Shown: positions 1 to 38,495 of the stretch, piece by piece
How positions within the stretch are numbered: the stretch's first letter is position 1
How the letters are laid out: the number at the start of each line of letters is the position of its first letter
Virus record (IMG/VR): IMGVR_UViG_3300049893_002320
Location: 1 to 38,495 of that record
Length of the DNA: 38,495 bases
DNA from: a virus
Reading direction: 5' to 3' (one strand)
Translations under genes and position numbers: made by a program
The notes under the pieces: model-generated
The model's input: only the letters and a program-made list of their open reading frames with translations
Told to the model about the DNA's origin: nothing
Databases searched by the model: none

Positions 1-152
1 CGACGTTAGTTTCAAAATCTAAGCGTTTATTGTAATAGCTATATGTCAACTCGTAGGTAGTATTTGATCTGAAAATGCCGGTGCCTGTCGTGCTTGTCAA
101 ACTTACACCGTAAGCAGGCGATAAAGGAGTATTTGAAACGTAATCGGGAAAA
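1..152. repeat. Terminal direct repeat, left copy (circular closure)
   Basis: These bases recur at 38344-38495 with one difference (G at 127, C at 38470). The open frame on the minus strand runs through both copies without interruption. The simplest reading is that the contig is a circularly permuted or circular genome of about 38343 bp and this is assembly overlap. A true short terminal repeat of a linear virion cannot be excluded, but the repeat sits inside one coding gene, which argues against it. Confidence 0.92.
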
Positions 153-1483
153 GCTGCGAAAGAGCTGGTAACTGGGATACCGTCTTCCGTGTAATATGGT
201 GTACCTACATTATTAGCTATCCCAATTGGCACCTGAAAACTATGATTAGCAAAATCTATAATTTGTGGCAGCATCCCCTCTGGCGTTCTAAGCCAATCCT
301 GAATAATCCAACCGATAGCCTTATTGGGTGCAGCTAGAACGGCTCTAAAACTCGAATTGGTGAAGCCTTGGTCATCTTCAAGCATTGCCGTCTTAATTGA
401 TGAATAACTTCCGATTGGCCCATATAATAAATCAGTGGTATTCCCGGTAAAATCTACATGATAATTTGTACCGCCTGCATCTAGGTAGTTAAAAACTGAA
501 TTAAATGCCTGTTCTACGTTTGTACAATTTACGTTGTACGCTGCAACAAATTCATTAGGGTAGTTTGGGTATGTTTGGTCACCAAATGTGTAAACTTTAA
601 AATTTCTGCTTGTTTTATCAAAATTACCTTTTTGAAAGGATGAGGAAACGCAACCGCTCGAATATGCTGCTATGTACGCTTGTCCTGTATCCGTCAAAAA
701 TTTCCAAAAATTTATTTTTGGGGCTGTGGCTGCGTTTGCCGTACTGCCTGTTGTATCACCAACTAAAAATTTACATGGTATATTTCTTCCTGAATAGGAA
801 ACGCTAATTGCACAAACATAAAAAGTATTATTAGAAATAGTTAAAGTAGAATTTGCGGGGTCGGATTTTGTCCTAGGTACTTGCCCCCTCGATGGTACTA
901 AAAGGTTGACGGCGTTCCATGGAAATTCTTTTGTATTTTTGTAAAGTGATCCGACCGAGGTTGACATTCCGTTTCCTTGGGAAACATGGAACCCATCTCG
1001 AAAATCGTTGGTATATGGCATCTGTTGGGGCACTGGGTCGGCAATATATGGACTATATGTTGAATTTATGTAAAGGCTTAAATTTGTCGTGGCGTTGAAT
1101 GAGCCCAAGCTTGCCGTGCGACCTTGGCTTGACATTAGCCAGGCGTAAACAGTTTGCTCCGTGTTTATGTCATTATAACTGCCTATTTTAAGTGGAAATA
1201 TGTTGTAAATGTTAAAACGTCGATAAATGCTTCGTGTTCGATCTGCTCCATAGTCGCCCTCAGCTTGCCTCATATTGTTACCGGCATTGGCTGCTAAGGA
1301 TTCATTATCAGCATGGCCTGGAAGTGTCGCCATGCCAACCCTAGGCCCAATCCCCCGATAAATGCCGCTAGTTAAATTTTGAGATTCGAAATCGAGGTTA
1401 ATTTCAGGCGAAAAATCTGCCGAAAATTCGTCGATTCCAACGTCCAAAGTACCTGCGCTAGCTTTTAATAGTTCATTGGGCAT
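1..1483 (-). CDS. Large tail/hub-like structural protein, N-terminal part (gene crosses the contig join)
   Basis: An ATG at 1483 opens a frame (MPNELLKASAGTLDVG...) that has no stop to position 1 and continues in frame at 38343 down to the TAA at 36488-36490. The total is 1112 residues. The N-terminal half is rich in Asn, Ser, Thr and Tyr with alternating beta-type segments. The C-terminal half contains a stretch resembling large podoviral tail hub or nozzle proteins: YDPSDVKNIHCSYDATAKE, followed by a WYY and a NLIDEEWLPQ element. It lies directly upstream of ejection-type genes in the leftward late unit, which suits a tail-tube, nozzle or hub role. The family assignment is inference; no signature domain was recognised with certainty. 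Residue 453 is Pro in this copy of the overlap and Ala in the other. No start downstream of 1483 has better support. Confidence 0.85.
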   Translation of the reverse strand, partial: MPNELLKASAGTLDVGIDEFSADFSPEINLDFESQNLTSGIYRGIGPRVGMATLPGHADNESLAANAGNNMRQAEGDYGADRTRSIYRRFNIYNIFPLKIGSYNDINTEQTVYAWLMSSQGRTASLGSFNATTNLSLYINSTYSPYIADPVPQQMPYTNDFRDGFHVSQGNGMSTSVGSLYKNTKEFPWNAVNLLVPSRGQVPRTKSDPANSTLTISNNTFYVCAISVSYSGRNIPCKFLVGDTTGSTANAATAPKINFWKFLTDTGQAYIAAYSSGCVSSSFQKGNFDKTSRNFKVYTFGDQTYPNYPNEFVAAYNVNCTNVEQAFNSVFNYLDAGGTNYHVDFTGNTTDLLYGPIGSYSSIKTAMLEDDQGFTNSSFRAVLAAPNKAIGWIIQDWLRTPEGMLPQIIDFANHSFQVPIGIANNVGTPYYTEDGIPVTSSFAAFPDYVSNTPLSPAYGVSLTSTTGTGIFRSNTTYELTYSYYNKRLDFETNV

Positions 1484-1506
1484 AGGATAACCACATAATT
1501 AAATTA

Positions 1507-1773
1507 TTATTTTTTTAAAACTGCGTTGACTAACTTCAAAGCCGCCTCAAGGGAAGACTTGGCGAGAGCTTGGGCCTCCTCAGCGGACAAGTCTTTCAAT
1601 TCGTCATCGATGAAATCGCTACCGTCTAAAGCTCTTTTTGCAGCTCCTACCACGGGAGCGAATTTTGGCAAATCAAACCAGCTTACAACTCCGTCCCTTT
1701 TTGCTTCAATTAAACAATCCGCCAAACTTCCTACTAGCGCCACTAGCTCCAAACTTTCTTTAATGTCCGCCAT
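1507..1773 (-). CDS. Small hypothetical protein (88 aa), helical, acidic
   Basis: The ORF begins MADIKESLELVALVG with a GGAGAA ribosome-binding site about nine bases upstream. It is predicted mostly helical, with an Ala/Leu-rich C-terminal helix (EEAQALAKSSLEAALKLVNAV). It sits between the second Acb2-like gene and the large hub gene in the same late transcript, 14 bases after the former. No motif was recognised. The helical character and place in the operon could fit a small virion or accessory protein, but this cannot be decided from sequence. Confidence 0.75.
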   Translation of the reverse strand: MADIKESLELVALVGSLADCLIEAKRDGVVSWFDLPKFAPVVGAAKRALDGSDFIDDELKDLSAEEAQALAKSSLEAALKLVNAVLKK

Positions 1774-1786
1774 CGAAAAAATTCTC

Positions 1787-2125
1787 CTACAATTGATTTG
1801 TCCCCTCGACGCCTCTAGTTTCTCGGTCCTTTTTTCTGCTTTTTAAGTACCCTATAGCGCATGTTAAATGACCAATTACATAATCATTATCCTGGCATGG
1901 GTACTTTAGATTTAATCCTTCAATAATTAATCTTGCCGCCTCTATCAGAGTATCAACCTGGCAGCCGTTGACGCCTACTTCTTTGATTGGGCCGTTTTGA
2001 ATTCTGAAACAGATAGAATTTACATCGTCATTGATTTCTATCATATTGGGTGGATATCGGCTTTTAATTCTAATTACGGAAAACCCATCAATTTCATTGA
2101 TATCTTTCAATGTTTCTAGCGCCAA
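1787..2125 (-). CDS. Divergent Acb2/Tad1-hairpin-like protein, second copy (112 aa)
   Basis: Residues 43-54 read QNGPIKEVGVNG, and the C-terminus carries a Cys-x-x-Asn element at 77-80 followed by a helix ending KKDRETRGVEGT. This layout (GPIKE-GVNG, then C-x-N...L..A..L..R...R..RGVEG) matches a widespread phage small-protein family that I associate with the Acb2/Tad1 hairpin domain, whose characterised members bind cyclic-nucleotide immune signals (anti-CBASS). The usual LEEA segment is LTCA here, so binding function is uncertain. The start is a TTG just after the upstream stop (TAAgTTG) with AAGGG upstream; no ATG is available. It is the last gene of a four-gene block in which a small membrane protein and an Acb2-like protein occur twice. 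The family link is from memory of sequence patterns. Confidence 0.55.
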   Translation of the reverse strand: MALETLKDINEIDGFSVIRIKSRYPPNMIEINDDVNSICFRIQNGPIKEVGVNGCQVDTLIEAARLIIEGLNLKYPCQDNDYVIGHLTCAIGYLKSRKKDRETRGVEGTNQL

Positions 2126-2126
2126 C

Positions 2127-2339
2127 TTACTGCCCTTTAAAAATGAATTTACATTGATCGATGCTATAGGATTTTAAACATTCCTCTCGCATAAACCTAG
2201 ATTGTTGAAAGTATTTGTCGTTAGATTCTTTTTGTTTTTGTTTTTCCTTGATTAATATTCCACCTATATAAGCCATCGATAAGATGAATGCTAAGATTCC
2301 CAACGGAAAAATTAATTTTTCATAATTTTCAGAAATCAC
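2127..2339 (-). CDS. Small single-span membrane protein with paired C-terminal cysteines, copy B (70 aa)
   Basis: It has a GTG start overlapping the preceding stop (GTGA). One hydrophobic segment lies at about residues 10-31 (LIFPLGILAFILSMAYIGGI), followed by a charged linker (KEKQKQKES) and a C-terminal element with two cysteines, ECLKSYSIDQCKFIFK. The same C-terminal pattern occurs in the 51-residue product at 2542-2697, so the two are paralogues. The cysteine spacing suggests an intramolecular disulphide if the C-terminus is periplasmic. A spanin-like role or a role tied to the adjacent Acb2-like proteins are both possible. No family was recognised. Confidence 0.78.
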   Translation of the reverse strand: MISENYEKLIFPLGILAFILSMAYIGGILIKEKQKQKESNDKYFQQSRFMREECLKSYSIDQCKFIFKGQ

Positions 2340-2545
2340 GTTTTATTTTTCCTATCTAATAGATCAGAGCGAATTGCCTTGCCAATCCACATGTAGGCTT
2401 CCTCTAAAGCCGTATATGCTAAAGACTTTTCTCGACTTGGCGACAATTGATCAATTTCATTTTCCACGTTGGTAACTAACCTTTTGAACTCTTGTTGAAT
2501 CATTTCCGCCTTTTCATCCCAAGCTAAGTAATCAAATCGACTCAT
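2336..2545 (-). CDS. Acb2/Tad1 hairpin-domain-like protein, candidate cyclic-nucleotide sponge (69 aa)
   Basis: Residues 37-50 read SREKSLAYTALEEA and continue with MW and AIR. This is the signature helix of the phage Acb2-type family (REKSLA-T-LEEA..W...AI), of which T4 Vs.4 and Pseudomonas-phage Acb2 are known members that sequester CBASS cyclic oligonucleotides. The rest is an acidic N-terminal helix (residues 7-33), giving the expected two-helix hairpin in a protein of typical short length. The ATG overlaps the TGA of the upstream membrane-protein gene (ATGA), and the end overlaps the next membrane-protein gene (GTGA), so the block is translationally coupled. The domain call is by eye; binding activity is inferred. 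Confidence 0.66.
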   Translation of the reverse strand: MSRFDYLAWDEKAEMIQQEFKRLVTNVENEIDQLSPSREKSLAYTALEEAYMWIGKAIRSDLLDRKNKT

Positions 2546-2697
2546 TTAAAAACCCATTCGCATTGTTCAATAGTTTTATTGCTGTTTAAACAATCCATCT
2601 TTTTTTTTACATTGTGAAAATGCACTGTTGAAATCAAAAAAATTATAAAAATTACAAACGCTAACATTGTTATTCCAACTTGAAAAAAATCATTCAA
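2542..2697 (-). CDS. Small single-span membrane protein with paired C-terminal cysteines, copy A (51 aa)
   Basis: This is a short gene with a TTG start at 2697 that overlaps the TGA of the upstream gene and has GGAGG six bases upstream. An internal ATG at 2667 would give 41 residues. The product is MNDFFQVGIT, then a membrane segment at residues 11-27 (MLAFVIFIIFLISTVHF), then KKKMDCLNSNKTIEQCEWVFK-like sequence with cysteines at 36 and 46. Its C-terminus aligns with the copy at 2127-2339 with one gap ([DE]CL.S..[ST]I[ED]QC.[WF][VI]FK). The stop overlaps the ATG of the Acb2-like gene (ATGA). Function unknown. Confidence 0.72.
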   Translation of the reverse strand: MNDFFQVGITMLAFVIFIIFLISTVHFHNVKKKMDCLNSNKTIEQCEWVFK

Positions 2698-3482
2698 AAC
2701 GCGCCTCCAAGTGGCTTGCTCATGGCTTTGCCGATAAGATCAAATGCGGCTTGGGTCGTTTCTGCGTGTTCTTGAATCTCATTAGCTAAAATATGAGCTG
2801 CCAGGGCTTCAGAAACGCTAGGGGCGTATACACCTCCGCCTTTTTCTTTAATTCTCTGCCATTCTGCCACTAGGTTATTGTAGGTATTTTTCAATGCCCG
2901 CTTTACCCTTGCGTCGGCTTTTTCCCTTGTAACTGAGATTTGTGATTGAATGCTTTTGGCCATTGTTTCATATCGTTCTTGCATTTTCTTGGCGGAAAAT
3001 CCTTTGTTTAACATTGTGATTAGCTCCGCCGTCATATCGATATTGACCTCTATGGCTACAACGCCGTAAATGTCAGTTTCCTCCCCGGCTCCGTCCTCTC
3101 CGCCACATAACCAATGGACTAGCGGCGTGATCTCATCAAGAGTTACCTCACGCGTATTCTGGGGTGGTAATAGGGTACTACAATGGATAGGGGTATTATG
3201 TTGCAAAACTACCCCACCAACGGCCCGAGGTATCCTGATTTCAAATGTTGCTTCGGGAGCTGTTAAAAGAGCGGGATCTTTTAAGCATTTCCTGCCCCAT
3301 TCCGGCGTAAATAGCTTAGTCAATGGGCTTGCCTGTATTAAATACTGGGGAGCCCAAATCATTTGCTTGGGTAGTTGAAAAGCCGCCTGTATTGCTGGAT
3401 TGCCCCGCTTGTCTAGTGCCTGTTGAACTGCGGGATTTTTGAAATTTAAAGCGCCTTCAAAATTTTCTTTGCCCACTTCCAT
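2694..3482 (-). CDS. Hypothetical protein (262 aa) with coiled-coil C-terminal half
   Basis: The N-terminal half (about residues 30-150) is compact and mixed, with several prolines and the beta-type segment TFEIRIPRAVGGVVLQHNTP. The C-terminal half is a long Lys/Glu/Arg-rich helix (SAKKMQERYETMAKSIQSQ onward) likely to form a coiled coil, ending in a Gly-containing tail. It follows the adaptor and a 161-residue gene in the late unit and overlaps the start of the small membrane gene by a TTGA. A virion or assembly role is likely from position. No family was recognised. Confidence 0.8.
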   Translation of the reverse strand: MEVGKENFEGALNFKNPAVQQALDKRGNPAIQAAFQLPKQMIWAPQYLIQASPLTKLFTPEWGRKCLKDPALLTAPEATFEIRIPRAVGGVVLQHNTPIHCSTLLPPQNTREVTLDEITPLVHWLCGGEDGAGEETDIYGVVAIEVNIDMTAELITMLNKGFSAKKMQERYETMAKSIQSQISVTREKADARVKRALKNTYNNLVAEWQRIKEKGGGVYAPSVSEALAAHILANEIQEHAETTQAAFDLIGKAMSKPLGGAF

Positions 3483-3494
3483 AAAAATCCTTTT

Positions 3495-3980
3495 TCAAAA
3501 TTTATAATTGGGAATGTTCTTCCGGATTTTAAAAATGTCCATTTCTACCAAACCATGCTTTGCTATTCTTTCCATTAAATCAGGATTTTGCAAAACAAAT
3601 CGGCTAGCTCTTTCGGCTCGATCTTCGGCGTTTTTTTCAAAGGTTTCATATTCTGCATTTTGCAAATTTTCGTGTTTATCTAGATTTGCCCAAAATCTTG
3701 CAGACATGGGGTTGATTTCATCAAGGTATCGCTCGATGAAACTAAAGGATATTTCTATGTTTCTCAGTCCAGCGAGAACGACTTTATAATGACATTCCGC
3801 AGGAATGATTGGGCTGTGCTGATATTCAATAATGCACCATTCCCCGTCCTCATATTTAGTGATATCGAGTTGTGGAAAACCCAAACTTTCAAACCAAACA
3901 TGATAGGGGCTTTGGGCTGTGCTGATGTAATTCCAGGAGCGTAAGCCTGGGGAACAATAAGGCAACATGATGTATCTCAC
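3495..3980 (-). CDS. Hypothetical late protein (161 aa)
   Basis: The gene begins at a GTG that overlaps the TGA of the adaptor gene (GTGA). An ATG four codons later (MLPYCSPGL) is an alternative start. The product has a mixed N-terminal region rich in Tyr, Trp and Pro, then a long acidic helix (about residues 110-145: NLQNAEYETFEKNAEDRAER). Neighbours on both sides are structural or packaging genes, so a head-completion or tail-assembly role is the best contextual guess. No motif supports a specific name. Confidence 0.75.
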   Translation of the reverse strand: MRYIMLPYCSPGLRSWNYISTAQSPYHVWFESLGFPQLDITKYEDGEWCIIEYQHSPIIPAECHYKVVLAGLRNIEISFSFIERYLDEINPMSARFWANLDKHENLQNAEYETFEKNAEDRAERASRFVLQNPDLMERIAKHGLVEMDIFKIRKNIPNYKF

Positions 3981-4621
3981 ATAAAATTGCGAATAGGGAT
4001 ACTTTGCATATTTCTACGATTAACAACTGTAACCATTTTTTGATACCACGAATTTTCTAGACCCGCCCATGGCACAATAGGTTTTTCTAAACTTGCGCTT
4101 AGAATGGTACAGGCGCGATATTTCAAATAATTAACCATACATGGATCGAATTGGCTTTCAAGATAATCCATATCATCACCAAGTATCTTGGGATATGTCA
4201 TGTATTCGATTTGGAGATAATTTGGGCCACCTTCCCCAAGAGGGGGGTTAAAGTATAGGCGGTTATCGGCTACGCGGTACGTTGATACAAATTGACGTTC
4301 GCCCGATCCTATCGATACCTGGGATCTGTTGCTTGCATCATCGTAAGCCATGACCCCATAATAATTACCGTAAAGGTATCTTACCTCTTTGAGCATAGCG
4401 GCACTAAATGGAATATCAAAAGTTACTTGGCCCGCTGTTGTATTAAAATTGGCAATTTTCAAAAGCCAACCCTCATTAGCTTGAAACATTTCTACAGCCA
4501 AAAAATCGATAGCTTCCTGGATGGCATCATTTATCTTTGTGTCGTCATAAAATCCACGATGCTCTGATGTTTTATTGAGAAATCTTAATATCTGGCCTTT
4601 AAGTTCGCCTCTTGTAATCAT
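3977..4621 (-). CDS. Head-to-tail adaptor-like protein (214 aa)
   Basis: The N-terminus (MITRGELKGQILRFLNKTS, then DDTKINDAIQEAIDFLAVEM) follows the pattern common to podoviral adaptors of the P22 gp4/T7 gp11 type: a short helix, then an acidic-led helix of the form 'DxxInxAIxEai'. A beta-rich middle (IPFSAAMLKEVRYLYG; RVADNRLYFNPP) and a helical C-terminus (PCMVNYLKYRACTILSASL) complete the expected layout, and the length is typical. It overlaps the terminase stop by one base (TAATG) and is followed by a coupled gene. Known members form the ring joining portal and tail. Assignment is by pattern and context. Confidence 0.65.
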   Translation of the reverse strand: MITRGELKGQILRFLNKTSEHRGFYDDTKINDAIQEAIDFLAVEMFQANEGWLLKIANFNTTAGQVTFDIPFSAAMLKEVRYLYGNYYGVMAYDDASNRSQVSIGSGERQFVSTYRVADNRLYFNPPLGEGGPNYLQIEYMTYPKILGDDMDYLESQFDPCMVNYLKYRACTILSASLEKPIVPWAGLENSWYQKMVTVVNRRNMQSIPIRNFM

Positions 4622-5904
4622 TACGCTCTATCCTTCCACAATGTATCCATTTGAGTATCAAAATCTAAATCGTCATCTGGCTTTTGGCTTTCAGCTTCCG
4701 ATAATTCTCTCAATAAATATCTTAAGGCTGCTTCGCCATCGAAATGACCCCAAGTACATTGAGTATAATCAATTTCACCCTCTTTTTTAACGTCCCAAAC
4801 CGCAGCCTCTAGGTCTCTGATGAGATTTACACACCTGGGGTGTATTTTTAGTTGATTGCGCCATAAAAGTTCTTTGATGGTCATCCTTGCGCCCATGACG
4901 TTTGCCTTAGATGCTTGACCGCAGTTTATACCTCTGAGCTGTAATTCGGTGTTTCTAGCTAGATCATGATCCGCGACAGTAATTAGTTTTCGAATGTCCC
5001 AAAGGCTTTTTTTATTCTCAATTTCCATCGCCGTAACTGCCGGAAGCTCCTCAAGGCTATAATGTTCATCAAAGACGTTTACGATATTGTTTTCTACATA
5101 GGCAAAAAGTACGCAGGTGGCACTAGGACGCCATCCCCAGTCTATTGCCGATATTACTGGTTGCCAAATTTCCGGCCCCGGCATGTTTGCGTCTATATGC
5201 ACTAATGAATCAAATTCGATATATGTCTTGCCCTGAAACGATACCCATTCACATTCGTATTCCTGACGAAAAATGTCTGGTTGGGTCTTTTTCTTGATTC
5301 GTTCGTACTCCTCCCGCGACACCAGGCCCATTTCAACAAACTTCCAAAGGCCCATGCAAAAGGTGAAAAAATCTATATCCTTTGCTGAATGCCAAAGATC
5401 ATACCAACCGTTTTTACCATTGTTCGTTGATTCGAGCAGGCAATAGCCGTCAGTTTGCGAGGTAGTCGGGTCGACAACCTTTTGAAAAACGCCTGATATC
5501 GTTTCCCCCTTTTCGATTTTTGAAAAGGCAACCTCGGACCAATGTATGAAGCTGTGAGTACCGCCCCTTATTCTGTCTGGGTCTTTATCGACGGAATCCA
5601 TCCAAATGACCGAACTTGGCAGTTTTTTTAAATAAACTTGTTCGGTGTTGACCTCGAACATGCTCTTGTCAAAAATTCGTTGAAATTTTTCCCTAGTCGC
5701 TTTTTTCCCCGACTTTTTATCTTTTGCCAAAAACAGTGAGGAACTGGTGAAAGGTTTACTAGTTATATCGTAAGATATCCTAACACCAAGCTCCGTTTTG
5801 CCCCCAAATTGCCTCGGCAAAGAAAGCATTAACCGCTTATATTTGAAAAAAAGAGAAGCGACCATGCTTTGCACTGGTCGCAATTGTCCGGGGCTTAATA
5901 TCAT
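4621..5904 (-). CDS. terL: Terminase large subunit (ATPase and nuclease)
   Basis: This is the motor that packages DNA into the prohead. Visible motifs in order are a terminase-type Walker A LPRQFGGKT (29-37), a Walker B region HSFIHWSEVAF with catalytic Glu124, a coupling motif STNNG (159-163), and an RNase H-like nuclease with Asp255 (SAIDWGWRP), Asp312/314 (TVADHDLA) and Asp389 (HFDGEAALRY). The length of 427 residues is slightly short but contains all elements. Start and stop both use TAATG overlaps with neighbours, implying translational coupling. The probable small subunit lies 6 kb away on the opposite strand (12008-12391), which is unusual. Confidence in the family is high; packaging mechanism (headful or other) cannot be read directly, but circular closure is compatible with headful packaging. 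Confidence 0.93.
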   Translation of the reverse strand: MILSPGQLRPVQSMVASLFFKYKRLMLSLPRQFGGKTELGVRISYDITSKPFTSSSLFLAKDKKSGKKATREKFQRIFDKSMFEVNTEQVYLKKLPSSVIWMDSVDKDPDRIRGGTHSFIHWSEVAFSKIEKGETISGVFQKVVDPTTSQTDGYCLLESTNNGKNGWYDLWHSAKDIDFFTFCMGLWKFVEMGLVSREEYERIKKKTQPDIFRQEYECEWVSFQGKTYIEFDSLVHIDANMPGPEIWQPVISAIDWGWRPSATCVLFAYVENNIVNVFDEHYSLEELPAVTAMEIENKKSLWDIRKLITVADHDLARNTELQLRGINCGQASKANVMGARMTIKELLWRNQLKIHPRCVNLIRDLEAAVWDVKKEGEIDYTQCTWGHFDGEAALRYLLRELSEAESQKPDDDLDFDTQMDTLWKDRA

Positions 5905-6827
5905 TATTGACCGCCAAATCTGCGCCCTACTATTTCGGTTCTAATGGCCGATTTAATTCTTTGACGCTCCTTAGGATCATCAATTGCGTCCGCTTCCCGG
6001 AAAGCACTAAAAAGCTCGTCCGTTGTCATCGGCTCGCGCCGTATTTGATCCTCAAGTAAAATTTCTCTGGCTTTTGGTGGAATTGTTTCTTTTACAAAAT
6101 GTTCTACCATCCTTTTTTGACGGGAAGGGTCCCGCCTAATTTCCGCCCATAACTCTGGGTCGTTGCGTTTTATATCTTTAATTTCTGCACCAAGAGCTTT
6201 TGTTACTGCTTGAAACTGATAGCTCTTTACTTGGCTAGGCGATTTTCCGTAAAGTATATCCATTGCTTGCAAAACATTGGTATCCAAATTTTGGTAAGCC
6301 AAATTATCAACTTGGGTATCTGGATTTTTTGCCTGGTCTAAACCGCGCCTTAATTCACGCAATTCTTGCGCAAAAGTTTCTCGCTCTCTTTCTTGTTCTA
6401 TTTTTCCCTGAAAAAGCTGTATTGCAAGATTTGTAGTCAAAGGTATGGGCTGCCCTCTGCGTTCTGCATCGATTGCGGCTTGCATGTAGTGATCAAGTTG
6501 CGATTCCCATTGTGCAATTCTTTGCTCCGTAGGGCTTGGCGCATCTCCTTCATTTGGTGCAAATACCTGTCTAATCTTATCTAATGTCTGGCTCGTCCGT
6601 TGATGTTGGCTTTCTAATTGGGAATATCTCTGACCCCATTCCCTGGATTCACTTTCCCTTTCGCTTTGTAAAGCTTCGAGCATAGCGTTGAAATCTGGGG
6701 TATCAGCTCCCCCAAAATGCGTTGCTGCTTGGCCACCTCTTCCAGCTCCCGGATATTGTCCGGCAGCTCCGCCACTGCTTTCTGGCCCTGTATACGCGCC
6801 ACCAATCGAACCAGTATCACCCGACAT
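5904..6827 (-). CDS. Scaffold-like coiled-coil protein (307 aa)
   Basis: The N-terminus is Gly/Ala/Ser-rich and disordered (residues 1-45). A long charged helical region follows (about 50-165, with LQSERESESREWGQRYSQLE and KIEQERERETFAQELRELR), and then a basic/acidic helical C-terminus (DDPKERQRIKSAIRTEIVGR). Abundant coiled coil and charged termini with no enzymatic motif resemble capsid scaffolding proteins. Position next to terL rather than next to the capsid gene is atypical, so a different assembly role is possible. The start is supported by AAGGGG six bases upstream. It overlaps terL by TAATG. Confidence 0.6.
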   Translation of the reverse strand: MSGDTGSIGGAYTGPESSGGAAGQYPGAGRGGQAATHFGGADTPDFNAMLEALQSERESESREWGQRYSQLESQHQRTSQTLDKIRQVFAPNEGDAPSPTEQRIAQWESQLDHYMQAAIDAERRGQPIPLTTNLAIQLFQGKIEQERERETFAQELRELRRGLDQAKNPDTQVDNLAYQNLDTNVLQAMDILYGKSPSQVKSYQFQAVTKALGAEIKDIKRNDPELWAEIRRDPSRQKRMVEHFVKETIPPKAREILLEDQIRREPMTTDELFSAFREADAIDDPKERQRIKSAIRTEIVGRRFGGQ

Positions 6828-6894
6828 ATTGACCCCTTGATATTTATTTTTTATAAAATGTTTATTATAAAAGACGTATCATGGGATCGTTTTT

Positions 6895-7209
6895 TCACCA
6901 ATAATTTTTTAGCGGGTGGTCATTCTTCCAGAGCCAAGTACTCAATGCACTACCGCCAGCACCCAACGGTCCACCTGTAACAGCTCCTCCTAGTGTTCTT
7001 CCCAAATAGCTATCATTTCCAAAAGCGCCGCCGGTTTCTTCGCCAAATTTCCAAAGACCGCCACGCAAAGCACCTCTTGCAAGATCTCTTCCGACTAATG
7101 CGTAATTTGGTCCGTATTTCGCCAAGGATAAAAGACTATTCGCTAGTGCTATCCTTACCGCAGCTTTCTTTGTAGAGTGCCATCTTTCCTGAGAGTTTTT
7201 CTTTCTCAT
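6895..7209 (-). CDS. Small glycine-rich membrane-active-type protein (104 aa)
   Basis: It has a strongly basic N-terminus (MRKKNSQERWHSTKKAAVR), then a segment that could be helical and hydrophobic (IALANSLLSLAKYG), then glycine-rich sequence with small-residue periodicity (GGAVTGGPLGAGGSALSTWLW). It is one of a run of six short proteins of similar composition between 9709 and 6895. Glycine-zipper segments of this kind are seen in internal virion proteins that enter the host membrane during DNA ejection; that role is inference here. Confidence 0.7.
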   Translation of the reverse strand: MRKKNSQERWHSTKKAAVRIALANSLLSLAKYGPNYALVGRDLARGALRGGLWKFGEETGGAFGNDSYLGRTLGGAVTGGPLGAGGSALSTWLWKNDHPLKNYW

Positions 7210-7224
7210 TGTTTGATTTTTCTC

Positions 7225-7692
7225 CTACAATTTTTTTCTGACAGCCATTTTTAACAATTCAGCCAAATTCATTTTTGGGATTTTAGCTTGTCTTTCTTTT
7301 TCAAAGTATTTTAACCATGGGTAAAAATCAGATGCTTTCGGCATATTGCCTGATGATATACTTGTTGGTTTTTCAAAAAATCTTAGATCGGGTAATGGTT
7401 TTGAGGTTAAATTTTGAGCGAATGTTTTTGTTGTTATCGCTGCAATATTCATGGGTCTTTGAGCAAAAGATTTATTTTCATTAACAGATTTTTCGTAATC
7501 ATCATCTGTTAATGGAATGCCCAACATTCTTTTTTTTTCCATAATGTTGAGCTTTGTTAGTTTTCTATTTAATTCGTCATCCTCATTTTCAAAAATTTTT
7601 GGGCCAATTAATTCGTTCATCCAATGTTTGGCCAACATTGTTTTATAATATGCACCAGCATAGTCAAAATCCTTGGGTATATAATCATTCAT
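7225..7692 (-). CDS. Hypothetical late protein (155 aa), charged
   Basis: The start is MNDYIPKDFDYAGAYYKTML. The body is charged and helical (NEDDELNRKLTKLNIMEKKRM) and the C-terminus is basic (KMNLAELLKMAVRKKL). Unlike its neighbours it has no glycine-zipper segment. It overlaps the preceding gene by eight bases and is followed after 15 bases by the 104-residue glycine-rich gene, so it belongs to the same small-protein block. Function unknown; virion-associated by context. Confidence 0.72.
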   Translation of the reverse strand: MNDYIPKDFDYAGAYYKTMLAKHWMNELIGPKIFENEDDELNRKLTKLNIMEKKRMLGIPLTDDDYEKSVNENKSFAQRPMNIAAITTKTFAQNLTSKPLPDLRFFEKPTSISSGNMPKASDFYPWLKYFEKERQAKIPKMNLAELLKMAVRKKL

Positions 7693-8242
7693 TGTATAAC
7701 TGCCTTTGCGCTTGGCGTTTCATGGCTTGTTTTCGTTCCTGATCTATAAAATCTAATACAAGCCCCTCATCGCTTCCCATGTACCCACCAACCAAAGCAC
7801 CAATCGGGCCCAAAATCGCTGCACCCGTAGCCATATTTTTTGGGCCCGGATTTCTGGCTAATCTGCTTAGTAACCTAGACATCACGGTTTTATTTCCCGG
7901 CTTTGGCATAACACCGGACCCCAAACCGGCTCCGAGAGCTGCCCCAAGTCCTGCACCCACTGCCGTACCGCCGACCGTGCCCCTGCGGGTATATCCCGTG
8001 GTCTCGTTTTCTTCCGGCATCCCGAGCAAATGAGCCCCAGCATAAATGCTACCGCCTCCGACCCCAGCACCTATCAAACCGCTTTTGAGTGCAATTTTTA
8101 AAACGTCCTTTAGGTTTTTTTGCTGAAATGCACCAAAACCAGCCCCAGTCAGCCCACTAGTCAAACCAGAACTTAGGGCGGCATCCTCCGACATTCGCCG
8201 AATCTGCTTGTTTTGTTGTCTTTTATAATCAAATGGCGTCAT
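7685..8242 (-). CDS. Glycine-zipper-rich protein, probable internal virion/membrane protein (185 aa)
   Basis: There are three hydrophobic Gly/Ala-rich stretches: SSGLTSGLTGAGFGAF, GLIGAGVGGGSIYAGA and GTAVGAGLGAALGAGLGSG, with a fourth near the C-terminus (ATGAAILGPIGALVGGYMG). These are flanked by Arg/Lys/Gln-rich ends. The composition is typical of glycine-zipper proteins that pack helices in membranes. It overlaps the upstream gene by TAATG. The block context suggests a component of a DNA-ejection channel; this is not shown by any specific motif. Confidence 0.75.
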   Translation of the reverse strand: MTPFDYKRQQNKQIRRMSEDAALSSGLTSGLTGAGFGAFQQKNLKDVLKIALKSGLIGAGVGGGSIYAGAHLLGMPEENETTGYTRRGTVGGTAVGAGLGAALGAGLGSGVMPKPGNKTVMSRLLSRLARNPGPKNMATGAAILGPIGALVGGYMGSDEGLVLDFIDQERKQAMKRQAQRQLYNE

Positions 8243-8511
8243 TAATAGCCTCTTTCCCGTAGTAACATTTCTTCGTCATCGTCGCTGCTGCCCATTAATC
8301 CACTAGCTATCAATGCCGCTAAAGCTCCCCCACCGGCTCCGATTGACGTAGCACCTGGTGCATCTTTTACGGCTTGCATTCCGCTTTTTGCTGCTCGTTT
8401 TGCCTGATCCGCTAAAAATTGACCCTTGAATTGGGATTTACCGAATTCCGATGTGGTTTCACCCATCTTTGCAATAAACTTTTCTAAAGCTGATAATTCT
8501 CTAGGACCCAT
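8242..8511 (-). CDS. Small protein with helical N-terminus and glycine-zipper segment (89 aa)
   Basis: A helical amphipathic N-terminal part (residues 5-50, LEKFIAKMGETTSEFGKSQF and KRAAKSGMQAVKDAP) leads into the hydrophobic segment TSIGAGGGALAALIASGLMG, then an acidic stretch SDDDEEM and a short basic end. This is the same architecture as the 110-residue protein at 9377-9709, which suggests paralogy or convergent composition. The start overlaps the upstream stop (TAATG). A role in virion-to-membrane passage is inferred from context. Confidence 0.75.
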   Translation of the reverse strand: MGPRELSALEKFIAKMGETTSEFGKSQFKGQFLADQAKRAAKSGMQAVKDAPGATSIGAGGGALAALIASGLMGSSDDDEEMLLRERGY

Positions 8512-9377
8512 TATTTTTCTCCTTTATTTATTAATTTGCTACCTAAATATCCTGCTGCCGCTCCTGGCACTGCCCATTTCAAATTTTTTAATGTTGGATA
8601 CATTAAATGTGCCGATAGACGTGTTGCTAAAGATGGTTCTTTTAAAAGTGGATTGTATCGCCCGATAAATTGCAATTTCTTGTTTCTCATCATTTCCTCG
8701 GGACTCATTAACCTATCTTTGAATAAATTAGGGTAGGCTTCGGAAACGGCCTCGCTACAAAGTAGGCCATTTTTTCCGGCTTTGCATAAATTACCTAGTG
8801 GTCGTTCTTTTATGCCTAATAAATGTTTTAAACCATGTTTTATCTGTTCGGGTCTTTCTTTATATTCTATCTGATTATCGACAGCTTCTTTCATTCTTGA
8901 TAGAGCTTTATCGACATATTTTTCTGGGGGTCTGTATACTACCCAATCTCTCGTTCTGCTGGCCATTAAATCCCTAGGCCCCCAGCGTCTTTCACCAGAA
9001 AATGCGTCTTTCACATAGTTATTAACTAGACCCGTTGAATAACTTTGGGAATGGTATTGACGATTGCCCCCAGCGTAAATGCTGGGATGATAAAAAATAC
9101 CCCCTTTTGTACCAGTGATTAAATTTTGTTCTTTAATCAACCCGCCGATCTCATTACCGGATAAATTAGGGTTATTTCTGCTGAACATGATATCGCCGGG
9201 CTTTAATTTCTTTTTGAAATTTTCCCATTTTTTGCTCGCCCTATGTTTTTTAATATCTTCATATTGCCTATAGGATTTATAAGCATCACGAGGAATAGTT
9301 ATACCAAGGGCGCTAAAAGCGCCTATTAGGGCATTTCTTCTATGTTTTTTGGCTAACTCTTCATCGCTTTCTTTCAT
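8511..9377 (-). CDS. Permuted NlpC/P60-like (papain-fold) hydrolase, virion-associated candidate (288 aa)
   Basis: LKPGDIMFSR (about residues 58-67) is followed by FYHPSIYAGGNRQYHSQS with a candidate catalytic His (about 97), and later by LCSEAVSEAYP (about 206) with the candidate Cys. The order GDI, then H-x-x-IY-x-G, then C-x-E-A-V is that of permuted papain-fold NlpC/P60 enzymes (YiiX/YebB-like), not of the classical order. A hydrophobic tail (AVPGAAAGYLGSKLI) may anchor it. The surrounding glycine-zipper proteins suggest a peptidoglycan- or lipid-cleaving enzyme carried in the virion for DNA entry. The fold call is by motif; the substrate is not known. Confidence 0.65.
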   Translation of the reverse strand: MKESDEELAKKHRRNALIGAFSALGITIPRDAYKSYRQYEDIKKHRASKKWENFKKKLKPGDIMFSRNNPNLSGNEIGGLIKEQNLITGTKGGIFYHPSIYAGGNRQYHSQSYSTGLVNNYVKDAFSGERRWGPRDLMASRTRDWVVYRPPEKYVDKALSRMKEAVDNQIEYKERPEQIKHGLKHLLGIKERPLGNLCKAGKNGLLCSEAVSEAYPNLFKDRLMSPEEMMRNKKLQFIGRYNPLLKEPSLATRLSAHLMYPTLKNLKWAVPGAAAGYLGSKLINKGEK

Positions 9378-9709
9378 TAATATGGCCTCTTTTTCTTTTT
9401 ATCATCATCATCATAAATTGCTTTACCAGCGAGACCACCAGCGCCAACGCCAGCTACACCAGCACCGATTGCGCCGGGATGTTTTTTTACGAATTTTTCT
9501 GCTTTTTTATATTTTTTAGAAGCATATTTTGATGTTTTATCTAGCGCATCTGCTGCAAACTCTTTGGCCTCTCCCGCCTTTTCTGCCGCGCTTTCCATCA
9601 ACTCATGGCCTGCCTCTTTTACTGATTTGCCCGTCGCACGGGCATTTTTTTTTAAAGCTGATACGCTGGTCCCTAGGTACTTTTTCAAAAATTTGTCGAC
9701 ATTTTTCAT
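9377..9709 (-). CDS. Lys/Ala-rich helical protein with C-terminal glycine-zipper segment (110 aa)
   Basis: Residues 15-75 form a long Lys/Ala/Glu helix with heptad-like spacing (EKAGEAKEFAADALDKTSKY). This is followed by HPGAIGAGVAGVGAGGLAGKAIY, a Gly/Ala hydrophobic segment, and the tail DDDDKKKKRPY. The layout recalls DUF883/ElaB-type proteins with a C-terminal membrane-binding element, though homology cannot be shown by eye. A strong ribosome-binding site (AAAGGAG) precedes the ATG, consistent with high expression as the first gene of the glycine-zipper block. Confidence 0.78.
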   Translation of the reverse strand: MKNVDKFLKKYLGTSVSALKKNARATGKSVKEAGHELMESAAEKAGEAKEFAADALDKTSKYASKKYKKAEKFVKKHPGAIGAGVAGVGAGGLAGKAIYDDDDKKKKRPY

Positions 9710-9769
9710 TTTATTCTCCTTTAATTATTTATATGTCCTAATAACTATCTTTTTTTCATTGTAAATTTC

Positions 9770-10069
9770 TTATATTTTACCCTCGTCTATTAATCGCTCT
9801 AGCAAAGTTTTCTGATTTTGTTCCCTGTACTTTTCTAAATATCTTTCGATGGCTTTAGATTTCTTTTTTGGTTTTATTGGCGGGGCTGGTGGGGGGTAGT
9901 ATTCTCCTTCCCTTCCGACTTCGCCGCGAGTGTATGGGTTTTCGATATCATCGGGTCTAGCGTATTCCTCGGTAGCAAACCAATCCTCCCCCGCGTGTTT
10001 TAGGGGGCTGATATCATCTAAATTTGCTTGAATAAATTCATCACGGGTTATTTGCTGCGTTTCGATGTT
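9770..10069 (-). CDS. Start-less ORF reached by -1 frameshift from the preceding gene (99 aa extension)
   Basis: This frame encodes coherent phage-like sequence (TRDEFIQANLDDISPLKHAG, a Pro-rich linker YYPPPAPPIKPKKK, and a helix SKAIERYLEKYREQNQKTLL) ending at TAA 9772-9770. It has no ATG, GTG or TTG upstream of the coding stretch, and an in-frame TAA overlaps the beginning of an A10 run. It is in the -1 frame relative to the gene at 10048-10404, which ends just after the same A10 run. It is therefore best read as a C-terminal extension made by slippage at the run, or as one gene split by a homopolymer length error or mutation. The extension contains acidic, proline-linker and helical parts. 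A scaffold-like role is possible because it follows the capsid gene closely. Confidence 0.65.
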   Translation of the reverse strand, partial: NIETQQITRDEFIQANLDDISPLKHAGEDWFATEEYARPDDIENPYTRGEVGREGEYYPPPAPPIKPKKKSKAIERYLEKYREQNQKTLLERLIDEGKI

Positions 10070-10404
10070 TTTTTTTTACCGTCTTCTGGTTCACCCATAG
10101 GGCTTCCCGCTGGCTTGGTGTAGCGTCTAACACTTTTACGCCACCCCTTTGGCTTACCAGTTTCCGGGTTAATTTCCGGCAAATCCTCCCGCATAATATC
10201 GACAAAATATTCGCGATCATCGGGAGACATACCGCCCATTTCCCCAACAACGCCGCCACCTAGACCCTGATTTTTTTCACCCGCAATAGGGCCGCCATAT
10301 ACATTATTAACGATTCTTTCAAATCCTTTTGGCTGGCGAACCTCGGATAAAATCCGATCCCGTATTGCTTGCCTTAATATTTCTTGGTATTCGTCTTCAT
10401 TCAT
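10048..10404 (-). CDS. Hypothetical protein (118 aa), zero-frame product upstream of a slippery A10 run
   Basis: The start is taken at MNEDEYQEILRQ, which overlaps the preceding stop by eight bases. An ATG at 10434 would add ten residues. The product has an acidic N-terminal helix, a Gly-rich middle (GGGVVGEMGGMSPDD) and a charged region (INPETGKPKGWRKSVRRYTK). The zero-frame product ends KKKTSKRSK soon after an A10 run at 10077-10068. A -1 slip there joins it to the 99-residue extension at 9770-10069, giving about 210 residues. Position two genes after the capsid protein would suit an assembly factor. No family was recognised. Confidence 0.72.
   Translation of the reverse strand: MNEDEYQEILRQAIRDRILSEVRQPKGFERIVNNVYGGPIAGEKNQGLGGGVVGEMGGMSPDDREYFVDIMREDLPEINPETGKPKGWRKSVRRYTKPAGSPMGEPEDGKKKTSKRSK
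10068..10077 (-). other. A10 homopolymer, candidate -1 frameshift site
   Basis: The minus strand reads GGT followed by ten A then CATCG. In the zero frame this is GGT AAA AAA AAA ACA, and the stop follows six codons later. In the -1 frame the next codons are AAC ATC GAA and a 99-codon open stretch follows. A-rich runs of this form are classic slippery sequences. No downstream stem was clearly identified, so slippage on the homopolymer alone, or a sequencing or assembly indel, are the competing readings. Confidence 0.55.
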
Positions 10405-10654
10405 CTTTTGGGATCCCCGTCTTGGGACAAACATTTAAAGCATCGGCTACGATTTTTACTACCTGATCGTCAATTTTATTTTCAGTATTTGGTACTTCTT
10501 TTAGCAACCAAGCGATAATGGCTTGGCGAGCGTAGCGTATATTCTGCGGCGTCAGAATTTGTTTAATTACCCACTGCAAAATGATAGGCCACATACTCGC
10601 CAAAGCCTCCAAAAATTGGATTTTAGATAGCACCTGTTGCAACCTGAAAGCCAT
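10397..10654 (-). CDS. Small helical protein following the capsid gene (85 aa)
   Basis: The product has a hydrophobic/amphipathic N-terminal region (LEALASMWPIILQWVIKQIL) and continues with IRYARQAIIAWLLKEVPN and an acidic, polar C-terminus with one Cys. The start is uncertain. ATG 10654 (used here), TTG 10666 and GTG 10633 overlap the capsid gene, and ATG 10597 has GGAGG eleven bases upstream and would remove the first 19 residues. It is coupled to the next gene by an eight-base overlap. Function unknown. Confidence 0.65.
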   Translation of the reverse strand: MAFRLQQVLSKIQFLEALASMWPIILQWVIKQILTPQNIRYARQAIIAWLLKEVPNTENKIDDQVVKIVADALNVCPKTGIPKDE

Positions 10655-11912
10655 AGATGTTACCAAAAGCGTTTCGCTGCTTGACTACGAAATTGCCCCA
10701 AAGTCGCATGAAGCCATTCATAGAGTCATAGTTGCGTCGGAAGCGGAACTCCGACCCGTCTTCATCGGCAAGATAGGGTTGTTCTCCGCCGTAGTCAAAA
10801 GCGATACAACCAGCCTCGGAATTCCACATGAAAAACTGGCTAGGGTCTTGATTTTTATCTTCGATCAAATCCAACATTGCTGGCTTTTTGATCTTAGATT
10901 CATCACGCCCCATTTTTACTGGAGACCAAGATAGAGATGTTGCGCCAGTGTCGAAGGTGTTGCTTGTGAACATCCTTTGATTAAGGAAGCCTTGCAAATA
11001 GCCACGCTTCCAAGCGGGGTTGAGACATCCCATGTTGGGAGCGGTTCCAGAAATGATTGTCAGGGAGTCCCAAAGCTGCTGGAGAATTTCTTGGTTCGGG
11101 TTCGCAAGTCCGGCGTTTAAAACCGTAGCTTGCCAGGCAGCATAGGTTGTGGGGCTTATCTCGCCGTAGGAAATGCTGTTGTCAGTAATCCGAGCATATC
11201 CGCCCATACCCCTGCCGTCGGAGGGCTCCCCGGCGGCTAAAGCTCCATATACTACCAAAACGTCATCCGCAGAGGCTCCGGCTGGTACTGCGCCCGTACC
11301 GAAAATAGGGTCTACATAGACAGTCCTGGCCATCCGATCCACGCCACGCGAAGAAATGGCGATAGAGCCGCGCAAGGTGGTAAGGGTGGAATCGTACCAA
11401 TCTAGCAACATTCCAGGTCGAAGACGTGTGGAAAATTTGACAGTGAAGGAACTAGCGGCTGGGGTCGCAGTAACAACCGTCGCTCGATATCCGCGACCGT
11501 TACCCAAGGCGTCTGAGTCGAGGTTGGCTGTCATTGAAAGCAATGTGCCCTTGATGTAATCCTCTAAATATTTGCCGTTTATACGGCCCTTTTTGTGTCC
11601 CCGAGTTGCGGCAAAGGTGGTTAATTCTAGGCTAGAATAGTTCAATTTTGGCTTGTAACGGGCAAATACTTGTTTTGGTATAAGAGCGTTAGGCAGTCGC
11701 TCTCCATCGTTTAATGACCCATAAGATTCGTTGTACTGAAATTGTGCAAGCTGGTTCCATGCTTTGCCATCAAATTCAACTTCGTTCGCGCCAGCTTTTC
11801 TAAAATTGGAGTAAAATGAGGAAACAACATTTTCCTGTGAAAAAACATCGTCGGCGTAAAGCTCGACTAAGCCCCCAAAGCTGTCAACATCGCTAAAACT
11901 TACACCCGACAT
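10623..11912 (-). CDS. Major capsid protein (HK97-like fold)
   Basis: At 429 residues it has the organisation of phage major capsid proteins: a helical N-terminal region (YADDVFSQENVVSSFYSNF), a section rich in Thr/Ser beta strands (residues 60-230), and a C-terminal domain with NPAWKRGYLQGFLNQRMFT and the ending FRFRRNYDSMNGFMRLWGNF. It has a strong ribosome-binding site (GGGGGAG) and is the first gene after the near-consensus late promoter at 11972-12000, as expected for the most abundant virion protein. No N-terminal prohead-protease domain is apparent, consistent with a separate scaffold. Family-level confidence is good; the exact subfamily is not assigned. Confidence 0.85.
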   Translation of the reverse strand: MSGVSFSDVDSFGGLVELYADDVFSQENVVSSFYSNFRKAGANEVEFDGKAWNQLAQFQYNESYGSLNDGERLPNALIPKQVFARYKPKLNYSSLELTTFAATRGHKKGRINGKYLEDYIKGTLLSMTANLDSDALGNGRGYRATVVTATPAASSFTVKFSTRLRPGMLLDWYDSTLTTLRGSIAISSRGVDRMARTVYVDPIFGTGAVPAGASADDVLVVYGALAAGEPSDGRGMGGYARITDNSISYGEISPTTYAAWQATVLNAGLANPNQEILQQLWDSLTIISGTAPNMGCLNPAWKRGYLQGFLNQRMFTSNTFDTGATSLSWSPVKMGRDESKIKKPAMLDLIEDKNQDPSQFFMWNSEAGCIAFDYGGEQPYLADEDGSEFRFRRNYDSMNGFMRLWGNFVVKQRNAFGNIYGFQVATGAI

Positions 11913-11944
11913 AGTTACTCCCCCGTCGTGATTATTCTTTAAAT

Positions 11945-11973
11945 TTGAAACGGTTAAAATTTGTTGATATTAT
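11945..11973 (+). promoter_or_regulatory. Sigma70-type promoter for the rightward terS-endolysin unit
   Basis: TTGAAA at 11945-11950 and TATTAT at 11968-11973 are separated by 17 bases. Transcription would begin near 11980, leaving a leader of about 27 bases before the ATG at 12008. The -10 element overlaps by two bases the -10 element of the leftward late promoter, so polymerase can occupy only one at a time. Confidence 0.65.
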
Positions 11974-12000
11974 TCTAAAAAATAATTGAGCTGGTGTCAA
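11972..12000 (-). promoter_or_regulatory. Near-consensus sigma70 promoter for the leftward late unit
   Basis: On the minus strand TTGACA (plus 12000-11995) and TAGAAT (plus 11977-11972) are spaced by exactly 17 bases. The leader to the capsid ATG at 11912 is about 50 bases. Its -35 is perfect and it is the only strong promoter seen upstream of the late genes, suggesting that host RNA polymerase drives this unit. The overlap with the rightward promoter implies mutually exclusive use or regulation by a shared factor. Confidence 0.7.
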
Positions 12001-12007
12001 AAAAGTC

Positions 12008-12391
12008 ATGACAATTGATTGGAGACAATTCGAGCGAAAGCTACAGACCGGGAAAACGCCGGACGAGGCCGCCGTCGAATTGGGATTAGACCCCGATATT
12101 GTTAGAGAAAGGTATAACCATGACAGGGAGGCGGCGTCTGTCTATTCGCTCGAAGCTATTGGGACACAAGCAATCGGCGTAGCTTTGGGGGTTCTAGAGG
12201 ATGCGGCTATGAATGCCAGCGAAGACGAACACCGCATAGCCGCTGCTGGCCACTTGCTTAAGTTTGCCACGGCTGCAATGAAAGCGGCCAATGATAAGCA
12301 AAAGATTGCATCAAAAAACAAAACGACACAAAACATGTTAGACTTATTTGATGTAATGGGAGATTGGAAACTTAAAAAACCGGGGGTATAA
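12008..12391 (+). CDS. Probable terminase small subunit (127 aa)
   Basis: The N-terminal 40 residues contain a helix-turn-helix-like element (GKTPDEAAVELGLDPDIVRE). A helical middle (ALGVLEDAAMNASEDEHRIA) and a further helix (HLLKFATAAMKAANDKQKIA) could form the oligomerisation domain, and the C-terminus is basic. Size and layout match phage small terminases, which recognise the packaging site and load the large subunit. It is separated from terL by 6 kb and on the opposite strand, so context does not confirm the call. Another DNA-binding regulator is the main alternative. The ribosome-binding site is weak. Confidence 0.55.
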   Translation: MTIDWRQFERKLQTGKTPDEAAVELGLDPDIVRERYNHDREAASVYSLEAIGTQAIGVALGVLEDAAMNASEDEHRIAAAGHLLKFATAAMKAANDKQKIASKNKTTQNMLDLFDVMGDWKLKKPGV

Positions 12392-12392
12392 C

Positions 12393-12833
12393 TTGGCTTT
12401 AACCACCGTTTTACGCGACGTAAAATTGCTTTTTCCAGATTTTGCTAAACAAATGATGATAGGCGTTGAACGGGCAAATGCTGATGGTCATAAAATTGCA
12501 ATTTTTGAGAGTTTTAGAACAGCCGCCCGGCAACAAAAGCTTTGGGACCAGGGGCGTATGACCAACGGGCCGATTGTGACCAATTCTAAGCCTTGGCAAT
12601 CCTGGCATCAATACGGACTAGCCGCTGACATTGCCGGATTCGATAACGGTAAGTGGAACTGGAATTTTGACCCGTTTAAAATATCAAAATACTTTGAGGA
12701 TTTGGGGCTTGTCTGGCTAGGCGAAAAAGACCCCCCCCACTATCAATATGCAAACTTGCCCCGGATTTCTGCTGCTCAAGCGATTGTGGCGGAAAATCAG
12801 AGCATACTTGCGTTTTGGGCAAGCCTAATCTAG
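12393..12833 (+). CDS. Endolysin, M15-family (VanY/L-Ala-D-Glu type) peptidase (146 aa)
   Basis: The zinc-peptidase pattern is clear: ESFRTAARQQKLWDQGR (about residues 48-64), SWHQYGLAADIAGF with His and Asp ligands (about 85-98), and LGLVWLGEKDPPHYQ with the terminal His. This is the catalytic core of phage peptidases that cleave peptidoglycan stem peptides. No separate cell-wall-binding domain or signal peptide is present, so release would need a holin. The start is a TTG two bases after the upstream stop, with CGGGGG about five to ten bases upstream; the next ATG is in the body of the protein. Its pairing with the probable small terminase in one short unit is unusual. Confidence 0.88.
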   Translation: MALTTVLRDVKLLFPDFAKQMMIGVERANADGHKIAIFESFRTAARQQKLWDQGRMTNGPIVTNSKPWQSWHQYGLAADIAGFDNGKWNWNFDPFKISKYFEDLGLVWLGEKDPPHYQYANLPRISAAQAIVAENQSILAFWASLI

Positions 12834-12857
12834 CATTGAAATGCTGGGTAGTGGCCA

Positions 12858-13109
12858 CTATGTCTGGCGCGACATTTCTAGCCAAAAGCAATATCTAGCG
12901 GCTGCTTTTTGCGCTCGCCTAACTCTAGGTAAAAAATTAAATACGTCCTGATTATTGTCCAAAAATGTAAACGAGGCCGTAGCAAATGCTTTGGCCTCCT
13001 GATAGGGTACACGCATATCAAAAAAACTTCGCTCGTCGCACCAGTAGAACTCGTCAGCCAACTCCTTTGGCGTCTTCAATCGGGGAGCGTAAAAAGCCAA
13101 TTTTCGCAA
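12858..13109 (-). CDS. Hypothetical protein (about 83 aa) downstream of the ribbon-helix-helix gene
   Basis: The open frame extends to an ATG at 13271, but the region above 13109 overlaps the ATGA-coupled ribbon-helix-helix gene and is less protein-like. A TTG at 13109 with AGAGG five bases upstream gives 83 residues: RKLAFYAPRLKTPKELADEF, an aromatic/acidic middle, and a basic helix (FLPRVRRAQKAAARYCFW). The translated C-terminal 75 residues look genuine (balanced composition, aromatic and charged). It ends at TAG 12860-12858 inside a 12-bp palindrome. Function unknown. A frameshift fusion with the upstream gene is an alternative. Confidence 0.55.
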   Translation of the reverse strand: MRKLAFYAPRLKTPKELADEFYWCDERSFFDMRVPYQEAKAFATASFTFLDNNQDVFNFLPRVRRAQKAAARYCFWLEMSRQT

Positions 13110-13261
13110 GGCATCCTCTGCGCGTAGCTGAGTAACTTGCGTAGAATCCAACTTTTTGTCACCTGATTTTCTAGCGCCATTTGCTCGATCCAAGCAACCT
13201 GCGGTTCTGTGAGCTGGGCGTGAAATGTGCTTTTCCTCGTATTTTTTTTTCGTTTTTTCAT
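13076..13261 (-). CDS. Ribbon-helix-helix-like DNA-binding protein (61 aa)
   Basis: The pattern is a basic N-terminus (MKKRKKNTRK), a short strand STFHAQLTE, then two helices PQVAWIEQMALENQV and KSWILRKLLSYAQR. This is the arrangement of CopG/Arc-type ribbon-helix-helix regulators, with a typical length. Its ATG overlaps the recT stop (ATGA), which supports this reading over the longer ORF in the other frame. It is the candidate autoregulator of the recombination operon. Function is inferred from fold pattern. Confidence 0.58.
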   Translation of the reverse strand: MKKRKKNTRKSTFHAQLTEPQVAWIEQMALENQVTKSWILRKLLSYAQRMPCENWLFTLPD

Positions 13262-14220
13262 TTTTTCCCATCCCCTGATTTTAAATCCTCCAAGCGCGCT
13301 GCTACTTTGTCCGCTGCCGCAGTCAGTTTTGGCCCGGGTGCCATTTCCTGAATGTCTAATATGCTAAATCCTGTTATCTCATGTACATTTATAGATTTTT
13401 TATCAAGTTCTTTGGCCATCGCCAACAGTCTTTCTTTGTCTGAGTTGCTTTCAACTGTTTCTGCCTCAATCGCAGAAATTTTACCCGCATCTTTTACAAT
13501 TGATTTATACTTGTTGGGGTCGCGTTTTTCTTCAAAACTAGACTCCCACCTTTCCTCATCCCTCGCGATAGCTATTGCCGCCTCTGCTTGTAATGGGATG
13601 TACTTAAATAGCCTCCTGATCACTGTCTTCCGAGCCATTTCGCTATAGCTATCGCGCCAGGCTGGGCCATTCGGCATCTGACTTTTCGCCCTTGCTGCTT
13701 CAATCTCCGCTCGCTCCATGACATCTAATATGACCCCCCCGCTCTTTAGGCGACATACTGCAAAGACTTTTTCTAGGTCGCCTGGGACCTTATTTCCACA
13801 AGGCCGATATTCGAAAAATTGACCTTGCATGTTTTCGCCATGCTCAAAAAAATCACCCTTAAATACGGGCGTTGATGTAATCGTCTGTACGTCGGGGTGT
13901 CGCAAACCTAAAGCAATCATGCCCTTGTATCCGAGCATGGGGACTACCTCTTGTCCTCGGGGTATAAGCCAGTATTGTCCGAGTTGCTTCCCGATCTCTA
14001 GTCCGAGCCTGGCCCCCTCATACAGTGCCAGCATGAAGCTTTCAGGGCTGCATTGCATCAACTTTGGGGTTGATCTAAATTCCGTCATTGCGAGGCGAAC
14101 AAATCTTTTAGCGTCGCCTGTTGGCCCCAATGCTGCCTGTATCTGCCCCTCCGACTTGTTTAATAATACTAAATGCTGACTTTGAAACTCGCTGGCTGGC
14201 TGTCTGACCCAATTTGACAT
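13258..14220 (-). CDS. recT: RecT-family single-strand DNA annealing protein (320 aa)
   Basis: The core reads as RecT: LLNKSEGQIQAALGPTGDAK, RFVRLAMTEFRSTPKLMQCS, SFMLALYEGARLGLEIGKQL, then YWLIPRGQEVVPMLGYKGMI and ARKTVIRRLFKYIPL. These are the conserved elements of the family that anneals complementary single strands in phage recombination. The C-terminal 90 residues are charged and variable, as usual. No RecE- or Exo-type nuclease partner is seen nearby. It begins directly after the Gp157-like stop (TAAATG), giving a tight operon with a ribbon-helix-helix gene coupled downstream by ATGA. Confidence 0.9.
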   Translation of the reverse strand: MSNWVRQPASEFQSQHLVLLNKSEGQIQAALGPTGDAKRFVRLAMTEFRSTPKLMQCSPESFMLALYEGARLGLEIGKQLGQYWLIPRGQEVVPMLGYKGMIALGLRHPDVQTITSTPVFKGDFFEHGENMQGQFFEYRPCGNKVPGDLEKVFAVCRLKSGGVILDVMERAEIEAARAKSQMPNGPAWRDSYSEMARKTVIRRLFKYIPLQAEAAIAIARDEERWESSFEEKRDPNKYKSIVKDAGKISAIEAETVESNSDKERLLAMAKELDKKSINVHEITGFSILDIQEMAPGPKLTAAADKVAARLEDLKSGDGKK

Positions 14221-14739
14221 TTATTCCTCTCCTTTTTTGGGGATGTAGGCTTGAAATACTGCGCTAAATTCGTTTTTAACTTCTGCAAATTCTTCTATAT
14301 CTTTTAAATCTATCCCTTCTTTATATTTGTCTATTAAACCTTTCTTGTTCCATTTATAACTTACATTTCTAGATATTGCCCAAGGGTATTTTTCCCACAA
14401 ATCCAATCCTGCGGGGCCTTTTTCTTCGACTTTTAAGGTTTTTTTCAAAAAAACCTTAGAAAATTTCCCAGGCAATTTTTGAAATTCGTTAAATAACATT
14501 GCATCTATAATCTGTTTTTTAAGAGCCCTTTTGTTTTTTCTTATTTTGTTCCGTTTTTTCGTTATTGCCTTTATTTCCGCGTTCATCCATCCCTCCTCGT
14601 ATTCTAACCTTCGCAGGATGGTATAATAATCATCTACCTCATTTTTTAGGTTCTCCACGAGATTATCAAAATTTATCTCGTCCGTGAGGATGTCATCAAC
14701 CGCATGTAATTTGGATAAAAATTGCAAAATATTGGTCAT
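14221..14739 (-). CDS. Gp157-like recombination-associated protein (172 aa)
   Basis: Two long N-terminal helices with a charged turn (residues 20-80: DNLVENLKNEVDDYYTILRR; KAITKKRNKIRKNKRALKKQ) are followed by a beta-rich C-terminus. The latter includes KFSKVFLKKTLKVEEKGPAG and WNKKGLIDKYKEGIDLKD, which matches the siphovirus Gp157 layout often found beside RecT-type annealases. It precedes recT directly (TAAATG) and has a strong AAGGAG ribosome-binding site. The exact role of the family is not settled. Assignment is moderate. A 25-bp perfect inverted repeat lies inside the gene at 14434-14458. Confidence 0.55.
   Translation of the reverse strand: MTNILQFLSKLHAVDDILTDEINFDNLVENLKNEVDDYYTILRRLEYEEGWMNAEIKAITKKRNKIRKNKRALKKQIIDAMLFNEFQKLPGKFSKVFLKKTLKVEEKGPAGLDLWEKYPWAISRNVSYKWNKKGLIDKYKEGIDLKDIEEFAEVKNEFSAVFQAYIPKKGEE
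14434..14458. repeat. Perfect inverted repeat inside the Gp157-like gene
   Basis: Two 12-base arms (TAAGGTTTTTTT and its complement) are separated by one base. It is located in coding sequence specifying a Lys-rich segment, so codon constraint explains the A runs but not the symmetric CCTTA/TAAGG ends. It could be a protein-binding or hairpin element; no known role is visible. Confidence 0.5.
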
Positions 14740-14796
14740 GTTATCTCCTTGTGTCAGTTATTTGACATTTATTGGCATAAACATCAAGGGTTTTTT

Positions 14797-15195
14797 ATGT
14801 TCTTTTTTTTCCTCATATTTTTACTGTGGTCTGCTGAATCGCGGGCGGAAGACTTGCGACAGTATGTTGATACTATTAACAAAAGAAGAAGGACCCCCCT
14901 AGAAATCGATGAGCGATTAACACAAGCGGCGCGAAGACAAGCTGATTTTATCGCTGCCCAAAGATATTGCGAACATTGGGGGTTTCTTGGCGAAGATGTA
15001 GCAAAAAGGGCCATGGATTACGGTTACCCATGGACTATCGGTCAGCAATTACTCGTCTGTGGGACCATGCCTTCGTTATTTCTCAAAGAACTTTTTGGTA
15101 CTACGCATAGAAAATTAATTTTGACTAATCCTGATTATAACTATATCGGTATAGCTAGAGCGAAAAATTATTATGTAGTAGTTATTGCTAAATGA
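14797..15195 (+). CDS. Secreted CAP-superfamily protein 1 (132 aa)
   Basis: The start is taken at ATG 14797, preceded by AAGGG at six bases, which gives a Sec signal peptide (MFFFFLIFLLWSAESRA, cleavage after SRA). A longer frame begins at 14722 but lacks a site. The mature part has CAP (SCP/PR-1) features: a helix with RLTQAARRQADFIAAQRYCE, HWGFLGEDVAKRAM, and the terminal strand pair DYNYIGIARAKNYYVVVIAK. The canonical histidines are only partly present. CAP proteins are secreted and varied in function (proteolysis, lipid binding, cell wall). It heads the rightward early operon and is followed ten bases later by a second CAP protein. Confidence 0.68.
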   Translation: MFFFFLIFLLWSAESRAEDLRQYVDTINKRRRTPLEIDERLTQAARRQADFIAAQRYCEHWGFLGEDVAKRAMDYGYPWTIGQQLLVCGTMPSLFLKELFGTTHRKLILTNPDYNYIGIARAKNYYVVVIAK

Positions 15196-15204
15196 GGTCT
15201 ATTT

Positions 15205-15663
15205 ATGATTTTACTAAAACTATTGGCCCAAACTGCGCTAGCTAGCACCGTTCCCGTGGAGCCGATTCCCCCCAGCGAAGAGACCGCATTGAATACAATT
15301 GCAGACGATCTTTTGCGGGAAGTCAACAAAGCGCGAGTCGCAAAGGGCTTGCCATTTTTATTCAAATGGGAGCCGTTGACTTGTGCTGCAAGTATGCAAA
15401 ATAATTATATCAAATTGACAAACAGATGTGACCATGACCGGATCAATGGGGTACGAAAAAGGCTGCAAAGTTGCGGGGGGACTTATGGGGGAGCAGGTGA
15501 AATTATAGCCTGTGGGCATGTTACAGCCAAAGATGCAGTCAATGCATGGCTTAAAAGTCCGCAGCATGAGAGAATTATGATGGACCCGAGCTATAATGTA
15601 TTTGGGGCTACAGCATACGCGGGATCTTATGTTGTCGTATTTGGGGAGTTTAAAAGCGAATGA
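15205..15663 (+). CDS. Secreted CAP-superfamily protein 2 (152 aa)
   Basis: A Sec signal peptide (MILLKLLAQTALA) is followed by an acidic linker and a CAP domain. The domain includes LLREVNKARVAKGLPFLFKW (helix 1), NNYIKLTNRCDHDRINGVRK with a candidate His, GEIIACGHVTAKDAVNAWLK, SPQHERIMMDPSYNVFGATA and the final strand YVVVFGEFKSE. The CAP signatures 'W..SP.H...I..P.Y...G' and the closing strands are clear. GAGG precedes the ATG by seven bases. It overlaps the next gene by ATGA. A phage-encoded secreted CAP pair is uncommon. Possible roles are cell-wall access, lysis or surface modification; none can be decided. Confidence 0.78.
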   Translation: MILLKLLAQTALASTVPVEPIPPSEETALNTIADDLLREVNKARVAKGLPFLFKWEPLTCAASMQNNYIKLTNRCDHDRINGVRKRLQSCGGTYGGAGEIIACGHVTAKDAVNAWLKSPQHERIMMDPSYNVFGATAYAGSYVVVFGEFKSE

Positions 15664-15941
15664 TACGCGAGAAGTTCGAGCTTACTTTACCCTATCAAGC
15701 GCCGCAAATTGTTGACGTGCGGCGCTGGGGTCCCGGTCATTCTCGAATTTCCGTTGTTGATCGTTTCAATCGTTTTTTTTGGCTAAACGGTGAGGATGTG
15801 GGGTTTAATGTGACAGTGTATCGAAGCTCCACATCTTCGCCCCGCGTAAGATTAGTAATTTATGGCGATTATGAGGCTGCGATATGGACCGAATTAGATG
15901 GCAAAATCTCCGAGGTAAACATCAGGAGGTTAACAATATGA
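15660..15941 (+). CDS. Small hypothetical protein (93 aa), beta-rich
   Basis: It starts by ATGA overlap with the second CAP gene. The sequence is rich in beta-type segments with Arg, Val and Tyr (FELTLPYQAPQIVDVRRWG; FWLNGEDVGFNVTVYR; VRLVIYGDYEAAIWTELDGK). No signal peptide or membrane segment is visible. It is coupled by ATGA to a 35-residue membrane peptide downstream. Co-transcription with the CAP genes suggests a related role. No family was recognised. Confidence 0.72.
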   Translation: MIREKFELTLPYQAPQIVDVRRWGPGHSRISVVDRFNRFFWLNGEDVGFNVTVYRSSTSSPRVRLVIYGDYEAAIWTELDGKISEVNIRRLTI

Positions 15942-16045
15942 AATTCGACGAAATCATTGCGGGCATTTTGATTATGAGCTTTCTCGCTTTGCTCGTTATG
16001 TTAATAGTAATCAACATCGTACGTATATATCATATAAGCCCTTGA
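15938..16045 (+). CDS. 35-residue single-span membrane peptide
   Basis: An ATG at 15938 overlaps the upstream TGA (ATGA) and has a perfect AGGAGG eight bases upstream, the best ribosome-binding site in this operon. The product is MKFDEIIAGI followed by a hydrophobic segment (LIMSFLALLVMLIVINIV) and a short basic tail RIYHISP. It is short enough to be missed by length cut-offs. The 3' end overlaps the end of ruvC on the opposite strand by 16 bases. Candidate roles are a small holin or a membrane partner of the CAP proteins; the sequence alone cannot distinguish them. Confidence 0.66.
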   Translation: MKFDEIIAGILIMSFLALLVMLIVINIVRIYHISP

Positions 16046-16506
16046 CGTGTGCCAAATGTTGACATATGACCAAAATATGCAATCAAAGCCGCTTCGAAAA
16101 GTCCATCATGGGCTTTGCGGCATCTATCACTAGCTAAAAATGTTTCGTGTGGCCAAATTTGTTTGGCCGCATATTCTGAGGCTGCTTTTTTATGGGTCAT
16201 TGCAACGGCGCTTTTTTGATGCAGCTTTGCCGTCCAAACTGCTGGGGGCACAAAATTAACATCAATACCAGTGCCGGCAAGAGTGCCAAGCAAATAGCCG
16301 TATTCGCGCCCGTAATTAAACATAGCCTTTGCGCTCTCACCCCCCATCGGCTGCGCCTTTTCGATCCAGAGAATCTTGCACCCAAGCTCAAGCAAAAATT
16401 GTTTAACGATCACCGTTCTAAGCAATTTAAGGGCGATAATTTCCGCGTTTTCATCGAGTACAGCTATACCGCCATCCCTGCCCGGATCTATACCAGCTAT
16501 AAGCAT
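16030..16506 (-). CDS. RuvC-like Holliday junction resolvase (158 aa)
   Basis: RNase H-fold resolvase motifs are present in order: IAGIDPGRDGGIAVLD with Asp7, ILWIEKAQP with Glu49, and RKAHDGLFEAALIAYFG with His133-Asp134 and Glu138. These match the phage RuvC family that cleaves branched DNA before packaging or during recombination. The GAGG site seven bases upstream supports the start. It lies alone on the minus strand inside the rightward early region, divergent from PrimPol (31-base gap). No promoter was identified for it, and an intrinsic terminator oriented in its direction lies upstream at 17323-17351. Confidence 0.82.
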   Translation of the reverse strand: MLIAGIDPGRDGGIAVLDENAEIIALKLLRTVIVKQFLLELGCKILWIEKAQPMGGESAKAMFNYGREYGYLLGTLAGTGIDVNFVPPAVWTAKLHQKSAVAMTHKKAASEYAAKQIWPHETFLASDRCRKAHDGLFEAALIAYFGHMSTFGTRQGLI

Positions 16507-16537
16507 AATTTAACCTCATTTTTTAGGATCTTATCCT

Positions 16538-17320
16538 ATGATCAGTTATTTTCCAAGTCGCAAAGGTCCCGTGAAAGTCGCCAAGGGCTTTATCCCATAC
16601 AAACATAATACCGCGGCTGATCTTGCAAAGATCATAACGACATACACCTGGAGCAATTCCGTATACGCTCAAGATTACAGATTATCGGACAATTTTTTAT
16701 ATGCAGATTTGTGCGTTTTGGATGTGGATAATGACAAAGACAATGTCCCAAAATATTCTATAGAAGACGTAAAAAGACAATTTGCAGAATGTAAAATGAT
16801 AATTGGGACCACCAAAAATCACCAAAAATCTAAAAATGGTAAGCAGCCCCAGGATAGATTTAGAGTCATCATGCAATTCGAAAAGCGAATAGAGTGTAAA
16901 AATCAATATCGCCAAACCATGAACAATCTCATGAAAATTTGCGATTTTTTGGACAAATCATGTAAAGACGCGGCCCGACAATGGCACCCCTGCCGCGAAA
17001 TTGTACACGTACAGCAAGGGGATACAATACCCGTATCTATGCTCCAACCGATCGCTTATCATCCAAGTCAAATTGCTTTTGAGGATTTAAAAAAAAGACG
17101 TAGGGGCCTATCTAAAAATGTTAGGGCGTTTTTAGAACATGGGCATGTATTTAATGGGGGGAGAAATAATAGTATTTACTGTGCGGCCAAAAATCTGCTA
17201 GAAGTGGGAACTAGCTTTAATGATGCAATATCAATTATAAATAGTAGCCCTTTTGGGCGCGATGATTTCCAAGAATCGGAGCTAATAAATACCACAAAAA
17301 GCGCCTATAAACGCGCCTAA
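16538..17320 (+). CDS. Primase-polymerase (AEP/PrimPol family), 260 aa
   Basis: Archaeo-eukaryotic primase motifs are visible: hhhDhD as CVLDVDND (Asp62, Asp64), an sxH-type motif TTKNHQKSKNG (His95), DRFRVIMQF (about 106-114), and the third acidic motif in DKSCKDAARQWHPCR (Asp139/144). These are found in viral and plasmid PrimPols (NrS-1-type) that prime and sometimes extend DNA. The C-terminal part (residues 185-260) includes GHVFNGGRNNSIYCAAKNLL, a PriCT-like element. It sits directly upstream of an SF3 helicase, forming the usual replication pair. No other DNA polymerase was seen in the window. Polymerase activity is inferred. Confidence 0.75.
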   Translation: MISYFPSRKGPVKVAKGFIPYKHNTAADLAKIITTYTWSNSVYAQDYRLSDNFLYADLCVLDVDNDKDNVPKYSIEDVKRQFAECKMIIGTTKNHQKSKNGKQPQDRFRVIMQFEKRIECKNQYRQTMNNLMKICDFLDKSCKDAARQWHPCREIVHVQQGDTIPVSMLQPIAYHPSQIAFEDLKKRRRGLSKNVRAFLEHGHVFNGGRNNSIYCAAKNLLEVGTSFNDAISIINSSPFGRDDFQESELINTTKSAYKRA

Positions 17321-17322
17321 AA

Positions 17323-17351
17323 TAAAAAACCCGCTTACGCCAATAAGCGGG
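17323..17351 (-). terminator. Intrinsic terminator in minus orientation between PrimPol and helicase genes
   Basis: An eight-base stem CCCGCTTA/TAAGCGGG (17330-17337 and 17344-17351) with a six-base loop is followed on the minus strand by TTTTTTATTTT. On the plus strand it is followed by CTTCGGG without a T tract, so it would stop leftward transcripts, not the early operon. No leftward gene lies above it before 20495, so it may block antisense transcription toward PrimPol and ruvC. Confidence 0.65.
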
Positions 17352-17392
17352 CTTCGGGCGCGGGGGCTCAGTCATAAGGAACCTCTCAAAGT

Positions 17393-18973
17393 ATGAAAAA
17401 GCCGCCCACTGAAACGGAAAATAGCGGAAAATTGCTTGATTTGCGAGAAAAAAAAACGCTGCGCGAGCAATTAAAATCACTTAATCCGAATATATGCGAG
17501 ATACAAAACTACTATATATCTGCGGTTGGAAAGCGTGACGTAAAGGTTGCGATTTCACAAAATGCCCTATGTGATCGATTTAAGCAGCTTATGCCTGAGG
17601 TTGTTTCGATCAATAAAGACTTGTACGCAATCGATAGGCAAACGGGCATTCTGGAGCAAATCAAAAGCGCGCGCCACCTCGGAGTACTGATTAGACGAAA
17701 AGATATCCTGTTAGACTTTTGCCCTAAATTACCTTTTGCTCTAAGTCTCGATGATTTTTTTGAGGCCCTGCGCCAGACTTTACCCCATTACAAAAGTTGG
17801 AGTTTGTTTCCGAAATGGCCGGAGCGAACATCCCACTTGGCGATAAAGAAAGTCGCCCCGGCTAAAACCGGGTCATTGAGCCGATTAGTAGATTACTTTT
17901 GTCCCTCGCGTGATGTCGATAGAATTTTTATCAAAGCTCTTTTCGCAACTGTGGGCTGGTCAAATGGCGCGGGGCTTAGACCGCTTTTTGTAATTGCTGG
18001 AACCGGTGAAGATCATGATAGTGACCAGGGGACGGGCAAAAGTAAGCTCGTTCACATGCTAGAACGGCTTTGGGGTCGGGGAGCATCAATACCCCAAGGC
18101 ATGGGTCCCGATCGCATCATTGCATTGCTGCAATCCTTGGGGCAATCAAATGTGCCTATCATCAAATTAGATAATATTCGTGATTTTGCATCTAATCCGA
18201 TCCTAGAGGCATATATCACAGATGAAGAGATATCTGGATATAAGCTCCATCATGGATTCGGTTCCATAAAAAACGATTTTACCTGGGTTGCTACTGGTAA
18301 TAGTCCCCACTTTAACCGCGATCTTGCAAATCGCACTGTTTTGATAAAGTTAGCTCGCCCCAAAAATCCGCTCCCGGAATGGCAAGAAACAGTCGAGAGG
18401 TTTATAGATGACAATAGAGAGGCAATTTTAGCTGATGTAGGTCACATTTTAACAAGCTCCTCTGTTGTTGTAGAAACTGCAAAAGACGTTGCTCGGTGGG
18501 GGCCATGGCTGTCCGCTGTGCTTAATAAGCTAGACCCGGACGCTCATAAGTTTATGAGCATGGGGCAGACCGAGCTTGCAGCAAGCGAAGATCATTTGAT
18601 CTTCAAAGATCACCTAGAAAATTATGTGTCGCGCTACTATCGGGCGTACAAGTCAAATGTGACTGTAGATAGTGACAAAGATTGTGTATTTTTGTCCAAC
18701 AATGTAATATTTGATATCTATGCAAAGGTCGCTGGTCGTGCTGCCAGAAACTCCCGAACATTTGTAGTTATCAATAACTTGGCAAAAAAGATTGGCCTCA
18801 CACGTTTAAAAAATAGCGTCAGGATTGAGGGGCATGGGAAGATAAGGGGCTATCTTCTGAACGGGCACAAGAGGGAAGCAGATAGCCAGGTTTATATAAT
18901 TACAGCCGAAAATAGTCTTTCTAGCATTGTAACAGGGGTAAAAAAATTTGGTGATTTCTCAAGTCTGATTTAA
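17393..18973 (+). CDS. SF3-like replicative helicase (526 aa)
   Basis: An N-terminal region of about 160 residues without recognised motifs is followed by an SF3-type ATPase. Walker A is DQGTGKSKL (211-219), preceded by an unusual acidic insertion GTGEDHDS. Walker B is VPIIKLDN (Asp260). Motif C is FTWVATGNSPHF (296-307) and candidate arginine fingers follow (RDLANRTVL). This matches helicases paired with PrimPols in phages and plasmids. The C-terminal 200 residues are helical and may bind DNA. It is preceded by AAGGA at twelve bases and followed at once by the GGAACA repeat array, which may be its origin. Confidence 0.8.
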   Translation: MKKPPTETENSGKLLDLREKKTLREQLKSLNPNICEIQNYYISAVGKRDVKVAISQNALCDRFKQLMPEVVSINKDLYAIDRQTGILEQIKSARHLGVLIRRKDILLDFCPKLPFALSLDDFFEALRQTLPHYKSWSLFPKWPERTSHLAIKKVAPAKTGSLSRLVDYFCPSRDVDRIFIKALFATVGWSNGAGLRPLFVIAGTGEDHDSDQGTGKSKLVHMLERLWGRGASIPQGMGPDRIIALLQSLGQSNVPIIKLDNIRDFASNPILEAYITDEEISGYKLHHGFGSIKNDFTWVATGNSPHFNRDLANRTVLIKLARPKNPLPEWQETVERFIDDNREAILADVGHILTSSSVVVETAKDVARWGPWLSAVLNKLDPDAHKFMSMGQTELAASEDHLIFKDHLENYVSRYYRAYKSNVTVDSDKDCVFLSNNVIFDIYAKVAGRAARNSRTFVVINNLAKKIGLTRLKNSVRIEGHGKIRGYLLNGHKREADSQVYIITAENSLSSIVTGVKKFGDFSSLI

Positions 18974-18989
18974 AAAAAAACATAAAAAG

Positions 18990-19253
18990 TGGAACAGTGG
19001 AACAGATCGGAACACATCTGGAACAGATATATCTGTTCCACTTTTTTTTTATTAATTTTAGATAGTTACAAGGCTCAGAACAGATGGAACACCGAATTGC
19101 TTCCCAAAGTGATTCCCAGGTGTTTGTTTTACTTACCTCTCTTTCTGTCTTCTTATTTTCTATTTTATCTGTTCCACTGTTCCAGAAAATCTAAAAGAAT
19201 AATAATAATATATATTTAAGGGTGGAACAGATGTTGGAACAGATATTGGAACA
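18990..19253. repeat. GGAACA repeat array, candidate iteron/replication origin
   Basis: Eleven perfect copies of GGAACA lie in 264 bases, plus one degenerate copy (AGAACA 19077-19082). Forward copies start at 18991, 18999, 19009, 19020, 19086, 19224, 19236 and 19248; reverse copies occupy 19034-19039, 19170-19175 and 19178-19183. The extended unit is TGGAACAGAT. The last three forward copies are spaced exactly 12 bases. The first two, with flanks (18990-19007), are repeated as an 18-bp perfect inverted copy at 19167-19184. AT-rich tracts lie between. Placement directly after PrimPol and helicase fits iterons bound by an initiator. An operator array for the downstream operon is the alternative. 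Confidence 0.7.
19019..19050 (+). terminator. Palindrome plus T tract after the helicase gene
   Basis: A 22-bp perfect palindrome at 19019-19040, made of one forward and one reverse GGAACA copy, is followed by C and nine T. It would act as a rho-independent terminator for the replication operon. Being built from the repeat unit, it may also be a protein-binding site, so termination could be modulated by whatever binds the array. Confidence 0.55.
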
Positions 19254-19317
19254 CATCCTAACTATTTGTTACAAATCTGTTTTTTACCTGTAAATTTAAA
19301 ACTATATTGTTTGTTTG

Positions 19318-19346
19318 TTGCAATTGTTATCCTCAATATGTATATT
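19318..19346 (+). promoter_or_regulatory. Candidate promoter for the small-gene early operon
   Basis: TTGCAA at 19318-19323 and TATATT at 19341-19346 are spaced by 17 bases, with an expected start near 19353 and the first ATG at 19378. It follows the repeat array by about 65 bases, so a protein bound to the array could influence it. Confidence 0.5.
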
Positions 19347-19377
19347 TTTGATTATTAAAGATGAAAAAGGGAGAATT

Positions 19378-19626
19378 ATGGAACTGAAGGGAGATTTTTC
19401 AGAGGCTTTAATGAAAGAAGCTTTAGGTCTGCTAGATTTTTTAGAGAAAAGATACAAAACACCTTTAGATGCGCTAACTTGCCTTACAAATGTCATTTTG
19501 GTCATTATGCAACGACATGGGAACGGCGCGACTAGCCTAAAAGGGTACATTGACGATTTAAAAGAGGTTTTGGAAAAACTAGAATCTATTGAGCAAAAGG
19601 ATATGGTGAAATATGGAATTCAATAG
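19378..19626 (+). CDS. Small acidic helical protein (82 aa)
   Basis: The ATG at 19378 has AGGGAG five bases upstream; an in-frame upstream start at 19315 has no site and falls in the promoter region. The product is mostly helical and acidic (MELKGDFSEALMKEALGLLD; LKEVLEKLESIEQKDM) with one Cys and Met-rich middle. It overlaps the next gene's start by 14 bases. Not recognised. The operon has a helix-turn-helix gene next, so a regulatory role is conceivable. Confidence 0.7.
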   Translation: MELKGDFSEALMKEALGLLDFLEKRYKTPLDALTCLTNVILVIMQRHGNGATSLKGYIDDLKEVLEKLESIEQKDMVKYGIQ

Positions 19627-19816
19627 CAGTAAGTACAGCATGTCTGTCTATGCACTATCTTTGTATTTAAACGTAAGCAAAACAACTATTTATCGTTGGT
19701 TGAAAGCCAAAAAAGTACCGGCCAAAAAGGTGGTCGGGGTCTGGCGATTCAATCAAGAGGAAGTCGCAGCTTGGATAAATAGCGGTAGGAGTGCGTCGGG
19801 AGAGGGGCAAAAATGA
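19613..19816 (+). CDS. Excisionase-like helix-turn-helix (MerR/HTH_17-type) protein (67 aa)
   Basis: Residues 10-50 form the winged-helix pattern of the excisionase/HTH_17 family: SVYALSLYLNVSKTTIYRWL, then KKVPAKKVVGVWRFNQEEVA and AWINS. The 'TIYRWLK..K.PA.KVG..WRF....V..WI' signature is clear and the length is typical. With no integrase in the genome it is unlikely to be a true excisionase. A transcription factor or an initiator for the nearby repeat array is more plausible. It is coupled to the next gene by ATGA. Confidence 0.75.
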   Translation: MEFNSSKYSMSVYALSLYLNVSKTTIYRWLKAKKVPAKKVVGVWRFNQEEVAAWINSGRSASGEGQK

Positions 19817-20082
19817 CCCAAAAATCGACGCTAAAGGAGATGGCAAGGGCGGAATGCCACGAGTTTTGGTGCGGCGACGAATACGTATTTATGGCCCTTC
19901 ATGGGGGGAAGATATTTGAAGTGCAAAAAGAAGTCTTGGGGCCCGCACCCGGGGGTGTATACGTCTGGGAAGAAGTGACAGACGAAGACGAAATCGCAAC
20001 TTATATGGACGCATTGCAAAAGTCCCTAGAAAAATGGGAGTTTGCACTGTCCCACTATTTGGCTAAGACTCAATCTATTTAA
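19813..20082 (+). CDS. Small hypothetical protein (89 aa)
   Basis: The ATG overlaps the upstream stop (ATGA). The product contains two cysteines near the N-terminus (ECHEFWCGDEY), a Gly/Pro-rich turn (LGPAPGGVYVWEE) and an acidic/helical C-terminus (EIATYMDALQKSLEKWEF). The Cys/His cluster E-C-H-x(3)-C might bind a metal, but no fold is recognised. Part of the small early operon. Confidence 0.68.
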   Translation: MTQKSTLKEMARAECHEFWCGDEYVFMALHGGKIFEVQKEVLGPAPGGVYVWEEVTDEDEIATYMDALQKSLEKWEFALSHYLAKTQSI

Positions 20083-20099
20083 TTTAATTCGGAAAAATA

Positions 20100-20375
20100 A
20101 TGGATTACACAAATGAAATATTGCGAGTTGCGTCAGATGACTACCGGGCTGATCCTAACGCTGTTTTAGAACGGATAGCGCAAGCGCATGTTGTAACTTT
20201 AGTCACACACGTCAACATGGTAAAAAAGTTTTCAAAAGGAAAAAAAAAGGAATTCGATGCAAAAGTACTTTTAGTCGATTTGCTTGATGAAATTAAAAAG
20301 GCAGCCATAGATTTGTATGATCGGCAAAATACGCAAGTTTTGAAGCCAAAATTGATAATCACAAAAAATGAGTGA
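20100..20375 (+). CDS. Small hypothetical protein (91 aa), helical
   Basis: It starts at ATG 20100, with GGAAAA upstream. It is helical with a Lys-rich middle (MVKKFSKGKKKEFDAKVLLV) and a charged helix DLLDEIKKAAIDLYDRQN. No recognised family. It is the last clear gene of this rightward cluster before a strong GC-rich hairpin at 20449-20478. Confidence 0.68.
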   Translation: MDYTNEILRVASDDYRADPNAVLERIAQAHVVTLVTHVNMVKKFSKGKKKEFDAKVLLVDLLDEIKKAAIDLYDRQNTQVLKPKLIITKNE

Positions 20376-20448
20376 CTTGATTTGGCGATTATTAAGAGGG
20401 TATAACTTGGGATCTTTTAATGACTGCCAAAGGTGCGCCAGATTCTAG

Positions 20449-20478
20449 CGCGGGGCGCAGTAGAAATACTGCCCCGCG
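20449..20478. terminator. Strong GC-rich hairpin between convergent genes
   Basis: Arms CGCGGGG (20449-20455) and CCCCGCG (20472-20478) flank a second helix CAGTA/TACTG with a GAAA tetraloop at 20463-20466; a two-base bulge (CG) separates the two stems. There is no T tract on either side. It lies between the end of the gene at 20375 and the convergent gene ending at 20495. It may terminate poorly without help, or be a structured RNA element; the terminator label is tentative. Confidence 0.45.
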
Positions 20479-20494
20479 ATTGCTAGATTGCCGA

Positions 20495-20740
20495 TTATTT
20501 GGCGGGTGTCGGCAAAATAAAATTTGTACCAAGCAATCCATTTAGTTGTTTTATAATTATTTTTGGATCTGATTTTAAATTGAAGTGAAACGACCAGTCA
20601 TGACCGCCCCCAAAATAAATAGCATCTACATAAACCCGAGTGACATACTCACAACATTCCTCTATGTATTTTTCATGAAAGTATAAATATTCAATTTCAT
20701 TTTCATCATTTACATTTAAAACTACTTCTCTTGCGTCCAT
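20495..20740 (-). CDS. Small hypothetical protein (81 aa)
   Basis: The start is taken at ATG 20740 (MDAREVVLNV), with GGGG about six bases upstream; a TTG at 20752 would add four residues. The product is acidic with a Cys-Cys pair (EECCEYVTRVYVDAIYFGGG) and a C-terminal LGTNFILPTPAK. It runs opposite to the surrounding early genes and overlaps the end of the membrane peptide at 20722-20838, forming a two-gene leftward island. Not recognised. Confidence 0.6.
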   Translation of the reverse strand: MDAREVVLNVNDENEIEYLYFHEKYIEECCEYVTRVYVDAIYFGGGHDWSFHFNLKSDPKIIIKQLNGLLGTNFILPTPAK

Positions 20741-20838
20741 TTTTTTCCCCAAATTTTTTTTAGTAATTCGACAAAAACAATACTCAAAACATAACTCGTT
20801 AAAAACATGGCTACGGCTTGTAATAGTTTTTCGTTCAT
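20722..20838 (-). CDS. 38-residue membrane peptide
   Basis: An ATG at 20838 gives MNEKLLQAVAMFLTSYVLSI, continuing VFVELLKKIWGKKWTQEK. It is one hydrophobic helix (residues 5-26) with a basic end. It overlaps the 81-residue gene by 19 bases from that gene's ATG start. The ribosome-binding site is weak (purine-rich only). It is short, so coding status is moderate; the amphipathic membrane-like pattern and the coupled overlap support it. Confidence 0.5.
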   Translation of the reverse strand: MNEKLLQAVAMFLTSYVLSIVFVELLKKIWGKKWTQEK

Positions 20839-20865
20839 TTTTTCGCTTTTCCGCTTAAAAACGAA

Positions 20866-20885
20866 AGAGCAAAAATTTTTGCTCT
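20866..20885. promoter_or_regulatory. 20-bp perfect palindrome, candidate operator
   Basis: The arms AGAGCAAAAA and TTTTTGCTCT abut with no loop. It lies in the intergenic region between the leftward island starting at 20838 and the rightward gene starting at 20980, where it could regulate both. The absence of a loop and of a following T tract argues against a terminator. No binding protein can be named; the helix-turn-helix protein at 19613 is a candidate. Confidence 0.45.
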
Positions 20886-20944
20886 CTCTAAGGACGATAA
20901 TGATGTGACTAACTCCACTTGCTTTTTATAGCATCATGATAGAG

Positions 20945-20950
20945 TATAAT
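20945..20950 (+). promoter_or_regulatory. TATAAT -10 element upstream of the DUF1874 gene
   Basis: A perfect TATAAT lies 30 bases before the ATG at 20980. The best -35 candidate, TTGCTT at 20919-20924, is 20 bases away, longer than usual, so activity could be weak or need an activator. It suggests the DUF1874 pair has its own promoter apart from the upstream early operon. Confidence 0.42.
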
Positions 20951-20979
20951 CTACAAAATTTGACCATAAATGATAAACC

Positions 20980-21315
20980 ATGGGGAAGCCTGTGAAAATT
21001 TTTAACGCGCTAACGCTAAACATGATACCTAGGGGCCACGTTGCCCATTTTCTTTACCAAAAATCCCATCAAATACATGATGTAGTGCAAATGACGGGCT
21101 TAGTAAGTTTTGTCGGTCATAACGATTTAGCTAAAATGCTCTATCTTCCGACAAATCGCGCTTCCACAACTGTCAGCAATGGGGAAAATTTTCTGGTGGC
21201 ACAATGGGTTGGTGACAAATTGCCTGACGGTTCAAAAGTCATGCCCATCGGGGCCTCAATTGAAATACACGAGTATTGCGCCATTTTTCTAAGTTCAAAA
21301 TTTGAGGGGGCGTAA
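20980..21315 (+). CDS. DUF1874 protein, candidate AcrIII-1 ring nuclease (111 aa)
   Basis: Family landmarks are the N-terminal FNALTLNMI (Asn9, Thr12), SFVGHNDLAKML with His47, LPTNRASTTV (Asn59-Arg60), FLVAQWVG, and LPDGS followed by GASIEI. These match DUF1874, to which STIV B116, SIRV1 gp29 and YddF belong; the SIRV1 member cleaves cyclic tetra-adenylate and blocks type III CRISPR signalling, and a conserved His is important for catalysis. The usual Arg before L-P-x-G is Lys80 here and the usual Ser is Thr12, so activity may differ. A GTG four codons in (20992) has a better site (GGGGAAG) and would give the typical short N-terminus. It has its own -10 box and is followed at once (TAAATG) by a small gene. 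The role as an anti-CRISPR is inferred. Confidence 0.72.
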   Translation: MGKPVKIFNALTLNMIPRGHVAHFLYQKSHQIHDVVQMTGLVSFVGHNDLAKMLYLPTNRASTTVSNGENFLVAQWVGDKLPDGSKVMPIGASIEIHEYCAIFLSSKFEGA

Positions 21316-21618
21316 ATGTCAGCAGAGTGGGAATTAGACAAATCAATAGGTGACATATTCGAAGAATGTAAAATCAAATTTGGAAAACCAAAAAACCAAA
21401 CTTTGAATTGCATAAAATCTATTTTTTTAAAGGGATCTAAAATCGAAAGACATAGATTAAAAACAACACTTGAACGATGCGCTGCTTATGGAGACTGGAT
21501 ACAAGCCGATAATTTGTCCGAATTGTACAAAGAATTAGATCCCATTCTTGCTGGGGCTGGGATTTCAACAAAACTCTCTATGTTAAGTCCGAACGATGAG
21601 CTGCCCGGAAAAAAATGA
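21316..21618 (+). CDS. Small hypothetical protein coupled to DUF1874 (100 aa)
   Basis: The ATG follows the DUF1874 stop directly (TAAATG). The product is helical and charged with three cysteines (IFEECKIKFGKPKNQTLNCI; RHRLKTTLERCAAYGDWIQA). No family was recognised. Being the sole partner of the candidate ring nuclease in a dedicated two-gene unit, it is a good candidate for a second counter-defence factor. Its 3' end overlaps the end of the leftward tail-fibre gene by 36 bases. Confidence 0.72.
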   Translation: MSAEWELDKSIGDIFEECKIKFGKPKNQTLNCIKSIFLKGSKIERHRLKTTLERCAAYGDWIQADNLSELYKELDPILAGAGISTKLSMLSPNDELPGKK

Positions 21619-24600
21619 TCGTTTTGTTTGTACATCGTCGGTCAGCAAACTAACATTGTGTGTCCCCGAAGTGCTTTCTATTGCATCATAGACGCTAATT
21701 GTGTCGCCAGTAGAAAGTGAAACATCGACAGAAAATGAGGTTGTGTTGTTAGTAGCAATACCAGTCATAACTTGTCGGTGCATTAGAGTGCCGCTATTTG
21801 TGTTTTTATAAATATACATATTCACGGCGTCGGAAGCTACTAAGCCGTTGTACCAAACTGCAATCACTGTAAATCGGTATATGCCGTTATATGGGGCTGT
21901 AAATACACCAGACGAAAAGTTATTAGCATTGTCATATGCTTCCGTATCCCAGGCGATCAAAATTTGAGTAGGTGATGCGCTAGCGGACCGCGTTATAGTT
22001 GCGTTTCTCGATGCGAAAAAAGCTGGTGTCGGAGTGATCGGCTGAGATGTCAAAGTTTTTACCCCTGCAATTGTCTGGGTGCCTGTCGTGATTGCGCCTC
22101 TGGCTGTTGCGCTGGCGTCTGGCAAATTGAGGGTTATGGTGCCCGCGCTGTGAGCCACGGCAAAATCAGTCCCGCTAGTGCCCGTAGTAACTGTTTTTGC
22201 TTCCATCCCGCTTGCGGCATTGTTGACGCCATAGACTTTGTTGGCGTTGCCACTAAATGCTGTGCTTTGCAAACTAGTTCCATCGCTCGATACCGCTCCG
22301 GCTGTAACCGGTACAGTCGCGGCGTTGGACCAGCCTAAATTTGCTGATCCGTCCGTACTTAAAACTTGGCCAGATGTGCCGTCACCGTTAGGCAACGAAA
22401 ATGTGGTGCTTGTAGTGACGCCAACTGGAGCCCGCAAACCAATGTATTTTGATTCGTTTCCGTTTTGTGTATCCTGTAGTTTTAAAGTATTTTCGGGCGA
22501 TCCCGAGCCTGCGCCGTCAATATAAGTGCCTAGTATTAAATTGTGAGTATCGCCAGCTAGTCTATAATAGTTGGCGTTTTCAGAACTAGGGGCACTGCCT
22601 GAACCAAACACGAAATCGCCGTCCGCGGCTGTTAATGCACCTGTGCCAAAAGCATAGGAGCCGGTGTGTGCAGCCGTATTATCGGCCCCCCCAAGAGTTA
22701 CAGCTTTTTGTGCCGTGGCATAGTTGTTCGCTCCGCCGAGTGCCATAGCAAAATCTTGGCTAGCTTTATTTTGTGCGCCAATAACTACAGACACCCCGCC
22801 GCTAGCGACTTCATCGGCGTTAGCTCGATACCACTGTAAATCAAGGGCGTAACTCCCGCGAGCATTCCCGCCCGCCGGGGTAGAATCTGGTATCTGGGCA
22901 GAAATCGCACCCGAGCCGTTTGGCGTTATGTAAATATTACCGTTTGTTGTCGAAGTCTTGAGCTGACCGTTTAGAACGTCAATAGACCCACCTTCGACTT
23001 GCAGAACGCTTGAGGCGTCAGAAACATAATCAGATGACCCGGCAGTACCCCCAATTTTTATGTTTTTTGCGAACCAGTTTTCGGAAGTTGTCGAAGATCC
23101 GTAAAATCCCCAGGATCGCGTCGCGGGATCTCCGAAGGGCAAATCTGCCTTGATCAATTTAAGCGAGTTGATCGTATGGGTGCCGCCCTGGGGTATGACC
23201 GTAAATCGACCAGCAGCAAGCTCGTCAACTGTTCCCCCTGAGCTTGTCGGGTCGAGAGATACGGCAAAAACTGACGCGTTGACGTGATCAATTGAGCTTC
23301 CCGTTTCAGTTTTTAAAACAGCGGGTAGGGCTAACGCCGCAAGTCCCAGGCCAAACGGTCCGCTTGTATTGATTGAATTAGTAGAGATTGTCATCAAAGA
23401 GGCAGTGTTGACGCCTATTGTATCGACATTTGCGGTAGTCGTATTTGGGGCTGTAGTTACACCGCTAACAAGCCCATGAACACCGTTAGGATTTCCGCCC
23501 TGATCAACGGGGGTTATGCCGGTAAAGGCATTTAATTTTCCATTTATCGAAACATCGCCTTGCGTCTGTATCGCAAAAGTTTGATCTGCCGTGAAATTTG
23601 TTAAATTTGAGGCGTCAAAATATCCTGCCACAGCGTAGCCGGAGCCGTCACCGGCGACCATTGGAGTAACATTGACCCCTTTATAGCCGTCAGTAACAAG
23701 GGGCAAATTTGGGTGTATATTTAAATCGGTCCAATATGGCGTTGAAACGCTAGCAGTACCGCCAGTGTCGATGATCTGCACCCCGTTAGTAACGGTCCCA
23801 ATATTGGGGTTGATGTTCAAACCAAAATAAGAGTTTGTGCTAGTGATATTTGGTGTTGCATTAAAACTGGTGTAACCATTAGTTGCGTTATCAGTCAAAT
23901 TCATAAAATCAGCAAAGATCGTGACGCCGTTAGTTGTACCGACGTTGCCTCCCGCTGAAAATACTTTGTAAGAATTTGATACAGTGCCAGCAATGTTAGA
24001 ATTGCTCCCAAAACCCTGATAATCTTGGATATTGTTAAAATTGAAATTTAAATTGTGACCGTTAAAACTGCCGTTGATGTCATTTGCGTTTCCGCCAATA
24101 TTTGACCCAAAAAGATTAGTAATCGTCCCCGTTGAATTTAAATTACCATTTAAAAATGACAGGGTATTGATACTCGAAGATGTGCCCACATTTACATTTG
24201 ACTGGTATATGTTATTTTGATTTTGAGCAATTGAACCATCAGACACCGAAAAAACGCTTGAAAAGCTTGTGTAATTGTTGCTGGCTACCGTATCGACGCC
24301 ATTACCGATTTGCGTATTTTGTTGATATCCGGCAACGTCCCCTACGTCGCTTTTGTTGCGGCTATTAACATTTAATTGCATCCCAATTAATTGGCCCGAC
24401 CCGTCAGCACTAAAACTATTGCCAGAATCGTCAGACCCGACATTGATTTCAGATTGATTCTGAATCCAGCTTGATCCCGTCACGTTTGTAGTCGGATTCA
24501 AACTAGAGCCATAAGTATGTAAATTTTGATAGCCTTCGCCAGTCGTTGGGACTACTGCAAGCTGTACATTTGCCCCGGCTGTTGTTGCGTTATAATTCCA

Positions 24601-24966
24601 ACCTGGGATCTCTGAGATTGCGCCGCTGCCGTCAAAACCCGCAAACGTGTGAGGAAAGCCTATAATCAAGCTGGCAGGGTCGGCCCAAGCTGTTACGCCC
24701 GCCCCATCAGTTTTAAGTACATAGTTATTAGTACCGGCGTCAATTGGGAGCGTCCACAACCAGCTCGATGCCAAAGATGCGCTCGGTATAATTGTGATTG
24801 CTGGAGTGCCCGTTGCGTCTTTATCGAGCTTCAAACCTTTAGCTTCGAGTCCCAAGTTTGTTAAGCTTTTTGCCCATTGGCCAAACCAGATAATTGGCGC
24901 ATCTGCATAAAGATTGGCAGGGTTGTATAAAAATACAGCCATTAGCAAAATGAGCAAATTTCTCAT
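21583..24966 (-). CDS. Tail fibre/receptor-binding protein with signal peptide, YadA-like head repeats and C1q-like C-terminus (1127 aa)
   Basis: Residues 1-21 form a convincing Sec signal peptide (MRNLLILLMAVFLYNPANLYA). A long Asn/Ser/Gly/Thr-rich beta region follows, with repeated elements of the form NGxxIxxx (about 160-470). Residues around 755-805 show trimeric-adhesin head repeats (ALGGANNYATAQKAVTLGG; GSYAFGTGALTAADGDFVFG). The last 130 residues resemble a C1q/TNF-like trimeric domain (FTAPYNGIYRFTVIAVWYNG to the final SFFSGQLIV). Such modules form trimeric receptor-binding fibres. A signal peptide on a phage fibre is unexpected, because tails assemble in the cytoplasm. It is last in the leftward late unit. 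An alternative is a surface adhesin displayed by the infected cell. Confidence 0.8.
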   Translation of the reverse strand: MRNLLILLMAVFLYNPANLYADAPIIWFGQWAKSLTNLGLEAKGLKLDKDATGTPAITIIPSASLASSWLWTLPIDAGTNNYVLKTDGAGVTAWADPASLIIGFPHTFAGFDGSGAISEIPGWNYNATTAGANVQLAVVPTTGEGYQNLHTYGSSLNPTTNVTGSSWIQNQSEINVGSDDSGNSFSADGSGQLIGMQLNVNSRNKSDVGDVAGYQQNTQIGNGVDTVASNNYTSFSSVFSVSDGSIAQNQNNIYQSNVNVGTSSSINTLSFLNGNLNSTGTITNLFGSNIGGNANDINGSFNGHNLNFNFNNIQDYQGFGSNSNIAGTVSNSYKVFSAGGNVGTTNGVTIFADFMNLTDNATNGYTSFNATPNITSTNSYFGLNINPNIGTVTNGVQIIDTGGTASVSTPYWTDLNIHPNLPLVTDGYKGVNVTPMVAGDGSGYAVAGYFDASNLTNFTADQTFAIQTQGDVSINGKLNAFTGITPVDQGGNPNGVHGLVSGVTTAPNTTTANVDTIGVNTASLMTISTNSINTSGPFGLGLAALALPAVLKTETGSSIDHVNASVFAVSLDPTSSGGTVDELAAGRFTVIPQGGTHTINSLKLIKADLPFGDPATRSWGFYGSSTTSENWFAKNIKIGGTAGSSDYVSDASSVLQVEGGSIDVLNGQLKTSTTNGNIYITPNGSGAISAQIPDSTPAGGNARGSYALDLQWYRANADEVASGGVSVVIGAQNKASQDFAMALGGANNYATAQKAVTLGGADNTAAHTGSYAFGTGALTAADGDFVFGSGSAPSSENANYYRLAGDTHNLILGTYIDGAGSGSPENTLKLQDTQNGNESKYIGLRAPVGVTTSTTFSLPNGDGTSGQVLSTDGSANLGWSNAATVPVTAGAVSSDGTSLQSTAFSGNANKVYGVNNAASGMEAKTVTTGTSGTDFAVAHSAGTITLNLPDASATARGAITTGTQTIAGVKTLTSQPITPTPAFFASRNATITRSASASPTQILIAWDTEAYDNANNFSSGVFTAPYNGIYRFTVIAVWYNGLVASDAVNMYIYKNTNSGTLMHRQVMTGIATNNTTSFSVDVSLSTGDTISVYDAIESTSGTHNVSLLTDDVQTKRSFFSGQLIVRT

Positions 24967-24990
24967 AATGTAAACCTTTGATGTAATTAA

Positions 24991-25515
24991 TTAATTTAAT
25001 GCAGTAATTACCATTTGCCCGACAGTCGCGTTTACATCAACCGCTTTAATTGCAATGCGCGAGCCTGCCGGTATCGTAAGCGGCCACCCCACCGTAGAGC
25101 CACCCGGGGGAATATTTATTTTTGCTATCTCGCTGCCAGCTCCGCCGATCCCAAGTTGCATTACTGACCCCGAGCTATCAAATATATAGATTTGTTTCCA
25201 TGCCGCCGAAATGCTCGGTGAAATCTCATACCATGTGCCGGTAGAAACTGGGTTGAGGCTGTAATCAACCCTTGCAAGTGTCGTGTTTGTGTAAACCGTC
25301 GGGCTTACTACTACTGGTATAGCGCCCGTTGCCGGATCGACTTCTAAGTAATAAAAATTACGTGTGCCGGTCCCTCGCAAGAGCATAGCCGAGTTTCCGA
25401 CTCGTCTAGCATCCGCTGGATCTCCCCCAGCAACAAAGTCCTGATACGTTTCTAAGGGAGCCCCTAGAGCTAGGTTGCTAGTTAATAAAAATATTATGAA
25501 ACTAAATATTTTCAT
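24991..25515 (-). CDS. Signal-peptide-bearing beta-rich protein (174 aa)
   Basis: An N-terminal signal peptide (MKIFSFIIFLLTSNLALG) is followed by a beta-type domain rich in Thr, Gly and Val (YYLEVDPATGAIPVVVSPTV; MQLGIGGAGSEIAKINIPPG; AIKAVDVNATVGQMVITALN). The mature part resembles small virion-associated beta domains, but secretion is predicted. It lies directly upstream of the large signal-peptide fibre gene, and the two may work together at the cell envelope. Not assigned to a family. Confidence 0.74.
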   Translation of the reverse strand: MKIFSFIIFLLTSNLALGAPLETYQDFVAGGDPADARRVGNSAMLLRGTGTRNFYYLEVDPATGAIPVVVSPTVYTNTTLARVDYSLNPVSTGTWYEISPSISAAWKQIYIFDSSGSVMQLGIGGAGSEIAKINIPPGGSTVGWPLTIPAGSRIAIKAVDVNATVGQMVITALN

Positions 25516-25551
25516 ATTTGGTTACCTATTTTGGATTTGTTTGGTTAACCA

Positions 25552-26022
25552 TTAATCTATCAAATAAAATCCACCAGTTACAACTAAGTTTAAACGACAA
25601 TACCCTGTAGGGCCGCTATTGATAAATCGCCCGACTAACCCTCTTAGAAAAGGGCGAGGAGGCGCGGAAGGCGTTGCAGCGCCGGAGTTAGCCACAAAGT
25701 CCTGAGCGTATATTAATTTTGCCAAGCCTCGACTTATCAAGCTCGTTAACTGAGCGTTGGTGATAGTCGGATTTGCAAAAGTAGAAACATCCACGGGGAT
25801 ATCATCCCCAGAAGCGTCATAGAGTTCAATCGTTCCGCCATTCACGGAATCCGTCTGTATTTGTATACTGTAGAGCGTCCCTTGGCGCGGAACCCTCACA
25901 GTTTGCCCCGGCGTCCGGTTAACTAGCGACGTTTGACCGTTAGGCGCCCAAGTTGGAAAAATCTGAGTTAAAAGACCAGTGCTTGCGACAGCGTTTAACT
26001 GTATGCCCGACCATGCCTCCAT
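25552..26022 (-). CDS. Structural-type beta-rich protein (156 aa)
   Basis: The product is MEAWSGIQLNAVASTGLLTQ followed by beta-type segments (VRVPRQGTLYSIQIQTDSVN; GTIELYDASGDDIPVDVSTF) and a closing strand CRLNLVVTGGFYLID. The composition suggests a small virion protein, perhaps a baseplate or fibre attachment piece. Its ATG overlaps the preceding stop (TAATG). No recognised family. Confidence 0.72.
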   Translation of the reverse strand: MEAWSGIQLNAVASTGLLTQIFPTWAPNGQTSLVNRTPGQTVRVPRQGTLYSIQIQTDSVNGGTIELYDASGDDIPVDVSTFANPTITNAQLTSLISRGLAKLIYAQDFVANSGAATPSAPPRPFLRGLVGRFINSGPTGYCRLNLVVTGGFYLID

Positions 26023-26279
26023 TAGTATTCCTCCCCGCTTTCGGGGTCGGAATACACAGGTTGTCCCCCCCGAATGTTTGCCATTTTTGCCAAATCTTTG
26101 TAGCCGCCATCCTCAAGCATTTTTCTCAAAAGATGATTTTGATGTTTTTTTTTAATTTTTAATCTCAGATACTCGCTATCATCGCGAGTTGCAGGCTCAA
26201 TACCTGCATCCTCCTCGGATATCTCATCACCTCGAAACTGAGGCCCCATTAGCTGATATAACCATTTTGTCTGACTCAT
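26022..26279 (-). CDS. Small acidic protein downstream of portal (85 aa)
   Basis: The ORF starts MSQTKWLYQLMGPQFRG and is polar with a Lys/His-rich centre (RLKIKKKHQNHLLRKMLEDG) and a Gly/Pro/Glu C-terminus. It is coupled on both sides (ATGA upstream, TAATG downstream). No motif was found. It is likely virion-associated by position. Confidence 0.68.
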   Translation of the reverse strand: MSQTKWLYQLMGPQFRGDEISEEDAGIEPATRDDSEYLRLKIKKKHQNHLLRKMLEDGGYKDLAKMANIRGGQPVYSDPESGEEY

Positions 26280-26587
26280 CCGTATACCCCCGGATCTCCA
26301 AACGCCGCAAAATCCTCATATCCTTCTGGAGAAAATCGCTTGTAGTCTGGTTCTGGGTTTGCTCGTCTTTGAGTGACCGGCATTGGTGTTGCAAATTTGG
26401 ATCGATCTAAAAACATCCCACCATGTCCCGAACCCATGGTAACCTCTCGAGCGTTCCAAGACTCAAGGCCCGGATCTTGTGTTTCCATTTCACTATGACC
26501 GCACGGGACACCTACAGATTCCAATGCGCTAAAAAGCTTGTCATCTTCCATGGTGGAAAAAATTGCTAGGGCTTGGGCGCGATTCAC
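26276..26587 (-). CDS. Small hypothetical protein directly after portal (103 aa)
   Basis: An ATG at 26587 overlaps the end of the portal gene (26584). An N-terminal helix (AQALAIFSTMEDDKLFSALE) is followed by a Gly/Met/Pro-rich region with little predicted structure. Its acidic, turn-rich C-terminus (GYEDFAAFGDPGVYG) is unusual. Not recognised. Coupled by ATGA to the next small gene. Confidence 0.68.
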   Translation of the reverse strand: MNRAQALAIFSTMEDDKLFSALESVGVPCGHSEMETQDPGLESWNAREVTMGSGHGGMFLDRSKFATPMPVTQRRANPEPDYKRFSPEGYEDFAAFGDPGVYG

Positions 26588-29037
26588 TGCATCCCTCCTT
26601 TTATCGCCGGCGATTGCGCCGGGGCTGCTGGGTTTTTTGGTCTTGGTCCTGGCTGTCCGGGTTCTTTTGGCATTTTACCACTTTCGGGAGTCGGAGGCTG
26701 CTTTTCGCCTTGCTGCTGTTGTTGGGAATTTTGAGGCGCCGTTTGCGCTTGTGCCTGAGCTTGCTGCTGCCTAACTTGTGCATCCTGAGCAATCATAATT
26801 GTCGTCGGCGGCGAACCTTCGGAGGCCTCCGCCATCATAGATGGCACATTAAGCTCCGCCCCTGGCATGACTTGGCCGCGTTTGGCTTGATCTGCTATTC
26901 TGTGCATGTTTTTGTGAGTCAGGATAAGTTGCAACAACCATTCATGGTGTCTCAATTCCTCAAAATGCTTAACTAAAAACAAATCGTGTTCAATTAAGTG
27001 AATTTGGTCATCATCCTCAGGGATGACAATAGGCAAAGTTACTCCATCACTGTCAGGGCCAAGGCGTAACATGTCCATGAAAGCTTGATTTTCAATTTCG
27101 GCCCTGTCTCTATGCGGCGCTGATCCGTCCCGGAATTGTTCCGCGTCAAAATATTGTAAATATTGGTCAAGTACTCGAGCATCCTGCTCTAGCCGCGTTT
27201 TCAACGGTCCCCCGGCAAGCTCTTGTAAGGTAGCTTGTTGGGTAGCCTTGCTTTTTAGAGCCATACTTGACTTTTTAACCTTAACATCGACGCCGAAATC
27301 TGTTGGGGTTGATAAAACGGTAATAACTTCCGGTATTGTGAATTCGCCCGCAGCACTGCGCTTTAAAAATCCGACAACCTCTGGAGCAAGTGTTTTAACT
27401 CTGGCTTTGATACCGGAGTATAGTTTTTCGCCAATACCGGCTGCAAAGATTTCAAAGCCTTTGCGAGCTGGCGCTAGACGCTTCTCTTCTCGCTCTTCCC
27501 GTTGCTTTTCTTGATACCCTGAGGTTGCTCCTTGGCTCCCGACACCCCGCACGGCTTCGATAGCCGCTGAACTTTCATAAATGTCATCCTTATCCATCGC
27601 CCTTAATTGCGCGACAACCGGCGGGATCGGCATATCATCATGTAACCAGCGCACAGCATAAGGGTCGTTACATTCATGCGACATACCCGGCTCGCCGGTA
27701 AAGTTCTGGGGATCAAGGCCCGAACCTGATTTAAATAAAAGCTGGCTTCCCATGTTTCGCCTGACTGCCGTTGCAATCAGGGAGTCTTTTACGTTCACCT
27801 CGCGGTTTTTCCGCACGGCGTCATTAACGGGGCCAGAAGCGATTGAGCTTGGGGGCACTGCGAGCCATTGCGCCTCTACAAACGGGTGCCATCCATCGAG
27901 TTTACTGGTCGAATATGGCGGTACAGTAATATGTGTACATTGACCGTTTGCAATAACAACGCGGCGTCCTTGGGGCCACTTTTCTGCATGGGGTCTGTCA
28001 TAGTGTTCTACTACATAGACCTTGTATCGAAATAAGCTACTTCTGAAATATGAAAAGGATCGGTTATCATCGCTTAGGGTCGGGGACGTGACAAATTGCA
28101 TACGCATAAAATGCCGCACAGAAAAGTTAAAGACAGTTTCATCATGATATACGGGGCGCAATTGGTCAAAAGCGGCGGTTTTACCCGGTAGCTGCCCGTA
28201 TTCGTCTAAATATTCATCGTAATCTAGCAATCGAAATCTTTGGGCCCAACGTGTTTTGTGATAGCCGTTAGTGCCGGGGCTGCGCCTATACTCAAAAGGC
28301 GTGAGCATATCAACGCCCATGTCGCCGCTAAAAATCTTGTCAATTATTTGGCGTCCCATGGAATCTGTTTCGATGTCCCATGATTGTTCCGTATATGGTC
28401 GCCCATATTGATCTTGTATTGCGCTGGGTATCTCAATTAAGCCTTGCGTAGCGCGATTGGGAGCCATAAACATTCCAAATGGCGTTTTAGATCCCTTTTT
28501 CATCCTGGGAATTTCTATCAGGCTTCCACGTCCATACATCCAATTTACGTCGGCGCAAACTTGGCCAAACATTACATAGATCATAGCCGCGGCTGTAAAT
28601 TCTTTATCCATCATTAGCCGGACCATGTAAGCGTCTAAAAGCTTTTCAACTATTTTTGCTAAACGATTTCCGCGACCGCTCTTATAGTCCGCAGTATCTA
28701 CCTCCCAGGCGGGGAGATTTGAATATATTGCGGCTGCAAGAGATTCTGTAATAGTTCTAATTACGTTGGTATAAACGTACATAGCGAAATTGCTATTAGT
28801 TTGAGCCCGTGACATAAAATCGTAATCAACTGCAAAACCGTTTCTATTGGACCACCTTATCTGTTGGTTTCCATATAAAAATTGAAAATTTTCAAACCAT
28901 AGCCTTGCCCAACGTCTAAAATATGGTTCATGCTCTTTACAAAAAAGCATAATATTTGGCCCCAAGTCTTCGGGGTCATATGTATTCCATGGCAATCGTG
29001 TTGCGTATAAATCCGATTTTGCAATATTCGTAAGCAT
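26584..29037 (-). CDS. Portal protein (817 aa, podoviral type)
   Basis: This large protein has the organisation of podoviral portals. There is an N-terminal helical wing (FRRWARLWFENFQFLYGNQQ), several Trp/Tyr-rich beta segments, the region PFVEAQWLAVPPSSIASGPV with NDAVRKNREVNVKDSL, and a helical stem and crown (REEREEKRLAPARKGFEIFA; DDDQIHLIEHDLFLVKHFEE). The C-terminus is a Gln/Pro-rich low-complexity tail. The portal forms the dodecameric DNA channel that docks terminase. It is more than 16 kb from the capsid gene in transcript order, unlike the usual terL-portal-capsid arrangement. Its start is coupled to the 90-residue gene (TAATG). Confidence 0.85.
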   Translation of the reverse strand: MLTNIAKSDLYATRLPWNTYDPEDLGPNIMLFCKEHEPYFRRWARLWFENFQFLYGNQQIRWSNRNGFAVDYDFMSRAQTNSNFAMYVYTNVIRTITESLAAAIYSNLPAWEVDTADYKSGRGNRLAKIVEKLLDAYMVRLMMDKEFTAAAMIYVMFGQVCADVNWMYGRGSLIEIPRMKKGSKTPFGMFMAPNRATQGLIEIPSAIQDQYGRPYTEQSWDIETDSMGRQIIDKIFSGDMGVDMLTPFEYRRSPGTNGYHKTRWAQRFRLLDYDEYLDEYGQLPGKTAAFDQLRPVYHDETVFNFSVRHFMRMQFVTSPTLSDDNRSFSYFRSSLFRYKVYVVEHYDRPHAEKWPQGRRVVIANGQCTHITVPPYSTSKLDGWHPFVEAQWLAVPPSSIASGPVNDAVRKNREVNVKDSLIATAVRRNMGSQLLFKSGSGLDPQNFTGEPGMSHECNDPYAVRWLHDDMPIPPVVAQLRAMDKDDIYESSAAIEAVRGVGSQGATSGYQEKQREEREEKRLAPARKGFEIFAAGIGEKLYSGIKARVKTLAPEVVGFLKRSAAGEFTIPEVITVLSTPTDFGVDVKVKKSSMALKSKATQQATLQELAGGPLKTRLEQDARVLDQYLQYFDAEQFRDGSAPHRDRAEIENQAFMDMLRLGPDSDGVTLPIVIPEDDDQIHLIEHDLFLVKHFEELRHHEWLLQLILTHKNMHRIADQAKRGQVMPGAELNVPSMMAEASEGSPPTTIMIAQDAQVRQQQAQAQAQTAPQNSQQQQQGEKQPPTPESGKMPKEPGQPGPRPKNPAAPAQSPAIKGGMQ

Positions 29038-29309
29038 TATTTAGCCCCTTGAGCCCAAAGGTCTTTTAGTACTTTGTCGCTTTCCATGATCGCCAAGCGT
29101 TCGCGTTCTAAACTTTCTTCTAAATATTTTTCTTCATTATCGGACAAATCACCGCCAGAAGCTCTAGATTTTTGCACGTTTTCAGACGTTTTTTCAAAGC
29201 TGATTAATTTATCAGTAACAGAATTTAGAATAATATCTTCTAAAGTTACTACCGTGGTTTTAATTTGATTAAGAAGCGCAACGGCTGCTTTTCTCGTAGC
29301 ATTATCCAT
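29037..29309 (-). CDS. Small helical protein upstream of portal (90 aa)
   Basis: The product is mostly helical and charged (MDNATRKAAVALLNQIKTTV; LSDNEEKYLEESLERERLAI). It begins just after the terminator at 29323-29356 and overlaps portal by TAATG. The small acidic helical character could fit a portal-associated or assembly protein; not recognised. Confidence 0.7.
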   Translation of the reverse strand: MDNATRKAAVALLNQIKTTVVTLEDIILNSVTDKLISFEKTSENVQKSRASGGDLSDNEEKYLEESLERERLAIMESDKVLKDLWAQGAK

Positions 29310-29322
29310 ATTTTTACACCTG

Positions 29323-29356
29323 TAAAAAAAGGGGAAGGGGTGAATCCCCCGCCCCT
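29323..29356 (-). terminator. Intrinsic terminator within the leftward late unit
   Basis: On the minus strand an imperfect G-rich/C-rich stem (29346-29356 with 29330-29340; about nine of eleven pairs, loop five bases) is followed by TTTTTTT. It lies after the 231-residue paralogue gene and 14 bases before the start of the 90-residue gene and portal. It would lower transcription of portal and fibre genes relative to the two genes upstream, with partial read-through required because no promoter is visible after it. Confidence 0.7.
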
Positions 29357-29384
29357 CGAACGATCCACAGCAACCACCTAGAAA

Positions 29385-30080
29385 TTAGGGAGCCGAAACA
29401 CTTACGGGAAGCTCATTTGATTTTAGCGTCCAGCTTAAAATAAGGCTGTACGTTGTTGGTGCGTCCCCACTTGCAAAAAGCAAATTGGGTATGAGCGTAT
29501 GGGTAGAGTCAAGGGTCAAAATATATTGACCAGCGCCGGGCGTCGCTACAGTGCGAGATATTAAAACCCTCACTTTCGCACCTGCGCCGGGGTTTGCTGT
29601 CCATTCGGCGTCCAACTGTCCAGCAGTCCCGACTTGACCTGAAGCATTACCAAAATCGATTAATGCTGTACCATTTGCGCCCTTTTGGAATTGGGATACA
29701 GCCAAAACGGTGTCAGAAGTTAAAAGACCAGTTACCGTCAGCGTTTCGGTAGCCGCGCCGCCTACGCTCGCAGCACTGTCTAAAGAGGTAACACCAGGGC
29801 CGGAGATTTGTTGCTTTGTTGAAATGCCCAAGCCGCTTGCGCCATCGAAGCATTTGGCGCGAATTTGAATAGCTTGCAGGGTAGCAAGTAAAGCCTTGGC
29901 CTGATCGCTTGTAGTGCCAATGGCAGTCCAAAATGTCCCTGAGGTATAGTCACCGATGTCTAGGTCGACATCCGTCGCCAAGCCTGTGATGTTTAATTCT
30001 ACAAACTGCTTGTAATCTTTGTTAAGAGGTTCCTCGGCCTCAATACCGTATGCTTTCATCGATGTCAGAGCAAAAGCCAT
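29385..30080 (-). CDS. Probably abundant virion protein, long paralogue (231 aa)
   Basis: It shares with the next gene upstream the start MAFALT...YGI, the element VDLDIGD..GTFWT (about residues 38-52) and the final strand region (SLILSWTLKSNELPVSVS here). Between these it carries an extra domain of about 85 residues (SGPGVTSLDSAASVGGAATE to HTLIPN), beta-type and Ala/Gly/Thr-rich. A very strong ribosome-binding site (AAAGGAG) and a terminator directly downstream suggest high expression, as for a decoration or major tail protein. No family was recognised. Confidence 0.78.
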   Translation of the reverse strand: MAFALTSMKAYGIEAEEPLNKDYKQFVELNITGLATDVDLDIGDYTSGTFWTAIGTTSDQAKALLATLQAIQIRAKCFDGASGLGISTKQQISGPGVTSLDSAASVGGAATETLTVTGLLTSDTVLAVSQFQKGANGTALIDFGNASGQVGTAGQLDAEWTANPGAGAKVRVLISRTVATPGAGQYILTLDSTHTLIPNLLFASGDAPTTYSLILSWTLKSNELPVSVSAP

Positions 30081-30104
30081 TTTAAAAACTCCTTTTTAAT
30101 TTCG

Positions 30105-30548
30105 TTAAGCAATTGTGCCAAAGCTGGAAACGATCGGAAATTGAAAATTGTTCAAGATCCACTCTAGATCAATTTGAAACGAGGTTTCGCCCTGACCTGC
30201 TGCAAAACCAATGTTTGGTCGCTTGTTTTGTACCGATAAAGTGTAGCTGGTTCCAGCCGCCGCCGCCGCTTGCAATCTATCTAGTAGCTGCTCCGACTTT
30301 ACCGCGATGATAGATGCGGCTTGATCCTCAATTTTTTGCAAAACGTCCAAAGCCTTGGATGCAAGTTGTCCATAGGTTGAATTGGCTTGTGCCTCGGTCC
30401 AAAAGGTGCCCGAATCGTCACCGATATCTAGATCTACATCGTTGACCGTTGCCGTGATTACAAGGGTTGCCCTTTGTATGCCTCTTTTTTGCGATGGACC
30501 AACAATGTTGATACCATAGCTTTGAAACTGGGTTAATGCAAAAGCCAT
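30105..30548 (-). CDS. Probably abundant virion protein, short paralogue (147 aa)
   Basis: This is a paralogue of the 231-residue product: MAFALTQFQSYGI, VDLDIGDDSGTFWTE, then a helical middle (GQLASKALDVLQKIEDQAAS) and the closing region FQIDLEWILNNFQFPIVS. It lacks the inserted domain. A strong AAGGAG site precedes the ATG. The pair probably arose by tandem duplication followed by domain insertion (or loss). The role is probably structural. Confidence 0.78.
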   Translation of the reverse strand: MAFALTQFQSYGINIVGPSQKRGIQRATLVITATVNDVDLDIGDDSGTFWTEAQANSTYGQLASKALDVLQKIEDQAASIIAVKSEQLLDRLQAAAAAGTSYTLSVQNKRPNIGFAAGQGETSFQIDLEWILNNFQFPIVSSFGTIA

Positions 30549-30569
30549 TGATGCAGCTCCTTTTTTTGC

Positions 30570-32108
30570 TTAATACCCATACGATGCTAATTCAGGAATT
30601 GACTGGTTAGATTGTACGGGATTTTTCCTTTTTCGTAAATACTCATCAAAGGATTGATCTAGTGTTGGCCTGACATATTCCTCAGAGCCAATTTTAGAGT
30701 AGAGTCTATTTTCTAAAGGTGAGGCTAATCTTGCCGTTCGGTTTAATGCTGTGCCCCCAGCTTGCGTGGCTCTACTTAAACCGTACACCCCTTTTGCCAT
30801 TCCACCCGTTAACTCGCTAGCGGCTTCGTCAAGTTTTTGACCGTAATTAGACGCCCGTTCGATGACCCGACCGATTTTTTTGCCAGTTTCTCCCATGGCC
30901 GTTCCTCGATCCATCCTAACGGCGTTTAGGGCCTCTTCTGCCTCCATCCCCATCTTCCTGTAGTCTCTATATGCTTTTATGCCGTCCGAACCCAAACGGC
31001 TTTTACTCCCATAAGTCTGTCCAGCTTTTTCAAAAATTCTAGAAATGGATGGATCACCCGCCGCGTTTGTTGGGATATCTTTAGCGAATCTCTCCCCAGT
31101 TTTCCCCCCAAATTTCCCATACATTTTTGTAATCCAGCGAGCCAGCCCGCCTGGAGCTTGCATTGCTAAACCTACACCCTGCATGGTTCCGACCCCAGGA
31201 ATTTGGGAGGCAGCAATATCGCGAGCCATCCCAGCTCCGACAAAGGGTTTCGAAAGAGTAGATCCGACAATGCCAACTTCTTCCGCCCCGCGTCCAATTC
31301 CCCGCGCGATCGAAGACACTGGCCCGTTTTCTAGGACACCTCGCACAAGTTCTGGAGCTTGAGAATTTGCCCCTCGTAACGCTCTAGCCGCTACTGGTAA
31401 TGTTCGGAAAGCTCCCGCTGTTCCTCCACTTGTAAGCGCGTTGATTCCTAAATCTTTGACTTGTTCCCCTAAATTTTCACCGGCGATTTTTCTGAAAGTT
31501 GGATCGTAAGCGGCGATAGCACCACGGGCCAAAGCGTCCCCCGCGAATTGGCCCGCAGCACCCCCCGCTACGGCTAGCGGAATTGATGCGACTCCGGCTC
31601 CCGCGCCTGCGCCAGCCATACCCCCCCAAGCTCCACCGATAAAACCTGGAGCTTGGGATAGTCCACTAGCTATGTCGGACATATCGACACCGCGCTTGTT
31701 AGTCAGAGCAAAATACTTATTTGATTCGGGATGAAAAACATAAAAATCTGTACCCTGGCCTACAATGTTAGGATTTTGCAAACCCATGTCTTGCAATTTT
31801 TCTCTTAAGTAAGCCTTTTTAACTTCGTCATTGGAACCAAGATTTGCGACCGCCACCCGTAATTCAGGTTTTACAAAATCTTCCAAAACGTCATTCGGCT
31901 CTATGGCGTTTATCTTCCACCCCATATCGCGCAAAATGTCTTCAGTTTTGGCCTGAAATTCCCCTTGACCATCAACGAGGGTTATAAATTGGCCGTCGGG
32001 ACTTATAGCCTTTGGTACTTCGCCCATCGTCGCTAGTTGTGAATGTATATCTTCGGGCGTAAATGTGCCCGTAGTGCCGCCGGAGTTTTCAACCTGAAAA
32101 TTTAACAT
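30570..32108 (-). CDS. Ejection/internal virion protein candidate with Gly-rich hydrophobic segment (512 aa)
   Basis: A globular N-terminal part (residues 1-145) precedes a Gly/Ala-rich hydrophobic stretch (FIGGAWGGMAGAGAGAGVAS, then LAVAGGAAGQFAGDALARGA; about 155-200). A helical, basic C-terminal part (residues 330-470) follows, with many short repeats of Gly and Arg. Large helical proteins with a glycine-zipper core are characteristic of podoviral ejection proteins that form a channel in the host envelope. It follows the coiled-coil gene, as ejection proteins usually cluster. The assignment is from composition and context. Confidence 0.65.
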   Translation of the reverse strand: MLNFQVENSGGTTGTFTPEDIHSQLATMGEVPKAISPDGQFITLVDGQGEFQAKTEDILRDMGWKINAIEPNDVLEDFVKPELRVAVANLGSNDEVKKAYLREKLQDMGLQNPNIVGQGTDFYVFHPESNKYFALTNKRGVDMSDIASGLSQAPGFIGGAWGGMAGAGAGAGVASIPLAVAGGAAGQFAGDALARGAIAAYDPTFRKIAGENLGEQVKDLGINALTSGGTAGAFRTLPVAARALRGANSQAPELVRGVLENGPVSSIARGIGRGAEEVGIVGSTLSKPFVGAGMARDIAASQIPGVGTMQGVGLAMQAPGGLARWITKMYGKFGGKTGERFAKDIPTNAAGDPSISRIFEKAGQTYGSKSRLGSDGIKAYRDYRKMGMEAEEALNAVRMDRGTAMGETGKKIGRVIERASNYGQKLDEAASELTGGMAKGVYGLSRATQAGGTALNRTARLASPLENRLYSKIGSEEYVRPTLDQSFDEYLRKRKNPVQSNQSIPELASYGY

Positions 32109-32118
32109 TTATTACCTC

Positions 32119-33417
32119 TTATTTTCTAAATTGCGACCTTGGAGGTAAAGGTGGCCCCATTCCTTGGGAATTATTTTCCATGGCTGCTGGCATTATTCCC
32201 TGAGATTGATTCTGTGGTCCACCAGCTCTCCCCTCCAAAAGATTTGGAGGCGGTTTTTTGGTAGTTGTTGTTATAGCGGTTTTCAAAGCATTTTTAGTGC
32301 TATCTAAATTCTGCAAATACACCGGAACCTTGACGTGTGCATTTTGCACCTCTAGTTGTTTTATTTCTGCACCAATAACATTTTCTAAATTTTTAAGGGA
32401 ACTATCGATCCTTTGCGTAGATGTCGAAAGACCAGCGGTATCGAATCGAAGGCCCCCCAAACCAGCCTCAATAGAGGCAGCCGCATTTCTACCCTCGACA
32501 CCCATTTCTGGCTTAGATAGTAATGCTATGATGTTTTGCTTGATTCTGTTAGAATCATCCGAACCAAAAGGAGCGTCCCTATACTCCGCAATATTAGCTT
32601 TTACCTGTTGTAAAATTGACGCTTTTTGATTCAACAAGGCTAAATTTCTAGATGTCTCTTGACCCGCTGGCGATCCCGACCATGTGAGGTTAGCCGTTTC
32701 TACCTGTGATCTATAATTGGATGCACCCTGATTTCTAGCCATTGTTAAAATTTCTGGCGTCAATTTTTTTGACAAATCGGAATCGAGTCTAGCTATTTCT
32801 TTTTGATCTCCACTTGCAAAAGCTGCCTGATATTGGGCGGCTGCCTGTCTAACCTGTCTATCCTCTTCCATAGACTGCAATTGGGCATTTTGTAATTTAA
32901 TGTTAGATGCAGTGGCAGCGCCGGAGTTTTTCAATGATTGAATTTGGGCATCTTGGGCCTTTAATTGACCCTCTTGAAGTTGTTGCGCTAATTTAAAATT
33001 ATATTGTTCTTGAGTGAGCCCGCTATCACCGTGCGTTTGGGTGAGCCATTCTCTTTGTCGTTGTGCATCTTGCGCGGCTTTTTGTTCCTCGCTGAGACCG
33101 AATCTAGTTCGCTCTAATTGAGATTTTCTCGATTCGATATCAAGTGGGTGTAACTCTTTTTGACGTGCCTCTTGCTGTTCCAACATTTGCTGTTGTTTTG
33201 CGCGGCGGCTTTCCTCTGTACCGGCTATATAGCTGTCAACTAGCCGATCTGGTATTGCGGCGATATTGCCCAAAGCTTCTCTTTTAGCCTGGGCTTGCAT
33301 GTCACCAGTGCGCCGTAGGGCGTCTAGCTCTTGGTCTCTATATCGTTGTAATTGTGATAATATTTTATCATTCGACCTGCTGGGGTCGTACCTCGACAAG
33401 ATTTCTTCCGCCGCCAT
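32119..33417 (-). CDS. Long coiled-coil protein, ejection/internal virion candidate (432 aa)
   Basis: Residues 20-240 are almost entirely helical, rich in Gln, Glu, Arg and Lys (QQQMLEQQEARQKELHPLDI; EEQKAAQDAQRQREWLTQTH; LAQQLQEGQLKAQDAQIQSL). The C-terminus is Pro/Gln-rich and disordered. There is no enzymatic motif. The start has AAGGGG eight bases upstream and overlaps the end of the preceding gene by 50 bases. The long coiled coil next to a Gly-rich protein resembles podoviral internal core proteins. Confidence 0.65.
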   Translation of the reverse strand: MAAEEILSRYDPSRSNDKILSQLQRYRDQELDALRRTGDMQAQAKREALGNIAAIPDRLVDSYIAGTEESRRAKQQQMLEQQEARQKELHPLDIESRKSQLERTRFGLSEEQKAAQDAQRQREWLTQTHGDSGLTQEQYNFKLAQQLQEGQLKAQDAQIQSLKNSGAATASNIKLQNAQLQSMEEDRQVRQAAAQYQAAFASGDQKEIARLDSDLSKKLTPEILTMARNQGASNYRSQVETANLTWSGSPAGQETSRNLALLNQKASILQQVKANIAEYRDAPFGSDDSNRIKQNIIALLSKPEMGVEGRNAAASIEAGLGGLRFDTAGLSTSTQRIDSSLKNLENVIGAEIKQLEVQNAHVKVPVYLQNLDSTKNALKTAITTTTKKPPPNLLEGRAGGPQNQSQGIMPAAMENNSQGMGPPLPPRSQFRK

Positions 33418-33703
33418 CTTCGATCCCCTTTGCGGGTTTAGGAAATTGGGCCATGAAGTCCCAGTAATCAGGATATAATATCCATGATAGTTTTGTCATC
33501 GGCAACGCCGCCAGGCTTTTATCATTCCGATAAAGCACCAAATGGCCGGTTGTAATTACTTCGTGCCTATAGCATTTATGCTTTTTGTAAACTGGGAGAA
33601 ATTTATGCTTTATTCCAATGGTATAGCCTTTTATCTTCAACTTGGTTTCATCATAATTTTTTGGGGCCTGTTTTTGTTCGTTAATCTCTGGTAGTGCTTC
33701 CAT
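33368..33703 (-). CDS. Small hypothetical late protein (111 aa)
   Basis: The product MEALPEINEQKQAPKNYDET leads into a basic, aromatic centre (YTIGIKHKFLPVYKKHKCYR) and the segment LSWILYPDYWDFMAQFPKPA. The last 16 codons overlap the next gene's start by 50 bases in another frame. Not recognised. It also overlaps the previous gene by 23 bases. Probably assembly- or virion-related by position. Confidence 0.65.
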   Translation of the reverse strand: MEALPEINEQKQAPKNYDETKLKIKGYTIGIKHKFLPVYKKHKCYRHEVITTGHLVLYRNDKSLAALPMTKLSWILYPDYWDFMAQFPKPAKGIEDGGGRNLVEVRPQQVE

Positions 33704-33986
33704 CTAATGACCTCAGCTTATTTTGATTGATTCTATTGCGTTGGGCATCATAGCTAGATTTTGCATCGAGTGGAATATCTTTCGAATTGCTCAACATGCG
33801 TTTTTTTGCTTCTCGATCGGCCAGATAAAAATCGTATTCTGCACCATATTTTTTCAAAATATCCGCCAGGGTATCCAAATATTCATGCACAAAAGGCACG
33901 TCTACCCATTGCCTGCCATTTAGCTTTTCATCTAATTTTCTATGGGCTTTTATAAATATAAAATTTATTCTTTCTTCAAAGTTCAT
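33681..33986 (-). CDS. Small hypothetical late protein (101 aa)
   Basis: The N-terminal helix MNFEERINFIFIKAHRKLDE is followed by a charged helical body (LADILKKYGAEYDFYLADRE; AKKRMLSNSKDI) and a polar end. The ATG overlaps the upstream TGA (ATGA). The hydrophobic stretch is too short for a membrane span. Function unknown. Confidence 0.68.
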   Translation of the reverse strand: MNFEERINFIFIKAHRKLDEKLNGRQWVDVPFVHEYLDTLADILKKYGAEYDFYLADREAKKRMLSNSKDIPLDAKSSYDAQRNRINQNKLRSLDGSTTRD

Positions 33987-34459
33987 TTATTCGCAATCCA
34001 TTCAGAGTTGTTGTCTGCCGCCGCTCTTGCCCAAAGGAAAATTACGTTAGTACTATTTTGTAGCCCTGTAATCTTGATTGCAGGGTCTCCACCGTTGGGA
34101 GTTAGACCCACAACGCTTTGACTGTATACCCCTGGAAAGTTATCTGTCCCATATGCCGTTATATTTGAGGTTATGGTAGTTAATGGATTTAATGGGTCAT
34201 CATAATTTATGGTAAATCGAGCTTTCCCAATCACTTTGGCGTATAAAATCCACCAATCGCTGAGGGTATAACCTGGGAAAAGAGTATAGTTTCGAGTTTG
34301 AGCGTCGTTTAAAAATAGGGATTCCACCCTATATTCTAAAACATTCTGTTTTATGGATTGAATGAAGTTTTGATAACTTTTTGCAAATCTTTGAGAATCT
34401 ACAACATTAGAATCAAAAGCATCAATTGATAGGGAGTTAAACATAGTAAAAACAGTCAT
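33983..34459 (-). CDS. Tail-type beta-rich protein (158 aa), paralogue-like to its neighbour
   Basis: A helical N-terminal third (SQRFAKSYQNFIQSIKQNVL) is followed by a beta-type region with a tail-like feel (NYTLFPGYTLSDWWILYAKV; KARFTINYDDPLNPLTTITS) and an end IFLWARAAADNNSEWIANK. It is coupled to neighbours by ATGA at both ends. The Asn/Thr-rich beta sandwich character suits a minor tail or fibre-attachment protein. No family was recognised. Confidence 0.68.
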   Translation of the reverse strand: MTVFTMFNSLSIDAFDSNVVDSQRFAKSYQNFIQSIKQNVLEYRVESLFLNDAQTRNYTLFPGYTLSDWWILYAKVIGKARFTINYDDPLNPLTTITSNITAYGTDNFPGVYSQSVVGLTPNGGDPAIKITGLQNSTNVIFLWARAAADNNSEWIANK

Positions 34460-34950
34460 GGGATGACCCCCAATGTTTGGACGCCATCTTTCCAGGAATC
34501 AACTGACGTAAGTGGGGGCATTTGAAACATATACCAACTTATTGCCGCAGAATTTGCGCTAACGACGTTTCTAAATTGAATACCCGTTACGTTGGTTTCT
34601 TGGAAATTAAGATGGCCCAAATGGATACCTTCGCTATCTGAGTCAGTGCCAAAGCAGTATAAATAATTACTCGATGTCGATGGACTTCTTGTGACTGTTA
34701 TCAATACCGGAAAATTTGAAATACAGACGAAAGCTAAATATTTCGTCGTATCATACTCTATTGGTAACGGGGCGTCGTATGTTTCTGAGGCTGTTAAAAC
34801 AATGCTGCCCTGCGCCATTAATCCTGGACTAAGAACTAATTTATTGCGGGGCTCTATGTCCCTAAATTGATATAAGCAAGTTTTGGCGTTTACTATATCG
34901 ATTGGGTCATCTTTGAATAGCATAAAATTATATTGGCGTTGTATTAGCAT
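34456..34950 (-). CDS. Tail-type beta-rich protein (164 aa)
   Basis: The product is rich in Ile, Val and Tyr strands (KLVLSPGLMAQGSIVLTASE; TKYLAFVCISNFPVLITVTR; HLGHLNFQETNVTGIQFRNV) and ends in a Trp-containing polar tail. Like the gene after it, it appears to be one beta domain. Coupled to that gene by ATGA. A small virion protein is likely; no specific assignment. Confidence 0.68.
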   Translation of the reverse strand: MLIQRQYNFMLFKDDPIDIVNAKTCLYQFRDIEPRNKLVLSPGLMAQGSIVLTASETYDAPLPIEYDTTKYLAFVCISNFPVLITVTRSPSTSSNYLYCFGTDSDSEGIHLGHLNFQETNVTGIQFRNVVSANSAAISWYMFQMPPLTSVDSWKDGVQTLGVIP

Positions 34951-34952
34951 GA

Positions 34953-36485
34953 TTAGTAGCGCCCCCAGCTTTGAGCCCTTCTTGGCGGCCCGACGAAATC
35001 TTCGTCCTGCTCATAATCACCGGCAAGCTGTGAGGCGGTTGCCCCTTGTTCGGCTCCCCCTGGTGCCCCTCCTCCTCCTGCTGCTGCTGCGGCCTTTACT
35101 CCGGCTCCACCGAGTCCCGCCAAAATTTGAGGCCCCATTATTTGCTGCTGGTAGCCCACACCTGCTTGATTTTGTGCAAGTTGCCCCTGGCGTCCGTATC
35201 GTTGATTGATGTTAGAAATGTCTCTTCCCGCTTGATCCCCAGCCAATTGATGCTGTAACCCAGATAGACCGCTTCCAATCGCCCAATCTTCTTGGTTTCG
35301 TTGTTTGCCGATATCAAGTCCCTGTTGGTTCAAGCGTTGATCTATGCCGTAGTCTTCACTTGCGGCACCACGTCCAAGATCCGCCTCTAGACCGACTCTC
35401 CCCTGGTCAATCTGATAATCTTCTCCCGCTTTTTGACGCCCAATCTCAAAGCCCCTGTCGCCGTACCCCGCACGTTCGGAGCGATATTTGCCCATTCTGT
35501 CCTGATAGTCCGAATCAGCCCCGGCATAATCTCGCACACTTCCCGAATATCTATCTCTGGCCCTTTCTCCCCTATTGTACTGCGCCGCGCTTTCTTCCCG
35601 ACCGACCGCTAGTCCCTGGTCCCTGAGGGCTTGCATTTGCTGCTGTGCCCTAGCGAAAGCCTGCCCGCTTTGGCCCATATTCTGTCCCTGTAGGGCGAGC
35701 ATTTGTTGAGTAGATAAAGGCCCGCCCATTGCTCCTAGCTGATTTGCCGTTGCTTGAGCCCCCAACGCATTCAGCACACCAACATCCGCTAGGGCTCGTT
35801 TATTGACGCCCTGGGCTTGCTGTTCGTACATATTCCGCCAGGCGGTATTCACCGAGTTGTTGGGGTTGCCCGCGTCAGCAAGAGACATGGCAGAATTAGC
35901 GTCTCTTTGGGCGTTGTCCATAATGTCTTGCAGTCGTGGTTGTATGTTATTTTTATACGTTTTGGTCGCGTCCGAAGCTTGATTTGCTGCTTCATCGCTA
36001 TATTGCTGTAATTGACCCTGATACTTTTCATAGACGGGGTTTCTGGCTCTTTGATATGCCTCGGTTGCCGCTGCATCTCCTGCAAGCTGCTTTTTAATCA
36101 CGTCATCACGTCTGCCTCGATAGTCCGAGGTTGAGCGATTTTCTGCCCCAATAAAGTCATCGTAGGTCTTATTTCTTGATCCCTTGTAAGTGTCGGCTGC
36201 TGCCGCACTGCCTTTGTAGTAGTCGGTATCTGCTTGCTTTAAGGTATCAAGTACGCCGCCGGTTTCTCGGTAAGCATTTTCTCCGGCCTCATACTGGCGG
36301 TTTTCGGCATCTTTTGTGGATTGTTTTTTGCGACCCCCAAAAGTTTCCTCCATCTTTCTCATGCCGCCGCCGTCTTTGGTCCCCCAAATACCCCTAGGAT
36401 TCGTTGAATCAAATTCGGCTAAGGTATCAGATACCCCTTTTTTCCAAGGCAAAGGGTTTTTTTGGTCAAATTCGCTTCGCGCCAT
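34953..36485 (-). CDS. Low-complexity Gln/Arg/Tyr/Gly/Asp-rich internal protein (510 aa)
   Basis: The sequence is highly polar with recurrent motifs built on Tyr-Arg-Gly-Asp (GAENRSTSDYRGRRDDVIKK; RGERARDRYSGSVRDYAGAD; YQDRMGKYRSERAGYGDRGF; IGRQKAGEDYQIDQGRVGLE). A short Gly/Ala-rich segment (GAGVKAAAAAGGGGAPGG) lies near the C-terminus. There are no cysteines and few hydrophobic residues. Such composition is seen in internal virion or scaffold-like proteins and in disordered linkers. The end carries FVGPPRRAQSWGRY. Its function is not identified; its place after the hub gene suggests an ejection-module component. Confidence 0.68.
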   Translation of the reverse strand: MARSEFDQKNPLPWKKGVSDTLAEFDSTNPRGIWGTKDGGGMRKMEETFGGRKKQSTKDAENRQYEAGENAYRETGGVLDTLKQADTDYYKGSAAAADTYKGSRNKTYDDFIGAENRSTSDYRGRRDDVIKKQLAGDAAATEAYQRARNPVYEKYQGQLQQYSDEAANQASDATKTYKNNIQPRLQDIMDNAQRDANSAMSLADAGNPNNSVNTAWRNMYEQQAQGVNKRALADVGVLNALGAQATANQLGAMGGPLSTQQMLALQGQNMGQSGQAFARAQQQMQALRDQGLAVGREESAAQYNRGERARDRYSGSVRDYAGADSDYQDRMGKYRSERAGYGDRGFEIGRQKAGEDYQIDQGRVGLEADLGRGAASEDYGIDQRLNQQGLDIGKQRNQEDWAIGSGLSGLQHQLAGDQAGRDISNINQRYGRQGQLAQNQAGVGYQQQIMGPQILAGLGGAGVKAAAAAGGGGAPGGAEQGATASQLAGDYEQDEDFVGPPRRAQSWGRY

Positions 36486-36487
36486 TT

Positions 36488-38495
36488 TTATCCCTCAAAG
36501 TCCTTGAGCTTATTGCCTGTTTCTTCGGTGCAATGTAATTCTAACAATTGTAACACTAAGTCCGATGCAATCTGCACCCCCGTAAGATCTAACTTAATAG
36601 CTTGGCCTTGATTATTGGTTTCAGCGGTTCTAAATGGGTGATATAACTGCCAGTTTCCGTCAGAGTTATTACTGTAAAAAACTTCATCATACACAAAAGG
36701 CCCACTTGTTGGGGTCCGGTAGCCGATCGAATAGGATTCATTCGAGTCTGATGCAACTAAATTGAGCTTATGGAAGATATAGAGCCAAAGCCAATTTCCG
36801 AAAAAATTAATGCCAAAAGGTAGCCAATACTTACTTTTAAGACGCCAAATAAAGCCATTTTGACCAACTCCAAGAGGCGTTTTGTGATAAATAGGGAAGT
36901 AATTTTTTTGATTAAGTACCACTGCCCCATCTAATGCCGCTCCTCGCGGTAATTTTATATCGATGTAACCGCTTAAAGTATTCACGGCTAAAATTTGCGC
37001 CAACATATCATCAGCATTTGTGAGCCCTGGCGCGTAAGTTGTCACATTTTTTAAAGCAAGAAAGTCACCCGTTGACATTGTAGCAAAATTCGTCGCGTCA
37101 TACCCGGCGGCGAGATAAAGCCTTCTCTGACCGGTGGAAGGCGTTGAAATTTGTTTTATTACAAAATCTTTTTTGGGAAAAATATCACCGCATCCATGGG
37201 TCTTTGCGTCCCAGAAGTAGGCACGATTCACAACGTCGGATCGGGACGCCCTGGACACCATCACGGTTCTAGGTCCAGAGTTATCCATATCTGTTTCGAT
37301 CTTTAATGAAAAAACATTATCAATAACAGCGTTGTAGGTTTGGGGTAGCCATTCCTCGTCGATCAAATTCCAGGTTATACCTTTAGTGATGTCGCCGCCA
37401 GCTTTTGGCTTGTAATACCATGTGATTTCCTTTGCTGTAGCGTCATAGCTGCAATGTATATTCTTAACATCAGAGGGGTCATATAGATTGTTGATCCCAG
37501 GTTCTAGTCTTAATGAGATTTTTTTAGGGGTATCAACGCCGTTATCGCGGTATACACCCGTAGGACCCCACCAATATGCAATCCCTTCCGCTACTACTGC
37601 GCTGCGATATGAAAAGGCTGTGTTTGTTGTCCATGTATCAATGACTAGATCGCTCGCATCAACGGGGTATTCGCCAATGGTCGTTTCTGATACCTGTACG
37701 GGTGCGGTAGTCATCGACCCCGTAAATCTCGCGACGTAAACTTCTTTCGTTCCAAATATCAATAGCCTGGATGTCTGTTGCGCCTGGCCCGGGTAGTTAT
37801 GCACTATGCCACCCTCAAAACTCCCCGTCCTGGCACCTATGGAGTTTTTAACCGGATACACAAACATGTTATTGCGAAGACTGAAATTTATAGAGTCCTT
37901 GGCAAACCACCAAATTCTATCCTGAAACGACAAAACGCAATCATATTGCAAATCAGGCAAGCGGCTATTATCGATAAATCCGCCGGGCTGTCCGCCAGGC
38001 AATCCCGCAACGGGGGATTCGCCAAAAACAATACCCGTACCGGCAACGGCTGGATCAATGAAAAATGGATAAAACCACCATTTTGCGGCATCAACGAAAT
38101 AAAGTGGCAGCCATTCGAAACTGCCAAATTGACGGTAATAAAACCGAATTTCCGTGGAATTTATTTCTTGGCAATATAAACCAGGACTTTGTTGGCCTGG
38201 AAAAGAATAAAATTCCCAAAATAGAATTCCACGCCCCTCTGTTTGCGTAAATCTAGGCTGCCCTACCCTGCTCGAAAGATTTGTGTTAGTAACTTGAAGA
38301 CCAACGAAATCTGTGGTTCCTGTCCTAAATTTTACGGGCTTTCCGACGTTAGTTTCAAAATCTAAGCGTTTATTGTAATAGCTATATGTCAACTCGTAGG
38401 TAGTATTTGATCTGAAAATGCCGGTGCCTGTCGTGCTTGTCAAACTTACACCGTAAGCAGGCGATAAAGCAGTATTTGAAACGTAATCGGGAAAA
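36488..38495 (-). CDS. Large tail/hub-like structural protein, C-terminal part (joins position 1)
   Basis: This is the continuation of the gene whose ATG is at 1483. Positions 38344-38495 duplicate 1-152, so the gene's unique part here is 36488-38343. The frame is open throughout; a TTG at 38443 is internal and not the start. Segments resembling hub or nozzle proteins include NGVDTPKKISLRLEPGINNL with DPSDVKNIHCSYDATAKE, and aromatic elements around WYYKPKAGG. The C-terminus (LVLQLLELHCTEETGNKL) contains a single Cys. The stop is followed two bases later by the next gene's ATG. Confidence 0.85.
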   Translation of the reverse strand, partial: FPDYVSNTALSPAYGVSLTSTTGTGIFRSNTTYELTYSYYNKRLDFETNVGKPVKFRTGTTDFVGLQVTNTNLSSRVGQPRFTQTEGRGILFWEFYSFPGQQSPGLYCQEINSTEIRFYYRQFGSFEWLPLYFVDAAKWWFYPFFIDPAVAGTGIVFGESPVAGLPGGQPGGFIDNSRLPDLQYDCVLSFQDRIWWFAKDSINFSLRNNMFVYPVKNSIGARTGSFEGGIVHNYPGQAQQTSRLLIFGTKEVYVARFTGSMTTAPVQVSETTIGEYPVDASDLVIDTWTTNTAFSYRSAVVAEGIAYWWGPTGVYRDNGVDTPKKISLRLEPGINNLYDPSDVKNIHCSYDATAKEITWYYKPKAGGDITKGITWNLIDEEWLPQTYNAVIDNVFSLKIETDMDNSGPRTVMVSRASRSDVVNRAYFWDAKTHGCGDIFPKKDFVIKQISTPSTGQRRLYLAAGYDATNFATMSTGDFLALKNVTTYAPGLTNADDMLAQILAVNTLSGYIDIKLPRGAALDGAVVLNQKNYFPIYHKTPLGVGQNGFIWRLKSKYWLPFGINFFGNWLWLYIFHKLNLVASDSNESYSIGYRTPTSGPFVYDEVFYSNNSDGNWQLYHPFRTAETNNQGQAIKLDLTGVQIASDLVLQLLELHCTEETGNKLKDFEG
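38344..38495. repeat. Terminal direct repeat, right copy (circular closure)
   Basis: Identical to 1-152 except C at 38470 versus G at 127. On the minus strand this changes codon 453 of the hub-like gene from CCT (Pro) to GCT (Ala). One explanation is strain variation captured in the assembly; a sequencing error at a contig end is another. Confidence 0.92.

Follow-up and report, generated by a model that had tools for sequence, protein, structure and literature searches.

The window, which is the whole 38,495-base stretch of a virus contig from an uncultured phage, carries on its minus strand a block of four small genes encoding two predicted membrane proteins, here called memA and memB, and two sponges. 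In order of transcription, the block and its flanking genes are:

2694..3482, minus strand: 262-aa conserved gene, directly upstream of the block and hence its border; the homologue in MW202458.1 lies after the terminase, with gene order kept
2542..2697, minus strand: memA, 51-aa ORF, predicted single-pass membrane protein, tail DCLNSNKTIEQCEWVFK
2336..2545, minus strand: Acb2-family sponge, 69-aa ORF, PF24729 match
2127..2339, minus strand: memB, 70-aa ORF, predicted single-pass membrane protein, tail ECLKSYSIDQCKFIFK
1787..2125, minus strand: Tad1-family sponge, 112-aa ORF, TTG start
1507..1773, minus strand: 88-aa gene following the block; its weak homologue in MW202458.1 lies elsewhere, at 3119-3385 (27% identity, E 4e-5)

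A sequence-only reading had placed four ORFs at these coordinates on the minus strand, joined by ATGA and GTGA overlaps and then by a 1-base gap before the fourth gene, and this layout was confirmed. The same reading took the sponge gene to be duplicated in tandem, which proved wrong: the 69-aa protein is Acb2 and the 112-aa protein is Tad1. The block thus consists of two different sponges, each preceded by a small membrane gene encoding a cysteine pair. The start codons of the block genes are plausible; the memA TTG has GGAGG 6 nt upstream, and the Tad1 TTG is consistent with the MALET N-terminus of the relatives in an alignment of 21 sequences. The stop codon of the Acb2 gene (2336-2545) overlaps the memB start.

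As the stop codon of the 262-aa gene (2694-3482) overlaps the TTG of memA, the block belongs to a longer operon, and that operon includes the terminase large subunit. A syntenic relative, phage ctKpZ937 (MW202458.1; capsid 53%, terminase 48%), keeps homologues of the next three genes after terminase in the same order (terminase-216-168-197 aa) and has two other small genes at the site corresponding to the block. A search for Acb2 and Tad1 across the MW202458.1 genome gave no match. Given the absence of the sponges despite the kept preceding gene, the block looks like accessory cargo, gained by insertion or replacement. Elsewhere in the window, the plus-strand gene at 15205-15663 encodes a CAP (cysteine-rich secretory protein) domain, with a score of 35.4 bits that exceeds the Pfam cut-off, and the minus-strand gene at 21583-24966 encodes a 1127-aa protein, the C-terminus of which weakly matches the C1q domain, just below the cut-off.

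Two sponges of different families

The first sponge had been read as Acb2-like, and the Pfam hairpin profile upheld this: the 69-aa protein matched PF24729 (Acb2/Tad1 hairpin) with 43.3 bits against a gathering cut-off of 27. Like Acb2 (anti-CBASS 2; T4 Vs.4, PaMx33 gp24), the protein has this hairpin together with the conserved N-terminal RFDY and the LEEAYMWIGKAIR core. A profile of 13 relatives matched Acb2 homolog 43 (E 0.0011), which is the best-matching solved relative and was solved with 3'cADPR. The model of the 69-aa protein is a two-helix hairpin (pLDDT 91.7) with structural Z scores of 7.2 for T4 Vs.4 and 6.8 for homolog 43, values that unrelated helical hairpins equal. Because the two-helix hairpin is too common a shape, the fold search does not discriminate, and Foldseek with this model returned no significant match. 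Judged by its sequence, the 69-aa protein is a member of the Acb2 family. Unlike its close relatives, it is short and lacks the C-terminal tail with a near-invariant arginine that almost all of the 35 close relatives keep, which makes it one of the very few tail-less proteins among 36 aligned sequences. The tail is a subgroup trait that lies outside the Pfam definition of Acb2, and the ligand range of a variant without it may differ.

The second sponge had been described as a divergent Acb2-like protein that could bind a different signal. Divergent it is, but the Acb2 identity did not hold, as the protein is another known sponge, Tad1 (Thoeris anti-defence 1). Searched as a single sequence with phmmer, the 112-aa protein matched the solved CmTad1 (8kbb) with E 9.8e-8, and in a profile search the match to CmTad1 had an E value of 3.2e-16; on these matches its assignment as a second Acb2 was rejected. 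Since Acb2 and Tad1 have just the hairpin in common, the 112-aa protein is no duplicated Acb2. A Pfam search with it gave no match. The protein has the conserved NGPIKE.GVNGCQ and R..R.VEG tail of Tad1, and its model (pLDDT 80.7) combines N-terminal strands with a C-terminal hairpin, which is the Tad1 fold seen in CmTad1 and CbTad1 (7uav). In VIA-align comparisons with the model the top six rows were all Tad1 (Z 6.0-6.7), the overlap being mostly hairpin and the Z scores just about 1 above those of unrelated hairpins; Foldseek alone gave no significant match. The sequence matches place the 112-aa protein in the Tad1 family. The suggestion of a different signal was right in kind, since gcADPR, in addition to the nucleotides of CBASS, is a reported ligand of the Tad1 family, and cyclic oligonucleotides are sequestered by both the Acb2 and Tad1 families (PMC12043709). 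The Tad1 gene of the window follows Acb2 in one coupled block; the papers found describe neither an Acb2-Tad1 operon nor a membrane partner of either sponge.

Small predicted membrane proteins with paired cysteines

The membrane topology given here is predicted from hydropathy only, which shows a single strongly hydrophobic segment in memA (2.7) and another in memB (2.4). Read by eye, both sequences have positive charges after this segment, which suggests that the tails are cytoplasmic. The tail cysteines are separated by nine residues in memA and eight in memB. The sequence-only reading had proposed a motif common to both proteins; it fits memA and misses memB because the cysteine spacing is one residue off. 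The likeness of the two tails is nevertheless beyond chance, as it was reached by just 2 of 20,000 shuffles. For both proteins the Pfam and NCBIfam scores stayed well below the cut-offs, PADLOC gave nothing and PHROGs gave weak matches only. A tblastn search with memB found no relative in IMG/VR and only weak, unrelated matches in INPHARED, and a search of 12 sponge-bearing contigs, including the one designated L051, gave no match, an empty answer that is uninformative. We regard memA and memB as undescribed proteins and candidate sponge partners.

The earlier idea for such a partnership was that memA and memB anchor the sponges at the inner membrane and so raise their concentration close to effectors that act there. 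In its favor, a membrane gene immediately precedes each sponge gene and is coupled to it, and the charges after the hydrophobic stretch point to a cytoplasmic tail. The neighbours of sponge genes in other contigs, described below, speak against anchoring, and we hold it to be unlikely.

Neighbours of sponge genes in other phages

In five other contigs (L005/L036, L015, L029, L063 and L144), Tad1 comes after Acb2 on the same strand. A small membrane ORF lies between the two genes in L005 and in L015, where it is not certain to be a gene, and Tad1 follows directly in the other three. In L037, Acb2 is flanked on either side by small membrane ORFs. The clear recurrence of the cysteine tail, seen once, is in L051, where a protein with the memB-like tail ECLKSRPIEIC is encoded 4 nt after Acb2. 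No similarity between the L051 phage and the window was detected in capsid or terminase, although such empty answers are weak evidence, and the L051 protein itself gave weak matches only in INPHARED. A genome-collection search for Acb2 gave one locus. Three DNA patterns modelled on memA, memB and the L051 gene matched 19, 65 and 67 stretches in IMG/VR, partly common to the sets. In the first set the only small membrane protein was that of L051, and in the other two sets three ORFs passed a loose filter, none of them convincing by eye. As the patterns were shaped on these three genes, the result shows the rarity of the motif more than a link to Acb2.

Two further observations were made in these contigs. 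At L030:315-623 a second, divergent Tad1-like ORF (25.5 bits with the Tad1 profile) overlaps the end of the Tad1 gene, a possible Tad1 tandem. Proteins of 115-124 aa are encoded upstream of Acb2 or Tad1 at L036:3627-4001, L007:3266-3634 and L023:3346-3693 and have a common HD-type stretch (HDWAYH, HDILYH and HDAMYY); the L036 protein had no match in Pfam.

Neighbours were counted for 38 Acb2 and 72 Tad1 genes outside the window and for 532 control genes from the same contigs (507 in the cysteine-pair recount). Four settings of distance and hydropathy were used, none giving a significant enrichment. Under two of them a small membrane ORF adjoined 8 of the 38 Acb2 genes (p 0.09-0.14), 8-10 of the 72 Tad1 genes (p 0.5-0.6) and 63-71 of the 532 controls, and a different setting gave 8/38, 9/72 and 48/532. 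About 9-13% of control genes have such a neighbour. A general pairing of sponges with membrane proteins, as had been proposed, is therefore not borne out: most Acb2 and Tad1 genes lack such a neighbour and the generic rate is near background. What stands of the dedicated partner is the memB-like cysteine protein that adjoins Acb2 in L051.

The recount considered ORFs with a cysteine pair after the hydrophobic stretch, at six spacings and in three distance windows. Such an ORF adjoined Acb2 in 1/38 cases versus 0/507 controls at 8-9, the spacing found in the window itself (p 0.07), 2/38 versus 1/507 at 7-10 (p 0.014), 2/38 versus 2/507 at both 5-10 and 5-11 (p 0.026), 3/38 versus 3/507 at 4-12 (p 0.005) and 4/38 versus 6/507 at 4-24 (p 0.003), where one gene, that of L085, enters the count through its lipobox cysteine only. 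The L015 ORF, too, is an uncertain gene. The excess beside Acb2 has the same direction at all six spacings; what to ask, which distance window to use and which spacing to allow were all decided post hoc, and the p values are uncorrected for the variants tried. These counts supersede an earlier one at the 4-24 spacing (4/38 versus 9/532, p 0.008), in which some sponge neighbours were among the controls. Tad1 neighbours showed no consistent excess. The cysteine-pair association with Acb2 is suggestive only, a lead rather than a demonstrated association.

These data speak against anchoring: outside the window, the majority of sponge genes have no such partner; Tad1 is without a consistent excess of cysteine partners, and in L051 the membrane gene comes after Acb2 and no Tad1 was seen in the examined stretch. 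They also bear on a second alternative, in which the sponges are a counter-defence pair, whereas memA and memB have nothing to do with them and are small phage membrane proteins of another purpose (superinfection exclusion or lysis timing, for instance) that share a cargo site. The membrane-neighbour rate, not significantly different from that of the controls, and the weak excess at the window's own spacing fit unrelated neighbours, whereas the occurrence of the cysteine tail twice in the block and again beside Acb2 in another phage does not. We consider unrelated neighbours a serious contender that falls somewhat short of probable, and about as likely as proteins that hinder membrane effectors.

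A proposed counter-defence block and its possible mechanism

Our tentative best explanation, one we lean on without counting it probable, is a four-gene counter-defence cargo block in which the sponges capture signals while memA and memB take part in that conflict at the membrane. That the sponge part of this explanation is correct we hold with high confidence. Coupled translation would make Acb2 and Tad1 together. Both would sequester the cyclic di- and trinucleotides of CBASS, and Tad1 would also sequester the gcADPR of Thoeris. The predicted single-pass proteins memA and memB would sit in the inner membrane, with their tails and CX8-9C pairs probably in the cytoplasm. As co-cargo they would most likely hinder membrane-pore effectors, such as Cap15 or Panoptes OptE/2TMbeta, and these would be effectors that the sponges can themselves unleash. 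Acb2 and some Tad1 proteins trigger membrane killing by Panoptes, the OptE effector of which breaks the inner membrane once the decoy nucleotide is removed (PMC12657218, PMC12657230). Panoptes (OptS/OptE, mCpol-2TMbeta), in which removal of the decoy by a sponge releases the effector, and Cap15 are thus hypothetical targets of memA and memB; both are host defences and no relatives of these proteins. The broader proposal that memA and memB represent a cysteine-pair family that shields phages with sponges against effectors acting on the membrane, among them Panoptes triggered by sponges, is more doubtful still than anchoring.

The sponges are of known types and the arrangement is new. As Panoptes punishes phages that carry sponges (PMC12657218, PMC12657230), one may ask how a phage can afford two, a question for which the recurring Acb2-Tad1 tandem, sometimes with a membrane gene between, provides concrete genes for testing. 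If memA and memB do shield against effectors triggered by the sponges, they would constitute a further layer of counter-defence.
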